A stretch of DNA of 64,000 nucleotides from Staphylococcus schleiferi. GTDB taxonomy: Bacteria > Bacillota > Bacilli > Staphylococcales > Staphylococcaceae. A program made the translations under genes and the position numbers. The stretch is from assembly GCF_900458895.1 (NCBI RefSeq), contig NZ_LR962863.1:434001-498000 (forward strand), given 5' to 3'. This document shows positions 1 to 64,000 of this stretch, in pieces. Position 1 is the stretch's first letter. Each line of letters begins with the position of its first letter. The notes beneath the pieces are model-generated. The model was not told the origin of the DNA. It saw only the letters and a list, made by a program, of their open reading frames with translations, and ran no database searches.

Positions 1-167
1 ATATTTTTAATAATGTATAATGTGTTATAAACGCGTGTATAGCGTCTAAAATAAGGATTTTAAAAATTCTAATAGTTTTTATATGAAAGCGTTTTAATAA
101 TAAATATACTTTTACTAATACTATGATAATCATTGAATAAATTTTAAGGTAGGGAGTAGATGTTTAA

Positions 168-885
168 ATGATTTATGCAGGAATATTAGCTGGTGGAATA
201 GGGTCAAGAATGGGAAATGTTCCTTTGCCTAAACAATTTTTAGATTTAGATGGTAAACCTATTCTTATTCATACAGTAGAAAAGTTTCTATTAACATCAA
301 TGTTTGATGAGATTTTTATTGCAACACCACAAAAATGGATTTCACATACTAAAGATATACTTAAAAAACATCATATTGATGATGAGAGAATCAAAGTTAT
401 TGAAGGCGGTTCAGATCGTAATGAAACGATTATGAACATTATAAAGACGATAGAAGCAGAAAAAAGTATTACAGATGAAGATGTCATTGTGACACACGAT
501 GCTGTAAGACCATTTTTAACACACCGAATTATTAAAGAAAATATAGAAGGTGTACTTAAATATGGCGCAGTGGATACAGTTATACCTGCCACAGATACTA
601 TCATTACGTCAAATGATGGCGATTCAATCAATACAATACCTATTAGAAATGAAATGTATCAAGGACAAACACCACAGTCATTCAATATTAATTTATTGAA
701 AAATAGCTACAACGATTTATCTAGTGAAGATAAAAAAAATATTAACAGATGCGTGTAAGATACTCGTAGTGAACAATAAGAAAGTTAAATTAGTCATGGG
801 TGAACTTTATAATATTAAAATTACGACACCTTATGATCTTAAAGTCGCAAATTCAATCATCAAAGGTGGGATGCTAAATGATTAA
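168..885 (+). pseudogene. tarI: Ribitol-5-phosphate cytidylyltransferase TarI, one-base frameshift
   Basis: Makes CDP-ribitol from CTP and ribitol 5-phosphate for wall teichoic acid. The N-terminal [10 protein letters not shown] nucleotide-binding motif, the [11 protein letters not shown] segment and THDAVRP place it in the IspD/TarI family. As read, the frame stops at 758 after 196 residues. If one A is removed from the A8 run at 732-739, the frame continues through [11 protein letters not shown] and [13 protein letters not shown] to a stop at 883-885. That gives 238 residues, the usual TarI length, and overlaps tarJ by 8 bases. The lost part holds the conserved C-terminal end. RBS-like GGTAGGGAG lies before ATG 168. 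Because the restored frame is perfect and undecayed, sequencing error or slippage is likelier than an old pseudogene. Confidence 0.9.
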
Positions 886-1906
886 CCAAGTATACCAACT
901 TGTAGCGCCTAGACAATTTGAAGTGACATATAATAATGAAAACATTAAAAGTGACAAAGTAGTTGTACGTCCTTTATATTTATCTATTTGTGCAGCTGAT
1001 CAAAGATATTACACAGGAAGCAGAAATGAAAAGGTATTAAAGAAGAAACTTCCAATGTCTTTGATACATGAAGGTGTAGGTGAAGTCGTATACGACAGTA
1101 AAGGCATCTATAAAATTGGAACTAAAGTCATCATGGTTCCTAATACGCCGATTGAAAAAGATGAAGTAATTGCTGAAAACTATTTACCTAGTAGTAAATT
1201 TAGATCGAGTGGTTTTGATGGTTTCATGCAAGATTATATATTTATGGATCATGACCGAGTCGTGGAAATTGATAAAAGTATTGAGGATTTAAGTACAATT
1301 GCTTACTCAGAACTCGTCAGTGTAAGTTGGCACGCAATACAGAGATTTTCACGAAAATCACATGCTTACAAAAGTAGTTTTGGTATATGGGGCGATGGCA
1401 ACTTAGGTTATATAACAGCTGTTTTACTTCACAAGCTCTATCCCGAAGCTAAGTTATACGTTTTCGGTAAGACTGATTATAAGTTAAGTCATTTTTCATT
1501 CGTTGACCAAGTGTACCATATAGATGAAATACCAAGTGATTTAACATTTGATCATGCTTTTGAGTGTGTAGGTGGCAAAGGGAGTCAATCTGCAGTTGAG
1601 CAAATCATTGATTTAATTTCTCCAGAGGGCACAATCAGTTTATTAGGTGTTAGTGAGTATTCCATAGAAGTAAATACGCGACTAGTGCTAGAGAAAGGTT
1701 TAACAATGTTCGGAAGCAGTAGAAGCGGTGCACAAGATTTTAAAGATATTGCGGAATTATATAAAAATAATCCAGATGTAGTTGAAAAGTTATCTTTATT
1801 AAAAGGTAATGAATTTGATGTGAAGACCATTAATGATGTCGTGGATGCATTCGAAAAAGACTTAGCGACTTCATGGGGCAAGACAGTAATTAAGTGGACG
1901 TTGTAA
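878..1906 (+). CDS. tarJ: Ribulose-5-phosphate reductase TarJ
   Basis: Alcohol dehydrogenase-like enzyme that reduces ribulose 5-phosphate to ribitol 5-phosphate with NADPH, feeding TarI. At 342 residues it is the length expected for TarJ. The N-terminal half shows the zinc-alcohol-dehydrogenase pattern ([10 protein letters not shown], then LIHEGVGEV), and the Rossmann part has [11 protein letters not shown] around residue 170. Its ATG lies 8 bases before the restored end of tarI, and tarL follows after 25 bases, so the three genes form one operon. TarI and TarJ work as a pair in staphylococci; this is family knowledge, not something seen in the sequence. Confidence 0.93.
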
Positions 1907-1931
1907 TCGTATAGAGGAGTGAAAAAAGGGT

Positions 1932-3620
1932 TTGAGTAATTATAAATTAAAAGTAGATAACATCTATTGGGAACGAGTTCAACTATTTATTGAAGGGCAC
2001 GCTGAAAATTACGAAATTAAAAGCAAAAATGTTGTATTAAGAAATTTTACGGAAACGACTGAAGTAAAAGCTAATGGTGTAGAAATAGATGGGAATAAAT
2101 TTAAAATCCGTTTTAATATAGCTATCTTAGATAATGGTAATTACTTACCAGCAGACCAATATTTATTAATTTTTAAAGATGACTTTGAATACATTGTTCA
2201 TATCAATGAAAAACTTTTAGAGCCTGAAAATTATAATTTAGAAGAAGATGAATTAGAGACATACAATTCATTGGAAACAACAAATGACAAGAATAATTTC
2301 TTGCTCAATCATTATAAGTATGAATTCAAAAAAGGCGGTACCTCTCAGAAAACGACTTACATTGTATCTCCTAAAATGTCGAAAGAGGTCAATGAATTTG
2401 TTCTAGACATCAAATTTAACAAACCTATTCCTCCTAAAAGTAAATTAGCCACAAAAATAAGCGAATATAAAAAGAGCTATAATAAAAAATCATATAATGT
2501 GCGTCAATTTTTATTCAAAGCGATTTTTAACGTGACTAAATTTTTCCATTTAAAAAAGGGAAATACAGTTTTGTTCACATCAGACTCTAGATCAAACATG
2601 TCAGGAAATTTCAAATTTATTTATGATGAAATGTTGAGACGTAAATTAGATGAAAAGTATGATATTCACTACATATTTAAACCACACATTTCTATGAGAA
2701 GAAGTTATGTTGATAAATTTAGACTGCCATATTTACTAGGGAAAGCAGATTACATTTTTGTTGACGACTTTCACCCTTTAATTTACACGGTTAATTTTAG
2801 AAAGACTCAAGAAATTATTCAACTTTGGCATGCTGTAGGTGCTTTCAAAACTGTAGGGTTTAGTCGTGCGGGTAAAAGAGGTGGACCATTCTTTGATTCA
2901 CCAAATCATAGAAACTATACAAAAGCATATGTTGCTTCTGAAAATGACATATTATACTATGGAGAAGCATTCGGAATAAAAGAACAAAATGTCATTCCAA
3001 CTGGAGTGCCTAGAACTGATATTTTCTTCGACGAGCAGTATAAAGAAAAAGTAGTTGCTAAAATGAAAGAAGATTTACCAATGATAAAAGGTAAGAAGGT
3101 TATTTTGTTTGCGCCTACTTTTAGAGGGAATGGTCACGCAACTGCCCACTATCCTTTCTTTAAAATTGATTTTTCAAGATTTGCACGTTACTGTCGTGAA
3201 AATAATGCGGTCGTATTATTTAAAATGCATCCATTTGTAAAGAATAGATTAAATATACCTAAAGAATATAAGCAATACTTTTTAGATGTATCGCAAATTA
3301 GAGAAGTCAACGATATTCTATTTATCACAGATATTCTGATTAGTGATTATTCTTCACTTGTATATGAATTTGCATTATTTAAGCGACCTATGTTATTTTA
3401 CGCGTTTGATTTAGAAGACTATATTACATCAAGAGACTTTTATGAGCCTTATGAATCTTTCGTTCCAGGAAAAATTGTAGAGTCTTTTGATGAATTAATT
3501 ACTGCATTAGAAAATGAAGATTTTGAAATCGAAAAGGTTGCACCTTTCTTAGATAAGCATTTTAAATTCCAGGATGGAAGATCAAGTGAAAGAGTCGTAA
3601 GAGATCTTTTTGGGGCGTAA
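1932..3620 (+). CDS. tarL: Teichoic acid ribitol-phosphate polymerase TarL-like
   Basis: CDP-glycerol glycerophosphotransferase-family enzyme that adds ribitol phosphate units to the teichoic acid linkage unit at the cytoplasmic membrane face. It has 562 residues, as TarL does in S. aureus. A less conserved N-terminal domain (about 1-190) precedes the catalytic domain with LFTSDSRSNMSGNFKF, IIQLWHAVGAFKT, FAPTFRGNG, LFKMHPF and DILISDYSSLVYEFALF, all typical of the family. The start is a TTG behind GAGGAGTG. It closes the tarIJL operon. The closest alternative is the paralogue TarK, which is a directing polymerase of similar size; gene order tarI-tarJ-tarL favours TarL. Confidence 0.88.
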   Translation: MSNYKLKVDNIYWERVQLFIEGHAENYEIKSKNVVLRNFTETTEVKANGVEIDGNKFKIRFNIAILDNGNYLPADQYLLIFKDDFEYIVHINEKLLEPENYNLEEDELETYNSLETTNDKNNFLLNHYKYEFKKGGTSQKTTYIVSPKMSKEVNEFVLDIKFNKPIPPKSKLATKISEYKKSYNKKSYNVRQFLFKAIFNVTKFFHLKKGNTVLFTSDSRSNMSGNFKFIYDEMLRRKLDEKYDIHYIFKPHISMRRSYVDKFRLPYLLGKADYIFVDDFHPLIYTVNFRKTQEIIQLWHAVGAFKTVGFSRAGKRGGPFFDSPNHRNYTKAYVASENDILYYGEAFGIKEQNVIPTGVPRTDIFFDEQYKEKVVAKMKEDLPMIKGKKVILFAPTFRGNGHATAHYPFFKIDFSRFARYCRENNAVVLFKMHPFVKNRLNIPKEYKQYFLDVSQIREVNDILFITDILISDYSSLVYEFALFKRPMLFYAFDLEDYITSRDFYEPYESFVPGKIVESFDELITALENEDFEIEKVAPFLDKHFKFQDGRSSERVVRDLFGA

Positions 3621-3698
3621 TTAATTCTGCAGTAAAAAAAGTTACTCGCTTTAGAAGAAATAGGAATAATTTAATAAGAATTAAATTACTAAGAAAAG

Positions 3699-3743
3699 CA
3701 GTAAAGAAGCGAAATACAATAAGCTTCTTTACTGTTAATTTTT
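3699..3743 (+). terminator. Rho-independent terminator of the tar operon
   Basis: A perfect 12-base inverted repeat (CAGTAAAGAAGC at 3699-3710, GCTTCTTTACTG at 3723-3734) is followed by a T-rich stretch 79 bases after tarL. Confidence 0.85.
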
Positions 3744-4219
3744 AATCTTTAAGTTACTTCATGAAGATAACTAGAGGACAATTTCAGTGACTGTCCCTTT
3801 TTATTTGATAACGGCTCTAAATGATAGAGAATGAGATGTCGATTCTTTGTATTTGTATGGTGATATTTTTGATTTTTAAAAATTAAGTCTTTAAAATATA
3901 TAAAATGAGTTTAAATTTGAACAGAGTAGGGTATATTTTTTAATCCTTTTGTTAAGTGAAGGATTATCTATTGGCAGTCAAAGCGATCTGAGCCATGGAA
4001 TACATATACAAAAGAGAACTGAAAACAACGCAATAAATTGATATTTGTGCAAATTATCGTATATTTTTCATTTTTTGTGATAATTCTCCAAATTGAAAAC
4101 AGACCAAACCATTTGAATCTTTAAAATGCTTGTATGAACTTTCTATACATGGTAAATTATTTAGGCTATAAATTTTCAGAAAAATAATGATTGATTATAA
4201 AGAAATAGAGGTGTTGAGC
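3744..4219. other. AT-rich intergenic stretch, no gene seen
   Basis: Very AT-rich, with no open frame supported by a ribosome site. A second weak hairpin with a T-run lies near 3775-3803. TATAAA-like sequence near 4161 could be the -10 of the dcd promoter. Confidence 0.5.
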
Positions 4220-4765
4220 GTGATATTGTCAGATAATGATATAAAGGAATATCTAAAACGCAACATGCTTAAAATCGAACCATTAGTAGAAGAACATATT
4301 GAACCCGCTTCTGTTGACCTCACGTTAGGGCAACATTTTTTAAAGCCACTCCCACCTAAAGAGGGTGTGCAGCGGATGAGCGAGCCGATTGATTACGAAA
4401 CGATCAATCAGTCGCATGTCGTTGTTCCTGCACATGCATTTATTTTAGCGACAACGGAAGAATACATTACTTTGCCAGAACAATTAACTGGCTTTATAGA
4501 AGGTAGAAGCTCAATTGGTCGTGCAGGTCTCTTTATTCAAAACGCAGGATGGGTCGACCCAGGATTTGAAGGAAAGATTACGCTAGAATTATATAATGCG
4601 AATGATTTCCCTTTAGAAATTGAGCAAGGTCAAAGAATCTGTCAAATTGTTTTAGCTGAAACGAAAACGAAACCCCAAGTTGTTTATCATGGTAAGTATC
4701 AAGGTCAGCAAACCACAACGGGAAGTCGAGTATTCCGTGATTGGATGAAAGATGGGGGGATTTAG
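4220..4765 (+). CDS. dcd: dCTP deaminase
   Basis: Deaminates dCTP to dUTP, supplying dUMP for thymidylate synthesis. The core EGRSSIGRAGLFIQNAGWVD and GFEGKITLELYN is the family signature, with the catalytic Glu in the latter region; PASVDLTLG lies near the N-terminus. I chose GTG 4220 (protein starts (M)ILSDNDIKEYL, the usual dcd start) behind AGAGGTG; an ATG further upstream at 4187 has no good ribosome site. This gives 181 residues. The next gene starts directly at its stop codon, so the two are co-transcribed. I believe dcd is not universal in staphylococci, which makes it accessory here (inference). Confidence 0.93.
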   Translation: MILSDNDIKEYLKRNMLKIEPLVEEHIEPASVDLTLGQHFLKPLPPKEGVQRMSEPIDYETINQSHVVVPAHAFILATTEEYITLPEQLTGFIEGRSSIGRAGLFIQNAGWVDPGFEGKITLELYNANDFPLEIEQGQRICQIVLAETKTKPQVVYHGKYQGQQTTTGSRVFRDWMKDGGI

Positions 4766-5668
4766 ATGGATATTGTCATATTATCAGGTTTTTTAGGTGG
4801 CGGAAAAACATCGACGCTCAATTATTTAGTCCAAGATGCTCTTGACAATCATTTGAAACCGGCTGTGATTATGAATGATTTTGGTGCAAGAAGTGTGGAC
4901 GAACATCTTGTTACAGAAGATGTTCAAATGGAAGTCCTCGTCAATGGTTGTATTTGTTGTGAGTTGAAGGAAGATGTATCGCAACAATTACACGAGCTGT
5001 ATCTATCGTACCAACCTGATATTGTCTTAGTTGAATGTAGTGGAGTGGCACACCCTATCGGGGTCTTTGATGCATGTATGACCCCTGTGCTTGCGCCTTA
5101 TATTGAAGATATTACGATGTTAGGTCTCGTTGACGTAGCAGCCTATTATGAGAAAAAAGAATTGCCAGAGTCCGTGCATCATTTAATATTTGAACAGTTT
5201 CGCTACTGCAGTCACTTGATTTTAAATAAAATCGATTTATTAAATAACGAGGCCTTGTTATCTGTGGTGGATGAGATTCAGCAAACATATCCGAATATTC
5301 CTTATATTTTAACAAGTTACGGAGAGCTGACTTTAAACGAAGTCCAACATCAATCACAGTGTCAAGTCAATGAGCGCTCTAGTGTGCATCATCATGGGCA
5401 ATTATCACACTTGATGTACGAATTCGATGCGCCTGTCCAACAAACAGCTTTAATTGAAGGGCTACAAGGTTTAGAAGATATCTATCGCATAAAAGGGTTT
5501 GTATATCTTAAAGATTGTGAGAATCCTTGTGTTGTTCAATATACACTTGGAAACTTAGAAATCAAGCCGTGTCCGATTCCGATGAAGCCATATTTAATTG
5601 TGGTGGGCCATAATTTGGACTATCAAGAAATTACCGATACGTTTGATGTAATGGAGCTCGCATCTTAA
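4766..5668 (+). CDS. CobW/COG0523-family GTPase, putative metal chaperone
   Basis: G3E-family P-loop GTPase of 300 residues. Visible are Walker A GFLGGGKTST at residue 8, the metal-binding CxCC motif in NGCICCELKED near residue 65, ECSGVAHP (Walker B region) and the guanine-specificity motif LNKIDLL near 155, followed by a C-terminal CobW_C-like domain. Members insert or traffic zinc, cobalt or nickel; the metal here cannot be read from sequence. The start codon abuts the dcd stop and its ribosome site (GGGGGG) lies inside dcd, so expression is coupled. I found no convincing Zur operator upstream. Confidence 0.88.
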   Translation: MDIVILSGFLGGGKTSTLNYLVQDALDNHLKPAVIMNDFGARSVDEHLVTEDVQMEVLVNGCICCELKEDVSQQLHELYLSYQPDIVLVECSGVAHPIGVFDACMTPVLAPYIEDITMLGLVDVAAYYEKKELPESVHHLIFEQFRYCSHLILNKIDLLNNEALLSVVDEIQQTYPNIPYILTSYGELTLNEVQHQSQCQVNERSSVHHHGQLSHLMYEFDAPVQQTALIEGLQGLEDIYRIKGFVYLKDCENPCVVQYTLGNLEIKPCPIPMKPYLIVVGHNLDYQEITDTFDVMELAS

Positions 5669-5686
5669 AAATGAATAGATGAACGC

Positions 5687-5738
5687 AAGCATAATGTGAA
5701 CGTCGAGATCTTATCGGCTACTCGCATTGTGCTTTTTT
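5687..5738 (+). terminator. Terminator after the GTPase gene
   Basis: Inverted repeat AAGCATAATG / CATTGTGCTT (one G-U pair) ends in six T residues, 19 bases after the GTPase stop. Confidence 0.75.
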
Positions 5739-5888
5739 AATTTGAATTTCGATTGATTAGATTATTCGTCTTATTTGAGAAAGCGTTATCATAATGATAG
5801 AATAAATGTGATAGAAGTATTTATTTCTCAGTTATATTGTTTGTTATTTAATATATTGGGGAATGCTAATAATGAGGAGGGATTGGAT

Positions 5889-6311
5889 ATGTTTAAAAAT
5901 ATTCTAGTTCCATTTGATTTCGGAAATAGTTTTAAAAATGTACCTGAGCAATTAGTGAAATTAACAGGTGAAAATTCTGCATATAAAATTGTCGTTTTTA
6001 ATGTTATTTCTGAAACGGAACTTGCAAATTATGTACGCTATCAAGGCAAACATTTTGAAGAAGTTGTTGAAGAGAAAAAAGATGAAATGAAACCATTTTT
6101 AAAATCTTTAGACGATGCCAACTTAAAATATGATGTCAAGTTTACGACAGGCGCAGCTACGAAAGAAATCGTCAATGAAGTTGAAAATGCAGACTATGAC
6201 GTTGTAGTCATGAGTAACAAACGTTCCGAAGTTGAAATTAAGCACGTGTTAGGACATGTTACACATAAAATTGCGAAACGTGTCAATATCCCTGTAATGA
6301 TTATAAAATAA
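5889..6311 (+). CDS. Universal stress protein, UspA family
   Basis: Small cytoplasmic stress protein of 140 residues with the Usp fold. The N-terminus MFKNILVPFDFG is the usual first strand. DYDVVVMSNKR and LGHVTHKIAKRVNIPVMIIK form the C-terminal part, where the ATP-binding Usp proteins carry G-x2-G-x9-G. Only part of that glycine motif is present, so nucleotide binding is uncertain. The start is ATG 5889, with AGGAGG 9 bases upstream; a longer frame from 5775 has no ribosome site and would add a non-homologous leader. It stands alone between two terminators. Confidence 0.88.
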   Translation: MFKNILVPFDFGNSFKNVPEQLVKLTGENSAYKIVVFNVISETELANYVRYQGKHFEEVVEEKKDEMKPFLKSLDDANLKYDVKFTTGAATKEIVNEVENADYDVVVMSNKRSEVEIKHVLGHVTHKIAKRVNIPVMIIK

Positions 6312-6355
6312 TAATAAATAACTTCAGTAAATGATATGGTTATAATGTAGTTTCT

Positions 6356-6388
6356 CCCTTCAGACATTCGTTGTTTGAAGGGTTTTTT
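6356..6388 (+). terminator. Terminator after usp
   Basis: CCCTTCA (6356-6362) pairs with TGAAGGG (6376-6382) and is followed by six T residues. Confidence 0.85.
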
Positions 6389-6522
6389 CGTGGAATTGCT
6401 GGAATAAGCGGAATTACCATATTGACTCTATATTACTTTGTGGATATAATATAAAAAAATAATAGTAATAAGTGAATATAATATACATTTTATTTGTATT
6501 CGAGTAATAAGGAGGGAAGTTG

Positions 6523-6783
6523 ATGCATTATTATGCGTATGTAGACAGAGAAGTGTGTATTTCTTGTTCAGCTTGTGGTGCTGCGGCGCCCCGATTGTTT
6601 CGGTATGATGCTCAAGGGATAGCGTACATGTGTTTAGATTGTAATAGTGGCACGGCGCATATACCTGAATGTGACTTAGAAAATTTAGATGATGCAGTTG
6701 AAAATTGTCCCACGTCAGCGATTATAGTGAGACAGCAGCCTTTTTCGTTACCGATCATATTAGACAGAGAGAAGGAATTCTAA
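6523..6783 (+). CDS. Single-cluster [4Fe-4S] ferredoxin
   Basis: Electron carrier of 86 residues. Cys motif CISCSAC near the N-terminus and the distal CP pair in VENCPTSAI match staphylococcal/Bacillus Fer-type ferredoxins that hold one [4Fe-4S] cluster. Two extra cysteines lie in YMCLDCNS in the middle, which standard Fer proteins do not have to my knowledge. GGAGGG sits 6 bases before ATG 6523; TTG 6520 is a weaker choice. The stop overlaps the next start (TAATG), so translation of the unknown 561-residue protein is coupled. Its place at the head of this operon suggests it serves a redox step there rather than general metabolism (inference). Confidence 0.88.
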   Translation: MHYYAYVDREVCISCSACGAAAPRLFRYDAQGIAYMCLDCNSGTAHIPECDLENLDDAVENCPTSAIIVRQQPFSLPIILDREKEF

Positions 6784-8468
6784 TGAAGCAAAAAGGTTTT
6801 GAACAGTTGTTGGAAGAAATGCACGTAAAGGTGACACAGCTCGAGCAACCGATAGAAGTGATTGAAACGATGCTAACATTGGATGGTAAAATTCCACTTG
6901 AGATTGCACGACAAAGTTTGAATTTTGAACAATGGGCGATTTATCAACATTTGGCGCATGCGACGTGTGTATTTACAGATGAACAACCATCAAATCCAAA
7001 GCAAGCCATCAGTTTTGGAATGTCAGCCTATGGGCGTCTTCACTTAGGACCGAGTTTCACTGATGACTATACGAAAGTTTGGGGTTATTTTTCATTGACG
7101 CCAGAAGCAATGTCTGAAATTGAACAATTGACGACACGTTTGCAATCGGAGGAAATGTTGCGTTATCAATCAGAAGTTGTTCCTTTTTTCCGGCATTTAC
7201 AACCGCAAGACGTGTTACGAGTCATTGATGCAATTAAAGAAAAAGTGGATTTTATGGCACCGGTATTACTGTATTATAACGGGCATACGTATACGACGTT
7301 TTATCATTACAATAATCTACTTAAAAGCTTAGAAGGTGATACCGCACGCTTTTTACTAGATGATTTGGCTGAGAAAAATAAGGGTACGTGGACAAGAGAT
7401 GAACGTATATTTATTTTTAACCTCTATACATTGTTGCAATCCGGTCCGCCTGCTAGAGGAGAAGAGGTGAATGGTGTTCATTTTTCACTGCATTATTTAT
7501 CCCAATATTTAGAAGAAAAGTTAGCGATTTATCATGAAATGACGGATACGCCTTCCAAACCTATACCCAAATCTCTTTTAGCGAAAGCACGATTGATATG
7601 TCAGTTGCGTGAAAAAGTTGCGGAAAACTATGTCATTTACCGAAAAATTAACGGCCTCAACTTACATAAACAAGAACAGTTTTTAAACAAGCAAAAAGTT
7701 GGACTGTATCATGATGAAGCGATGGAGAATGAATTAGCACAAATATTAAGGATGTCGTCAGAAGAGACGTATCAAGACGCATTTATAAACTATATTGCGC
7801 AACATCCGGATATTACGGTGATCCAAACTTTGCTTGAAAAAATGGTAGGTTATGCGATACGGGCAACGGATTCAGATGTGGGAATGACGCGAGGTTTTAG
7901 ACAGCCATGGATGTATAATGATGCATTAAAACACCATCAGTTAGAAACAATTTTTGAATGGAAACAGCAATTTTATTTTTGTTGTGCGATACCGAGTGAC
8001 AAAATGAAACAAGCTTTTCTCAATCAAGGCCAAAAGTTGGCAGGTATTTTAACGGCGATTAGTAAACGCATGGAATACAACAGTTGGCACTATACACCGG
8101 GGAATTTTTTGAATGAGCGGCATCGGATTCAACGGCATTACTATTTTCCACCAGTGATGAGTGACATTACCGAATGGAGCAATCAGCATCATCAAGGGCA
8201 TGTATATGCAAATGTGAAACATGCGATACGTTGTCCGGGGACAATTCTATGTCTACCGTATACGTTAAATGCCTATTATGATTTACGGTTGATGAAAACG
8301 TCTGGCGTGATGTATTCTGAAATAGACTTAATGAAAGCGCTTTATTACAAAGAGGTTGTTGGTGCACTCTATCAAGCGTGGTTTGATTATTGTCGTGAAC
8401 ATCAAAGTCAACTTGATATGACGGCATATGATCGTAAATGGTATCAACAGCAATATACAAAGATTTAA
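6783..8468 (+). CDS. Unrecognised 561-residue protein in an ATP-grasp operon
   Basis: I do not recognise a family. The protein is soluble-looking, with no signal peptide or clear membrane segment. It is rich in His, Tyr and Gln, and its C-terminal third is dense in potential metal ligands: WHYTPGNF, RHYYFPP, NQHHQGHVYANVKHAIRC, then CLPYTLNAYYDLRLM. Cys pairs also appear (FYFCCAIP). Together with the translationally coupled ferredoxin upstream this would suit a metal-dependent redox enzyme, but that is inference. The frame is open throughout and codon use matches the neighbours. ATG 6783 overlaps the ferredoxin stop by one base. The ATP-grasp genes follow within 18 bases. Confidence 0.8.
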   Translation: MKQKGFEQLLEEMHVKVTQLEQPIEVIETMLTLDGKIPLEIARQSLNFEQWAIYQHLAHATCVFTDEQPSNPKQAISFGMSAYGRLHLGPSFTDDYTKVWGYFSLTPEAMSEIEQLTTRLQSEEMLRYQSEVVPFFRHLQPQDVLRVIDAIKEKVDFMAPVLLYYNGHTYTTFYHYNNLLKSLEGDTARFLLDDLAEKNKGTWTRDERIFIFNLYTLLQSGPPARGEEVNGVHFSLHYLSQYLEEKLAIYHEMTDTPSKPIPKSLLAKARLICQLREKVAENYVIYRKINGLNLHKQEQFLNKQKVGLYHDEAMENELAQILRMSSEETYQDAFINYIAQHPDITVIQTLLEKMVGYAIRATDSDVGMTRGFRQPWMYNDALKHHQLETIFEWKQQFYFCCAIPSDKMKQAFLNQGQKLAGILTAISKRMEYNSWHYTPGNFLNERHRIQRHYYFPPVMSDITEWSNQHHQGHVYANVKHAIRCPGTILCLPYTLNAYYDLRLMKTSGVMYSEIDLMKALYYKEVVGALYQAWFDYCREHQSQLDMTAYDRKWYQQQYTKI

Positions 8469-8486
8469 TATAGGAGCGTGAAGTGC

Positions 8487-9734
8487 GTGAAAACATTACT
8501 ATTTATTAATTTGAGAAGTCACAAAGTAGAGCGCGTTGCGCCGATAATTGAGGCAAAAAGACAAGGGTATCGTGTTGTATTGATGATAGACCATGATCCA
8601 CAACTGATTGACAGTGGACTAGATGAAGTGATTGAAATCGATACATATGATGAAACAGCAGTCGTTGAAGCAGTGCTTGCGTATCATCAAAAACAACCGT
8701 TGAGCGGGATACTGACATGGTCGGATAAAGATGTGGAATTGGTTGCGCAATTAAATGACCGCTTACAATTGCCAGGTATTCCGATGTCGCATGTCAAAAA
8801 TGCACGTAACAAATACTTAATGCGTGTAGCGTTCGATCAAGTGCCTGATATTTCACCTACTTTTGAAAATGTGCGCAGTGAAGATGATTTTCGTCGAGCT
8901 GTTGCACGCATTGGGACGCCAGGGATATTGAAACCAGTTGGCGCTTCGGGAAGTAAAGGAATTTTTAAAATCGAAAGTGAATCATGTATTGATGATGTGT
9001 ACGAAACTTTACGTCATGCGACATCACCAGAACGTGACAAAGTGTATTCTTATTATCCGAATGATTACATTTATGAAGGGTATCTTGTCGGTGAAGAAGT
9101 GTCGGTTGAAGGTGTCGTACAAAATGGAGAAGTACGCATTGCAGGGATTACGGACAAAGCGGTCACACCTGAATATTCACTGGAGTACATTGCGATTTTT
9201 CCGTCTGATAAACATGCTACCTTGCAACAAGAGATTAAGACGAAAGCGACACAAGCCATTCAAAGTTTAGGCATTGACCACTGTGCATTTCATCTGGAAG
9301 GTAGAGCAACGAAAGATGGTTTTAAAGTCATCGAAGCAGCAGCAAGACCAGGGGGCGGTTTCATTACGTCACATTTAATTCCAGGTGCATCAGGTCATTC
9401 GTTTATTGAAAAAATATTGGATGTGTCAGTCGGAAATGATGTGACTGAAAATTGGCCTATTTTTGATCAAACGTCAAAGAAAATGTGTTTTTATAGCGTC
9501 ATGGCGGAGCAAGCCGGAACATTTCAAGGGATTAAAGGGCTTGACCGCTTAGTTGAAATACCTGGCGTGCACTATGTCATTCCGTTAAAAAATGTTGGTG
9601 ATGCTATCGTCATGCCACCGGAACATTTTTCGAGTTGCTTTGTGCTCAATATCGTTTTAGAAGGTGAGACGACAGAAGCGCTTCGCCAAAAAATTGATTG
9701 GATTCATAAAGTGATTGAGGTGGTTGTGGAATGA
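8487..9734 (+). CDS. ATP-grasp ligase (carboxylate-amine/thiol type), first of pair
   Basis: ATP-grasp enzyme of 415 residues that would activate a carboxylate as acyl phosphate and join it to an amine or similar nucleophile. The N-terminal pre-grasp part (LLFINLRSHKVERVAPIIEA) is followed by the ATP lid GILKPVGASGSKGI near residue 150, YIYEGYLVGEEVSVEG, and the metal-binding EAAARPGGGFITSHL near 285. The architecture resembles L-amino-acid ligases of the BacD/DdaF kind more than housekeeping purine or biotin enzymes. GTG 8487 was chosen because AGGAG ends 10 bases upstream; GTG 8478 would be too close. Substrates cannot be read from sequence. Confidence 0.85.
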   Translation: MKTLLFINLRSHKVERVAPIIEAKRQGYRVVLMIDHDPQLIDSGLDEVIEIDTYDETAVVEAVLAYHQKQPLSGILTWSDKDVELVAQLNDRLQLPGIPMSHVKNARNKYLMRVAFDQVPDISPTFENVRSEDDFRRAVARIGTPGILKPVGASGSKGIFKIESESCIDDVYETLRHATSPERDKVYSYYPNDYIYEGYLVGEEVSVEGVVQNGEVRIAGITDKAVTPEYSLEYIAIFPSDKHATLQQEIKTKATQAIQSLGIDHCAFHLEGRATKDGFKVIEAAARPGGGFITSHLIPGASGHSFIEKILDVSVGNDVTENWPIFDQTSKKMCFYSVMAEQAGTFQGIKGLDRLVEIPGVHYVIPLKNVGDAIVMPPEHFSSCFVLNIVLEGETTEALRQKIDWIHKVIEVVVE

Positions 9735-10930
9735 CAATACTCATGTTATCAAGTACGGAGCATGCAAAAACACCTTATGATGAATGGTTTCCGGATACAG
9801 CAGAACAAATGATATTATTTTGTCCAGCTGAGAAAAAAGACAGTTATGCTGATAAAAACTATTTGCGTATTGAAGCCTTTGAACATTATATGGTAAATCC
9901 TAACATTGAAATGCGTGCGCTCGAATTAAGTGCGCAATATAACATTACACATGTGTTATCGATTTCGGAATTTGACGTCATTCGAGCAGCGAAAATTAGA
10001 GCGTTGTTGGAAATAGAAGGGCAGTCGTTAATCAGTGCAGAAGCGTATCGGGATAAAGTGCTAATGAAACAGTTGTTACAAAGCACGGCAGTAAAAATAC
10101 CCCACTTTGATAAAGCGATAGACGGCGCGAACATACAACGATTTGTAGAAAAGTACGGCTATCCTGTCGTGCTCAAGCCGATTGATGGCTCAGGTTCGTC
10201 AGATGTCGTGATTGCACGCGAACAACAGGATATTGACATGTTTTTGCAGACACATCCCGACATCGGAAGATATGAAATAGAACAGTTTATTGATGGGGAA
10301 ATGTATCATGTCGATGGACTTGTTCACAATGCAGAAGTGAAGTGTGCCTATGTTTCGCACTATTACAATGGATGTTTAGCATTTAAAGATCATCAGCCGT
10401 TAGCGAGTTATATGTTGAAGGCAGATAATTCACTCAGTCAAGCGCTACAGCAAGAAGTGAAGCAAGTCGTTGCGGCATTACCGACATTGCCGAACGGATC
10501 GTTTCATGCCGAATTTTTCGTGACACCGACGAATGACATCTATTTTTGTGAAATTGCAAGTCGTACAGGGGGTGGTGAAATCGGTCGTACGTTAGAACAT
10601 GCCATCGGAATGCAGCTCAATCAAATGAGTCTTTACTTACAAACAGGGCGTGCAGATGAGGTAGATGGCCACACACAAATTCAACGGTATGGCGGATTCA
10701 TCTTGTTACCTCCCCAAAATGCGACATTTCAAGGGATACAACAACAATTAGATGAAGATTGGGTGCTTTTTCAATCTCTTAAAGCGACACCAGGCCAATC
10801 ATTTGGCGCAGCGCAATTAAGTGTGAATCATATCATGTCAGTCGTCATCGAAGGAGAAGATGAGGCAACATTGATTGCGCGTATTGATCAAGTCATCGCG
10901 TGGTATCAGAAAGAAGTACAGTGGAAATGA
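9731..10930 (+). CDS. ATP-grasp ligase, second of pair
   Basis: Second ATP-grasp protein (399 residues), a distant paralogue of the one before it. It shows VVLKPIDGSGSSDVV near residue 150, YEIEQFIDGEMYHVDG near 185 and CEIASRTGGGEIG near 275, so the ATP and magnesium sites look intact. The ATG overlaps the upstream stop by four bases (ATGA), which indicates strict co-translation. Two different ATP-grasp ligases in a row are typical of small peptide or amide natural-product pathways, where each adds one building block. The operon ends here, facing an MFS transporter gene on the other strand. Confidence 0.85.
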   Translation: MTILMLSSTEHAKTPYDEWFPDTAEQMILFCPAEKKDSYADKNYLRIEAFEHYMVNPNIEMRALELSAQYNITHVLSISEFDVIRAAKIRALLEIEGQSLISAEAYRDKVLMKQLLQSTAVKIPHFDKAIDGANIQRFVEKYGYPVVLKPIDGSGSSDVVIAREQQDIDMFLQTHPDIGRYEIEQFIDGEMYHVDGLVHNAEVKCAYVSHYYNGCLAFKDHQPLASYMLKADNSLSQALQQEVKQVVAALPTLPNGSFHAEFFVTPTNDIYFCEIASRTGGGEIGRTLEHAIGMQLNQMSLYLQTGRADEVDGHTQIQRYGGFILLPPQNATFQGIQQQLDEDWVLFQSLKATPGQSFGAAQLSVNHIMSVVIEGEDEATLIARIDQVIAWYQKEVQWK

Positions 10931-11032
10931 TTGTATGCAACGGCACGCAATGATAACCTACGATCATGCATACACATCAGTTGATCAGGGGAGATTGAGT
11001 GTGGTTTTTATATTTGTGATAGGCATCGTTTA

Positions 11033-11080
11033 AAAAAGCAATCGGAAGGCTGGGAAAACTTAAATGCATCCCAGCCTTTT
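11033..11080. terminator. Bidirectional terminator between ATP-grasp operon and MFS gene
   Basis: AAGGCTGGGA (11046-11055) pairs with TCCCAGCCTT (11069-11078). A-rich sequence at 11033-11038 and T residues at 11077-11080 allow use from both strands. Confidence 0.85.
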
Positions 11081-11094
11081 AAATGTGGACTTTT

Positions 11095-12324
11095 TCAAAC
11101 CGCCTCATAACGTTTGACGGTTGAGAGTAATAATAGAAAGCCTATTACGACTGTTGCCAAAACTAAACCTGACATCATAAGTGGTGTGAGTACCGTACCA
11201 ATGATTAAAAATAGCCGTGATATGAGCTCTGCACCAATCGGTACCCAACTGTCTAGTGCAGAATGTGCACCACGTGTATCGGCAGGAATAAACCGTATTT
11301 TTTCTGCTTCCACAGTCGGCGTGAACAAAATTTCGCCAATTGTGGCCATCAACATGAAGATAACGAGGACGACTGCGTGGTTATTACTCATAACGACAGT
11401 ATAGCCTCCTGCGAAAAAGAGAAAGCCAATATTTAAAACGGTCGCGACTTTGAAACGTTTGAAATAATGTAAAATCGCAAAGCTTAAACTAATAATCGTC
11501 AAAGTATTGATTAATAACAATATTGAAAACATACGGACACCATCAATCGGAAAGCCAAACAATTGAAACGTTTTGAATTGATGTTCTAAACGCACTGCAA
11601 CATAGGATGAGAGTGACATTTCCGCACTTAATATGAGCATACTGCTGATAAGCAATAAGACGAAGGGTCGATTCCGATATGCCACTTGATAACGTTGAAA
11701 CATCGCCACAAAGCGACGTGCTGATGGATGACTGATTGTGCGTCGCGCTTCTTGTACACCAAAATAGAGAATCAACACATTCAAAGTCAAACAAATAAAA
11801 ATCAATATAAATAAACACACTTTGAACGAGCTGTAAAATAATCCTCCAATCAGCATCCCGAGTGCAGTAGAGGTGTTCGAAATCCAATACTTAAAGCGGG
11901 CATAGGGTTGTCGGTTTGTCTCGTCAATACTATCTAAAGCTAAAGCATTGTACATCGGTTTGGCTAAGGCAGTAAAGAGCTCATTGAGAAGGTAACAAGC
12001 CAAGAAAACCAAAAATAATAATTGAAATGACTGTGCCCCTTCTAATTGAGCCAATACAGCCCCCATACCTAGAAAGAGCAGTGCACTCATTGCCGTTAAA
12101 CAAGCGATGACATGCTTCTTAAGTGGTAAATGGTCGCTCAAATAGCCACCGATAATCGACCCGCTAAACTTTAATAAAATTCCGACAATGAGCATAAGTC
12201 CGGCTTTTTTACCGCCTAAATAGTGCGTGAGTAATAATGCCATAAACGGAAACACGGCATTCACTGAGGCATTTTGAATAAACAACATGAGTAAACGCAA
12301 CTTCACATTTTTAGGTAATGTCAT
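11095..12324 (-). CDS. MFS transporter, probable exporter
   Basis: Major facilitator membrane protein of 409 residues with about 12 hydrophobic segments. The loop between segments 2 and 3 reads GGYLSDHLPLKK, a form of the MFS signature. I placed the start at the second ATG because GGAGA lies 7 bases before it; the first ATG would be only 3 bases away. It converges on the ATP-grasp operon and shares its terminator. Location suggests export of that operon's product, but MFS proteins are common and the substrate is not visible; the link is inference. Confidence 0.85.
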   Translation of the reverse strand: MTLPKNVKLRLLMLFIQNASVNAVFPFMALLLTHYLGGKKAGLMLIVGILLKFSGSIIGGYLSDHLPLKKHVIACLTAMSALLFLGMGAVLAQLEGAQSFQLLFLVFLACYLLNELFTALAKPMYNALALDSIDETNRQPYARFKYWISNTSTALGMLIGGLFYSSFKVCLFILIFICLTLNVLILYFGVQEARRTISHPSARRFVAMFQRYQVAYRNRPFVLLLISSMLILSAEMSLSSYVAVRLEHQFKTFQLFGFPIDGVRMFSILLLINTLTIISLSFAILHYFKRFKVATVLNIGFLFFAGGYTVVMSNNHAVVLVIFMLMATIGEILFTPTVEAEKIRFIPADTRGAHSALDSWVPIGAELISRLFLIIGTVLTPLMMSGLVLATVVIGFLLLLSTVKRYEAV

Positions 12325-12482
12325 AAGCATATCTCCATTTTATAAGATAAAAAATATGTAAAATTAGTATTATATTACCTTTAAAGTGTAAGCGTGTCAA
12401 AATTTGTGTGAGACCGTTGTGCACGTTACAATTTTTAAGAGGCATTGGGCTATAATAAAGAGAAAGAATGGAGGGTTATCGT

Positions 12483-13412
12483 TTGGATATCAAACAAATG
12501 AAATACTTTGTAGAAGTTGTACGTCAAGAAGGGATGACACGTGCAGCAGAAACATTGTATATTGCACAGCCAACAATTAGTAAGGCAATCAAAGAGCTAG
12601 AATTAGAATTAGGAGAGCCATTATTTGATCGTTCGAAGCGGCAACTGAGCTTAACAGATGTGGGTGAAGTTTTCTTTAATAAAGCGTGTGAAATATTAAA
12701 TTTATATGATAGCTTACCTTTTGAAATCAGTAGTTTACTTGGAATAGAGAAAGGTTATGTTTCTATTGGATTATCTGCCATTATGGATATGGAAAGATTT
12801 GGACAAGTATTGGGAGAATTTCATCAAAAGTATCCGGATGTCGTTTTTAATCTGAATGAGAACGGCGGGAAAACGATTGAAGCTCAAGTGAGAAACAATG
12901 ATATCCATTTAGGGTTAACGTCCTTACCAGTAAATAACCAAGAATTCGATTCATTCCCACTCTATTCAGAGCGCTTTGAAGTGGTGATGCATCATCTCCA
13001 TCCGTTAGCACACCAACAAAGTGTGACAATTTCTGATTTAAAAGACGAAGATTTTGTGATGTTTAACGAGGATTTTTATTTGAATGATAAAATCATTGCG
13101 GTAACGCGCCAAGCGGGGTTCGTTCCGCATATTGTTTCTAAAATTTCGCAATGGCGTTTTATTGAGCATTTAATTACTGCCAAGATGGGGATTAGTATTT
13201 TGCCTGAGAACATCGTGCGTATCATTGCTCAGAATCCAGAAATCAGAGTCTTACAACTGAGTGATGTCACTTTAGATTGGGAGATGGGCGTGATATGGAA
13301 AAAAGATGTGCACCTTAACCATGCCACTAAAACTTTTTTAGATTACCTGAATATCCATCTGCCATTGGCACAACAAGGAGATAGCGTTATCATAGAAAAA
13401 AGTAATGATTGA
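12483..13412 (+). CDS. cidR: LysR-type regulator, CidR-like
   Basis: LysR transcription factor of 309 residues. The N-terminal winged helix shows MKYFVEVVRQEGMTRAAETLYIAQPTISKAIKELE in pieces that fit the LysR HTH, with the substrate-binding domain from about residue 90. I chose TTG 12483 because GGAGGG lies at 12470-12475, so the ATG at 12468 would overlap its own ribosome site. A TATAAT at 12451-12456 can act as -10. It precedes cidAB by 78 bases in the same direction, which matches the staphylococcal cidR-cidAB arrangement. CidR responds to acetate and pyruvate overflow in S. aureus (family knowledge). Confidence 0.87.
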   Translation: MDIKQMKYFVEVVRQEGMTRAAETLYIAQPTISKAIKELELELGEPLFDRSKRQLSLTDVGEVFFNKACEILNLYDSLPFEISSLLGIEKGYVSIGLSAIMDMERFGQVLGEFHQKYPDVVFNLNENGGKTIEAQVRNNDIHLGLTSLPVNNQEFDSFPLYSERFEVVMHHLHPLAHQQSVTISDLKDEDFVMFNEDFYLNDKIIAVTRQAGFVPHIVSKISQWRFIEHLITAKMGISILPENIVRIIAQNPEIRVLQLSDVTLDWEMGVIWKKDVHLNHATKTFLDYLNIHLPLAQQGDSVIIEKSND

Positions 13413-13490
13413 TATGAAAAACCAATATTTTTCTTATGTATCATCACCCTTTACAATAGAATCATTCGAATGAAGAGAAGGGTGGATGAA

Positions 13491-13883
13491 ATGATTAAGT
13501 TGAAAAAGTGTTTTAAAGTGTTATCACAATTACTCATCATATACGGCATTACATTATTAGGTAACGGGATTCAACAATTATTTCACATCCCACTTGCAGG
13601 AAGTATTGTTGGATTAATCCTATTTTTTATTTTACTGCAGTTCAAAATCGTGAAAGTAGAATGGATTAAAGAGGGCGCAAATTTTCTACTCGCTACGATG
13701 GTGTTTTTCTTCATTCCTTCTGTGATAGGCGTGATGGATGTGGTTTCTGAATTAAATTTAAACTTCGTTGTCTTTTTCTCGCTTGTTGTTTTAGGGACTA
13801 TACTTGTCGCTTATAGTTCCGGTTTAGTTGCTGAAAAAATGACAACAGGACGTGTATTTCGCAAAGGGCATGAGCAATCATGA
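13491..13883 (+). CDS. cidA: Holin-like protein CidA
   Basis: Membrane protein of 130 residues with four hydrophobic segments and a short charged tail, matching the CidA/LrgA holin family (S. aureus CidA has 131). Conserved pieces are GNGIQQLFHIPLAGSIVGL and FFFIPSVIGVM. ATG 13491 has AAGGGTGG at the right distance; the upstream ATG 13470 does not. The start of cidB overlaps its stop by four bases. CidA acts with CidB in membrane effects linked to murein hydrolase activity and programmed lysis. Confidence 0.92.
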   Translation: MIKLKKCFKVLSQLLIIYGITLLGNGIQQLFHIPLAGSIVGLILFFILLQFKIVKVEWIKEGANFLLATMVFFFIPSVIGVMDVVSELNLNFVVFFSLVVLGTILVAYSSGLVAEKMTTGRVFRKGHEQS

Positions 13884-14566
13884 TGTTTTTACAGGGCGTT
13901 GCAATGATTGCGTTGACAGTCGTGATGTATATACTGTCTAGAAAACTATATACAAAGTTTAATTTTCCTATTCTTAACCCTGTTTTAATCACATCTATAA
14001 GTGTCATTATGATATTACTCTTATTTCGTCTCGATTATCACAGTTATATGGTTGGAGGACAATGGATTAATCAATTACTCGGATCTACCGTTGTTTGTTT
14101 GGCTTTTCCATTGTACTTAAATCGTCACAAGATTTTAAAATACTTCAAAACCATCTTCGTGAGTGTGTTAACTGCGGTCACTTTAAACTTTTCCCTAATT
14201 TATTTTAGCTTAAAGTTACTCGGTTACGGTCGCGAAGATATCGTGACTTTGTTACCCCGGTCGATTACAGCCGCGGTCGGAGTGCAAGTGTCACATCAGC
14301 TCGGCGGCGAAGATACAGTGACAATTATGTTTATTATTGCTACTGGTCTCGTCGGAAGTATGATCGGTGCAACACTTGTGCGCATGACGAATTTTCAAAC
14401 TTCTATCGCACGTGGGATGACATTTGGGAATGCTTCTCATGCATTTGGTACTGCACGTGCTTTAGAGATGGACTTAGAGTCGGGCGCATTTAGCTCAATC
14501 GGCATGATTTTATCTGCCGTTTTAAGTTCCGTTATGCTTCCAATCTTATTGATGTTGTTCTATTAA
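13880..14566 (+). CDS. cidB: CidB/LrgB-family membrane protein
   Basis: 228-residue polytopic membrane protein. The LLPRSITAAVGVQVSHQLGG and FGNASHAFGTARALE stretches are hallmarks of the LrgB/CidB family. It overlaps cidA by four bases. In S. aureus cidC (pyruvate oxidase) follows; here a strong terminator ends the operon right after cidB, so cidC is missing from this locus. Confidence 0.93.
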   Translation: MMFLQGVAMIALTVVMYILSRKLYTKFNFPILNPVLITSISVIMILLLFRLDYHSYMVGGQWINQLLGSTVVCLAFPLYLNRHKILKYFKTIFVSVLTAVTLNFSLIYFSLKLLGYGREDIVTLLPRSITAAVGVQVSHQLGGEDTVTIMFIIATGLVGSMIGATLVRMTNFQTSIARGMTFGNASHAFGTARALEMDLESGAFSSIGMILSAVLSSVMLPILLMLFY

Positions 14567-14575
14567 TGAATAAAG

Positions 14576-14614
14576 AATCGTCATGGCTACCCCTACATGC
14601 CATGACGATTTTTT
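14576..14614 (+). terminator. Terminator after cidB
   Basis: Perfect 12-base stem AATCGTCATGGC / GCCATGACGATT (14576-14587, 14599-14610) followed by T residues. Confidence 0.92.
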
Positions 14615-14686
14615 AATTTTATATTGATAAATATGATAATATGATAATATGATATTATTCACGAAATGACATTGGAGGTGCAGGAA

Positions 14687-14869
14687 GTGAACACCATGTT
14701 CTTTATAGTGATTTTATCAATCTTAACGGTGATTGCTTGGGTCATTACCATACGTGCGTTTAAACGTACAGCAAAACCTGGTAAAATCAGTCCGAATAAT
14801 TGGGCGGTGATTACAGCGGTTATCACAACGCTGACAATTATGTTAATGTTCATTTATAGCTTGATGTAG
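14687..14869 (+). CDS. Small two-helix membrane protein, unknown function
   Basis: 60 residues with two hydrophobic segments (FFIVILSILTVIAWVI and WAVITAVITTLTIMLMFIYSL) joined by a basic loop (RAFKRTAKPGK). GTG 14687 is preceded at 6 bases by GGAGGTG; ATG 14696 is an alternative. No homologue is recognised. It is monocistronic between the cid terminator and the iron locus. Confidence 0.65.
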   Translation: MNTMFFIVILSILTVIAWVITIRAFKRTAKPGKISPNNWAVITAVITTLTIMLMFIYSLM

Positions 14870-15024
14870 ACTCGCATTAAGCATATATCATCATGACAAC
14901 TTGAGTAGGTTGTTCAAACACCTTGAGTTCTTTTGAGGTGTATTTTACGATGGATATTGCATGACGCAGTCAAACCGCGTTCCCATGTTCACTGATGACT
15001 ATTATCATATGTAAATTTCAATTT

Positions 15025-15088
15025 CCACATCATTTGCGATAACACTGTAATTTTAAATGCAGTGTGCGCGAAATGATGTGGCTTTTTT
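15025..15088 (+). terminator. Long imperfect hairpin with T-run
   Basis: Outer stem CCACATCATTT / AAATGATGTGG (15025-15035, 15071-15081) with an inner CACTG/CAGTG stem, then six T residues. It lies about 155 bases after the small membrane gene, so it ends either that transcript or a separate small RNA. Confidence 0.7.
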
Positions 15089-15220
15089 ATTTTGATGTTT
15101 ACATTGTGATGGTCGCTGATATGCATTTAACAACAATTTTTAAATGAGAACTGGATTTAAACTTAATAGAAAATTTAAATTTAATATTGTGTAAAAGTTG
15201 GCTTAATGCTAAAATTTTAT

Positions 15221-15241
15221 TGATAATGAAAATCATTATCA
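15221..15241 (+). promoter_or_regulatory. Fur box of the sst operon
   Basis: Perfect inverted repeat TGATAATGA-AAA-TCATTATCA, a near-consensus staphylococcal Fur box, 29 bases before the sstA start. It implies iron repression of sstABCD by Fur. Confidence 0.92.
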
Positions 15242-15269
15242 ATAATTGCTTTTATAAGGAGACAGAATA

Positions 15270-16238
15270 ATGCGCGTGATAATGAATGTTTATGTGTTGT
15301 TCTTGATCCTTTGTGTGCTCACTGTCTGCTCTTTATTTATTGGTGTGAGTCGTGTCCCTATCACTGAGCTATTTCAATTTAATGCGCATCAACTGAATAT
15401 CTTATGGGCAAGTCGAATACCAAGAACAGTAAGTATTTTAATTTCTGGGAGTGCTCTAGCGCTTGCAGGGCTTATTATGCAACAAATGATGCAAAACAAA
15501 TTTGTGAGTCCAACGACTGCAGGGACGATGGAATGGGCAAAATTAGGTATTTTAATATCACTTATCTTTTTCCCAAAACAACATATCCTTTTAAAATTGG
15601 TTTTTGCCGTTTTATGCAGCTTATTTGGAACATTTATGTTTGTTCAAATTGTGCAACGGATTAAGTTCAAAGACGTGATCTTTGTACCGCTCATCGGCAT
15701 CATGCTTGGCGGGATTGTCTCTAGTTTTGCGACTTTTATTGCATTAAGAACAAACGCTGTTCAGAGTATTGGCAATTGGCTAAATGGTAATTTCGCGATA
15801 ATTACGAGCGGACGCTATGAAGTTTTGTATTTGAGTATACCGCTACTCATTCTTACATATATTTTTGCAAATCAATTTACGATTGCTGGAATGGGACGTG
15901 ATTTCAGTAAAAATCTAGGCTTAAATTATGAATGGATTATGAATATAGGCTTGTTTATTACTGCCACGATGACTGCACTTGTTGTAGTCACTGTTGGGAC
16001 GTTACCTTTCTTAGGGTTGATTGTGCCAAACATTGTTTCAATTTTTAAGGGTGATCATTTAAAAAATGCGTTGCCACAAACAGCGATTCTCGGCGCCATT
16101 TTTGTGATGATTTCTGACATTTTTGGCCGTCTTATCGTTTATCCATACGAAATCAATATTGGACTAACGATTGGTATATTTGGCACATTTGTTTTTATTG
16201 TGATGTTAATGAAAGGACGTCGACATTATGAACAATAA
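15270..16238 (+). CDS. sstA: Iron-siderophore ABC permease SstA
   Basis: FecCD-family permease of 322 residues with about nine hydrophobic segments. Recognisable family pieces are RIPRTVSILISGSALALAG near residue 50 and GTLPFLGLIVPNI near 240, the latter at the coupling region to the ATPase. ATG 15270 lies 7 bases behind AAGGAG. It is the first gene of an operon preceded by a Fur box. SstABCD imports iron complexed to catechol compounds, including host catecholamines, in S. aureus; that role is transferred by homology and operon order. Confidence 0.92.
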   Translation: MRVIMNVYVLFLILCVLTVCSLFIGVSRVPITELFQFNAHQLNILWASRIPRTVSILISGSALALAGLIMQQMMQNKFVSPTTAGTMEWAKLGILISLIFFPKQHILLKLVFAVLCSLFGTFMFVQIVQRIKFKDVIFVPLIGIMLGGIVSSFATFIALRTNAVQSIGNWLNGNFAIITSGRYEVLYLSIPLLILTYIFANQFTIAGMGRDFSKNLGLNYEWIMNIGLFITATMTALVVVTVGTLPFLGLIVPNIVSIFKGDHLKNALPQTAILGAIFVMISDIFGRLIVYPYEINIGLTIGIFGTFVFIVMLMKGRRHYEQ

Positions 16239-17187
16239 ACCTTTGAGAACACTTATCTTTTTAATGTTAGGTACAGTGATTGCGGCTTTGATGTATTTAT
16301 TGATCGGAATTGATTTCGAAATATTTGCCTACCAAATTTCAAGTCGACTTAGAAAATTTTTCTTAATTTTATTAGTTGGCGCTGCGATATCCGCATCGAC
16401 AGTTGTTTTTCAGTCGATTACAGTCAATCGACTATTAACCCCGTCCATTATGGGATTAGATGCTGTCTACTTGTTTAGTAAAGTACTGATATTATTTGTA
16501 TTTGGTGTGAATTCAGTCTTCGTCCATTCTTTTTATTTAAATTTTTCAATATCGCTTATTGCTATGGTCATATTTGCACTGCTTTTATTTGAAGTTATTT
16601 TTAAATTCGGTCAGTTTTCTATCTATTTTATTTTACTGATCGGTGTTATTCTGGGGACATTTTTTAGAAGTATTACCAGTTTTCTTGAGCTCTTAATTAA
16701 CCCAGAAGATTTCTTAGCTGTACAAAGTGCCATGTTTGCAAATTTTGATGCATCTCAAACACCGCTTGTAATGATTTGTGCGGTTGTGTTACTTGTATTG
16801 CTTGGTATTACAGTGGCAGTGATTCCTTATTTAGACGTTCTCTTATTAGGGAGAGCCCAAGCGATTAATTTAGGTGTGAATTACAATGTGGTCACACGCT
16901 TACTGTTAATTCTTGTCGCACTACTAGTCGCTATTGCAACAGCTTTAGTAGGGCCGATTACCTTTTTAGGTCTTTTAACAATTAACTTAGCCCATGAGTT
17001 AATGAAAACATTTGAGCATCGCTATATATTACCTGCAACAATTTGTATCAGTTGGATTAGTTTATTTATAGCACAGTGGATTGTGGAACACTTATTCGAA
17101 GCAACAACACAAGTGAGTATACTGATTAATTTAATTGGTGGTATTTACTTTATTTACTTATTAATGAGAAGGAGGACAGCGGCATGA
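16228..17187 (+). CDS. sstB: Iron-siderophore ABC permease SstB
   Basis: Second FecCD-family permease (319 residues), partner of SstA in a heterodimeric channel. It has SSRLRKFFLILLVGAAISAS near the N-terminus and LVGPITFLGLLTINLAHELM near residue 230 as the ATPase-coupling segment. It overlaps sstA by 11 bases and sstC by 4, so the stoichiometry is likely set by translational coupling. Confidence 0.92.
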   Translation: MNNKPLRTLIFLMLGTVIAALMYLLIGIDFEIFAYQISSRLRKFFLILLVGAAISASTVVFQSITVNRLLTPSIMGLDAVYLFSKVLILFVFGVNSVFVHSFYLNFSISLIAMVIFALLLFEVIFKFGQFSIYFILLIGVILGTFFRSITSFLELLINPEDFLAVQSAMFANFDASQTPLVMICAVVLLVLLGITVAVIPYLDVLLLGRAQAINLGVNYNVVTRLLLILVALLVAIATALVGPITFLGLLTINLAHELMKTFEHRYILPATICISWISLFIAQWIVEHLFEATTQVSILINLIGGIYFIYLLMRRRTAA

Positions 17188-17945
17188 TTCGTATTCGAGG
17201 ATTAAACCAATCTATCGATGGTAAAGAGATACTCAAAGATATTGATGTTGATATTGAAAAAGGAAAATTAACATCTTTGATTGGTCCAAACGGTGCTGGA
17301 AAGAGTACATTACTTTCAGCAATGAGTCGTTTGAATTCATTTGATTCTGGGGCTATTGAGATCGAGGGTCAAGCAATAGAAACGTATCAAAGTCAGACGC
17401 TTGCGCAACGTTTATCCATTCTGAAACAAACTAATCATACAGAGTTAAATATTACCGTTGAACAGCTCGTTAATTTTGGTCGCTTTCCTTATTCGAAGGG
17501 CTATTTAAAGAAAGAGGATAAAGAAAAAGTTAATGAAGCACTCTCATTATTAAAGTTGGAAGAAATTCGACATCGTTATCTTAAAACGTTATCCGGAGGT
17601 CAGCGTCAACGCGCTTATATTGCGATGACAATTGCTCAAGATACGGATTACATTTTATTAGATGAGCCTTTAAATAATTTGGATATGAAGCATTCTGTCC
17701 AAATTATGCAGACGTTACGTGAACTTGCTGCTTTTCACAATAAGACCATTGTGGTTGTCTTACATGATATTAATTTTGCTTCTGTATATTCAGATCGTAT
17801 TGTCGCTCTGAAGGATGGCAAATTGATCAAAGCAGCACCTAAACGCGAAGTCATTCATACAGCTGTATTAAAAGAACTTTATGAAATGGATGTCAAAATA
17901 GAAGAAATTCGTGGACAACAGATTTGTATTTATTTTGATGAATAA
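17184..17945 (+). CDS. sstC: Iron-siderophore ABC ATPase SstC
   Basis: 253-residue ATPase energising SstAB. Visible motifs are Walker A GPNGAGKST (about residue 34), Q-loop region LKQTNHTELN, signature LSGGQRQR (about 133), Walker B YILLDEPLNNLD (about 152) and H-loop VLHDINF. All catalytic residues are present. Its start overlaps sstB by four bases. Confidence 0.95.
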   Translation: MIRIRGLNQSIDGKEILKDIDVDIEKGKLTSLIGPNGAGKSTLLSAMSRLNSFDSGAIEIEGQAIETYQSQTLAQRLSILKQTNHTELNITVEQLVNFGRFPYSKGYLKKEDKEKVNEALSLLKLEEIRHRYLKTLSGGQRQRAYIAMTIAQDTDYILLDEPLNNLDMKHSVQIMQTLRELAAFHNKTIVVVLHDINFASVYSDRIVALKDGKLIKAAPKREVIHTAVLKELYEMDVKIEEIRGQQICIYFDE

Positions 17946-18002
17946 TGCTGTATATCATTAAAAGCAACACGATTAAATAGCTTAAATATGTGGAGGAAAA
18001 CA

Positions 18003-19037
18003 ATGAAAAAACTGGGTCTATTATTAATGATGACACTCATGGTGATTTTAGTCGCATGTGGTAATCAAAACAATGATAAAAAAGAAGAAACGAAAGAAGC
18101 GGACAGCAAAAAAACTGTTGAAATTAAAAATGATTTCACTTTAAGAGGGGAAGCTAAAGACGGTAGCGAAGACAAATCATATCAAGATACAGTGAAATTA
18201 GATAAAGTTCCTGAAAAAGCAGTCGTTTTTGATTATGGTACGGTCGATACGATGAAAGCACTTGGATTAGAAGATAAAATTGTCGCGTTACCAAAAGGTG
18301 AAGGTGGTGCATCACTTCCAGATTTCTTAGATGATTTTAAAGATGATCGCTATGCGAATACAGGGAGTTTGAAAGAGATTAATTTTGATGTTGTCGCAAA
18401 AGCAAAACCAGATGTCATTTATTTATCACCAAGAACAGCGTCACAGAAAAATATTGATGAATTAAAAAAAGCAGCCCCTAAAGCAAAATTAATTTATACG
18501 GGTGCTAACGATAAAAATTATGTAGCTTCTATGAAAACAAACACTGAAAATTTAGGTAAGATTTATGATCAATCAGACAAAGCGAATCAACTTGTTAAAG
18601 ATTTAGACCAAAAGATTGATGAAATGAAAGCAAAAACGAAAAACATTGATGAAAAAGCAATGTACTTACTTGTTAATGAAGGTGAATTATCAACATTTGG
18701 CGCTGGTGACCGTTTTGGTAATTTAGTTTATGGTACATTAGGATTTAAACCAGCTGATGACCACATTAAGAGTAGTAGACATGGTCAGAATGTGACAAAT
18801 GAATATGTCAGTGAGAAAAATCCAGGTATTATTTTTGCGATGGATCGTGGTCAAGCGATAGGTGAACAATCTTCAGCAAAACAGGTACTTAGCAATGATG
18901 TGCTTAAAAATGTAAAAGCAATCAAAGATAAAAAAGTTGTCGAAGTAGATCCAAAATTATGGTATTTTGCATCTGGTTCAACGACTACAACAATTAAACA
19001 AATTGATGAATTGGAAAAAGGGCTTAACTTAAAATAA
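18003..19037 (+). CDS. sstD: Iron-siderophore binding lipoprotein SstD
   Basis: Membrane-anchored substrate-binding protein (344 residues). The signal peptide ends with lipobox LVAC, with the lipidated Cys at residue 19, followed by a lysine/glutamate-rich linker and a TroA/FecB-type two-lobe domain containing VVAKAKPDVIYLSPRT. The start ATG 18003 follows TGGAGG at 8 bases; the ATG at 17988 overlaps that ribosome site and was rejected. It closes the sst operon 57 bases after sstC. By homology it binds catechol-type siderophores and catecholamine-iron. Confidence 0.93.
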   Translation: MKKLGLLLMMTLMVILVACGNQNNDKKEETKEADSKKTVEIKNDFTLRGEAKDGSEDKSYQDTVKLDKVPEKAVVFDYGTVDTMKALGLEDKIVALPKGEGGASLPDFLDDFKDDRYANTGSLKEINFDVVAKAKPDVIYLSPRTASQKNIDELKKAAPKAKLIYTGANDKNYVASMKTNTENLGKIYDQSDKANQLVKDLDQKIDEMKAKTKNIDEKAMYLLVNEGELSTFGAGDRFGNLVYGTLGFKPADDHIKSSRHGQNVTNEYVSEKNPGIIFAMDRGQAIGEQSSAKQVLSNDVLKNVKAIKDKKVVEVDPKLWYFASGSTTTTIKQIDELEKGLNLK

Positions 19038-19071
19038 GGTTCTAAGCTTTTAGTGATTCTATGTTATAGAC

Positions 19072-19105
19072 AGGGTTGGAGCGACACGGTTCCAGCCCTA
19101 TCTTT
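19072..19105 (+). terminator. Terminator of the sst operon
   Basis: AGGGTTGGA (19072-19080) pairs with TCCAGCCCT (19091-19099, one G-U) followed by a T-rich stretch. Confidence 0.75.
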
Positions 19106-19265
19106 ATATAGAGCATCGAGTTTGCAAGAAGCAAGTTACCATAATAGAACGCTTTGATGATGAACAATATGACACGCATGCTTAGCTATGGCGCTTATTC
19201 GATTCATTATCGATTAAAAAATTGGTATAATACGTTTAAATTGAAAAAACGAAAGAGTGAGAAGG

Positions 19266-20147
19266 ATGGTCAATACTTTAGTCATCACAGACGGTCAACC
19301 TTACACCCATGAATATGTAAATATGATGCGGGAGCAAGGTCATAAAGTTTATGTACAAGTGTCACCGACTATGGCACAAACGACGAATGGGCGAACACGC
19401 CACATTGATTTATTTAACAAAGCAGATGTTGTAAAGGCGCTAGAAGATATTGCTTTTGTCGTGATTATTGGAGATCCACATTATTCTAACAACGCCTTAA
19501 CACAAGGACGTGTGATTAATTTGGAGCGACTCATCTATGATAATTTAGCAACCGCTATGCATCAAGCGGGTGTCCAAAAATGTTTAGCAATTCAAGCACG
19601 TCTCAATCCTATACTTGAACAAACATTGGCAGCTTATAATATTGATGTGATTCATCAAAAAATAAAGGTGAGACATTTAAAATGGGGAAAACGTGCGCTT
19701 TACCAACTGAGTAAAGAAACACAAACTGTACGTTCTATACAGGCCCTTGAAATTCCTGAAAATGTTTCCATGGATGGTGTTACATCTATGTATGGTCGCT
19801 TTCTTAAGACATTGAATGGTCGATTGATCAACGGTGTCTATGATGGAACGCGTTTTACAATTATTTTAATGCCATTCAAGTTACCCCTCATTCAAATGTA
19901 TCACGACACCACAAGTGATCCTGTTAAAAGCGTAGTACTCAATATTACAGGGGGATTGCTTGTTAAAAGAAGCGGTCGGATTCCAAGGTTAGAGTTTAGA
20001 CGTTTAGAAGGCGCAACAACGACTTGCTTAATCGCTTTGCATGACTTTGTGCCGAGATTACCTTGGCCGATTTATCGTTTAACACAGGCGCCATTGCATG
20101 TAGGCGTTTCATATTTATTTTATAAGTATTGGAATAGCTTTAAATAA
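19266..20147 (+). CDS. NAD(P)-binding epimerase-like hypothetical protein
   Basis: 293 residues. The N-terminal third looks like a degenerate Rossmann fold: LVITDGQPYTHEYVNMMREQGHKVYV, then a KADVVKALEDIAFVVIIG segment, in the manner of atypical short-chain or NmrA-like epimerases, but the glycine-rich TGxxGxxG is replaced by TDGQPYT and no YxxxK catalytic pair is evident. So enzymatic activity is doubtful. The C-terminal half (IYDGTRFTIILMPFKLPLIQ, FVPRLPWPIYRLTQ) is unfamiliar. A promoter-like TATAAT lies at 19226-19231. A gene of this kind follows sst in S. aureus as I recall, so synteny is probably conserved. ATG 19266 is preferred over GTG 19257, weakly. Confidence 0.65.
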   Translation: MVNTLVITDGQPYTHEYVNMMREQGHKVYVQVSPTMAQTTNGRTRHIDLFNKADVVKALEDIAFVVIIGDPHYSNNALTQGRVINLERLIYDNLATAMHQAGVQKCLAIQARLNPILEQTLAAYNIDVIHQKIKVRHLKWGKRALYQLSKETQTVRSIQALEIPENVSMDGVTSMYGRFLKTLNGRLINGVYDGTRFTIILMPFKLPLIQMYHDTTSDPVKSVVLNITGGLLVKRSGRIPRLEFRRLEGATTTCLIALHDFVPRLPWPIYRLTQAPLHVGVSYLFYKYWNSFK

Positions 20148-20170
20148 AGAAAAGGCTTTAAGTTCACTAA

Positions 20171-20208
20171 AAAGAAAAACTCACCTAGTCCATGAGACTG
20201 GGTGAGTT
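20171..20208 (-). terminator. Terminator of the SarZ-like gene
   Basis: AACTCACC / GGTGAGTT (20178-20185, 20201-20208) with inner pairing. The A-rich flank at 20170-20179 gives the T-run on the minus strand. Confidence 0.75.
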
Positions 20209-20237
20209 GAAGTGTATCAACGACCTATTTAGGTGTC

Positions 20238-20687
20238 TTACAGTGCGGTTGGATTTGAAGGGAAATTATTATCTAGAAAACGTTGTAAAATACCAACCAT
20301 ATCTGCCAAATCATTGCCTTCAAATTTAAGTGAAGCACAAGCATCAACAGTGACATTTCTTAATTGTTGTTTCAGTTGACGCCCTTCATCGGTCAATGAA
20401 ATATTAAGGTTACGTTCGTCTTCAGGGTTTCTAATTTTTTCAACAAATCCTTGCGCAACCAACTTTTTAATAAGTGGTGTGAGTGTACCTGAATTTAAAT
20501 AAATTCGGTCACCTAAACGTTTAATATTGATCACTTCATCATCTTCTATTGAAATCAATGTAATATAACCTGTATATGTGAGATTATAGTTTTTTAAATG
20601 CGCGCTATACTTTTTAATGACTTCTTTGGAAGCGACATAAAATAAAAAGCATAATTCTTTATTTAAATTTTTATCTTGATTTGTCAT
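20238..20687 (-). CDS. MarR-family regulator, SarZ/OhrR-like
   Basis: 149-residue winged-helix regulator. ELCFLFYVASKEVIKKY at the N-terminus carries the single redox-active-type Cys (residue 13) typical of OhrR, SarZ and MgrA, and LTYTGYITL, RLGDRIYLNSGTLTPLIKKL and the wing DERNLNISLT follow closely the SarZ sequence as I know it. It is either SarZ itself or a near paralogue. It is transcribed away from a nitroreductase across a 135-base region containing a repressor-like operator, so it probably senses oxidative or electrophile stress and controls that gene. Confidence 0.85.
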   Translation of the reverse strand: MTNQDKNLNKELCFLFYVASKEVIKKYSAHLKNYNLTYTGYITLISIEDDEVINIKRLGDRIYLNSGTLTPLIKKLVAQGFVEKIRNPEDERNLNISLTDEGRQLKQQLRNVTVDACASLKFEGNDLADMVGILQRFLDNNFPSNPTAL

Positions 20688-20739
20688 TTTCAGACCCCCA
20701 GTATATAGAAGTGATTATTTCTATTATAACACTTTTCTC

Positions 20740-20784
20740 TTGATTCAAAAGAAGGTATAAAATATAATCAAATAGCACTTGATT
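20740..20784 (+). promoter_or_regulatory. Nitroreductase promoter with overlapping operator
   Basis: TTGATT (20740-20745), a 17-base spacer and TATAAT (20763-20768) form a near-consensus SigA promoter. An inverted repeat AATCAA-N7-TTGATT (20766-20784) covers the -10 end and start site, as expected for repression, probably by the divergent MarR-type regulator. Confidence 0.72.
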
Positions 20785-20822
20785 AAATGGATTATTATAA
20801 AAATAAAAGAAAGGTGATACTT

Positions 20823-21452
20823 ATGGCACTTAATCAAAACTTTGAGGAAATAATGACAGGAAGACGCTCGGTAAAATTATTTGACGAATCTGTTAAAATT
20901 CCACGTTCAGAAATGAATGAGATGATTAGAAAAGCGACGTTAGCACCTTCATCAATTAACATGCAACCATGGCGCTTTGTAGTGGTTGACACTGAAGAAG
21001 GTAAAGATACATTACGTCCACTTGTTCAATTTAATACACGCCAAAACGATTCATCTGCAGCGATGATTGTTATTTTCGGTGATATGTTAAATTATGAATA
21101 TGCAGAAGAAATCTACGGTTCTGCAGTTGAACAAGGCTTTATGCCAGAAGATGTTAAAGTTGACCTTGTTAAACGTTTTGTAGGTATGTATGAAGGTCTT
21201 GATCAACAATCAATGAATGACATTGTTAAAGTGGACAGCAGTTTAGCTGCAATGCAGTTAATGTTAGTTGCACGTGAACATGGTTATGATACGAACCCAA
21301 TTGGTGGTTTTGAAAGAGAAAAAATTGCTGAAGGTTTAGGATTAGACCCTCAACGTTATGTACCTGTTATGATCGTAGCTATTGGTAAAGCAGCCCAAGA
21401 AGGTCGTCCAAGTGCACGTTTAGATGTAGACAGAATCGTTCAATACCGTTAA
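20823..21452 (+). CDS. Nitroreductase-family flavoprotein
   Basis: 209-residue FMN-dependent NAD(P)H oxidoreductase that reduces nitro compounds or quinones. GRRSVKLFDES and LAPSSINMQPWRFVVV at the N-terminus contact FMN; NPIGGFEREKIAEGLGL and YVPVMIVAIGKA form the C-terminal FMN-binding part. ATG 20823 follows AAAGGTG; the ATG at 20787 would add 12 unrelated residues. Divergent from a SarZ/OhrR-like gene and under an operator-covered promoter, it is likely induced by electrophiles (inference). Confidence 0.9.
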   Translation: MALNQNFEEIMTGRRSVKLFDESVKIPRSEMNEMIRKATLAPSSINMQPWRFVVVDTEEGKDTLRPLVQFNTRQNDSSAAMIVIFGDMLNYEYAEEIYGSAVEQGFMPEDVKVDLVKRFVGMYEGLDQQSMNDIVKVDSSLAAMQLMLVAREHGYDTNPIGGFEREKIAEGLGLDPQRYVPVMIVAIGKAAQEGRPSARLDVDRIVQYR

Positions 21453-21775
21453 ACCTAAAGAGGCATTGCTATTCGCTTTGTAAAGAGTGGCTTCATTGCG
21501 AATATGTTCTCCATCCCCAAGGCTAAAATGAACGTAACTTTCATTTTCTTAAATGAGATCAATTGCCACATAATTAAAGTGATAGTGACTGATGAACAAA
21601 TTAATGGTGATAGACCAGATTTGCATCTGTTGCTATCACTTTTTTTGCAATTTTTAGCTAAAAATTTGATAATACAATCATAAGTAGTAAAGTGGTAAGT
21701 AGTGAGAACATCGATGACATGGGAGTAAAGACAAAAAATGATAAAACGCGTATTCAATCAATATGGGGTGAGAAC
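21453..21775. other. Intergenic region between nitroreductase and relP
   Basis: No gene is seen. It contains one hairpin (21526-21548) and a clear terminator (21578-21647). The relP promoter should lie between 21650 and 21760, but no consensus boxes stand out. Confidence 0.5.
21578..21647 (+). terminator. Terminator of the nitroreductase transcript
   Basis: AGTGATAG (21578-21585) pairs with CTATCACT (21633-21640), enclosing a smaller AGAT..ATCT hairpin, then seven T residues. Confidence 0.75.
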
Positions 21776-22519
21776 ATGTTTGTAGAAAAAAACGCGACAA
21801 TCAATGTTCAAAGTTTGAAGCATGAATTTGCAAGCTATCGAATTGAAGATTTAAAGCATTTGGACCAACCTGAGGAAATCATCGCATTTGTAGCACTGGA
21901 ACATTCGTATCGCGCGGCGTTAGAAGAGATTAGTACAAAATTGAGGATACTAGACGAAGATTTCCAAGTCAAAAATGCCCATAATCCAATTCACCATATG
22001 GAGCGACGAGTGAAAAAGCTACCTAGTTTACTCCAAAAACTTAAAAGAAAAGGCATCGAAATCAGCGCGAAAGCTGCACAGACACATATCATGGATATTG
22101 CAGGAATTCGAGTCATCTGTAATTATATTGATGACATTTATACTGTGGAGCAACTATTGTTAAAACAAGCAGACATTAAATTGTTGAAGCGTAAAGATTA
22201 CATCGAAGTGCCTAAGCAAAACGGCTATAAAAGTTTGCACATTGTTGTTTCAGTCCCTATATTTTTGACAGATGGGACGGTTGAAACGCCCGTTGAAATC
22301 CAATTACGTACGATTGGGATGGATATGTGGGCGAGTTTAGAACATAAATTGCATTATAAAAACACAAATGGCAATACAGACGTTTATCGTCATACATTGA
22401 AAGAATGTGCGCTTGAAATTGCAAATGTTGAACGCAAAATGCAGCGTATTCATCTCAATATTCAACAAGATGATGTGAGCAATCAAAATACAACGCATCA
22501 TCCCCATTTGGAAGAATAA
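21776..22519 (+). CDS. relP: Small alarmone synthetase RelP
   Basis: Stand-alone (p)ppGpp synthetase of 247 residues; transfers pyrophosphate from ATP to GDP or GTP. The synthetase core is visible as [43 protein letters not shown] and [20 protein letters not shown]. There is no hydrolase, TGS or ACT domain, so it is a SAS protein. Sequence and flanks fit RelP rather than RelQ. ATG 21776 follows GGGGTGAG; an upstream ATG at 21692 lacks a ribosome site. A His-rich tail ends the protein. RelP in S. aureus is induced by cell-wall stress, which suits the wall-hydrolase neighbours. Confidence 0.9.
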
Positions 22520-22584
22520 CCTGATGTTATTCATAAGCATGCAACCAACGCATATGAAACATTGGTATAAATAAAACGCTATGT

Positions 22585-22640
22585 AAAAAGGACATATTAA
22601 GAAATCGAAAGGTGTATTGATTTCTCAATATGTCCTTATT
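22585..22640. terminator. Long bidirectional hairpin between relP and M23 gene
   Basis: AAGGACATATT and AATATGTCCTT (22588-22598, 22627-22637) plus inner AGAAATC / GATTTCT. It overlaps the stop codon of the minus-strand peptidase gene. Confidence 0.8.
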
Positions 22641-23193
22641 CAATGCGATAAAGACTACGTTGTTGATGGGGTAATTGATGAATAAAAGGTTCAGGATCTT
22701 CGGCAAAACGATTACCAATACCGCCCTTCATACGTTGAAAATGGAGGTGAGGGCCTGTTGTTTGTTCTCCCGTATTACCAGATTGTGCGATGACATCTCC
22801 AGGAGAGACAGTATCGCCGGCTTTAACTTCATATCGGTTTAAATGCATAAACCATTGATAATGTGTGCCGTCAGCTTCGCGAATCTCTAAAACATTGCCA
22901 CCTAATTTATTTTTAAAGGTACGTGTCACAGTACCGTGCGTTGGCGCAAGGATTTTTGTGTTTTCAGGTAAAGCGTAGTCGATACCATAATGACGGGAAT
23001 CGCCATTAAATGATACACCATGACTATACTTTCCAAATCCATGTGTTTTTCGATCAGGATGTATATACTTTTCATATTGAGCTGTATACCAATGTGTGAG
23101 CTGTGACTTGAGCGTGCGGTCATTCCGAAGCACAGTAAAAGTCACTCCTAGCATGATCATAGAGAAAAGTATAAAAAATAAGGAACGTTTCAT
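22636..23193 (-). CDS. M23-family (LytM-like) peptidase, membrane-anchored
   Basis: 185-residue zinc endopeptidase likely to cut peptidoglycan cross-bridges outside the cell. An N-terminal hydrophobic segment (FFILFSMIMLGVTFTVL) acts as signal or anchor. The M23 zinc ligands appear as RHYGIDYALP (H and D) and GPHLHF (HxH), and HYQWFMHL gives the additional catalytic His. GTVTRTF and VSPGDVIAQSGNTGEQTTG are normal M23 core pieces. The protein is shorter than secreted LytM and has no wall-binding domain. It faces relP tail to tail. Confidence 0.9.
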   Translation of the reverse strand: MKRSLFFILFSMIMLGVTFTVLRNDRTLKSQLTHWYTAQYEKYIHPDRKTHGFGKYSHGVSFNGDSRHYGIDYALPENTKILAPTHGTVTRTFKNKLGGNVLEIREADGTHYQWFMHLNRYEVKAGDTVSPGDVIAQSGNTGEQTTGPHLHFQRMKGGIGNRFAEDPEPFIHQLPHQQRSLYRIE

Positions 23194-23330
23194 ATATCCT
23201 CCTTATATGAATAAAGTAATATTATTTTATAAGGCATATGTAATCAGCACAATGATTTTGTTTCAAAGTAGCACGTAGCTAATGATATGGAAGGAAATAA
23301 TTCATATATCATAGCAGTTTTATTATAAAA

Positions 23331-23376
23331 AGAAGCGCTAAGACGATTTTCTGTTAAGAATCATCTTAGCGCTTCT
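23331..23376. repeat. Dispersed palindrome, copy A (terminator-like)
   Basis: AGAAGCGCTAAGACGAT ... ATCATCTTAGCGCTTCT forms a long stem with a short loop at the 3' end of ssaA (minus strand). Near-identical arms occur at 29289-29327 and 62252-62291. T-rich flanks fit a terminator. Confidence 0.85.
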
Positions 23377-23420
23377 TATTTTAATATTGATGTTCTGATC
23401 TATTACATATTCACTAGCGA

Positions 23421-24278
23421 TTAGTGAATAAAGTTATAACCTGCAGCTTGGCTTGCAGAGATTGTACGTGAAGTGACAACGCCAGCACCGTGGCCATAGT
23501 TCATTTCAGATACTGTTACTGAACCGTTTGAACCGACACTTTCAACGTAAGCAACGTGGCCATATGCACCAGCAGATGTTTGCATGATTGCACCAGCAGT
23601 AGGTTTGTTGTTTACTGTATATCCAGCAGAACGCGCTGCATTCGCCCAGTTATTTGCATTGCCCCAAGTAGAACCAATTTTACCGCCTGCACGTTCAAAT
23701 GCATAGTAAGTACATTGACCAGAAGTATATAAGTTTGAGCCAGATGCAGTTGTTGCGATAGAACGTCCGCTTGTAGTTACTGTACCTTGGTTATCAGTAG
23801 GTGCTTCAGTAGCTATTGGTGTTGCTGTTTGTTGTGTTTGGTAGTTAACTTGGCTTGTTGTTGTAGTAGGGACTGTTACGTTTGATGTTGATTGTGCATT
23901 GTATGCACTGTATTGATAGTTTGTATTTGTATTATTATTTGTATTGACTACAGGTGTTTCAACTGCAGTGTAGTCATAGTGATAAGTGTAGTTTTGGTTG
24001 TTAGTTTGGTAGTAGTAATAATCAACTGTTCCATCACCATTTTCTGTATAGAAAACATAATCTTGGTTGTTAAACATTGATGGATCCCAGTTTCCGTCTA
24101 ATGTATGGTGTTTGTTACCATTAGCGTCTGTTGTTACGAAGTCTTGAGTTGCTTCTGAATATGTTGTCGTGTAATGCGATGTTTCATTAAGTTCTGCTGC
24201 TTGGGCATCATTAGAAGCCATGTAGCCAACTCCAACTAAGCTCAAGGTAGCGATTGTAGCAGTAGTTAATTTTTTCAT
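23421..24278 (-). CDS. ssaA: CHAP-domain secreted amidase/antigen SsaA-like
   Basis: 285-residue secreted cell-wall hydrolase. The signal peptide ends at AQA (about residue 28). A Tyr/Asn/Thr-rich linker of about 130 residues is followed by a C-terminal CHAP domain with catalytic Cys in [14 protein letters not shown], His in [12 protein letters not shown] and the polar residue region SEMNYGHG. The domain cuts stem peptide or cross-bridge bonds. SsaA-type genes belong to the WalKR regulon in staphylococci; a WalR-like half-conserved repeat lies upstream at 24378-24394. Staphylococci carry several such paralogues, so the exact one cannot be fixed. Confidence 0.9.
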
Positions 24279-24377
24279 AATTAAAAAGTCTTCCTCTCTG
24301 AATTCGTTTTGTTACTGAAAGCATCATAGCACACTCATATGATGGAATAAACCATTGTAAACGATTTTAAGCGTGAA

Positions 24378-24394
24378 TGTAACATAAATGAAAC
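24378..24394 (+). promoter_or_regulatory. Possible WalR (YycF) site upstream of ssaA
   Basis: TGTAAC-N5-TGAAAC matches the WalR direct repeat TGTWAH-N5-TGTWAH with one mismatch, about 100 bases before the ssaA start. Weak on its own. Confidence 0.4.
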
Positions 24395-24793
24395 AAAAGA
24401 TAAAACGATGTCTTATTTTACATTAGTGTGTAATTCATCTTTTATAAAACGGAACAATGGTAAATTTTGACTTTAATCAAAAATCAGAAAGCGATAAACG
24501 GGGTCAAACACTGCCAAATAGCTTTTTATTTCTTTTAAATATGCTACATAAAATAAAAAAATATAATCAATTTTTATACAACAAAAAGAGGGATGTGATT
24601 GAAATTGACGGTGGAAGGAATATGAAATTCAATGCAAAATATAGAAATTTGAGGTCAGTGACAAGCGCTTAAGTGTTTAAATGGACTCCAAAAAGTTGAC
24701 GCACCTTTTGTAAATGAAAACTGGATGAGGGGCAATAGGGATGAGGGGCAATAGGAATTAGCGTTACAAATTGGTTCTTCATTTTTTTTGGTG

Positions 24794-24820
24794 GGATGAC
24801 ATAAGTCATCCTGCTTTTTT
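24794..24820 (+). terminator. Small terminator hairpin
   Basis: GGATGAC / GTCATCC (24794-24800, 24805-24811) followed by six T residues. It has no obvious gene upstream on the plus strand and may belong to vanished sequence. Confidence 0.65.
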
Positions 24821-24892
24821 GTACAAAAATAGCGCAAATGCCTCTATAATTTTAAGTGACTAAACCAAAAATAAAGGAGACATATTGCGCCT

Positions 24893-25354
24893 ATGTGTAA
24901 TGATATATTAAAGTTACTAAAAATTAAAGATAATAATATTAAAATCACTAAAGTTGAAGAAGATGTAGTTATTAGAGGTAAGAAATCTAACGTCATCTTT
25001 GGTACCCTTTCATACAAGCCTATGACTTGTCCTCACTGTTATCATTCGAATCCAAACCGAATACACAAACACGGAAAACGTTTATCGCGAATTACTTTTT
25101 TAAGATTCCAAGAGATAGCAGTGTATTTAAATCCGTTAAAACAACGTTTTAAATGTAGGGTTTGTGGTCGGACTTTTACTTCTAAAACAAATGTTGTTGA
25201 GGATAACTGTTTTATCTCAAACCATGTTCAGAAAGCTATTATAGATAAAGCAACACAAGTTCGCTCAGAAACTGATATCGCAAGTGATTGTAACGTTTCT
25301 GCATCTTCTGTAAAACGTGTGATTCATAAAGTAAGCAATGCCACTTTTCAATAG
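24893..25354 (+). pseudogene. Truncated ISL3-family transposase
   Basis: 153 residues matching only the N-terminal zinc-ribbon and HTH part of ISL3-type transposases: TCPHCYHSNPNRIHKHGKR, then FKCRVCGRTFTSKT (two CxxC pairs) and TDIASDCNVSASSVKRVIHKVS as the helix-turn-helix. Full-length members have about 400-430 residues with a DDE domain, which is absent here. The frame ends at VSNATFQ, where unrelated sequence begins, so the element is cut rather than frameshifted. It has its own ribosome site but cannot be active. Confidence 0.87.
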
Positions 25355-25373
25355 TGAAATTGCTTAAATAGAT

Positions 25374-25530
25374 TGCGTGCCGAGTCGAGACTCCCGAGGC
25401 ATAGAGCCGAAACCGAAAATCCATTTTGGCTTCTTATGAGCTACAATAAAAGCCAAAATTAGTTGAGGTAAGGCGCCTGGGAAAGCGAGACTCGAAGAAG
25501 CAATCGGAAGTTTGCGACTTAATTATTATA
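25374..25530. other. Unexplained GC-richer structured segment
   Basis: Directly after the transposase break, base composition rises and short complementary pieces appear: GAGTCGAGACTC (self-complementary in part), CCCGAGGC, and ATTTTGGCTT ... AAGCCAAAAT (about 25421-25460), with CGAGACTCG again near 25490. No open frame. It could be a structured RNA, a decayed mobile-element end or a repeat unit. Confidence 0.45.
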
Positions 25531-25623
25531 GACACATAACCACCATATAAAGTGTACAGCCTACAAATTAAGCTTCAAAACTCAAGAGATGGCGTCACCC
25601 GATCGGAAAATTATATGAAACAC

Positions 25624-25655
25624 AAAAAAGGATTCCAAAATTGGAATCCTTTTTT
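25624..25655. terminator. Bidirectional terminator, serves sceD
   Basis: AAAAAAGGATTCCA / TGGAATCCTTTTTT is perfect and lies 19 bases from the sceD stop. Confidence 0.9.
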
Positions 25656-25673
25656 ATAATATATTGGGTTAAA

Positions 25674-26387
25674 TTACATTCCCCAAGCACTTAAGCCTTG
25701 TGCTTTGTATGCTTTTGTAGCAGCGTCAACTTGTTGGTCGAAAGTATTTGTTGGTCCCCAACCTGGCATAGTTTGGAATAAACCTGACGCACCTGAAGCG
25801 TTACGTGCGTTTAATTGACCATTAGATTCACGAGCGATGATGTGCTCCCAAGTTGAAGCAGAAACACCAGTACGTTGTGCTAAAATTTGTGCTGCTCTTG
25901 AACCGTGGCTACCAGCAGTGTTACCGTTTGATAATGTTACTGAACCAGCACTGCTTGTTGAAGTTGATGAAGTTTGGTATGAAGGTGCTGATTGTTTCGC
26001 TGGTGCTGAGTAATTTGATTGTTGTACATTTGAAGCTTCGTTATTTCCGTGGTGTGCTGAAGCTTGTGCACTGTAGTCAGCCATTTGAGTTGGTTGTGCT
26101 ACTGATGATTGTGCCATTTCTTGACCTGAACCGTTGCCGTATGACCATCCGAATGTCACACCGTCAGACCAGAAGTGGAAGTTTACGCCATTTACAGTGA
26201 AGTGGTAGTCGTACGCACCATCTTCAATTGCGTGTTCATTTAATGATTGATCGTTGTTTAATGCTAATTGTGCTAATTCTACTTTATTAATATTTTCTTC
26301 TGCGGCATTCGCGTCTGCTGAATGTAAAGCAACACCTGTAGTTCCTAATGCTAATGCTAAAGAAGATGCAAGTAATGTTTTTTTCAT
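25674..26387 (-). CDS. sceD: Probable transglycosylase SceD
   Basis: 237-residue secreted lytic transglycosylase of the IsaA/SceD type. Signal peptide cleavage is likely after NANA (about residue 28). The N-terminal half has [25 protein letters not shown], then a Ser/Gln-rich linker, then the transglycosylase-like domain with [32 protein letters not shown], where the Glu in ARESNG is the catalytic acid. A perfect WalR direct repeat upstream supports WalKR control. It acts in peptidoglycan turnover and cell separation. Confidence 0.93.
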
Positions 26388-26819
26388 AATAAAATAAGTC
26401 CTCCAGTAAAAATTATTTTTCAGATTTTCATTTTCAAAAGCTTACTAAAAATTTTCAACAACCACACTCTACCAACGAAACACCCATTTGTAAATTACGT
26501 GTAAATAACAAAACATTACAATCAGTTTTCATTTTCTCCGTTTGTAATCTAACTGTCATATAACATGTCGTACACTGAATGATTTAATGCGTTATAAAAC
26601 ATTGATATGATAGGTTTTTAGCGATGTATTTAAATAATGGTAAAAACGTCCTTTTGTTACAAATATTACAAGATGAATTAAAACTGTAATGAAAAAAGGG
26701 GGGTGAAATTGAAGAAAATTGAATTGTAAAGCTAAATTTTTTTTGAAGAAAGGGCGAAAAAAATCCATGATTCAGTTAAAATATTCTTATATATTGATAG
26801 AAGTGGATGAGGTGAAATG
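26388..26819. other. Divergent promoter region of sceD and the PPK2 gene
   Basis: AT-rich, with no gene. It contains the WalR site at 26489-26505 and another pair of TGTAA-type half sites (minus strand, near 26658-26674) with non-standard spacing. Confidence 0.6.
26489..26505 (+). promoter_or_regulatory. WalR binding site upstream of sceD
   Basis: TGTAAA-TTACG-TGTAAA is a perfect match to TGTWAH-N5-TGTWAH. It sits about 100 bases before the sceD start in the opposite orientation. Confidence 0.75.
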
Positions 26820-28235
26820 ATGAAAAAAATTGAAACACTACGACTAAAAATTGCGGAACTCACACGACAAACCCACGAACTTGGTATACCGATAATGATT
26901 GTTTTTGAAGGGGTAGCTGCATCAGGAAAAACGCGTTTAACGAACGACTTACTACTCAACTTAGATGCCAAATATACGAAATTTATTGCGACAAAAACAC
27001 CATCTGAATATGACTTGAGATATCCTTTCTTACAGCGATTTTGGGAAACATTACCCGAGAAAGGTTATATCAATATCTATTTTAGAAGTTGGTACTCACA
27101 TTTTGTGGATTATAAAATTCACCAAATTAAATATCCGCTGTTCAAAGATGAAAAAATCCTTAAAAGTGAGATTCAAGGCTTTGAATCCATGTTACAAGAT
27201 GATCATCACGAAATTATCAAATTTTTTATCCATATTAATGAAGAAAAACGACAAAAGCATATTGCGCATATGAAATCGAATCCTTTAACACGATGGAAAG
27301 CACAAGAATATGAGCAAATTGTTTCGCCAGACGTTTATTTAGAGACGTTAAAACTGATGTTAGACCACACGTGGAAAGAAATTGATTATAGCGATAGAGA
27401 AGATGCGATTATAACAATGTATGAACATTTGCATGAACGCTTAACTAAGGCGATAGACAAGTATCAGAAGCGTAAAGGTAAGAAAGACGGTCGTTTTACG
27501 CCTTCTTTTCACTCAGATTTATTTGGCAAACCTAAAAACAAAGTGTCAAAAGAAGACTATCAAGATAAAATTGAAACACTCCAGTTAAGAATGCGAGAAC
27601 TACAGTTTGCATTATATGAAAGAAAAATTCCATTAGTCTTAGTTTATGAAGGTATGGATGCTGCCGGAAAAGGTGGAAATATAAAACGGGTGAGAACTTA
27701 TTTAGATCCTACAGGTTATGAAGTCAATGCCATTAGTGCACCGACGGATGTCGAACTCAACCATCATTATTTATGGCGATTTGCGAAAACCATGCCTAAA
27801 AGTGGCCATATCGGTATATTTGATCGCAGTTGGTATGGGCGTGTTCTCGTTGAACGTGTGGAAGGTTTTGCATCTGAACAAGAATGGATGCGTGCGTATG
27901 ATGAAATTAATACGTTTGAAAAAATGTGGGTCAATGACGGCGCAATCATATTGAAGTTTTTCTTATCATTAGATAAAGATGAACAATTGAAACGTTTTAA
28001 AGCACGCGAAGAAGATGTAGATAAGCAATGGAAAATCACTGATGAAGATTGGCGCAATCGAGACAAATGGGACGAATACGTGGAAGCAAGTCACGATATG
28101 ATTGAAAAAACAAATACTGAAGCTGCACCGTGGTATGTTGTGGCTGCAGATCATAAGAAAACAGCACGAATTGAAGTTTTAAAATATATTATTCAAAAAT
28201 GTGAAGAAAAACTTTGGGGCGTTCAACAATATTAA
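26820..28235 (+). CDS. Polyphosphate:nucleotide phosphotransferase, double PPK2 domain
   Basis: 471 residues made of two tandem PPK2 domains. Domain 1 (about 10-215) has FEGVAASGKTRL and INIYFRSWYSHFV; domain 2 (about 245-470) has YEGMDAAGKGGNIKR, then GIFDRSWYGRVLVERVEGF and EEDVDKQWKITDEDW. Domain 2 keeps the full Walker A and the DRSWY signature. Domain 1 lacks the Asp and Arg of DRSWY-type residues in part (FRSWY), so domain 2 is probably the catalytic one, as in polyphosphate:AMP phosphotransferase. ATG 26820 was preferred because GAGGTG lies 5 bases upstream. It recycles AMP or ADP using polyphosphate. Confidence 0.88.
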   Translation: MKKIETLRLKIAELTRQTHELGIPIMIVFEGVAASGKTRLTNDLLLNLDAKYTKFIATKTPSEYDLRYPFLQRFWETLPEKGYINIYFRSWYSHFVDYKIHQIKYPLFKDEKILKSEIQGFESMLQDDHHEIIKFFIHINEEKRQKHIAHMKSNPLTRWKAQEYEQIVSPDVYLETLKLMLDHTWKEIDYSDREDAIITMYEHLHERLTKAIDKYQKRKGKKDGRFTPSFHSDLFGKPKNKVSKEDYQDKIETLQLRMRELQFALYERKIPLVLVYEGMDAAGKGGNIKRVRTYLDPTGYEVNAISAPTDVELNHHYLWRFAKTMPKSGHIGIFDRSWYGRVLVERVEGFASEQEWMRAYDEINTFEKMWVNDGAIILKFFLSLDKDEQLKRFKAREEDVDKQWKITDEDWRNRDKWDEYVEASHDMIEKTNTEAAPWYVVAADHKKTARIEVLKYIIQKCEEKLWGVQQY

Positions 28236-28323
28236 AATCCGTCCTAAGTCTTTTGACTCGAAACTTTTTTCTACTATAATATATTTATTAATAAAACAAT
28301 AGACCTTAGATAGAGGAATTTTT

Positions 28324-29199
28324 ATGTCATTGGAAAATTACAAAACGGATATTAAAGTGTTAGAAAATGCACATCAAGCACAACTTGAAATTGTAACGAT
28401 GGGTGACCCAGATGCAACCCATGCGGTCGTTTTACTTCATGGTGCGATTATGAATTACAAGATCATGACACTATTTGCAGAATATCTTCAAAATGCGCAG
28501 CTCATTTTTATTAACGCACCTGGCCGTGGAGAAAGTACGGGACTAGAGCGAGGTCAGTATGATCTTTCAGAATATGCGATACGGATGAACGAAGCACTTG
28601 TTGATATGGTAGAAGCAGGCCACATTGAGCAAATGTCCATTATTGGTTATTCGATGGGCGGATTAATTGCGACAAAGTTAGCAGGTTATAATACGTTACC
28701 CATCAAGCATTTAATATATTTGAATAGTGCTGCTAAAATTGATTACAAAGAGTTACGTTTTTCAAAGTTACTGAGTGAACTTGTTAAAGATATCAAACCG
28801 GGTGAGCAAGATAAAATGGTCAAGAGTATTCCCGAATTTATCTTGAAGCAAGGTGTTTCGAAAAAACACAATGAAGTGTTTAATTTCACCCAATATCTTG
28901 CACCAGTTGATACGATGATGACAGATTTGTTGTATACGTTGCGTGCGGATTATTTAGAGGATATTGACCTTATTCAAAATATGCCAGAAGTACTGTTTTT
29001 GTTAGGTGAAGATGATGTGATTTTCCCGAACAAAGACTCGCAAACAACTTACGAAAAGTTTGATGCATTAGGAGCAAAAGTTAAATCGATTGTTTATCCC
29101 GAAGTAGGACATTTAGACTTTTTGCGTGTCTTGGATGACACGCACGATCGACATCAAGGGAGCATCACTTATCATATCAACCATCTATTATCGTTATAA
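28324..29199 (+). CDS. Alpha/beta hydrolase
   Basis: 291-residue serine hydrolase fold protein. VVLLHGAIMNYK holds the oxyanion HG, IIGYSMGGLIATKLAG the nucleophile elbow (Ser in GYSMG), FLLGEDDVIFP the acidic residue and EVGHLDFLRV the catalytic His, in the expected order. No signal peptide, so it is cytoplasmic. Substrate unknown. It follows the PPK2 gene by 88 bases in the same direction, perhaps with its own promoter (TATAAT near 28276). Confidence 0.87.
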   Translation: MSLENYKTDIKVLENAHQAQLEIVTMGDPDATHAVVLLHGAIMNYKIMTLFAEYLQNAQLIFINAPGRGESTGLERGQYDLSEYAIRMNEALVDMVEAGHIEQMSIIGYSMGGLIATKLAGYNTLPIKHLIYLNSAAKIDYKELRFSKLLSELVKDIKPGEQDKMVKSIPEFILKQGVSKKHNEVFNFTQYLAPVDTMMTDLLYTLRADYLEDIDLIQNMPEVLFLLGEDDVIFPNKDSQTTYEKFDALGAKVKSIVYPEVGHLDFLRVLDDTHDRHQGSITYHINHLLSL

Positions 29200-29288
29200 T
29201 TTAAAGCTCATTTTATTAACATTAATAGCGGTTATTACAGGTATGAATAAAATCATTACAATACAAAGTTTTATCAAAAAAAAAAGAA

Positions 29289-29327
29289 AGCGCTAAGACG
29301 ATTTTTATTTTCAATCATCTTAGCGCT
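29289..29327. repeat. Dispersed palindrome, copy B (terminator-like)
   Basis: AGCGCTAAGACGATTTTT ... AATCATCTTAGCGCT lies between two convergent genes and probably terminates both. Sister copies are at 23331 and 62252. Confidence 0.85.
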
Positions 29328-29393
29328 ATTTATTTTGGGATTAATGGTTCAGCCTCTTTTTAGCAACATCAATTAGATTTGATTTTGAAAGGT

Positions 29394-29603
29394 TTAAAAG
29401 AAATCTGAAGGTAAGAACTCCTCAAAGTCAAAGTTTTGAACTTTTTGCACAGGACCACTATTTAATATTTCTTGAACAGGTTGGCTTTGGACCAATTCAT
29501 ATTTATAGTTTTCAATAGTAGAGAGATTTTCGTGATAATTTAGGAAATGTGCAGCAACGAGGATGGCTGCAATTGCGACTGTTGCTCGAATAATGACGCG
29601 CAT
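29394..29603 (-). CDS. Small exported or membrane protein, unknown
   Basis: 69 residues. The N-terminus MRVIIRATVAIAAILVAAHFL is a signal-anchor-like helix; the rest is polar and acidic at the end (FDFEEFLPSDFF). A strong AAGGAGG lies 7-8 bases before the ATG, which supports a real gene. No family recognised. Confidence 0.68.
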   Translation of the reverse strand: MRVIIRATVAIAAILVAAHFLNYHENLSTIENYKYELVQSQPVQEILNSGPVQKVQNFDFEEFLPSDFF

Positions 29604-29921
29604 GATTTTCCTCCTTCTTGTCGTTTGATACTTTTATCATACAGGATGATGCTGATGATTGACATGCGGCCTCAGCAATAACCCTACTTACGACTTTAGA
29701 ATGATAATCGACATTTTATTAAAAAGCGTTTAAAGGATCCAAATGATATAACAATTGTTTATTTAAAACCCTATTTTGATACAGCCTTGTTTTTGAAAAT
29801 AAAATACTTGCTTAAATGAATACGAATTACAGTACATCTTCCAAAACTAAAAATGTTTTGATAATATATATTGAGATAAAATTAATTTATATCAATAAAG
29901 ATATAGGGATGTGAACCGATA
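29604..29921. other. Divergent upstream region of the M60 surface gene
   Basis: No gene. AT-rich, with likely promoters for both flanking genes; no regulator site is clear. Confidence 0.5.
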
Positions 29922-32900
29922 TTGAATAGAAAATATCATTTGAAATCAGAAAAGCAAGTACAGCAACAATTTGGCATACGTAAGTATAAAGTGGGCATTG
30001 TCTCTGTCATGTTTGCTTCATTTATTTATATCAATATAGGGCATAGTGCACAAGCTGCCGAATTACCTGCTTCCCATGAATCAGGGTCGTCTATAACACA
30101 CAGCAATGTAAACACAGTAGAGAAAAAAGAAGTACCTGAAGCCGGGGAACACACAGCGCTCAAGTCTGAAGACTCAGTAGACGCGACAACGGTGACGCAT
30201 GTAGAAAGTGCTGTTAATAAAGATAAGGTCATCAACCATACGCAAGCGGAACAACCTACAAATGCGGATACAGCCACAAGAGACACAACGGCAAAGGCAC
30301 CACAATCTGATAAACAAGATGCAGAGATAGGTCAACAAACGGGTGAAACCACTTTTCGTGCAGCGGATTCATCTGTACCAGAAGCAAATGAAGCAGACAT
30401 ACATGCACCCGCACCTCAAGCACAAGCTCAGCCAAAAACAGTAGAAAAGATTCCAGAGAAAGTTTATGAAAAAAGCATCCCAGTCATGAAGCATCCTAAA
30501 AATGCACAAACATTAGGGATGGGAAGAGGCATTGGACAAGGACGCGAAAGTTTAGGTGTGATTGTACCTGCACATACGAAATTGTACATCCGTCAAGTAC
30601 ATCCTCAAAATAATGATGAGCTTCACGTAAGTTTGATGACGGATGATAGTCAGCAAAATAAAAGTAAAGTTATCCCTAAAACTGGAGAATGGGTCAGTGT
30701 AGAAGCAGCGATTGACAGTGCGGCGTTTGTCAATTTACCTAGAGGCCTCAATCATCAGCCGCTCGTTGATTTCTATATTCAAAACAATTTAGGACGCGCT
30801 TTGCCTACTTATCGGCGTGGACAAAGCCAAAGTGATTTTGAAGCGCAATGGGAAAAGCAAGATGCGAGCTATGCATTTGTAGAAGGTGAACATATCTCGT
30901 TTTTAATTCCAAAAGAAGATCGTCAACGCATTAGTAAAATGAAACAGAGTCAAGGTTCCGCTTTTAAAAATTTAGATGAAATGATTGACTATTATGATGA
31001 TGTGATTTCGAAATATAGTCAATGGGCAGGGTTAAATGAAGACCCGCAATCGCCAAATTATAATGTGGAAATGAAATATTTTACGATGGCAGATAAAAAC
31101 GGCTATGGCTTAGCTTATTGGACATGGGATCATATGGGTTCTAACAGCGCATCATTACATGGCTATTTGCAACCAGGATGGCTCGCTTTACATGAAGTGG
31201 GGCACGGATATGATGGTTGGATGGTCGGCGATAGTCGAATGGAATTGCTCGAAGTATGGAACAATATTTTTGCGAATGAATATCAAACAAAAGTTCAAGG
31301 CATTAAAAATGGTTGGTTATATGAGAACCGTCAACAAGCTTTTCAACAGCGCATTCATGATCAAATATTAAAGAATCCACAACAATTTTCATACGCCAAT
31401 ATCGGTTTACGTGATCGATTGGATTTTATGACGCGGATGGTTCGTTTGACGGGAATTGAAGGTTTGACTCAGATGCTTCAATCTGTACGTGAAGAGGCCT
31501 CACAAGGGCCAGTAACAAAAGATGTTCCACGCTGGATTAATACGTATTGGCTTGCGAATCGTGGGTACAACGGACTGGCATACTTTGATTTATATCATAT
31601 CGATATTCCAACAAGTTTAAAAGATACTGTAAATGCATATCCTAATAGTTACATTTATCCATTAGCATTATTAATCGAGAATGAAACGGAACGTCAAAAA
31701 TATGTGAAGCAGTTAGGCTTGTCGACTGCCTATGAACTTGTGCGTAGTTCGGATTTAAAAGAGAGCACTATCAAAGCGAGTGCAACGGTGACAGTGGATC
31801 AGCAAGGGCAAGTGTTACCTGATGGCAGTACGATTAAGTTAATAGATGGAACGACACAAGTAGCTGAAGCTACAATTGTAAATGGAAAAGCACAATTTGA
31901 ACAAATTCGTCCAGGGATATACAAAATCGTAGCCCCGTTATCAAAAGATGCAGCGTTGCCAGAGCATGCGTATTTGATAGTGAAAGAAAAAGGGGAAAAC
32001 GTAGCCACAGTGACATACCCTGCCCTCCAACATAGACAAACGGCAATGACTGAACGCATTGTATTACAGGGAATCTCCAACCGAGAATTTGTGAATATTG
32101 AATATCAACCTGAACATCAAAAAGTGATCTATCGTCAAAATAATGTTCAACCGCATTTTTATTTTACAGATGAATATGCGCATATTACGATAAAAAATCA
32201 AAATGGAAAGATTTTATTGGACCAATCATTAATAGGCAAAGAGACAGCTGAAGGCAAAGTTGCTACATTTGATTTGAAAGACGGTGACACCATTACGGTT
32301 AAACACCGTGAACCTCAATCACGTCGACAAGTGTGGCGTATCGAAAATCATACACAATTAAAATTACCGCAACCAGAAAAGGAAACAGTCACTTACACAT
32401 TAACGGACAAAGGCTTTATCGTGGAAGGAGAAACTACTGAGGCAGCAGAAAAAAGATATGCTGAGCAAATGCAAGAAGATGTGACACAGCTGATTCAGCG
32501 ATTGAAAGCAGAGCCAAATCGAGATTACCGTATTCCACTATACCGTATTGTTCAAGGCGTTCAACATATGGATGTCATTGAAAAAGAAAAATTGATGCAA
32601 CAATTACAACCTTATTTACAAGAAATGGTGACGAATCATACTGAGCAACCCACAGTGTCTTCAACTGAACGGGATAAAGGTTTTATTACGGGAGATGCAT
32701 CTGAAAATGCATGGGTCACTGTAACTTATCCATCAGGTACTATGACAAAAGTTCAAGCAGATGAATATGGTTATTGGGAAACTGCAATTCCTGAACGAGA
32801 AGCATTACAAGTCAATGATCAATTGGCAATTGTTGCTACATTGCCCGGGAAATTTCCTTCTCCGCCACTTTACGTTAAAGTCACGGATACTATTGCACCA

Positions 32901-34937
32901 CCGCCGCCACAAGTGGATGATTTTGTAGAAAATACATCAACAATGACGGGTACATCAGCGTTGCATACGACTATATTGGTTACACTACCGAACAAGAAAA
33001 CTTTACAAACAAATACTGTAGAAGGTAAATGGTCCATTGAAATACCGCCAAGTACACCTCAAACTGCAGATGATACGATTTTTGTCCAAGCGATAGATGA
33101 TGTAGGCAATCGTTCAGCAATCAACTATGTAACACCTATTGACAATACACCACCTGTTCAACCGCAAGTTACAGTCACTGAAGCGGGCAAACATATTATT
33201 TGGGGGCATGGTGAAAAATATAAAGACACAATAGAAGTGACATTACCAAACAATGAAATCATCAAAACGAAAGTAGGACGAAATTTAACTTGGATGATTG
33301 GTGTCCCATTTCATACTGAACTGCGTGCAGGATCCAAAATATCAGTTATAGAAATAGATCGCTCTGGCAATCGATCTCAACCGGGCATAGGACAAGTTGT
33401 AGACACGACACCACCTCAAACGCCTACAGTCGATTTATTACAACAAGGAACACCGGTATTGACAGGGAAAGCAGAGCCGAAAAGTAAAATCATTGTGACG
33501 ATTAATGAAAAAACCATGCTAGAAGCACAGGTCCATCAAGATGGAACTTGGGAAATTAATAATCCTGCCATCGCAACGATTCAAGCTGATGACAACGTTT
33601 CAGTCAAAGCTGTCGATGAAAGCGCAAATGTTTCACCGCTCATATTTGTTAAAGTTCAACCGATGACAAAAGCACCTGAGACGATAGAATCCGTTAAAGA
33701 CAGTGAAACTTCAGCGCATACAAATGCATCAGAAACACCGTCTGTCCCTGTAGAAACACCAGAAGTAATGGAACAACCAAAGACTGAAAATAACGTCGAG
33801 GCAACAGAAACAGAGGAAACACCAGAGAAAGAGGTGCCAGTGGAAACAGAAGTAGCCTCAGGTCCTGTAGAATCACCTGAAATGGTAGAAGAATCAAAAG
33901 CCGAAGACAAAGTAGAATCAACAGAAGAAGCGGAAATGCCAGAGGAACCAACTGTTAAAGAAGAAACGCCAACAGTAGTAGCGCTTGCAGAAAGTTTAGA
34001 TGTACCGAAAGTCGAAAATCCATCTACGAGCGAGGAGTCATCTGAAGCATCATCAGTAGTAGAACCACCAAAGACTGAAGGTAACACTGAGCCAACCAAA
34101 ACAGGGGAAGCACCAGAGAAAGAAATGCCAGTAGAAACAGAAATAGCCTCAGGTCCTGTAGAAACACCAGAAATAGTAGAAGAACCAAAAGCTGAAAATA
34201 AAGTAGAACCGACAGAAGAAGTCGATAAGTTGGAGAAACCAACAGTTAAAGAAGATACGCCAACAGTAGTAACACCTGCAGACATTGTGGAAACACCAGA
34301 GACTGAGGAACCGGTTGAAGTAGAAGAACGGCCTCAGACTGACGACAATGTTGTAGTCATAGAGGAAGACGATGTGACTGAGGAATCAACTTTAACAGAA
34401 GCAACGCGTCCATCAGAGGAAGACATCCTAGAAACAATCAGTCCGTCGCAAGTGGAAAACACTATTGGACATATAGAAGAATTAGAAAAGACAACACCAG
34501 TAGAACATGATAGTCCAACTGAAGCGGAAATAACAGTGGAGAACGATAAAGTATCTGAGGCTCAGGAAATTGAAGAAAATTCAACAACTCTAGAAAAGCC
34601 TGAGTCACAAGATGGACCTATGATAGAAGAAATGGATTACCAAAACCAATATAATGAACAGAACGGCGATGCCAAAGTCCAGTTTGTGAAGGCTAAGACG
34701 AACGTTACTCATGATTATAAAGCACCAGAAGTGACGAAGACGCATTTAACATTAACGCGTAAAACTGTACCGGTCGCGCATGTTAGTGTTAGTGACGAAA
34801 AACAAAGGTTATCCACTGCATCACAATTACCTGCTGCGGGGCAATCTGAAAATATACAGTGGAAAGGCTTACTATTGGCATGTGTGGGATTGAGCTTAAT
34901 GACACGACGTTTCTTTAAAACGCATTCCAAACAATAG
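29922..34937 (+). CDS. LPXTG-type cell-wall-anchored M60 metallopeptidase
   Basis: 1671-residue surface protein. The signal region has FGIRKYKVGIVSVMFAS, a YSIRK-type motif, ending at AQA (about residue 46). A low-complexity stretch follows to about 190. The peptidase M60 (enhancin-like) region spans about 195-590, with zinc motif HEVGHGYDGW (H424, E425, H428) and a following acidic MELLEVW. Then come mixed beta domains, four bacterial Ig-like repeats (about 905-1245; each with G-x-W-ending strands such as DGTWEI), a Glu/Pro/Thr-rich stalk with two 97-residue repeats, and sorting signal LPAAG at 1636 with hydrophobic segment and basic tail. M60 enzymes cut mucin-type glycoproteins, so host mucus is a plausible target. 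TTG start behind AGGGATGTG. Confidence 0.9.
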   Translation: MNRKYHLKSEKQVQQQFGIRKYKVGIVSVMFASFIYINIGHSAQAAELPASHESGSSITHSNVNTVEKKEVPEAGEHTALKSEDSVDATTVTHVESAVNKDKVINHTQAEQPTNADTATRDTTAKAPQSDKQDAEIGQQTGETTFRAADSSVPEANEADIHAPAPQAQAQPKTVEKIPEKVYEKSIPVMKHPKNAQTLGMGRGIGQGRESLGVIVPAHTKLYIRQVHPQNNDELHVSLMTDDSQQNKSKVIPKTGEWVSVEAAIDSAAFVNLPRGLNHQPLVDFYIQNNLGRALPTYRRGQSQSDFEAQWEKQDASYAFVEGEHISFLIPKEDRQRISKMKQSQGSAFKNLDEMIDYYDDVISKYSQWAGLNEDPQSPNYNVEMKYFTMADKNGYGLAYWTWDHMGSNSASLHGYLQPGWLALHEVGHGYDGWMVGDSRMELLEVWNNIFANEYQTKVQGIKNGWLYENRQQAFQQRIHDQILKNPQQFSYANIGLRDRLDFMTRMVRLTGIEGLTQMLQSVREEASQGPVTKDVPRWINTYWLANRGYNGLAYFDLYHIDIPTSLKDTVNAYPNSYIYPLALLIENETERQKYVKQLGLSTAYELVRSSDLKESTIKASATVTVDQQGQVLPDGSTIKLIDGTTQVAEATIVNGKAQFEQIRPGIYKIVAPLSKDAALPEHAYLIVKEKGENVATVTYPALQHRQTAMTERIVLQGISNREFVNIEYQPEHQKVIYRQNNVQPHFYFTDEYAHITIKNQNGKILLDQSLIGKETAEGKVATFDLKDGDTITVKHREPQSRRQVWRIENHTQLKLPQPEKETVTYTLTDKGFIVEGETTEAAEKRYAEQMQEDVTQLIQRLKAEPNRDYRIPLYRIVQGVQHMDVIEKEKLMQQLQPYLQEMVTNHTEQPTVSSTERDKGFITGDASENAWVTVTYPSGTMTKVQADEYGYWETAIPEREALQVNDQLAIVATLPGKFPSPPLYVKVTDTIAPPPPQVDDFVENTSTMTGTSALHTTILVTLPNKKTLQTNTVEGKWSIEIPPSTPQTADDTIFVQAIDDVGNRSAINYVTPIDNTPPVQPQVTVTEAGKHIIWGHGEKYKDTIEVTLPNNEIIKTKVGRNLTWMIGVPFHTELRAGSKISVIEIDRSGNRSQPGIGQVVDTTPPQTPTVDLLQQGTPVLTGKAEPKSKIIVTINEKTMLEAQVHQDGTWEINNPAIATIQADDNVSVKAVDESANVSPLIFVKVQPMTKAPETIESVKDSETSAHTNASETPSVPVETPEVMEQPKTENNVEATETEETPEKEVPVETEVASGPVESPEMVEESKAEDKVESTEEAEMPEEPTVKEETPTVVALAESLDVPKVENPSTSEESSEASSVVEPPKTEGNTEPTKTGEAPEKEMPVETEIASGPVETPEIVEEPKAENKVEPTEEVDKLEKPTVKEDTPTVVTPADIVETPETEEPVEVEERPQTDDNVVVIEEDDVTEESTLTEATRPSEEDILETISPSQVENTIGHIEELEKTTPVEHDSPTEAEITVENDKVSEAQEIEENSTTLEKPESQDGPMIEEMDYQNQYNEQNGDAKVQFVKAKTNVTHDYKAPEVTKTHLTLTRKTVPVAHVSVSDEKQRLSTASQLPAAGQSENIQWKGLLLACVGLSLMTRRFFKTHSKQ
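33771..34291 (+). repeat. Two 97-residue stalk repeats within the M60 protein gene
   Basis: Unit 1 begins at 33771 and unit 2 at 34062, 291 bases later. Both share, in order, PKTE.N, PEKE.PVETE.ASGPVE, PE.VEE.KAE.KVE and PTVKE.TPTVV. The in-frame period suggests duplication that can vary in copy number between strains. Confidence 0.8.
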
Positions 34938-35092
34938 GACGTCTTGCCATATTGATAAAATTTGGAAAGCAGAATACAGTCTGACATGTGCTATACGACG
35001 TTCGTTCACTTTTCACATTCGTTTCATCTTTACATTCATTTAATATCCTTACGTTATGATGAAAGTAAAGACAAATGAAGGGAGTATCTCAG

Positions 35093-36238
35093 GTGAAAAT
35101 CACTTTCGAGGCGATACAAAATCGACGCGGCTGGATACAAGCGGATTATAATGATGGTTTACATGAAGGATGCATTCGTTTTGAAATGTCAGATGCAATC
35201 GATGTGCGTGATGATTTAGTAGCTGAAGCGCTTGCTGCTTTGTGTGGACAATATTATGACACCATTGAAATGGCGCTAAAAGTATCGAATAAAACCAAAA
35301 AACAAATAGAAGCGCGTACCGGTGCGCAATTGATTTGTAAAGTAGGTATGTTATTTTGGAATATTAACAAGATGATGAGACAAGATATTAAGACTTTGAA
35401 TTTCAATGGTGATTTGTCTAATTTATCGGCTTTAGCTTTAACGCCAGGCGAAGTGAATAAAGTGTCGCTAGACTTCGGTCAAGAATCACTACGAATGTAT
35501 GAAATGTTTGATCGCTGGAATAGTAGAATCGTTAAAACGAATGTGATGGCAACCCATTTTCCAAAAATCACGTCTGATTATTATATGATAGGTAGTATTT
35601 TATACAAAGATTTTTTTAATACGACCTATATGATTACAGGTTTACAACTTAATCCGTTAACTTTTAATATGACTAAAATAGAAGCAGAGCAAGCGATAGC
35701 GGGTATGATTAATTTGCCACATTCTCTAGGATTAACTGTTGTCGGTCATACAAAAATTGCTTGTCGCCGTTGGTCTAATATGTTAGAAAGTGCTATTAAC
35801 TCGGTTAAACTGTCAGAATCACATGTCAGTTCATTACAGAGATTATTAGTAGAAATTGAAAATGAACGTAATCATCTAGGTTTGAGAATCCATTCGCGAG
35901 ATCTTCAACCGACCCAAATCGTGTGGGGAGCAGATGCGCGTTTAGATTTTATCGCACTCTATATTTTAAAATATGGGGGACGTGAAAAAGCTGAAAAATT
36001 AGTACGGGATATTCCAGTTTCTGCAGAAGCGTTAGTTGCTCAATGTGATTTCAATTTTTATGAACGCTATTATCCAGGTGCGTTTTATTATATGAGTCGA
36101 TCATTTAGGGAAGCGGTACAAAAGGTATTAGAAAAGAATGAAATTTTACTCTATAGTGAAGCGGATTGGCAGAATTTTTTATATGTGAAAGATTGGATCG
36201 CAAACACAAGAAAAGATGCGATTCAAATAGGAAGATAA
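35093..36238 (+). CDS. Unrecognised 381-residue cytoplasmic protein
   Basis: No family recognised. No signal peptide or membrane helix. The N-terminus VKITFEAIQNRRGWIQADYNDGLHEGCIRFEMSDAIDVRDDLVAEALAALCG read in parts suggests a beta-strand start followed by a helix. Later pieces are YYMIGSILYKDFFNTTYM, VVGHTKIACRRWSNMLESA, RNHLGLRIHSRDLQPTQIVWGADARLDFI and a Tyr-rich FYERYYPGAFYYMSRSF. GTG 35093 has AAGGGAG at 8 bases; the ATG at 35075 precedes that site. It is monocistronic with its own terminator, between a surface protease and a secreted protease. Confidence 0.75.
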   Translation: MKITFEAIQNRRGWIQADYNDGLHEGCIRFEMSDAIDVRDDLVAEALAALCGQYYDTIEMALKVSNKTKKQIEARTGAQLICKVGMLFWNINKMMRQDIKTLNFNGDLSNLSALALTPGEVNKVSLDFGQESLRMYEMFDRWNSRIVKTNVMATHFPKITSDYYMIGSILYKDFFNTTYMITGLQLNPLTFNMTKIEAEQAIAGMINLPHSLGLTVVGHTKIACRRWSNMLESAINSVKLSESHVSSLQRLLVEIENERNHLGLRIHSRDLQPTQIVWGADARLDFIALYILKYGGREKAEKLVRDIPVSAEALVAQCDFNFYERYYPGAFYYMSRSFREAVQKVLEKNEILLYSEADWQNFLYVKDWIANTRKDAIQIGR

Positions 36239-36270
36239 TAAAAGGCATTTGCGTCTTTAATATTAAATAG

Positions 36271-36312
36271 GGAGCGGAACAGGTTCAAAATAATGACTGT
36301 TCCGCTCCTTTA
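36271..36312 (+). terminator. Terminator after the unknown 381-residue gene
   Basis: Perfect stem GGAGCGGAACAG / CTGTTCCGCTCC (36271-36282, 36297-36308) with T residues after it. Confidence 0.88.
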
Positions 36313-36440
36313 TCGATTCAGTTCAATGTATTGAGGGGTTTATTGAACAACTTTTAACAACATCAATTTTTATCTATATTTGGAAAAATAAGCGTTTTTA
36401 TATGTTATGGCAATACAGTTACAAGGAGATGAAATGTTTT

Positions 36441-37958
36441 TTATACGCCAACATCTTCCCAAGCTTGAGCAACTTGACTCGCTACATTTTGTCCATATAA
36501 ATCTAAAGCAGATTGATATAGAGATGCTTTTGCATCATTGAAATTAGAAGTTGAAGTTAAATATTGAGATAAGGCTCTGTAATAAATTTGTTCTGAACGG
36601 TCTTTACCGATACGTTGAATCGTATTGTAAGCTGCTTTGTTCGGAATACCTGAATTTGTGTGAACGCCACCATTATCACTTGAAGTATGGACATATTGAC
36701 TCATATGAGAAGGTTGACCATATTGTTCTGGTGAAGACATGCTACGTAACGCATCGCCATCACGTCCTGGCGTGTATGCATCTTCCCCAATTAAGAAATC
36801 TTCTGAATCTACAAAATAAGCGAATACGTCAGAGAAACTTTCATTAAGTGCACCTGGTTGGTTGCGGTATACGAGGTTTGCTGTACTTTGTGTCACACCG
36901 TGCGTAATTTCGTGTGCAACGATATCATTCGCAGCAGATAAGTTTGTAAAAGTTACACCATCGCCGTCACCATAAATCATTTTATCGCCAATCCAAGCGG
37001 CGTTATTACGGTTGTCTTGTCCATTAAAACGGTTGACATGCGTAATAGATACAATTGGACTATCTTTATCGTCATACGAAGCACGACCAAATTTCGTTTT
37101 GTAGTAATCGTAAACTTGTTTCGCATAGTAGTTTGCATCTACACCTGCGCTTTGATATTTATCTGTAAAGTTTGTATCTCTATCAGTAATTAATTGAGCG
37201 GAGCCTGTTGCTTCATTAACTGTATAAGCAGACATAACAGCAGGTGCTGTGACATCTTCTAAACTATAACCATTACCAATACTGTTAATGTTGATCTCTT
37301 TAGTATCACCTAGTACCCCACGGCCAGTTCCTTTTGCAGCGGCATGCTTAATTAAATTCGTTTTTTCAATAATTTCTCCAGTTTGTGCATCGACTTTAAT
37401 ATCCCAATGGGCAACATCTGGTTTTGTCATAACTAATTCAATGTTATAAACGAATTTATTCTTTTCACCATCGATTTCGACTTTGTTTTCTTTAACAACG
37501 TGATCATCAATATTTTTAGCTTCTGATGACTTGACATCAACACTTTGGAATGCACGGTCGATGGCTTTATCTTTTGAAATTTCAACTTCGTTTGTCGGTT
37601 TGACTTTTTTAGCTTCAACTTCACCATTGACAAGAACGACTTTATTATCTTTATTCACGTGGACTTTGACTTCTTTGTCTGTCGCAAATGCACCATCAAC
37701 AACGGGTTGTAATGTGTAATGTGTAAAACCAAGTTTGTCCTTTTCTGCTTTAACGACTTCGTAATCTTCATAGTTCTTTTTAATGTCGCTAGGTAATTCT
37801 TTAAGCACTTCGTGTGCTTCAGATTGACTATGAACAGGTTGTTTAAAGTCATGTTTGAGAGGAATATCGGCTTTCGATTCAGCGTGAGCAGTGTCAGAGA
37901 TAGGTAAAAGACTTAAGCATAAAGAACTAGATAATACTAATTTTGAAATTTTATACAT
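36441..37958 (-). CDS. aur: Secreted M4 (thermolysin-type) metalloprotease, aureolysin-like
   Basis: 505-residue preproenzyme (aureolysin has 509). Signal peptide to about residue 26 (AHA), FTP and PepSY propeptide to about 205, then the mature M4 domain. Zinc and catalytic residues are visible: H349-E350-ITH353 and GALNESFSD with E373; the later GGVHTNSGIPNKAAY carries the proton-donor His. The calcium-binding acidic residues of the family also appear to be kept. It degrades host proteins and processes other secreted proteins. The symbol is by homology; related species use other names for this gene. Confidence 0.93.
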   Translation of the reverse strand: MYKISKLVLSSSLCLSLLPISDTAHAESKADIPLKHDFKQPVHSQSEAHEVLKELPSDIKKNYEDYEVVKAEKDKLGFTHYTLQPVVDGAFATDKEVKVHVNKDNKVVLVNGEVEAKKVKPTNEVEISKDKAIDRAFQSVDVKSSEAKNIDDHVVKENKVEIDGEKNKFVYNIELVMTKPDVAHWDIKVDAQTGEIIEKTNLIKHAAAKGTGRGVLGDTKEININSIGNGYSLEDVTAPAVMSAYTVNEATGSAQLITDRDTNFTDKYQSAGVDANYYAKQVYDYYKTKFGRASYDDKDSPIVSITHVNRFNGQDNRNNAAWIGDKMIYGDGDGVTFTNLSAANDIVAHEITHGVTQSTANLVYRNQPGALNESFSDVFAYFVDSEDFLIGEDAYTPGRDGDALRSMSSPEQYGQPSHMSQYVHTSSDNGGVHTNSGIPNKAAYNTIQRIGKDRSEQIYYRALSQYLTSTSNFNDAKASLYQSALDLYGQNVASQVAQAWEDVGV

Positions 37959-38248
37959 TTTATCAACTCCATTAATTTTTAATACAACAGAAGTTTAATA
38001 AAATTATAAGTTTAAAATACAAATTTTGCCTAAGTGTAGATAAATAGTTCGTAGATGTTAAAATTTTTTTAAAAAATAAGATATTTATTCGACAATGAAA
38101 TTTTGTTTTTAAGATTTATGTTTATTTGTTAACTATTTAATAAGTAAAACTATATATAGATGACGATACAAATAATTTTATAGGTGTGTATGTTTTTAAA
38201 CACATAAAAAGGGAATGGAAATCATATACTATTGAAAGGGGTTTTATC
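37959..38248. other. Divergent region between M4 protease and SDR genes
   Basis: Highly AT-rich, with no gene. It contains the SigB-like promoter for the SDR gene at 38192-38216. Confidence 0.55.
38192..38216 (+). promoter_or_regulatory. SigB-type promoter of the SDR gene
   Basis: GTTTTT (38192-38197), 13-base spacer, GGGAAT (38211-38216), close to the SigB consensus GTTTAA-N12-15-GGGWAW and 32 bases before the start codon. Confidence 0.65.
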
Positions 38249-39130
38249 ATGTCTAATAATAATCCGTTGAAGCAATTTTTTAATGGTGATTTTGAAGAAC
38301 AACCTCAAGAATATCCTGGGATTCAAAAACAAATGACGCCTGTCCCAGATTGTGGAGAAGAAACATATGAAGGTGCCAATAAATTAAAAGGTAAAAAAGC
38401 ATTAGTGACTGGTGGCGACTCAGGTATTGGTCGTGCTGCTGCAATTGCATATGCCAAAGAAGGCGCGGATGTTGCGATTGCTTATCATCCAGATGAACAA
38501 GAAGATGCTGAAGAAGTCAAAGCAGTGATTGAAAAAGCAGGTCAAAAAGCGGTATTACTGCCTGGTGATTTACGTGATGCTAAATATGCAAAACAAATGG
38601 TTAAGGATGCCCACAGTCAATTAAATGGACTTGATATCCTTGTATTAAATGCAGGTATGCAACAATATGAATATGAAATTGAAAACTTAGCTGCAGATCA
38701 ATTAACAGATACATTTGAAGTCAATGTTTTCTCAAATATTTATTCAATTCAAGAAGCATTGCAATATTTTGAACCTGGTGCGAGCATCATCGTAACTGCA
38801 TCTATCCAAGGTGTAAAACCGAGTGCACATCTAGTGGTTTATGCGATGACAAAAGCTTCTAACATTTCAATGACGAAAAGTTTAGCCGCACAATTAGGAT
38901 CTAAAGGCATCCGAGTTAATGCGGTTGCTCCAGGCCCTATTTGGACACCACTTCAAGTAAGCGGAGGTCAACCACAAGAAAGCCTTCCAAAATTTGGTCA
39001 AAATCAACCACTGCAACGTGCAGGTCAACCTGTTGAACTTGCAGATGTCTATGTGTTACTTGCGTCAGACAATGCAAGCTATATTACAGGACAAGTTTAT
39101 GGTGTAACAGGTGGTGCACCGATTAATTAA
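38249..39130 (+). CDS. Short-chain dehydrogenase/reductase, general-stress type
   Basis: 293-residue NAD(P)-dependent oxidoreductase. An extended N-terminus (FEEQPQEYPGIQKQMTPVPD) is typical of the YhdF/YhxD-like stress SDRs. TGGDSGIGRAA is the cofactor motif, LVLNAGMQQ the NAG motif, and S..(x)..VVYAMTKAS supplies the Tyr and Lys of the active site. PGPIWTPLQ follows. ATG 38249 follows AAAGGGG. A SigB-like promoter upstream fits induction in general stress. Substrate unknown. Confidence 0.9.
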   Translation: MSNNNPLKQFFNGDFEEQPQEYPGIQKQMTPVPDCGEETYEGANKLKGKKALVTGGDSGIGRAAAIAYAKEGADVAIAYHPDEQEDAEEVKAVIEKAGQKAVLLPGDLRDAKYAKQMVKDAHSQLNGLDILVLNAGMQQYEYEIENLAADQLTDTFEVNVFSNIYSIQEALQYFEPGASIIVTASIQGVKPSAHLVVYAMTKASNISMTKSLAAQLGSKGIRVNAVAPGPIWTPLQVSGGQPQESLPKFGQNQPLQRAGQPVELADVYVLLASDNASYITGQVYGVTGGAPIN

Positions 39131-39166
39131 TCGGTTTACACGTACACACATCTTTTTATATAAGAG

Positions 39167-39201
39167 CCAGAAGTCGAGCGTATTTCGATTTCTGGTTTTT
39201 T
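39167..39201 (+). terminator. Terminator after the SDR gene
   Basis: CCAGAAGTCGA pairs with TCGATTTCTGG (one mismatch region) and six T residues follow. Confidence 0.8.
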
Positions 39202-39355
39202 ATGCTGGATTTCCTTTGCAGTTCGAGAGTCATCCATTGTCAGATGCTTTAAAAATCGAATCAAAAGCGCTATTCGCATAAATAAACAGTTGATTTGAGA
39301 ACGAATTTCATTTATCATAAATCGTAATTATTACTATTTTAGATAGGTGAAAAAG

Positions 39356-40517
39356 ATGACATACGAATGGGTTATTATCGGAGGTGGCGTACAAGCGACA
39401 ACGATTGCGTTACAATTAAGAAGCCTGGGGCTACCGAAAGAACAATTGAAAATGATTGATCCACATGAGCGATTGTTAGGACAATTTGAAATGCAAACGG
39501 GGCGAATTGGTATGCCTTATTTAAGATCGCCATTAGTGCATCATTGTCATCCCGAGCCGTTTGATTTGAAAAAATTTGCGAAAAAAGAAGGCTATGTTCA
39601 GGCGATGATTGGACAATATCAACGGCCACGTTTGGATATGTTTTTTGATCATACGCGTTATTGGATAGATGCATATGAATTAGAAACATGTCACATTTGT
39701 CAAAAGGCGCGACACCTTTGTCAATGTGATACGTTATGGGAAATTGAATTAGAGGATGGGCAAAAAAATTAAAGCGCAACAATTAATTTTAGCGATGGGA
39801 ACACATCATACGCCATTCATACCTCAAATATTTCAACATCAACCTGATGTTCAACATATTCATAGTGAACAATTAGAGCCTATTGCTGAAGTTTCACATG
39901 TGGTCGGCAGTGGGATATCAGCTGGACATTTAGCTATCAAATTGATTAAAGAAAATCAAGATAAGACGATTCATTTGTGGATGAAGAAAGACTATGAGAT
40001 CCATGATTTTGATGCAGATCCGGGTTGGTTAGGTCCGAAAAATATGAAACATTTTCAAGAAGAGCCACTTTCTGAACGCGCGCTTGTTAATCGCCAAGAA
40101 CGCCATAAAGGTTCGATGCCTAAAGATATGTGTATGACTTTAAAAAATTATGAAAAACAAGGTCGATTGATTGTTCATCATACAGCCATTGATCACGTCG
40201 AAGATCATATGATTATCGCGGGAGACTTAAAAATGCATTATGATGGCATTTATTTAGCGACAGGTTTTGTGCCAGATTTAATGACACAGCCTTTACTTCG
40301 AGACATTTTGGCTTTACCAGAAGCACAATTAGTCTCAGGTTATCCTCGTATTTCAGATGAGCTAGAATGGTTACCCCATTTATTTGTCTCAGGAATGTTA
40401 GCCGATTTACAATTAGGTCCTTTTGCGCGAAATATTATGGGAGGCCGTCAAGCTGCATTAAGAATTGGAAAGGTTTATTCAAATCGAATCGCAACGTATC
40501 AACAAGCAGTAAGTTAA
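39356..40517 (+). pseudogene. FAD/NAD(P)-binding oxidoreductase, one-base frameshift
   Basis: Lysine-N-oxygenase-like or pyridine-nucleotide-disulfide-type flavoprotein. The first part has WVIIGGGVQATTIALQL (FAD dinucleotide fold) and CHICQKARHLCQC, a Cys-rich insert; the second has LILAMGTHH, HVVGSGISAGHLAI (second nucleotide fold) and IYLATGFVPD. The two parts are in different frames. Removing one A from the A7 run at 39762-39768 joins ELEDGQ to KIKAQQLILAMG and gives one 386-residue protein. Nothing else is damaged, so the shift is recent or an artefact. ATG 39356 follows TAGGTG. Confidence 0.85.
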
Positions 40518-40640
40518 CGCTCATGCCTCGTTTCAGTTGGACATTCAAATTGCGTCATAATGCCATTCGTTATAAGATGAGAATATGTGTGTAAAGATGT
40601 CTTATTCTTTAAAAACGATTGGAAAAGGGGAGTGGCAAGC

Positions 40641-41025
40641 ATGATTAAGTGTGTTTGTTTTAGTAGATAGAAAGGCAGATCACTTACGCTTGGTTCAAGT
40701 GAGACATAGAGATAAAATGTACTTCCCAGGCGGCAAAATTGAACCGGGTGAAACGATGGAAGCGGCATTAATTAGAGAAGTGAAAGAAGAATTACAGTTA
40801 GAGTTTAAACCTGAAAATATCATTTATGTCGGAACCGTTGTAGGACAAGCTTATCCGCAACATGATGAGCAAACGGAATTGAATGGCTTTAAAGTGAATC
40901 ATGCTATTGATTGGTCTCGCGTTTCAATCAATGCAGAAATTACAGATATTGATTGGGTCCATATAGACGATGTCGACCGCATTGCACCGGCTGTTCAGCA
41001 ATGGATTGATACTTACGAACGTTAA
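40641..41025 (+). pseudogene. NUDIX hydrolase, probable one-base frameshift near start
   Basis: NUDIX pyrophosphohydrolase of about 127 residues with the box GGKIEPGETMEAALIREVKEEL (G-x5-E-x7-REUxEE) clear in shorter pieces. The good start is ATG 40641 behind GGGGAG, reading MIKCVC, but this frame meets TAG at 40665 or so. Dropping one T from the T4 run at 40658-40661 gives MIKCVCLVDRKADHL and runs into the NUDIX frame to 41025. Otherwise translation would have to begin at GTG 40651, which lacks a ribosome site at the right distance. Substrate unknown. Confidence 0.78.
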
Positions 41026-41031
41026 AAAATA

Positions 41032-41083
41032 AAACAGCTTATCGCTATTTTCCAATAAATTGGAGCTAACGTAAGCTGTTTTA
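41032..41083. terminator. Bidirectional terminator between NUDIX and the minus-strand gene
   Basis: AAAACAGCTTA (41032-41042) pairs with TAAGCTGTTTT (41073-41083); both flanks are A/T runs. Confidence 0.85.
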
Positions 41084-41087
41084 TTTT

Positions 41088-41483
41088 TTATTGCTTGATT
41101 TGGTATAGATTAGGATAAAAACCAATTCGAGGGAAATTAAAGCCTATCGTTTTAATTTCAGCTTTTTTACCTTCTACAATATCTTCTTGAATGCTTTGGC
41201 TATTAAATTTACCATGCAACAATATATCATCATTTTGAATTTTTATCGTCTCTTTACCATGTTTTAAAACGATAAAACGACTTGTTCCAGTCGTTAGACC
41301 ATGATTTTCTTTATATTTTTCAACGACGACCCCTTGATAAGTTTTATGATTTAGTTCAGGTATAACGGTTGCCATACCTATAAAAAGAATCGCAAGGATA
41401 AAAACTGTGACAAAAATAATTTTCATCACCTTTGGGCCGACCTTTTCAAAAAAAGAATTAATCCATTGCTTAATTTTATTCAT
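41088..41483 (-). CDS. Membrane-anchored hypothetical protein
   Basis: 131 residues with one hydrophobic segment at about 22-44 (IIFVTVFILAILFIGMATVI) and an exported domain of about 85 residues that looks beta-rich (YQGVVVEKYKENHGLTTGTSRFIVLKHG). This layout resembles small single-pass proteins with an OB-like or barrel ectodomain, but I cannot name a family. The start has AGGAGC seven bases upstream; the frame continues upstream without a ribosome site. Confidence 0.72.
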   Translation of the reverse strand: MNKIKQWINSFFEKVGPKVMKIIFVTVFILAILFIGMATVIPELNHKTYQGVVVEKYKENHGLTTGTSRFIVLKHGKETIKIQNDDILLHGKFNSQSIQEDIVEGKKAEIKTIGFNFPRIGFYPNLYQIKQ

Positions 41484-41571
41484 TAAAATCGCTCCTAACA
41501 CCCGCATTATATCTAATAAATGACGACATGCATAGTCTGCAGGCACTTTGAATACCGTAAATGACATAAAA

Positions 41572-41622
41572 AAATCATGAGGTCGAAGCCCTATTCGGAA
41601 ATTGGATTCGACCTCATGATTT
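41572..41622. terminator. Terminator of the CdaR-type gene
   Basis: Perfect 16-base stem (AAATCATGAGGTCGAA and its complement) with A/T runs on both sides. Confidence 0.9.
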
Positions 41623-41640
41623 ATTTTTTTATCATTTGAA

Positions 41641-42774
41641 TTAGCATTGTGCACTTTCATATAAGATTTGTGCGATTCGTAATAATACAATCCCGTCTAT
41701 CGTATTGGGGTCCCATCCTGTAATTTCATGGATTTTTTTAATGCGATAGTTCAGCGTATTGCGGTGAATAAATAAGTCATTTGCCGTTTTGACGAGTTTA
41801 CCGTGATTTCTAAAGTAGGCCTCAATCGTTTCATTGAGATATTTATCTTCTCCAAAATCTAACAATTTTTTGTAGTTAGACACAAGTGACATTTCATTCG
41901 ACGGCGTGAATTTTTTAATGTTATTACAAATTGTCGCCAGTTCATGGCTTTTATACGTATGCAAGCCTTCTTGAATTTTTAAATCGTGCATCAGCACTTT
42001 AAGGGCTGTCGCCTCATTATAAGATTGTATGAGTCCTTGTAATCCGTTAGTAATGGAGCCAAGTGTAATTAATGTGCGGGAAAAGATGTCATCTTTCATC
42101 TCACTCTCAATGGAGGCTCTGATTTCAGATTGTGTTTGACCACGATTGTCATTGGATTTGAGTATGAATACATATTCAGAAGGAGAAATTTCAATAATGT
42201 CATCGCCTGGTAATTTCCAGTCTTCTAAAGCGCGGCGCAATGTCATGATTTTCGTTTTACTTGTACTATTAATCGAGATGAGTGCGACAGTAAAGTCTTC
42301 ATTTAAGCCTAACTTTTCAATGACATTTTTACGGTTATAGGCTTGGATTTGTCGCTGTGGATTAAATAATATATGTGCAAGCATCTGTGTTCGAGATAAT
42401 GTTTCTTCAAAGCGCGTGGAACGTTCGAATTCTTGTTCGACGATGAACTCTGCATTTAATTTTAATAAATGTGAATAAATTCTAATTTCATCTGGCTCTC
42501 CTACTACAAAAAGTGCGCCGTACGTTTTCCCACTATGTGTAATCGGAATAATGACACCAGTCTGTTTAACCTTCCAAAATTTCATATCCTCTTTTTCAAT
42601 ATCGATAGGGAGATTTCGTTGTATAGAATGGCGGGCAGCAGGGTAAAAAACGCCTATTTTATCTGAATTTGATGTTGCGATGACGTAACCGCTTCTATTC
42701 AGGATCAGTACATCTGACTTAATAATTGATGATGCTTTTTTTACGACTTTTTGAGCCCAATGTTGTTTAATCAT
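41641..42774 (-). CDS. CdaR-family transcriptional regulator
   Basis: 377 residues: N-terminal sugar-diacid recognition domain (about 5-135; VLILNRSGYVIATSNSDKIG, GVIIPITHSGKTYGALFVVG), a central GGDEF-like spacer and a C-terminal PucR-type HTH (about 315-375; LVKTANDLFIHRNTLNYRIKKIHEITGWDP). CdaR activates glycerate or glucarate use in other bacteria, usually beside a glycerate kinase and GntP permease. Neither is next to it here, so its target is elsewhere or different. Confidence 0.9.
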   Translation of the reverse strand: MIKQHWAQKVVKKASSIIKSDVLILNRSGYVIATSNSDKIGVFYPAARHSIQRNLPIDIEKEDMKFWKVKQTGVIIPITHSGKTYGALFVVGEPDEIRIYSHLLKLNAEFIVEQEFERSTRFEETLSRTQMLAHILFNPQRQIQAYNRKNVIEKLGLNEDFTVALISINSTSKTKIMTLRRALEDWKLPGDDIIEISPSEYVFILKSNDNRGQTQSEIRASIESEMKDDIFSRTLITLGSITNGLQGLIQSYNEATALKVLMHDLKIQEGLHTYKSHELATICNNIKKFTPSNEMSLVSNYKKLLDFGEDKYLNETIEAYFRNHGKLVKTANDLFIHRNTLNYRIKKIHEITGWDPNTIDGIVLLRIAQILYESAQC

Positions 42775-43553
42775 TAATTCCAGCTCCTATTGTTATGTAT
42801 TTCGCCAGTAGGATGTGAAAGCATCCTCCTTTATAAAAGAGATAAAAATACAGCAGACTTTATGTCAACGATGTGTATTTTTTAAGCATGACTATGCTCT
42901 AAATCTTTTGATAGGGAAGAGAATAACACGATTTAACGTATCCGCTCTGGTTTAAAAATTTTTTTCAGAATCCCTTAGTCATTTTCAATATATGAATCGA
43001 TATACCATTGTTTGAAACAAATTGTTTTCATCAACAATCAAAACCCATCAATGAAACTATCATAGCATTTGTTGTAGTGACACACTAGAAAACAACTTGA
43101 TTCTATTTATAAAGATTTTTATTTAAAACAATGTTTCGTACGTGTTTCATATTATTACATTTCCGTTACGTCTATGCTTAAAACATAATTTCGTTAAAAT
43201 TGTTAAATAATTTAAAACTTAGATTAATATCCAAAACATAAAAGTATGAGTCCATATTTGAATGTGAATAAGTTTCCTTGATTGTACATTTTACCTATTC
43301 TTATATCATAAAGCACATTTATCTTCATATGCAAATTATATTGAATATTTTTTTGAATTTATAAATACTATTGATTTTACATTTGTACAAGGTTTTGTAC
43401 TGTGGATTGAAACTGACAAATGGTGATTCAATCTTCATCTTTACAAGAGTTAACAGAAAAACCGAATAAGAAATGAAAACATGAAAAAACAAGCAAAGAG
43501 CAGACTGAAAAAAACAAATCTAATTGATTTCTGTTCCCCTTGCTTGTTCATTT
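42775..43553. other. Long AT-rich intergenic region, 780 bases
   Basis: No open frame with a ribosome site on either strand. The part before 43450 is AT-rich without a recognisable repeat or RNA; the end holds the terminator of the YeiH gene (43488-43548). The CdaR promoter should lie at the left end. Confidence 0.55.
43484..43548 (-). terminator. Terminator of the YeiH-type gene
   Basis: AACAAGCAA (43488-43496) pairs with TTGCTTGTT (43540-43548); the A-run at 43484-43489 is the T-run on the minus strand. Confidence 0.7.
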
Positions 43554-44540
43554 TTATAGCATTCCGAATAGGCTCAACACAATAAGGCTTGTCACAATTA
43601 AAGCAGCCCAAGTTAATAGGCCAAGCAAAATAGGTCTTAGCCCTGCTTTTTTAAATTGACTGAATTTCACAGATAATCCGACACCCGCTAAAGCGACAGT
43701 GATAAGAAAGAGCGCAATCATTTTAAAAATTTGAATGACATCATGTGAAAAGTTAAACAGCGTACTGATGAGTGAGGCTACAATAAACCAAATAATAAAT
43801 CCTGGAACCGCACGAATAATGGTAGGACGCTCCCCTTGTTTTTGAGCTTCTTGCCGTTGTGTAACCCATAGGGCAAGAATAATCGTAATAGGAATAATAA
43901 AGAGTGTTCGTGTTAGTTTAACAATCGTTGCAACCTCAAGCGCTTTTGATCCGTAAAGGGCACTCGCAGCGACAACACTAGACGTATCGTTGATCGCTGT
44001 CCCACTGAAAAAACCAAAAGCTTCTTGACTCATATGTAAAAAATGACCGATTGGTGGAAAAATAATCACTGCAACTAAATTGAATAGAAACACGGTTGAT
44101 AAACTAAAAGCAATGACCTCATCTTTGGCTTTAATGATTGGACTTGTTGCTGCGATTGCAGAACCCCCACAAATAGATGTACCGACGCCTATGAGTATAC
44201 CGGTGTGGGTATCAATTTTTAATAGTTTAACACATACTGTAACAACGACGAGCGCGACGAGTAGTGTCACGATAAGGATTGGCAAAGATTTAAGTCCAAT
44301 GGAACCAATCGACTGAAAGCTAAGTGTGAAACCGAGGGCGATAATGCTGTAATGTAATATTTTTTTACTGCTGAATTGAATCCCTGGTTTTAACGTTTGC
44401 GGCAATTGAATACAGTTATTTAGCACCATACCAATAAGCATTGCGAAAATGGCACTTCCTATAATAGGAAAGAAATGACCGAGCAATGTGGCAACTATCG
44501 CAATACTCAATGTAAGCATGAGACCTTTAATTTTAGACAC
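43554..44540 (-). CDS. YeiH-family putative sulfate exporter (UPF0324)
   Basis: 328-residue inner-membrane protein with about ten hydrophobic segments. GVGTSICGGSAIAATSPIIKAKDEV near residue 118 and AINDTSSVVAASALYG near 180 are the two conserved repeats of this family. Substrate is not proven; the sulfate label is a database convention. Monocistronic, on the minus strand. Confidence 0.88.
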   Translation of the reverse strand: MSKIKGLMLTLSIAIVATLLGHFFPIIGSAIFAMLIGMVLNNCIQLPQTLKPGIQFSSKKILHYSIIALGFTLSFQSIGSIGLKSLPILIVTLLVALVVVTVCVKLLKIDTHTGILIGVGTSICGGSAIAATSPIIKAKDEVIAFSLSTVFLFNLVAVIIFPPIGHFLHMSQEAFGFFSGTAINDTSSVVAASALYGSKALEVATIVKLTRTLFIIPITIILALWVTQRQEAQKQGERPTIIRAVPGFIIWFIVASLISTLFNFSHDVIQIFKMIALFLITVALAGVGLSVKFSQFKKAGLRPILLGLLTWAALIVTSLIVLSLFGML

Positions 44541-45050
44541 AATGGACCTTCCTTTCTCAAATTGTTAAGTCATACATTAATGCACGAAAACACAATCAAT
44601 GGGTGATAAATACGTGACTATTTTTAGCGCAATTATTATGAATTGGAAACAATTTGAACACGATGATGTACTAAAGTGCGCAATCAATTACTTTGAATCA
44701 AGTAAGAAACGGGCAACCCACCCATCAAAAATTTTTGCAACTCCTCCATATTTTTTCATCATCTTCAACAAACTTAATTTTGTTACTCAAGACAAAAAAA
44801 CTCCTTTTCAATTTTTATTTAATTTAGCTATAATATAGCACTAAGAGCGTGTACAGTCTAATCAGACTAGTACACGCTCTTTTATTATTTATTCCAATTT
44901 CCTTTTGACTTGGAACCTTTGAGCTATATGTTTTTTAGTTGGTGTTAACTTGGTTTAATCCCAATTCAACCCCACCAACTTTTACAGACAAGCTGTAATA
45001 ACATATAGCTCTATTCCAAGCACAAAAATTTTTTCGGCATAAAGGTAACG
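44541..45050. other. Boundary between chromosome and plasmid-like remnant
   Basis: No supported gene. It contains a promoter-like TATAAT directly followed by a strong terminator (44829-44885). Beyond 44890 the sequence becomes AT-rich and repetitive, leading into the plasmid-like block. Confidence 0.5.
44829..44885 (+). terminator. Strong hairpin terminator right behind a -10-like box
   Basis: AAGAGCGTGTAC / GTACACGCTCTT (44843-44854, 44870-44881) with an inner AGTCT/AGACT stem and a T-rich tail. TATAAT at 44829-44834 lies only 9 bases before the stem, so a transcript from it would be about 45 bases long. Confidence 0.75.
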
Positions 45051-45239
45051 CTACTGTTTATTTTCATCTTGCTTCTGATGATTATATTCTTTTAAATAAA
45101 TCAGGGAAAATATCAAAAGGAACAACGGAATCACAAAAACCCACAAATTTAAATTCCATGTATACAAACAATATATAATCCCCAAATCAGCTAAAAGAAA
45201 AGCCACAACAAAAACAAATAAAAAATTAAAAAACTTCAT
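45051..45239 (-). CDS. Small two-helix membrane protein in the plasmid-like block
   Basis: 62 residues, two hydrophobic segments (FNFLFVFVVAFLLADLGIIYCLY and LWVFVIPLFLLIFSLIYL) and a charged tail (KEYNHQKQDENKQ). GGGAGGG lies 5-6 bases before the ATG, which supports translation. It is divergent from a broken secreted-protein gene 67 bases away. Size and layout are compatible with an immunity protein, but there is no sequence match to support this. Confidence 0.62.
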   Translation of the reverse strand: MKFFNFLFVFVVAFLLADLGIIYCLYTWNLNLWVFVIPLFLLIFSLIYLKEYNHQKQDENKQ

Positions 45240-45306
45240 AAAAACCCTCCCTATTTGAGTTATAACTACAAAAAACTAAAAATAAAAAGATACAGGAGAA
45301 CAAAAA

Positions 45307-45940
45307 ATGAAAAACAAATTGATAATATGCATTTTATTCACTTGTTTAATTAGTTTTAATTTACTAAAAACACAGTCAGTTGCCAACGCAGAAACACAAG
45401 ATAATTCTTAGTTATCTACTTATGAAGAAGATATAATTACAAATGATATTTCAATTACTGAAGAAAATGGAGACAAAATCTGCTTTGAAAGCGAAGAAGA
45501 TAAAAAATGTACTTGAAGAAGATAAAAAAATGTACTTAAATAACCAAAACAACAATATATAATCAAGAGCCGTTGATTTATCACAAAAAGTAAAAACTAT
45601 ATCTTCAACAAGATACAATATGAGATTTTCGGGATATTCTAATATGACTCCTAATTGGACAAAAGCCTCAAAATACACAACACATGCAGGAAGATCTTTA
45701 AAATTTAGTACAGGTGCCCAATATAAAGGTATTAATCTCACTTTAGGATTTGGTAGAACTTATGGTGTAACAACAACAATAAAAGCAAATTCAAAACGAT
45801 ATAGTAGATTAGCAGGTTACTAAGATATAACATTAACGAAAAAGCAAAGAATATATTATCAAGCCGAGACAAAAATTAATACTGTAAACTTTGTAACTCA
45901 AAAAACACATGCAAAATATGTGAAAGTAAAATACAAATGA
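45307..45940 (+). pseudogene. Decayed gene for a small secreted protein
   Basis: A signal peptide (MKNKLIICILFTCLISFNLL ... VANA) starts at ATG 45307 behind AGGAG. The frame then has TAG near 45409, a one-base shift at a 22/23-base tandem duplication (45493-45514, 45515-45537; A6 versus A7), TAA near 45560 and TAA at 45821-45823, before ending in KYVKVKYK at 45940. The longest intact piece (45620-45823) reads GYSNMTPNWTKASKYTTHAG and LGFGRTYGVTTTIKAN. Several independent nonsense changes show true decay. Family not identified; possibly a small secreted toxin or bacteriocin-like protein (speculative). Confidence 0.7.
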
Positions 45941-46045
45941 TTTTTAGTATAACAACACAAATGAAAATATAATAGCATCTCAGTCCAACACTATCGCGTC
46001 GCTTTGCGTTCATGCGCGCTGCCCAAACGCTTAACGGGTTCCACC

Positions 46046-46069
46046 CTTTGCGTTTTCACGGTCGCAAAG
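46046..46069. repeat. Inverted repeat in GC-rich stretch next to rep remnant
   Basis: CTTTGCG / CGCAAAG (46046-46052, 46063-46069) within a 90-base GC-richer patch (about 45980-46070) holding GCGTCGC and GCGCGC pieces. It may be the remains of a plasmid origin or a hairpin at the end of rep. Confidence 0.5.
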
Positions 46070-46076
46070 CATATTA

Positions 46077-46892
46077 TCATACTCTAAGCACCCAAATATC
46101 ACACACATCTGTGCTGTAATTAGGCTCTATCACTTTATCTTGCTCATCACGCATGAAATCCATTATAGAATCATTAGAAACACCATATATAGTTGGTAAT
46201 GTTAAATTATTACTACTCCAATATTTACGTTTGTTTTTTCGTGCGGGGGTATTTAATAAATCTTTCGTAATATATTTCGTTACATAACTACTGATTTTTG
46301 ATTTAGAACGCATCATATGCACATTCGAAAAACCATGTCCCCAATCAATACAATTATAAATCTTTTGTTTTTATGTGTTTTACCTGAATCAATTAAATTA
46401 GGCTCCAAATTGTCTGTTACCATGTGCCAATGTACTAAACCACTCTTATGCCTTTCTGGTATAGCTATATACATAAACGGCTTATCACTTTTTCTAGAAT
46501 GTCTTTTGCGCATCTTATTTAACCATTTCCGCATTTCAACAAAACGATACTCATCTTCAACCGATTCAACACATTTTTTTCGGATCAAAAGTAAGAGTCC
46601 AAAACATATCAAAATGATTATTTAAAACCAAATCTTTAATCTTTGTTTTCCCTTTAAACATATATCTTTTTTGATTATCTAAACGTCTTCCCCACTCAAA
46701 TAAGGGGAGGAATCTAATCCGTTTTTTTTGGTGGATAGAAACAATGGATTTTTGACGCTTATTTTTATATTTTATGACAGTTAAACGCCCGTCGTTATAA
46801 GCTTTTAACTTATATTTGTAATCATTAGTACAGTCGCTAATGTGTCTGTTAAGTTGCCCGCATGTTAAGTGCAGAACGGCGTTTATATTATT
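46077..46892 (-). pseudogene. rep: Rolling-circle (HUH) replication protein remnant
   Basis: Joining three frames gives a Rep-like protein: LPLFEWGRRLDNQKRYMF, FDMFWTLTFDPKK, then CVESVEDEYRFVEMRKWL, HKSGLVHWHMV (HUH motif HxH), and NCIDWGHGFSNVHM, SSYVTKYITKDL (Tyr motif Y-x-x-K-Y). The first shift is one extra base in a T7 run (46574-46580, plus strand). The second is a missing base in the T4/T5 runs at 46363-46372. No start codon is found after the in-frame stop at 46893-46895, so the 5' end is lost or altered. The HUH and Tyr residues mark it as a small-plasmid or phage-type replication initiator integrated in the chromosome. Confidence 0.82.
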
Positions 46893-46996
46893 TCAATAGA
46901 AGATTTAGTGCTATTAGGTCAATATCATTGACTTATTTAAAAGTGACGTGTAGAATTCTAATTGTAAAAAAAATATCAATCAAGGACGGGATGAAA

Positions 46997-48640
46997 ATGA
47001 AAAAAAGAGTAGGACAATTTTTATTTGACGAAATTGCAAAACACGGTGTTGATAAAATCTTTGGTGTGCCTGGAGATTTTAACCTTGCCTTTTTAGACGA
47101 CATTGAATCACATGAAACCTTACAATGGGTAGGGAATACAAATGAATTAAACGCGAGTTATGCAGCAGATGGCTATGCACGTATCAACGGCTTAGCAGCC
47201 ATGGTAACCACATTTGGAGTAGGAGAATTAAGTGCAACAAATGGTATTGCAGGATCTTACGCTGAGAATGTGCCGGTGATTGCCATTACAGGTGGCCCTA
47301 CAACAGTCGTTGAGAAAGCTAAAAAATATGTCCACCATTCATTAGGAACAGGTATCTTTGATTCATATCGTAAAATGTTTGCACATATCACAGAAGCACA
47401 AACGTATTTAACAACAGATAACGCTTTAACAGAGGTACCTCGAATCATCCAAGTCGCAATAGAAGAAAAACGCCCTGTACATGTTCATTTACCTATCGAT
47501 ACAGCGATGAAAGAAATTGAAGTGCCAGATCAAATTGAATATCCTGAAGTAAAAGCGTCAGAGGACTTATCAAGTATCATTGAAAAAGTAACTGACACAC
47601 TTCAAAATGCGAAACAACCGACTTTAATTGTAGGACATCAAATCAATAGCTTTGGTTTACAAGATCAAGTTCAACAATTAGCTGAACGTTTAAACTTACC
47701 CGTTGCACAGTTATCACTTGGGAAAGGTGCTTTTAATGAAGAAAGCCCACAATATATGGGTATTTTTGATGGCAATATTGCAGATGAAGCGATTCGTGAT
47801 TATGTAAATGGTAGCGATGTCGTCATTACTTTAGGGGCAAAATTAACAGACTCAGCTACTGCAGGTTTTTCTCAAGAATTTAAAGATGACGTTGTGATGA
47901 TTTTAAATCATCGTCAAGTTCGTATAGGAGCATTTGAATCGACTTCACCAGCACTTCCTGAAATTGTGGAAGCACTTGGACAAATCGATTATCACTATGA
48001 AGGTCAGTTCCCTCAATTTGTATGGCCAAAAGCTGAAAATGTAGACTTAAATGATGAACCGTTAACACAAGAAAATTACTTTAAATTAATGCAAGGTTTT
48101 CTTAAAAAAGGTGATGTTGTTTTAGCTGAACAAGGTACGTCATTCTTTGGTTCATATAGTCTGGGTATTGAAGATTCAACAACATTTATTGGTCAACCTT
48201 TATGGGGTTCAATTGGTTACACATTGCCATCTACTTTAGGAACAACATTAGCTGCACCAGAACGTCGTAACATCTTACTTATTGGTGATGGCTCTTTACA
48301 ATTAACAGTACAAGAAATTTCAACAATGATCCGAGAAAAAATGAATCCAGTTATTTTTGTCATCAATAACGATGGTTACACTGTTGAAAGAAAAATTCAT
48401 GGTGAAAAAGCACATTATAATGATATTCAAATGTGGGATTACAAAATGTTACCAGCTGTATTCGGAGGCCAAGATATTCCAACTTATGATGTGAAATCAA
48501 CAAAAGCCTTAAAAGAAACAATGGATGCGATTGAACAAAATCCAAATACAATGCATTTTGTAGAGGTCCACATGGATGTGATGGACGCACCAGAAAAACT
48601 GAACATCATTTCAAAAGCCTTTGCAAATCAAAATAAATAG
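46997..48640 (+). CDS. ipdC: Indolepyruvate/alpha-keto acid decarboxylase
   Basis: 547-residue thiamine-diphosphate enzyme that decarboxylates 2-keto acids such as indolepyruvate or pyruvate to aldehydes. The PYR domain has GVPGDFNLAFLDDIE and the catalytic-Glu region GNTNELNASYAADGYARI; the PP domain has the ThDP-binding GDGSLQLTVQEISTMI ... NNDGYTVE. It resembles S. aureus IpdC along its length. ATG 46997 or 46991 are both possible starts (AAGGA upstream); the longer frame from 46862 is non-homologous. It lies directly before the trp operon but has its own transcript. Confidence 0.9.
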   Translation: MKKRVGQFLFDEIAKHGVDKIFGVPGDFNLAFLDDIESHETLQWVGNTNELNASYAADGYARINGLAAMVTTFGVGELSATNGIAGSYAENVPVIAITGGPTTVVEKAKKYVHHSLGTGIFDSYRKMFAHITEAQTYLTTDNALTEVPRIIQVAIEEKRPVHVHLPIDTAMKEIEVPDQIEYPEVKASEDLSSIIEKVTDTLQNAKQPTLIVGHQINSFGLQDQVQQLAERLNLPVAQLSLGKGAFNEESPQYMGIFDGNIADEAIRDYVNGSDVVITLGAKLTDSATAGFSQEFKDDVVMILNHRQVRIGAFESTSPALPEIVEALGQIDYHYEGQFPQFVWPKAENVDLNDEPLTQENYFKLMQGFLKKGDVVLAEQGTSFFGSYSLGIEDSTTFIGQPLWGSIGYTLPSTLGTTLAAPERRNILLIGDGSLQLTVQEISTMIREKMNPVIFVINNDGYTVERKIHGEKAHYNDIQMWDYKMLPAVFGGQDIPTYDVKSTKALKETMDAIEQNPNTMHFVEVHMDVMDAPEKLNIISKAFANQNK

Positions 48641-48691
48641 GCAAAACCATTACTAAATTCTCTATATTCTGATGATTTTCAAAGTCAGTTG

Positions 48692-48720
48692 TTGACATGA
48701 GATTCTGAATGGTGTTATAG
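48692..48720 (+). promoter_or_regulatory. Promoter of the trp operon
   Basis: TTGACA (48692-48697), a 17-base spacer and TTATAG (48715-48720) stand just before the first T-box leader. Confidence 0.75.
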
Positions 48721-48726
48721 TAAGCC

Positions 48727-48955
48727 TTAACTTAATATACGTTAGATTGAAAGTAGTTTTTATCGTTTGTAGCATGCAGAAAGCTAACGGTTGATGAAAG
48801 TTAGCACGGCGTTAAAAATGAATTGGGCAATCACGCATTAACGTAATAATTGAATCTTGATTTTAAAAGCGAATATGGCACAGTAGTCATATTAACTAAG
48901 GTGGCACCACGGTAACGCGTCCTTATAGAGGATGGGAAACCGTGGTGTTTTTTTT
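48727..48955 (+). ncRNA. Tryptophan T-box leader, first of two
   Basis: Stem I features AAGTAGTTT (AGTA box), GGTTGATGAAAG (GNUG-type loop) and specifier TGG (48824-48826, in GAATTGGG). The T-box AAGGTGGCACCACGG (48899-48913) follows, then terminator stem CACCACGGT / ACCGTGGTG (48905-48913, 48939-48947) and eight T residues. TGG is the Trp codon, so uncharged tRNA-Trp should promote read-through into the trp genes. Confidence 0.9.
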
Positions 48956-48984
48956 ATTTTTTAGTGAGATATAGATAAATAGTG

Positions 48985-49182
48985 AGGTAAGATGAAGTAG
49001 TTTGAATCATCGGTAGCATCAGAAAATAGACGGTTGATGAGAGTCTATACCGACTTCAAATGAATTGGGTTTTACTGGAAGCAGCCAATTTTATAAAATT
49101 TTGAGTGAACGGAAGTATATCTGTTAACAAAGGTGGTACCGCGTGTGAGCGTCCTTTTTTAAGGAGACACACGCGTTTTTTT
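48985..49182 (+). ncRNA. Tryptophan T-box leader, second of two
   Basis: Again AGTAGTTT, GGTTGATGAGAG and specifier TGG (49066-49068, in GAATTGGG), then AAAGGTGGTACCGCG (49129-49143) and terminator stem CGCGTGTG / CACACGCG (49140-49147, 49168-49175) with seven T residues, ending 26 bases before trpE. Two T-boxes with the same specifier in series give a steeper response to charged tRNA-Trp. Confidence 0.92.
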
Positions 49183-49207
49183 ATTTTAAAAATTGAGGGG
49201 GAGAACA

Positions 49208-50611
49208 ATGAAGATCCTATATCGCATTTTAGATGCACCCATTAATCCAGAAACACTAGCACGACATAGACAACAAAAAATTGTATTAGAAAGTGCCACA
49301 ACATCTCAAACCAAAGGACGTTATTCAGTTGTTGCGTTTGATGCGTATGGTGAAGTGACATTGACTGAAGCGGGTTTAAATATTTCGACGCCTCAATATT
49401 CAAAATACGACACAGACGCGCCGTTTGAAAAACTAAAGGCATTTGTAGGCGCGCATCAATCAGATATTACGTATGAAGCATTACAACAACTTCCTTTTAT
49501 TTCAGGGTTCATGGGTTACTGCAGTTTTGATTTAGTGCGACATGCATTTCCCATACTTCAACAATATCCAGTTCAAGGAGAAACAGAAGACGTCCATTTT
49601 TACATGATTGAATCGGTCTATGTCTTTAATCATTATAAAGAGCAGATTTATGCGATTGTGACGAATCTTTTCTCAGGTGCTTCAGAGCAAGAGATGGCAC
49701 AACGTTTGGATGCGATGATTGATGTATTTAATCACATTCAACTGTTTGAAGAGGAAATAGCATACAACTTGCCACAACGGAAAATTGAAACCAATATTGA
49801 CGAAGCGACTTTTATCAATCAAATTATGCAGTTTAAAAAATTAATTCAAGAAGGGGATATGTTTCAAGTCGTTCCTTCTCGAGTTTACAAATATGCACAC
49901 GGCTTTGGTCATCATTTGCATCCATTAACGTATCGGCTTTATCAAAAATTAAAGCGTAAAAATCCAAGTCCTTATCTGTTTTACGTAAATATGGGAGGAC
50001 CGATTTTAATCGGGAGTTCGCCAGAAAGCTTCGTTAAAGTAAAAGAGGGCAAAGTCATGACCAACCCAATCGCAGGCACAATTAAAAGAGGTGCGACAGA
50101 GGAAGAAGATTTTAAACATGCGCAAATGTTGTTGGAAGATGAAAAAGAATTAAGCGAGCATCGCATGTTAGTTGATTTGGGGCGTAATGATATTTTGCGA
50201 ATCGCTCAACCTAACTCATTAGAGATACCGAAGTTAATGACGATAGAACGCTATGAACATGTTATGCATATTGTGACAGAGGTCATAGGTGAAATTGATG
50301 CCAAGCGTTCTCCTCTTGATATTATTGCGAGTCTTTTACCTACAGGAACAGTTTCGGGTGCGCCGAAATTACGTGCGATTCAACGTATTTATGAGAATCA
50401 CCCGTATAAAAGAGGCGTTTACAGCGGGGGTGTAGGTTATATCAATTGTGATCATACGTTGGATTTAGCCCTAGCCATTCGAACGATGGTCATTGATGAT
50501 AACGAGGTCCATGTCGAAGCGGGTTGTGGGGTTGTCTATGACTCTGTGCCGGAGAAAGAATTAGAAGAAACGAAACTCAAAGCGAAAAGTTTATTGGAGG
50601 TCACACTATGA
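49208..50611 (+). CDS. trpE: Anthranilate synthase component I
   Basis: 467-residue chorismate-using enzyme; makes anthranilate with ammonia from TrpG. C-terminal chorismate-binding domain is clear: EGDMFQVVPSRVY, SPYLFYVNMGGPILIGSSPESFVKV, NPIAGTIKRGATEEED, LVDLGRNDILRIA and VSGAPKLRAIQ. The N-terminal LESATTSQTKGRYS matches the tryptophan feedback site of the family. ATG 49208 follows GAGGGGG; the TTG at 49193 precedes that site. First gene of the operon behind tandem T-boxes. Confidence 0.95.
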   Translation: MKILYRILDAPINPETLARHRQQKIVLESATTSQTKGRYSVVAFDAYGEVTLTEAGLNISTPQYSKYDTDAPFEKLKAFVGAHQSDITYEALQQLPFISGFMGYCSFDLVRHAFPILQQYPVQGETEDVHFYMIESVYVFNHYKEQIYAIVTNLFSGASEQEMAQRLDAMIDVFNHIQLFEEEIAYNLPQRKIETNIDEATFINQIMQFKKLIQEGDMFQVVPSRVYKYAHGFGHHLHPLTYRLYQKLKRKNPSPYLFYVNMGGPILIGSSPESFVKVKEGKVMTNPIAGTIKRGATEEEDFKHAQMLLEDEKELSEHRMLVDLGRNDILRIAQPNSLEIPKLMTIERYEHVMHIVTEVIGEIDAKRSPLDIIASLLPTGTVSGAPKLRAIQRIYENHPYKRGVYSGGVGYINCDHTLDLALAIRTMVIDDNEVHVEAGCGVVYDSVPEKELEETKLKAKSLLEVTL

Positions 50612-51192
50612 TATTAGTCATCGATAATTATGATTCCTTCACTTACAACCTAGTGGATATGTTACGTCCATTTGATGATGTGCGCGTTCTTTATCCAGAT
50701 GATGCATCACTCTTTGATTTGAACCCAGATGCAGTCGTCATCTCGCCCGGACCGGGTCATCCAAACGATAGCGATGATTTGCATCGGATTATTCAATCGT
50801 TCGAACATGTACCTATTTTAGGGATTTGCCTTGGGGCTCAAGCCCTCTACTGTTATTACGGTGGGGAAGTGAACGTTGCACAGAAAGTTATGCACGGTAA
50901 AATTGATCAGTTATCTTTTGATGCACCGAGCGCTTTATACAATGGGATTTCAGAACATTCTGACATTATGCGCTACCATTCACTGATTTGTGAAGAAACC
51001 ACATTACCCGCTTCGTTATTAATTACAGGACGTACGCGAGATAGCATTCAATCATTTGAACACCGAAGTCGGCCACACTTTGGTCTTCAATATCATCCAG
51101 AGTCTTTTGCAAGTCAAGATGTGGCGAAGGTTGTTGAGAATTTTATATCCATCGCAAAGAAAGGTGTGAAGTCACATGACATTGCTCAATAA
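50608..51192 (+). CDS. trpG: Anthranilate synthase glutamine amidotransferase
   Basis: 194-residue class I amidotransferase that supplies ammonia to TrpE. DNYDSFTYNLVDML at the start, ISPGPGHPND, nucleophile Cys in LGICLGAQAL, and FGLQYHPESFAS with catalytic His and Glu are all present. It overlaps trpE by four bases and trpD by 17. Confidence 0.95.
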   Translation: MILVIDNYDSFTYNLVDMLRPFDDVRVLYPDDASLFDLNPDAVVISPGPGHPNDSDDLHRIIQSFEHVPILGICLGAQALYCYYGGEVNVAQKVMHGKIDQLSFDAPSALYNGISEHSDIMRYHSLICEETTLPASLLITGRTRDSIQSFEHRSRPHFGLQYHPESFASQDVAKVVENFISIAKKGVKSHDIAQ

Positions 51193-52180
51193 AATAATGA
51201 ATTTTGAAACGTTAAATGCAGATGATATGGCATTATTCGTCAATACTTTAATCTCTGAAACAACTCCGATAGAAGATAAAGTAGGATTGCTCGTCGCATA
51301 TACGATGAAAGGTGAAACAACTGACGAGTTGTATGCATTATGTGCGCGTTTGATTCAAACCATGTATGAAGAACAACCACAATATGCAGGAAGTATGTGT
51401 GTCTGTGGCACAGGGGGAGACGGATCGAATAGTTTTAATATTTCTACGACCGTTTCATTTGTTGCTGCAAGTGGCGGCATTCATGTTGTCAAACATGGAA
51501 ATAAAAGCGTGACTTCGCAGTCGGGTGGCATGGATATTTTACAGGCAATGGGAATCCCAACAACGCCAGTTCAGCAAGTTTCACAACAATTGGCGACATC
51601 CCGTTTAGCATTTGTCAATGCGACAGAAGCATATCCATTAATGAAAAATATGCAACCTGTACGTAAAAAATTAGGTCGGCCGACGATTCTGAATTTGATC
51701 GGCCCTATCATTAATCCTTATGCCTTAGATTATCAAGCAATGGGGGTCTTTGATCCATCAAGAATGGTGAAAATTGCAGAGGTGCTTCAAAAATTAGGAC
51801 GTAAGAGAGCGATTGTGATGCATGGTGCAAATGGCATGGATGAGGCGACGTTATCTGGAGAGAATCAAATTGTAGAAATGAACCAACATACAGGGATTGA
51901 CGTTTATACCGTTAATGCCATGGATTACGGATTGCGATACGCGCCTGATGACGCTTTAAAAGGAGGCACACCTGAACAAAATAAGCAAATTAGTTTAGAT
52001 ATTTTAAAGGGAAAAGATCGCTCTTGTCGGAGAGATGTGGTGTTATTGAATGCGGGGATTGCTTTCTATACTGCTGAAAAAACAGCATCTATTCAAGACG
52101 GCATTATCTATGCGGCTGAATGTATTGATTCAGGTGCAGCTTATCACCAATATGAACTAGCGAGAGGTGTCATCGTATGA
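51176..52180 (+). CDS. trpD: Anthranilate phosphoribosyltransferase
   Basis: 334 residues; joins anthranilate to PRPP. CGTGGDGSNSFNIST near residue 77 is the PRPP-binding loop, KHGNKSVTSQSGGMDILQAMG the second conserved block, and RKKLGRPTILNLIGPIINP the third. It starts within trpG and ends four bases into trpC. Confidence 0.95.
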   Translation: MTLLNKIMNFETLNADDMALFVNTLISETTPIEDKVGLLVAYTMKGETTDELYALCARLIQTMYEEQPQYAGSMCVCGTGGDGSNSFNISTTVSFVAASGGIHVVKHGNKSVTSQSGGMDILQAMGIPTTPVQQVSQQLATSRLAFVNATEAYPLMKNMQPVRKKLGRPTILNLIGPIINPYALDYQAMGVFDPSRMVKIAEVLQKLGRKRAIVMHGANGMDEATLSGENQIVEMNQHTGIDVYTVNAMDYGLRYAPDDALKGGTPEQNKQISLDILKGKDRSCRRDVVLLNAGIAFYTAEKTASIQDGIIYAAECIDSGAAYHQYELARGVIV

Positions 52181-52956
52181 GTATCTTAGACGAAATCATC
52201 ACATATAAAAAAGCATTATTAGCAGAGGGCTATTATGAACAGAAATTGGCTCAGATAGATGCCATTAATGTGGCGCACAAGCCACGCCTTGCGCAACTGC
52301 TTGCGGAGGATTCGAAAATAGGTGTCATTGCAGAAATTAAGTCAAAAAGTCCAACAGTGTCAGACATTCCTGAGCGTGATTTAACTGAACAACTGCAACT
52401 TTATACGGAAGGAGGAGCTTCGGCCATTTCTGTTTTAACAGATGAAAGGTACTTTGGAGGCAGTTACGAAAGGTTGATAGAGTTAACACAGCAAACAAAC
52501 TTACCCGTACTTTGTAAAGATTTTATTGTCGACGAACGCCAAATAGACCTTGCGCATAAAGCAGGGGCCTCGATTATTTTATTAATTGTCCATGTTTTAA
52601 CAGATGCACAACTCCAACAATTATACCATTACGCGACTGAATTAGGCTTAGAAGTATTAGTTGAAGTACACGACCGTGAAGAGCTTGAGCGTGCACATCA
52701 TCTCAATCCACAACTGATAGGGATTAACAACAGAGATTTGCGCCGCTTTAAGACTGACGTTGCACACACCTCTCAAATACTTACGCGTAAGCAAGCGGGT
52801 GTGCATTATATTTCGGAAAGCGGTATTAAGACTCCTGCAGATGTCGCTCAACTGATTTCCACAGGTATTGCAGGCATTTTAGTAGGAGAATCATTAATGA
52901 AAGCAAAAGCACCTCAAAAACAAATTCAAGCTTTTAAATTAACAAAGGGTGTCTAA
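52177..52956 (+). CDS. trpC: Indole-3-glycerol-phosphate synthase
   Basis: 259-residue TIM-barrel enzyme that closes the indole ring. GVIAEIKSKSPT holds the catalytic Lys, then ASAISVLTDERYFGGS, VLCKDFIVDERQI, LVEVHDREELERA, IGINNRDLRRFKTD and YISESGIKTPADV, in standard order. Overlaps trpD by four bases. Confidence 0.95.
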   Translation: MSILDEIITYKKALLAEGYYEQKLAQIDAINVAHKPRLAQLLAEDSKIGVIAEIKSKSPTVSDIPERDLTEQLQLYTEGGASAISVLTDERYFGGSYERLIELTQQTNLPVLCKDFIVDERQIDLAHKAGASIILLIVHVLTDAQLQQLYHYATELGLEVLVEVHDREELERAHHLNPQLIGINNRDLRRFKTDVAHTSQILTRKQAGVHYISESGIKTPADVAQLISTGIAGILVGESLMKAKAPQKQIQAFKLTKGV

Positions 52957-52957
52957 T

Positions 52958-53587
52958 ATGTATTTAAAATATTGTGGTTTTACGAGACGACAAGATATTG
53001 AAGCTGCGATTCAATGTGATGTATCTGCAATCGGTTTTATTACTTATCCTAAAAGTGCACGGTACGTTAATTTAGAAACATTGCACAGACTTTCAAAGCA
53101 AGTGCCCGATGACATTGATCGCGTGGCTGTGGCTGTAAATGCTTCAATGCAAACTTTACAAAATATCGTTGAACAGACGAATATTAACACCCTCCAATTT
53201 CACGGTGATGAATCTGTAGAGACATTACGTACATTTAAAAAACGCTATCCACAGATACAAGTGTTCAAAGCACTTCCTGCTGACGACATGTTGCGTTCTC
53301 ATATGATGTTGTATCGTGACGCTGTTGACAAGTTTTTGATTGATACGCCCTCACAACAGTTTGGTGGGACAGGGGAAGTGTTTGATTGGTCATATTTAAA
53401 TGACTTACCCGAAGCAAAGTACCTGATTGCTGGGGGATTAAATACACAAAATGTAGCGCAATTATTAAAAACGCATACACACATTGACGGAATCGATATT
53501 GCGAGTGGTATCGAAATAGATAAAGGCATTAAAGACCCAATCAAAATGAAACAGATGTGTGCAATTGTGAAAGGAGCAATAAGATGA
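52958..53587 (+). CDS. trpF: Phosphoribosylanthranilate isomerase
   Basis: 209-residue TIM barrel that performs the Amadori rearrangement. Near the start it has [16 protein letters not shown] (catalytic Cys in KxCG), then AIGFI and [13 protein letters not shown], and [11 protein letters not shown]; the catalytic Asp should be in [22 protein letters not shown] 52958 was taken over GTG 52949, which overlaps trpC. Its stop overlaps the trpB start. Confidence 0.93.
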
Positions 53588-54789
53588 AACATATTCAATT
53601 AGAAGTAGATGAAAATGGATTCTTTGGAGAATATGGTGGCAAGTATGTACCAGAAACATTGATGCCAGCGATAGATGAACTCAAGAAAGCCTACTTAGAG
53701 GCGAAACAAGATGACGCATTTCAAGCCATGTATCATGACTATTTAAAACATTATGTAGGACGTGAATCTCCATTAACTTTTGCGGCATCTTATACTGAAC
53801 AACTTGGCGGCGCTAAAATTTATCTTAAGCGCGAAGATTTAAATCATACGGGTGCACATAAAATTAATAACGCACTTGGACAAGCCCTTCTAGCGAAAAG
53901 AATGGGCAAAAAGAAATTAGTTGCTGAGACAGGCGCAGGACAGCATGGTGTGGCCAGTGCAACCGTTGCGGCATTATTTGATATGGAACTGGTTGTTTTT
54001 ATGGGAAAAGAAGATATCCGTCGACAACAGTTAAATGTATTTCGTATGGAATTATTAGGGGCTAAAGTGGTGCCTGTGACAGATGGGCAAGGAACGTTAT
54101 CGGATGCTGTCAACAAAGCATTACAATATTGGGTGGCGCATGTTGAGGACACACATTATCTATTGGGTTCAGCGCTTGGTCCAGATCCATTTCCGACAAT
54201 GGTACGTGATTTTCAACGTGTGATTGGTGATGAAATTAAAGCGCAACTTGATGAAAAAGAACAACGATTACCTGATGCGATTGTAGCTTGTGTGGGTGGC
54301 GGTTCTAATGCGATAGGGACTTTCTATCCTTTCGTCAATGATGAAGCGGTTAAGCTGTACGGTGTGGAAGCAGCTGGAGAAGGCGTGCATACCGACCGTC
54401 ATGCGCTAGCCATCAATAAAGGAAGTAAAGGCGTGCTGCATGGTACTAAAATGTATCTTATTCAAGATGAACAGCATCAAATTAAATTAGCGCACTCAAT
54501 CTCAGCTGGGTTAGATTATCCTGGTGTTGGACCTGAGCACAGTTATTATCACGATATCGGTCGTGTTGACTATGTGACGGCAGATGATAAGGAAGCTATG
54601 GACGCATTAGTTCGTTTCACACAAGCGGAAGGAATTATTCCAGCAATTGAAAGTGCACATGCATTGAGCTATGTAGAGAAACTTGCGCCTAAAATGGATA
54701 AAGATGAAATCCTTGTGGTTACAATTTCAGGTCGAGGCGACAAAGATATGGAAACAATTAAAAATTATCTTGAAGAAAGGGAGCGTTAA
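53584..54789 (+). CDS. trpB: Tryptophan synthase beta chain
   Basis: 401-residue PLP enzyme; joins indole to serine. The N-terminus [21 protein letters not shown] Lys in [51 protein letters not shown] and [19 protein letters not shown] are all present. ATG 53584 follows AAAGGAG, overlapping the trpF stop. The upstream frame from 53557 is not part of the protein. Confidence 0.96.
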
Positions 54790-54791
54790 TC

Positions 54792-55522
54792 ATGACTACG
54801 AAGCAATTTGTCGCTTATATCATGGGGGGCCTCAGTTTATTGACGAACTTAAAGCTTTAGATGAAATAGGTGCTGATTATGTTGAAATAGGGATTCCATT
54901 TTCTGATCCTGTCGCTGATGGGCCTGTCATTATGGAGGCAGGACAAGCTGCTATTCAAGCTGGTATGACCGCACAGAAAATTTTAAACCAATTAAAGGCG
55001 GTACAGCATGAATTAAAGACACGCACCATTTTAATGACCTATTATCACACTATCGAAACGTATGGTGAAGCGGCATTTATAAAAGATGCCGAAGCAGCAG
55101 GTGTGAAAGGTCTGATTATTCCAGATTTACCTTTTGAATATGTGCAACAACTAAAAGCACGTCATCCAGAGCGTCAGTTGCAAATCATTTCCTTAATTGC
55201 GATGACAGCTGCAGCTTCACGACGTAAACGTATCGCAGCGTCTGCGGAAGGCTTTATCTATACGATTACAATGAATAAAGTGACAGGGCAAAATGGTCAT
55301 TTTCATCCTGAACTCAAAAACAATATTTTGGATGTTAAAGCACAGAGTAAAGTTCCTGTGTTTGCTGGTTTTGGAATCCGAACACCCGAACACGTGCGTG
55401 AAATTATAGAAGTGGCAGATGGTGTCATTATCGGTAGTGAAATTGTAAGACGCTTTAAAGAAGAGGGAATCGACGCGACAAAAGCGTATTTAAAAACAAT
55501 TAAAGTGGCTCTTGAGTCGTAA
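54792..55522 (+). pseudogene. trpA: Tryptophan synthase alpha chain, one-base frameshift
   Basis: TrpA splits indole glycerol phosphate and passes indole to TrpB. ATG 54792 reads MTTKQFVAYIMGG and then leaves the frame at the G6 run (54824-54829). Adding one G restores GPQFIDELKALDEIGADYVEIGIPFSDPVADGP, with the catalytic Glu in EIGIPFSD and Asp in the following segment region, through LIIPDLPFEY and GFGIRTPEHV to the stop at 55522. The full protein would have 243 residues (S. aureus TrpA: 242). All other residues look normal. If real, this strain would be a Trp auxotroph although the rest of the operon is intact; a sequencing error is likelier. Confidence 0.9.
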
Positions 55523-55667
55523 GAAACATAGTCCTATTATTTGATCATTTTAATGAACAAATAAAACGATTAAACGGTTTGAAAAACTGTTCATGCCGAT
55601 GTGGAAATTATATAATAATCTCAAAGATAAACGGATTGAATTGCGACGAATATAGGGGGTGTATTGG

Positions 55668-56381
55668 ATGATGAAGGTCATATTATTTGATTTAGATGAC
55701 ACGCTTTACAATCAATTGGAAGCTTTTGAATTTGCATATCATCGTCATTTTGCGGATAGTGATATTGGTGCAGAAACATTGTATCGCCACTTTAGAGTTT
55801 ATAGTGATGCATTATTTGAAGCGACACAAACTGGTGAATTGTCACTGAAGGCTATGCATATTGCACGCATTACACAAGCAGTGCAAGATTTTGATATTGA
55901 TTTACCAGAGCGCATGGCTATTGCGTTCCAACAGGATTATGAAGCTGCACAACAACATATCAACTTATCAGAGACGATGACACAAATACTCAACTTTTTA
56001 ACGTCTCAACAAGTTGAATTAGGTATTTTGACAAATGGTGAATCTAATCGTCAACGTCGTAAAATAGCAGCATTAAAGTTAGATGCTTTTATTCCTGAAT
56101 CACATCAATTTATTTCTGCAGATTTCGGTCTATCGAAACCAGAACGAGACCTTTTTAAAGTTGTCGAGCAGCAGTTAGAGGTTGCCCCACATGAAATTTA
56201 TTATATCGGAGACCATTTTGACAATGATGTCATCGGTGCCATTGATGCAGGTTGGCATAGTATTTGGTTTAATCGTCGAAACCGGCCTATGACGCATCAG
56301 CAATACCACCCTGACCATATTGTGATGACCGAAGAAGAGTTATTCCAAACCATTAAAGCATTGTTCGAAACAAAACAATAA
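55668..56381 (+). CDS. HAD-family hydrolase (YjjG-like phosphatase)
   Basis: 237-residue haloacid dehalogenase-type phosphatase. Motif I ILFDLDDTLYNQ, motif II GILTNGESNRQRRKI, motif III Lys in LSKPERDLFK and motif IV YIGDHFDNDVIGA are all kept, with a helical cap between I and II. Closest to nucleotide or small-phosphate phosphatases such as YjjG. ATG 55668 has GGGGGTG 8 bases upstream. Confidence 0.9.
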   Translation: MMKVILFDLDDTLYNQLEAFEFAYHRHFADSDIGAETLYRHFRVYSDALFEATQTGELSLKAMHIARITQAVQDFDIDLPERMAIAFQQDYEAAQQHINLSETMTQILNFLTSQQVELGILTNGESNRQRRKIAALKLDAFIPESHQFISADFGLSKPERDLFKVVEQQLEVAPHEIYYIGDHFDNDVIGAIDAGWHSIWFNRRNRPMTHQQYHPDHIVMTEEELFQTIKALFETKQ

Positions 56382-56398
56382 CTAACGATGCGGAACGT

Positions 56399-56442
56399 CA
56401 ACACCCCTATCTTTTCAAAATGATGAGAAGATGGGGGTGTTG
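56399..56442. terminator. Hairpin between HAD and QueD-like genes
   Basis: CAACACCCCTATCTT pairs with AAGATGGGGGTGTTG with one bulge. There is no real T-run, so it may need other factors or be only a structural barrier for the two convergent genes. Confidence 0.55.
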
Positions 56443-56485
56443 TTGCATTTCAATGCTTTATAGATAACGGCAAGATTCAGTCTAT

Positions 56486-56914
56486 TTATTGTGCCATAAT
56501 ATTACGTGTTAATTTTGTGCCTTGATCAGGTGTTTCAAATAATGTGATTGTATTCAATGAGACGCCTTCTGGTAGGTGCGCATGGAATTGTTGCCAAATC
56601 CAATGGGCAATATTTTCTACAGTGGTGTTCATTTCAGGTAAAGTATCGTTAATCAACTGTCCTTCAAGTTTAGGCGCTAAATAATGGTTATAGACAGCAT
56701 CGATTTCTTTAAAGTCCACAGCCATCCCTTGGTCATCTGTTTTTGACCATAGTTCAACCTCTAGTTGATACGTATGTTGTTCTAAATCTACATAGCGTGT
56801 ATCAGAAAAATAAACACGATTATCACACGTGAACGCATAATGCTTAATAACAATGAGCGTTTTGTGATGGCATGCAAAATGTTGCGGTGGACGTACATAA
56901 TCGAATTTTGTCAT
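56486..56914 (-). CDS. 6-pyruvoyl-tetrahydropterin synthase/QueD-family protein, divergent
   Basis: 142 residues of the PTPS/QueD fold, related to the enzyme that makes 6-carboxytetrahydropterin for queuosine. HYAFTCDNRVYF corresponds to the normal F-x-AAH region and VDLEQHTYQLEVELW to the HGHxY region. AVDFKEID and NTTVENIAHWIW match the later MVxDF and PTxE motifs. Two of the three zinc His seem replaced (AAH to DN, HGH to EQH) and the catalytic Cys before HGH is absent. I recall similar replacements in staphylococcal homologues, so the function may differ. No queC or queE lies nearby. Confidence 0.78.
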   Translation of the reverse strand: MTKFDYVRPPQHFACHHKTLIVIKHYAFTCDNRVYFSDTRYVDLEQHTYQLEVELWSKTDDQGMAVDFKEIDAVYNHYLAPKLEGQLINDTLPEMNTTVENIAHWIWQQFHAHLPEGVSLNTITLFETPDQGTKLTRNIMAQ

Positions 56915-57894
56915 GTTGTTACCTCATTTCCTCTCTTTTTTATTAGCTTAACATATGAACAATAAAGTTGTGTAGCCCTCTCCGTTTTGCTGCTATGTCA
57001 TCCATTTTTTCACCCGGCTTATCTCGCTTTGTTTATCATTCGTTTTAAATGGCGCAATCACTTTTATGAGTCTCAATGGTAAATATCGCATTAACTCCCA
57101 CCTTAAATTCTAGCCTATAGATAGCTACTCATAGGCAGTGCAGATTGTATTTCCTAAAAATTAAAGCAATAAATACAAGATCGTCATGTTGGGCGAGATA
57201 AAGTATGATAAAATGGTTTAAAATGTTATCGAAATATTTTGACATTTAAACGTAGTCGAAGGGGGAAGCAGGATGAAGGATGAGCAGAAAATGGAAAGTG
57301 TAAAAAGACAGCGTGCTATAATAAGAGGGCTTAGTAAAAAGGTGGAAGTTAGAAAAATTGAGTGGATATGATACCGCTGGTAAATGTAGAAGTTTTCATT
57401 AAAGTATCAAAGCATAGATAAATAAAGAGTGTCTAATTTATTTGTGCAACGCGTAAAGGGCTTATCTCAGCACATAGCATAGCTTTAGAAAGGGGCGAAA
57501 ACATGTAGGATGTAGATAAGGTTTAAAGCGAATTGCGTCGAGCGTTTGTGTCAATAATAGCGCAAAAGCGCATAACCATCGCTTTAACCATTCACGTTAT
57601 GGATTAGGATAGAGGTTTCTTAATCTATGAAATGATTCTAGCCAAACAATAGAATAGTAGCGATCCAGATGATATAAGCGACACTGGTATCTATGTCTAT
57701 GTAGCCCTTGCTCACGCGCCCCCAGAATAGGGAATAGAAGAGACGTGAGTGTTTCGTAAAATGGATTTGATGTTGTTTTAACGATGATGGGTGCATGGTT
57801 TGAATAGAATACAGTAAAAGCGTGTCGATGCTATTGTTCTTAATACAAACCAATATGAAAGTACAGTCTGTGCTTAGAAAGAGTAGGTGGCAAC
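56915..57894. other. 980-base intergenic region before the ABC exporter
   Basis: No well-supported gene. A short frame at 57273-57371 has a ribosome site but no homologue. A minus-strand frame at 57638-57853 has no ribosome site. TATGAT/TATAAT-like boxes occur near 57203 and 57319. Composition is mixed, with several short direct repeats absent from neighbours; this could hold decayed regulator DNA or an RNA. Confidence 0.5.
57273..57371 (+). CDS. Possible 32-residue basic peptide
   Basis: MKDEQKMESVKRQRAIIRGL and twelve further residues, strongly basic, behind GGGGGAAGCAGG. No homologue recognised. It might be the head of a lost regulator gene upstream of the exporter. Confidence 0.25.
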   Translation: MKDEQKMESVKRQRAIIRGLSKKVEVRKIEWI

Positions 57895-59673
57895 ATGAAA
57901 GTTTTTAAGCAACTCGGGTGGTTTTTCAAGCAAGAAAAATGGCGCTATATAAGTGCTCTGATTGCTTTAGTCATTACAGCTTTATGTAGCTTGATTCCAC
58001 CGCAAATTATAGGTTTTGTGATAGACCATATCGCACAACACACGTTGACACCTCAAAATTTAACAATGTATCTTGTGATTATCTTTATTGTCGGTTTAGC
58101 AGTTTATGCGTTACGTTATTTTTTGCGTACGCGATTTTTTGGCGCAAGTGCAAAACTAGGAAGAATTTTGAGAAATCAACTTTATGAAAAATATACACGT
58201 ATGAGTCCATCGTTTTATCAAAATTACCGTACGGGTGATTTAATGGCGCATGCGACAAATGATATTCGAGCGGTGCAAAATACTGCGGGTATCGGTGTGT
58301 TTACGATATCTGAAGCAGTCATTACGGGTGGCATCACATTAATAATGATGTGTGTGACGATTAGTCCCAAACTGACACTCATTATGATGATACCTTTGCC
58401 ATTGTTGGTTATATTGACGAGTTATTACGGCCACTTGTTGCATAAGGGTTTTAAAGAAGCGCAAGGGGCTTTTAGTCAATTAAATGATAAAACGCAAGAA
58501 AGTATTGCAGGGGTCAAAGTGACAAAATCTTTTGGTTATGAACAAGCAGATGAAACGGATTTTCGACAATTGAGTGACCGTGTCGTAGCTAAAAACTTAG
58601 TTGTATCCAAAATTGATGCACTTTTCGATCCTACAATTGAATTGGTCATTGGTGCAAGCTACCTTTTAAGTGTGGTTTTTGGGGCATTGATGGTGATTCA
58701 TGATGCCATCACGATTGGTCAACTCATTACCTTTACGACTTATTTAGGTATGCTCGTTTGGCCGTTATTAGCGCTTGGATTTTTCTTTAATATCGTTCAA
58801 AGAGGGTCGGCATCTTATGACCGGATACGCAAAATAGAAAGTGTACAAAGTGATATTGTGACAACATCTCAAACATCGGCAGTTCCTGAAGGTGATATTG
58901 ATTTCAATATTGATACATTTCAATTTGAAGGCGAAACAGAACCTGATTTAAAAGATGTTCATTTCCAAATTAAACAAGGGATGACGTTAGGGATTGTTGG
59001 ACATACGGGCTCCGGTAAAAGTTTATTAATACGTCTTTTACTTCGTGAATTTGATACGAAACACCCTGAAGATATTCAGTATGGTGGACGACCTATCCGT
59101 GATTATGAAATTAACAAACTTAGAGGGCAGTTCGGCTATGTACCACAAGAACATTTTCTATTTTCATCAACAATTCGCGGGAACATCGCATTTAGTCAAC
59201 CGGATGTTGCAGATGAAACAATCTTTCATGCTAGTTCAATGAGTCATATTCATCAAGACATCTTAAGTTTGCCTGAAGGTTATAACACCGTTGTCGGAGA
59301 GCGAGGCGTTTCATTATCAGGCGGACAAAAGCAACGGATTTCCATTGCACGGGCGTTAATGACGGATCCACAAATTTTAATTTTAGATGATGCCCTATCC
59401 GCTGTAGATGCAGAAACTGAAACAGCCATCCTGAACAATTTGAAACAAGAACGTCAAGGTAAAACAAATATTATTACGGCGCATCGGATGAGTGCGGTCA
59501 TGCATGCAGATATGATTATTGTAATGCGACATGGCACTATCATTGAGCGGGGGACACATGAACAACTCATGGCAAATGAGGGTTGGTATGCGGAGACGTA
59601 CCGTTCACAAGCGATGCAAAGTCGTCTTACCCACGATTTAGAAAGTGAAGTTGATGGAGGTGAGCGAAAATGA
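57895..59673 (+). CDS. ABC exporter half-transporter, degenerate-site subunit
   Basis: 592-residue fusion of six membrane helices (about 1-320) and an ATPase domain. Walker A GHTGSGKSLL, Q-loop YVPQEHFLF, signature LSGGQKQR and Walker B ILILDDALSAVD are visible. The catalytic Glu after Walker B is replaced by Asp (LDDAL), the mark of the degenerate partner in heterodimeric exporters such as BmrCD, LmrCD and TM287/288. It overlaps its partner by four bases. Likely exports drugs or lipids; substrate unknown. Confidence 0.9.
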   Translation: MKVFKQLGWFFKQEKWRYISALIALVITALCSLIPPQIIGFVIDHIAQHTLTPQNLTMYLVIIFIVGLAVYALRYFLRTRFFGASAKLGRILRNQLYEKYTRMSPSFYQNYRTGDLMAHATNDIRAVQNTAGIGVFTISEAVITGGITLIMMCVTISPKLTLIMMIPLPLLVILTSYYGHLLHKGFKEAQGAFSQLNDKTQESIAGVKVTKSFGYEQADETDFRQLSDRVVAKNLVVSKIDALFDPTIELVIGASYLLSVVFGALMVIHDAITIGQLITFTTYLGMLVWPLLALGFFFNIVQRGSASYDRIRKIESVQSDIVTTSQTSAVPEGDIDFNIDTFQFEGETEPDLKDVHFQIKQGMTLGIVGHTGSGKSLLIRLLLREFDTKHPEDIQYGGRPIRDYEINKLRGQFGYVPQEHFLFSSTIRGNIAFSQPDVADETIFHASSMSHIHQDILSLPEGYNTVVGERGVSLSGGQKQRISIARALMTDPQILILDDALSAVDAETETAILNNLKQERQGKTNIITAHRMSAVMHADMIIVMRHGTIIERGTHEQLMANEGWYAETYRSQAMQSRLTHDLESEVDGGERK

Positions 59674-61448
59674 TGCAACAAGACGTTAAATCTCAATTGA
59701 CGACGAAAGAACAAACACAAACTTTAATGCGACTTATTCGTTATACATTTCCATTTAAAAAGTTAATTTTTCTAACTTTAGCAATGCTCACTTTTTCAAC
59801 GATGGCAAGTATGTCAGTCCCTTATCTTGTCAAAATGTTTATTGACCAATATTTAACACCGCAACATTTCCCGAGAAATGAAATTACGATTTTGTTAGTC
59901 GTTTTTGTTGCAGTTGAATTAATAGGGGCAGTCACTACGTATTTAAGTATTTATTACTTACAATATCTCGCATTTAAAGTCATCCAACAACTGCGTATTG
60001 ATGCTTTTCATAATATCAGTCAATTAGGAATGAAGTTTTTTGATGAAACGCCGAGTGGGAGTATTGTTTCGCGTTTAACAAATGATACTGAGGCAATCGT
60101 CGAAATGTTTACAGGCGTGCTATCTTCCTTTTTAATTGCATTTTTCATGATTATCGCAAGTTTTGTCATGATGTTTGTTTTAGATATTCGAATGGCGTTT
60201 TTCGCAATGTTGTTTATCCCGATTGTAATTGTTGTGCTCGCAATATATCGGAAATATGCCTCCATTTATTTCTATGAAACACGTCAGCGCTTGTCTGATT
60301 TGAATGCCAAACTAGGTGAATCTATAGAAGGTATGAAAATCATCCAAGTGTTTAATCAAGAGCGACGTTTACGAAATGAATTCGAAGCCATTAATACATC
60401 ACATTATCAATATTCAATTAAAACAATACGTTTAGACGGTCTATTATTACGACCTGCGATTACGATGTTATCAACATTTGCAATCGTTGTGATATTGGCG
60501 TATTTTGGTATTTTAAGTTTTTCAACCACTGTCACAGCAGGGGTGGTGTATGCATTTATTCAATATATGCAACGCTTCTTTGAACCTGTCAACCAAGTGA
60601 GTCAAAATTTAAATATTTTCCAACAAGCCATAGTTTCAGCTAGTCGTGTTTTCAAAATGATGGACGACCCCACTTTAGCGCCGTTACAAAATGCGCAAAG
60701 TGAAGGTGAAATTAAAGACGGAAAAATTGAATTTAAAGATGTTTCATTTAGTTATGATGGCCAACATGATGTACTTAAAAATATTTCATTCACAGTGGAA
60801 CCCGGCCAAACAGTAGCTTTAGTAGGTCATACGGGTTCCGGTAAAAGCTCTATCATTAATTTATTTATGCGCTTTTATGAATTTAACCGTGGTGAAATTT
60901 TAATTGACGGGCAATCGATTAAAGATTTTCCACCGGCACAATTAAAGCGAAATATCGGACTTGTGTTGCAAGATCCATTTATGTTTTATGGAACGGTCGC
61001 TTCTAATATTAAGCTATATCATCCGACGATGACCCAAGAAGAAATAGAAGCAGCAGCCCAATTTGTCCATGCAGATGAATTTATTCGTCAGTTGAAAAAT
61101 GGCTATGCGCACGAAGTAATTGAGAAGGGGAGTGCTTTCTCAAGTGGTCAACGTCAATTAATTGCTTTCGCAAGAACGATGGCGATTCAACCTAAAGTGC
61201 TTATTCTTGATGAAGCAACGGCAAATATTGACTCAGAAACGGAAGAAGCGATTCAACAGTCACTCAATCGTATGCGGACTGGACGAACAACGATTGCAAT
61301 CGCGCACCGTTTATCGACGATTCAAGATGCCGATCAAATTTTAGTGTTGAATAAAGGGAAAATTGTAGAAAGAGGAACGCATGAATCCTTAATTGCGCAA
61401 GAAGGCATTTATTACAAAATGTATCAATTACAGCTTAACGGCGCGTAA
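59670..61448 (+). CDS. ABC exporter half-transporter, catalytic partner
   Basis: 592 residues with the same layout: six helices, then Walker A GHTGSGKSS, Q-loop LVLQDPFMF, signature FSSGQRQL and Walker B VLILDEATANID with the catalytic Glu present. The signature has Ser in place of the first Gly (FSSGQ for LSGGQ). In the dimer, this altered signature pairs with the Asp-containing Walker site of the upstream protein, so both changes fall in the same composite ATP site, as in known asymmetric exporters. Confidence 0.9.
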   Translation: MMQQDVKSQLTTKEQTQTLMRLIRYTFPFKKLIFLTLAMLTFSTMASMSVPYLVKMFIDQYLTPQHFPRNEITILLVVFVAVELIGAVTTYLSIYYLQYLAFKVIQQLRIDAFHNISQLGMKFFDETPSGSIVSRLTNDTEAIVEMFTGVLSSFLIAFFMIIASFVMMFVLDIRMAFFAMLFIPIVIVVLAIYRKYASIYFYETRQRLSDLNAKLGESIEGMKIIQVFNQERRLRNEFEAINTSHYQYSIKTIRLDGLLLRPAITMLSTFAIVVILAYFGILSFSTTVTAGVVYAFIQYMQRFFEPVNQVSQNLNIFQQAIVSASRVFKMMDDPTLAPLQNAQSEGEIKDGKIEFKDVSFSYDGQHDVLKNISFTVEPGQTVALVGHTGSGKSSIINLFMRFYEFNRGEILIDGQSIKDFPPAQLKRNIGLVLQDPFMFYGTVASNIKLYHPTMTQEEIEAAAQFVHADEFIRQLKNGYAHEVIEKGSAFSSGQRQLIAFARTMAIQPKVLILDEATANIDSETEEAIQQSLNRMRTGRTTIAIAHRLSTIQDADQILVLNKGKIVERGTHESLIAQEGIYYKMYQLQLNGA

Positions 61449-61456
61449 TGTACAGA

Positions 61457-61507
61457 GGCAGTATACAGAAGCATGTGATGTCATGTAGTTCTGTATACTG
61501 CCTTTTT
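61457..61507 (+). terminator. Terminator of the ABC exporter operon
   Basis: Perfect 14-base stem GGCAGTATACAGAA / TTCTGTATACTGCC (61457-61470, 61489-61502) with five T residues. Confidence 0.92.
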
Positions 61508-61674
61508 GTGTGGAATACGGCTATATATAAGGACTAGCCATTTGATATAAGCAAAAACATAATAATGGCGGCAGTTGGAAATTGAAAGCATTTCCTCGAC
61601 CGCTCCCGAATAAGTTAATGATTCAAAAACTGACAGCTTCCTCAGTGCGCGCTTAATAAATCTGAACGAATGAA

Positions 61675-62103
61675 TTAAAGGGCACTGACGTCAATTTCGA
61701 AAGGTGTATCTAAATCTTCACTGTTGAGCAGCTTGATATGTGATGGGATGACACGGATAACAACTAAATCCGGATCATTTTTTGAATCAAAAAATGTTTT
61801 ATCCTGTTCTTGCCATAACCAGTCTATTTCTTTTGAATTCGTAATAATATCAATTGTACCATCGATTTCGACATAAGGATGACCAGAACCTTCTTCATAA
61901 CCAAGTAATACGTGTGCTTTTGGATTTTGTTTTAATTCTTCAATTTTTTGAGAAGAACGGCTTGTTTTTGTATATAAATCTAAGTCGTCATTATAAAAAA
62001 TCATATAACGACTATTAGGCTCATTGTTAATTGCAGTAGAAAGAACACCGATACGAGACTTTTCAAACACTTGTTTCATTTGATCAATAACTTTTTGTTT
62101 CAT
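61675..62103 (-). CDS. Pyridoxamine 5'-phosphate oxidase-like (general stress) protein
   Basis: 142-residue split-barrel flavin-binding protein. IGVLSTAINNEPNSRYMIFYNDDLDLYTKTSRSSQKIEELKQNPKAHVLLGY in pieces matches the PNPOx-like general stress protein 26 group; DGTIDIITN and WLWQEQDKTFFDSKNDPDLVVIRVIP follow. Binds FMN or a related cofactor by homology; not a true PdxH by length. AGGTG lies before the ATG. Confidence 0.85.
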   Translation of the reverse strand: MKQKVIDQMKQVFEKSRIGVLSTAINNEPNSRYMIFYNDDLDLYTKTSRSSQKIEELKQNPKAHVLLGYEEGSGHPYVEIDGTIDIITNSKEIDWLWQEQDKTFFDSKNDPDLVVIRVIPSHIKLLNSEDLDTPFEIDVSAL

Positions 62104-62251
62104 TGATTTTTCACCTCAATGTATCCATACCCTCCTAAAGTAGAATCAAACGAAAGCATGGAAAGGGGGCAGTACGAGTCAAAGATTACTGGATGAGGCT
62201 GTACCCTCGAACAGCGAAGTCATACAATACAATGTTTTATCATAAAAAGAT

Positions 62252-62291
62252 AGCGCTCAGACGATTTTCTATTAAAAATCATCGGAGCGCT
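62252..62291. repeat. Dispersed palindrome, copy C (terminator-like)
   Basis: AGCGCTCAGACGATTTT ... AATCATCGGAGCGCT lies at the 3' end of the symporter gene. Compared with copies A and B one A-T pair is changed to C-G on both arms, which keeps the stem. Confidence 0.85.
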
Positions 62292-62329
62292 AATTATTTT
62301 AGAATTCTGTCACAGCTTCTTGTTTTATT

Positions 62330-63715
62330 TTATGAATATTGACGTACAGATGGTTTAAAGTAAAGATCTGTTTCTTCTTTAATCACTTTGTATAAGAATA
62401 AAATACCAATTAAGTTTGGAATCATCATTAAAGCATTCGCTGTATCTGCAAACATCCAAACCGTTCTTAAGTTGGCTACTGTACCGATGAATGTTGCGAT
62501 GACATAGATGATGCCATAGAACATGACAAATTTTACGCCGAACAGATATTCAAAACATTTTGCTCCATAGACGAACCAAGCAATAATCGTTGAAAAGCCG
62601 AAGAAGATGACCGATAGAGATACAACATATTCACCCATCGCACCCAAACTTGTGCCAAAAGCTTTACTTGTAAGCGCACCTGCTTCTAAACTTGCATCAT
62701 GATGCACACCAGAAAGTATGCCACCTGTTGGATCCCAAAATCCTGTAACGAGAAGAACGAGTGCAGTCATTGTACAAACGACAATCGTTACGATAAAAGT
62801 TCCTGTCATTGCGACTAACGCTTGAATGGCTGGTTTTTCAGCTTTAGCATTTCCTGAAATTAAAGCGACCGTACCCAAACCTGCTTCGTTGGAGAAAATC
62901 CCTTTAGAAACCCCATTTTGAACGGCTTGCATAACTAAAATACCTGAAAAGCCACCTGCAGAGGAAACGGGTGTAAAGGCATATTGAAAAATTAAACCAA
63001 ACGATGGCATAATTTGATCGTAATTAATGATTAAAATGATGATGGCAGCACCAATATAAAAAATGGCCATCATTGGAACAAAAAAGCCTGCCACATTACT
63101 AATGCGTTTTAAACCACCAAAAATAATCAATGAGATTAATATCACTAAAACGATGCCAGTCACAAAACCACTCACATTAAAGCTATTTTTCATGACATCG
63201 GCAATCGTATTTGATTGCACACTATTACCAATACCCAGCGCAGCAAAAGCACCGAATATAGCGAAAGCGACCGCTAAAAATTTAAAGCGGTGACCGAGAC
63301 CTTTTTCTATGTAATACATCGGACCACTTGAAAATTCCCCTTTATCATTTTGAACGCGGTATTTCATTGCGAGTAAAGCTTCCGCATATTTCGTTGTCAT
63401 GCCAAGCAAGCCTACGACCCACATCCAAAATACGGCGCCGGGACCCCCTAAAGTGACAGCAGTTGCTACACCGGCGATATTCCCATTCCCAATCATTCCA
63501 GCTAGTGATGTCATTAAAGCTTTAAAGTTACTAATATCGCCTTCGCTGTCTTTGTCACTTTCATTTGGAACGAATGCCAGTTTAAATGCATGCAATAATT
63601 TTGTGAATTGCATCCCTTTTAGTAAGATGGTTAAAAATAATCCCGTCCCTGTTAATAAAATTAAACTCGGTGCACCCCACAATATTGCATTGAGTTTTTG
63701 TAGAATATCAATCAA
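62330..63715 (-). CDS. Alanine/glycine:cation symporter (AGCS family)
   Basis: 461-residue membrane transporter with about eleven hydrophobic segments. Family pieces are visible: LAGMIGNGNIAGVATAVTLGGPGAVFWMWV near residue 85, SSGPMYYIEKGLG near 135, and GVSKGIFSNEAGLGTVALISG near 275. It imports alanine or glycine with Na+ or H+. TTG 63715 is chosen because TGGAGGGA lies 6 bases upstream; an ATG further out (63745) precedes that ribosome site. Confidence 0.88.
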   Translation of the reverse strand: MIDILQKLNAILWGAPSLILLTGTGLFLTILLKGMQFTKLLHAFKLAFVPNESDKDSEGDISNFKALMTSLAGMIGNGNIAGVATAVTLGGPGAVFWMWVVGLLGMTTKYAEALLAMKYRVQNDKGEFSSGPMYYIEKGLGHRFKFLAVAFAIFGAFAALGIGNSVQSNTIADVMKNSFNVSGFVTGIVLVILISLIIFGGLKRISNVAGFFVPMMAIFYIGAAIIILIINYDQIMPSFGLIFQYAFTPVSSAGGFSGILVMQAVQNGVSKGIFSNEAGLGTVALISGNAKAEKPAIQALVAMTGTFIVTIVVCTMTALVLLVTGFWDPTGGILSGVHHDASLEAGALTSKAFGTSLGAMGEYVVSLSVIFFGFSTIIAWFVYGAKCFEYLFGVKFVMFYGIIYVIATFIGTVANLRTVWMFADTANALMMIPNLIGILFLYKVIKEETDLYFKPSVRQYS

Positions 63716-64000
63716 AATTTCTCCCTCCAATGATTCGCATTTCATAAGTAAACGCTTTCAACATTATAATACACCACGATTTAAAAAGTAAAATATTGTA
63801 AAAATTTGATTTTTGCTCTAGTCGTATGATTTGAATTTCCAATCTATCATATGAAAAATTTCTGAGATTAAAAAGTTATTATTTTTGATTTTATATAGAT
63901 AGCATTTTGAAGTCATGAAACATTTTGGTTGTATAGTCAAAGTCAATTTATAATGAGAAAAGAACTGGACCATGTCTTTATCCAAGCGTGCAATAACACG
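63716..64000. other. Right end of window, upstream of symporter
   Basis: AT-rich. TATAAT at about 63948-63953 with an 18-base-spaced TTGGTT may be a plus-strand promoter for a gene or RNA beyond the window edge. No gene can be called. Confidence 0.4.

Follow-up and report, generated by a model that had tools for sequence, protein, structure and literature searches.

The window, a stretch of 64,000 nucleotides from Staphylococcus schleiferi, carries at positions 6523–10930 a run of four plus-strand genes which, according to open reading frame (ORF) calls and Pfam, encode a ferredoxin, a 561 aa protein and two ATP-grasp proteins (A and B). An earlier note, made from the letters of this DNA alone, had described these genes as joined by TAATG, an 18-base gap and ATGA, and the ORF coordinates bear this out: the ferredoxin stop codon (6781–6783) overlaps the ATG of the 561 aa protein by one base (TAATG), the 18-base gap (8469–8486) separates the latter gene from the GTG of ATP-grasp A at 8487, and the two ATP-grasp genes meet in an ATGA overlap. 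A gene for an MFS transporter converges on this run from the minus strand, as the note's claim of a shared terminator implies; an inner ATG at 12324 is an alternative start for it. The features are as follows.

6422–6450, plus strand: candidate sigma-A promoter, TTGACT-17-TATAAT, 11 of 12 consensus matches
6508–12330, no strand: five-gene cassette, across which DNA identity between species is raised; it extends from the ribosome site of the ferredoxin gene to the start of the MFS gene, with approximate edges (bins of 300 bases)
6523–6783, plus strand: dedicated single-cluster [4Fe-4S] ferredoxin, 86 aa, ATG at 6523, closest structure 1iqz
6783–8468, plus strand: 561 aa protein of the KinJ/FzmP/NegJ family, predicted to be a heme enzyme that forms hydrazino amino acids (homology, conserved residues)
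8487–9734, plus strand: ATP-grasp ligase A, 415 aa, L-amino-acid-ligase-like (3vot, 8.9e-23; BacD, 2.3e-15)
9731–10930, plus strand: ATP-grasp ligase B, 399 aa, L-amino-acid-ligase-like (4wd3, 2.3e-15)
11046–11078, no strand: 10-bp hairpin, placed where the two plus- and minus-strand genes converge and possibly a terminator for both (read from the sequence)
11095–12330, minus strand: MFS transporter, 411 aa, predicted exporter, within the transferred block (Pfam, synteny, identity bins)

The hairpin has perfect 10-bp arms (11046–11055 and 11069–11078) around a 13-nt loop and is a plausible terminator common to the ATP-grasp B and MFS genes; it is absent from the output of the terminator scan, in which the loop limit was 8. 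Promoter and terminator scans of the region returned sites no commoner than in shuffles, the TTGACT-17-TATAAT promoter is evident in S. pseudintermedius LMG 22219 (G222) but in none of the four further species of the alignment, and no Rfam families were found in 5700–12600. It is the recurrence of the gene order in other species, together with purifying selection, which argues that the arrangement is not due to chance. Further afield in the window, positions 168–877 hold a TarI/IspD-like ORF of 196 aa, presumably short for its family and possibly truncated, and then a 119-base gap to the next ORF. Downstream of cidAB, ORFs resembling a FecCD-type iron ABC transporter and its binding protein lie at 15270–19037; in G444 (probably S. 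lutrae) ORFs that look similar by eye are found beside dcd (L077, 14277–18059).

The 561 aa protein has no sequence match in Pfam, NCBIfam or PDB, a caspase-type NCBIfam match having been discarded at 13.9 of 140 bits. It is 24–28% identical to eight plasmid-borne relatives, with query coverage above 80% in three of these records and of 65–71% in the remaining ones, and the 28 proteins of a first search came up again, with none added, in a second, profile-based one. KinJ, FzmP and NegJ are ferredoxin-dependent heme enzymes that convert nitrite to hydrazino amino acids, a family first described in 2025 (PMC12154649). The nine heme and substrate residues numbered in that work are all conserved in the window protein, which also possesses the GAF-like C-terminal half; fold comparison lends modest support, as ranks down to 50 lie within 1.3 of the best score and include other folds (for example a Rag-like GTPase). 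By homology, then, the protein is a full-length member of the KinJ/FzmP/NegJ family and is predicted to bind heme, with H473 as the expected ligand.

Comparison with KinJ (kinamycin) and FzmP (fosfazinomycin) was made through Streptomyces relatives, whose gene lies beside ferredoxin, glutamine synthetase, lyase and GNAT genes in all four loci examined (of seven records), two of which also hold an amidase gene. The four relatives lie in hydrazino cassettes of kin/fzm type, and their gene set matches the one described in PMC6133997. In a tree that did not include NegJ, the seven rows grouped as staphylococcal (P0002 and P0013 among them) form one group (100/100) and a long branch leads to the four Streptomyces rows; no substrate can be assigned from this phylogeny. 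At residues 435–437 (8085–8093) 20 of 26 aligned rows, including the window protein, read WHY, whereas WHF stands in P0028, in a Burkholderia protein and in the four proteins from the Streptomyces cassettes, a difference that could possibly mark substrate or partner.

The ferredoxin matches best the single-cluster structure 1iqz (8.6e-21), and its CxxCxxC and CP cysteines are retained in all nine aligned operon copies. It is a second copy within its genome, a 51% identical paralogue being encoded elsewhere at 1365528, and its gene adjoins that of the KinJ-like protein in each of the nine KinJ-positive staphylococcal genomes.

Both ATP-grasp proteins combine the domain with similarity to solved L-amino-acid ligases in Pfam and PDB searches. 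Ligase A is closest to BL00235 (3vot, 8.9e-23) and then to BacD (2.3e-15), ligase B to 4wd3 (2.3e-15), which we take to be RizA. An E-x-x-x-R-x-G-G type stretch is shared with 3vot and 4wd3, and the glutamates and arginine of the last ATP-grasp stretch, presumably catalytic, are retained. For the LAL_C2 domain (PF18603) ligase A scores 27.4 bits against a cut-off of 29.4, and ligase B has no match. The curated NCBIfam scores for DdaF and BacD, enzymes with which both proteins share the ATP-grasp domain, are 840 and 850 bits; ligase A reaches 67.8 and 61 bits, ligase B 53.6 and 21.2 bits. The previous assignment to the BacD/DdaF type thus holds as far as likeness to L-amino-acid ligases is concerned, but not for DdaF or BacD themselves, whose curated scores are far above those obtained.

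A KinJ family profile was applied to 84 genomes of the genus and to a sample of 398 genomes of the class. Full-length copies were found in nine of the 84 and, counting the window's own genome, in four of the 398; an 18.4-bit match with one in-frame stop in a further staphylococcus (G012), near which no cassette gene was found, was left out of the count. The set is conserved in other genomes: the four-gene core of ferredoxin, KinJ, ligase A and ligase B is present in this order in 9/9 KinJ-positive staphylococcal genomes, with interrupted ligase frames in G023. The core occupies two unrelated sites, each with a different transporter. Six genomes, including that of the window, carry it behind usp, with the convergent MFS gene in five of the six within the stretches compared; in S. 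cornubiensis (G015) the contig ends and the MFS gene lies at the edge of another contig. At the second site, in G002, the set has guaA on one side and a glyoxalase gene on the other, and after it on the same strand comes another MFS gene (Pfam), whose product is 19% identical to the window MFS; ORFs similar in size and order are found in G023 and G453, the transporter ORF of G023 having 21% identity to the window MFS.

A close dcd gene is present in 16 of the 84 genomes, and eight without KinJ were examined at that place. Two have an empty site, where cidR comes directly after usp (about 435 and 365 bp), four have usp but no cidR within the stretch, and two have neither. Two more genomes have partial loci. 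G442 retains both ligases and the MFS gene but lacks KinJ, and no ferredoxin was found in the compared stretch; as the ligases and transporter persist here without KinJ, the ligases may serve some function independent of it, or this locus may be decaying. G024, in which genes flanking the site are 97–99% identical to those of the window, retains at the site only part of a ferredoxin sequence and pieces of MFS, with a complete MFS gene on another contig (L075, 107–1339, and L076, 8900–9729, for these remains together), while KinJ and ligase A were not found genome-wide. In another genus of Bacilli (G059; L021, 6326–11138) a KinJ homologue lies beside Sua5/YrdC-like, glycine-cleavage-T-like and MFS genes, flanked on both sides by transposase genes and with no ATP-grasp among the genes tested; judging by its gene content this is a different KinJ pathway.

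DNA identity between the window and three species, in 300-base bins, is 65–78% in the left flank, rises to 83–95% across the cassette, with the exception of the bin at the ATP-grasp B–MFS junction (76–77% in two of the three species), and falls to 71–82% from there through cidR, cidA and cidB. Synonymous differences per site in the cassette amount to 0.08–0.46 against G222, G407 (probably S. delphini), G457 and G015, and to 0.40–0.48 for the three remaining cassette genes of G442, compared with 0.57–0.80 for the flanking dcd, cobW, usp, cidR, cidA and cidB where present; against G444, cassette and flanks are both near synonymous saturation. Since the step in identity spans just these genes and is accompanied by lower synonymous differences, we infer that the five genes, the MFS gene included, moved between species as a block at the window's site. 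As estimated from the aligned sequences, selection on the cassette genes is purifying: dN/dS against G222, G407, G457 and G015 is 0.07–0.16 for KinJ, both ligases and MFS (the G015 MFS gene lying outside the stretch), and 0.18–0.25 for the ferredoxin, with 0.78 against G457, where synonymous changes are few, and an approximate value for G453, whose ferredoxin stretch was trimmed.

NegJ of negamycin is reportedly the subject of work by Wang, Wei and Ryan from 2025. By its description in PMC12154649, NegJ belongs to the same heme-enzyme family and its cluster likewise has an ATP-grasp gene, but that cluster includes lysine-modifying and methylation enzymes and its ferredoxin is encoded elsewhere, in contrast to the two ATP-grasps and dedicated ferredoxin of the window. 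As in the four Streptomyces kin/fzm-type loci, the ferredoxin gene of the window overlaps the enzyme gene; KinI, however, has two 4Fe-4S clusters (PMC12154649) and the window ferredoxin one. Pfam detected none of the glutamine synthetase, lyase, acetyltransferase and amidase of kin/fzm clusters among the seven genes tested, five from the cassette and two neighbours, and CreDE is missing from the window cluster. In the same preprint Staphylococcus is already named as a carrier of KinJ, in clusters encoding a single-cluster ferredoxin, and ATP-grasp genes are noted in many KinJ clusters (PMC12154649); for this reason the kind of system is known and the staphylococcal member is new. The suggestion of a wholly undescribed system thus went too far, while the statement that no characterised staphylococcal pathway has this gene set agrees with our literature searches, which, judged by titles, abstract starts and open texts, returned no paper on the product of this cluster; passages of PMC13274452 and PMC12300986 contain nothing on it. 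What is added here is the presence of the core in 9/9 genomes, its two sites and two transporters, its apparent movement as a block and the purifying selection.

We consider it probable, at roughly three chances in four, that the cassette encodes a pathway which makes, and likely exports, a small molecule with an N–N bond; the original suggestion, a small-molecule pathway that includes a redox step and two ligases forming amide bonds, is the best reading. What the sequences show directly is the gene order, homology, conserved residues, co-inheritance and purifying selection. The ferredoxin would supply electrons to the KinJ-like heme enzyme, which would combine nitrite with an amino acid to give a hydrazino acid; by precedent the amino acid would be aspartate or glycine, L-aspartate being the substrate of KinJ (PMC12154649). 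The nitrite would probably derive from the NarG nitrate reductase of the same genome (545090–548668); NarG scores above the cut-off in 70 of 84 staphylococci and is not specific to KinJ carriers, so that its co-occurrence with KinJ in these genomes is uninformative. The two ligases would couple the hydrazino acid to amino acids at the expense of ATP, in an order that is conjectural, through what by analogy with negamycin may be a hydrazide linkage, and the MFS transporter would export the product. We infer all of this chemistry from the family; identity to the eight plasmid-borne relatives is only 24–28%, and substrate and product may differ from those of relatives.

That same low identity, the absence from this cassette of further genes of kin/fzm type and a NO synthase encoded in the genome, which places other nitrogen oxides at hand, would also suit a heme protein that reduces nitrite or nitric oxide otherwise (in detoxification, or to a nitroso or hydroxylamine product) next to ligases making an ordinary peptide-like compound without an N–N bond. 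We regard this as unlikely, given that all nine numbered active-site residues are kept, a dedicated ferredoxin gene adjoins the enzyme gene and ATP-grasp genes occur in many KinJ clusters (PMC12154649). Far less credible is a decaying relic of a formerly active pathway: the remnants in G024, the absence of KinJ from G442 and the interrupted ligase frames of G023 fit such decay, but the window frames are intact, the dN/dS of KinJ, both ligases and MFS is low, and individual ligase A sequences labelled S. pseudintermedius are found on as many as 1000 contigs. Least probable of all is a known staphylococcal pathway for a cofactor or metallophore, an idea which the ORFs at 15270–19037, by eye of iron-siderophore type, might invite; in S. 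pseudintermedius (L008) this transporter is not beside the cassette, Pfam finds domains of staphyloferrin or staphylopine type in none of the five genes, and the main text of a genus-wide survey of metallophores (PMC12709192) is without the words ATP-grasp, ferredoxin and hydrazine.

Returning to the N–N-bond pathway, one may speculate, with the odds against it, that staphylococci of animals and human skin make and secrete an undescribed hydrazide-containing pseudo-tripeptide, using nitrite that their own nitrate respiration supplies, and that the five-gene cassette travels between species as a factor in competition. Biological molecules seldom contain N–N bonds, which enzymes of the KinJ type form reductively and without oxygen. 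The cassette represents a compact KinJ setting of enzyme, ferredoxin, two ligases and transporter in culturable bacteria, and there are close relatives in which some of its parts have been lost, so that both the substrate of the enzyme and the staphylococcal metabolite become directly testable.
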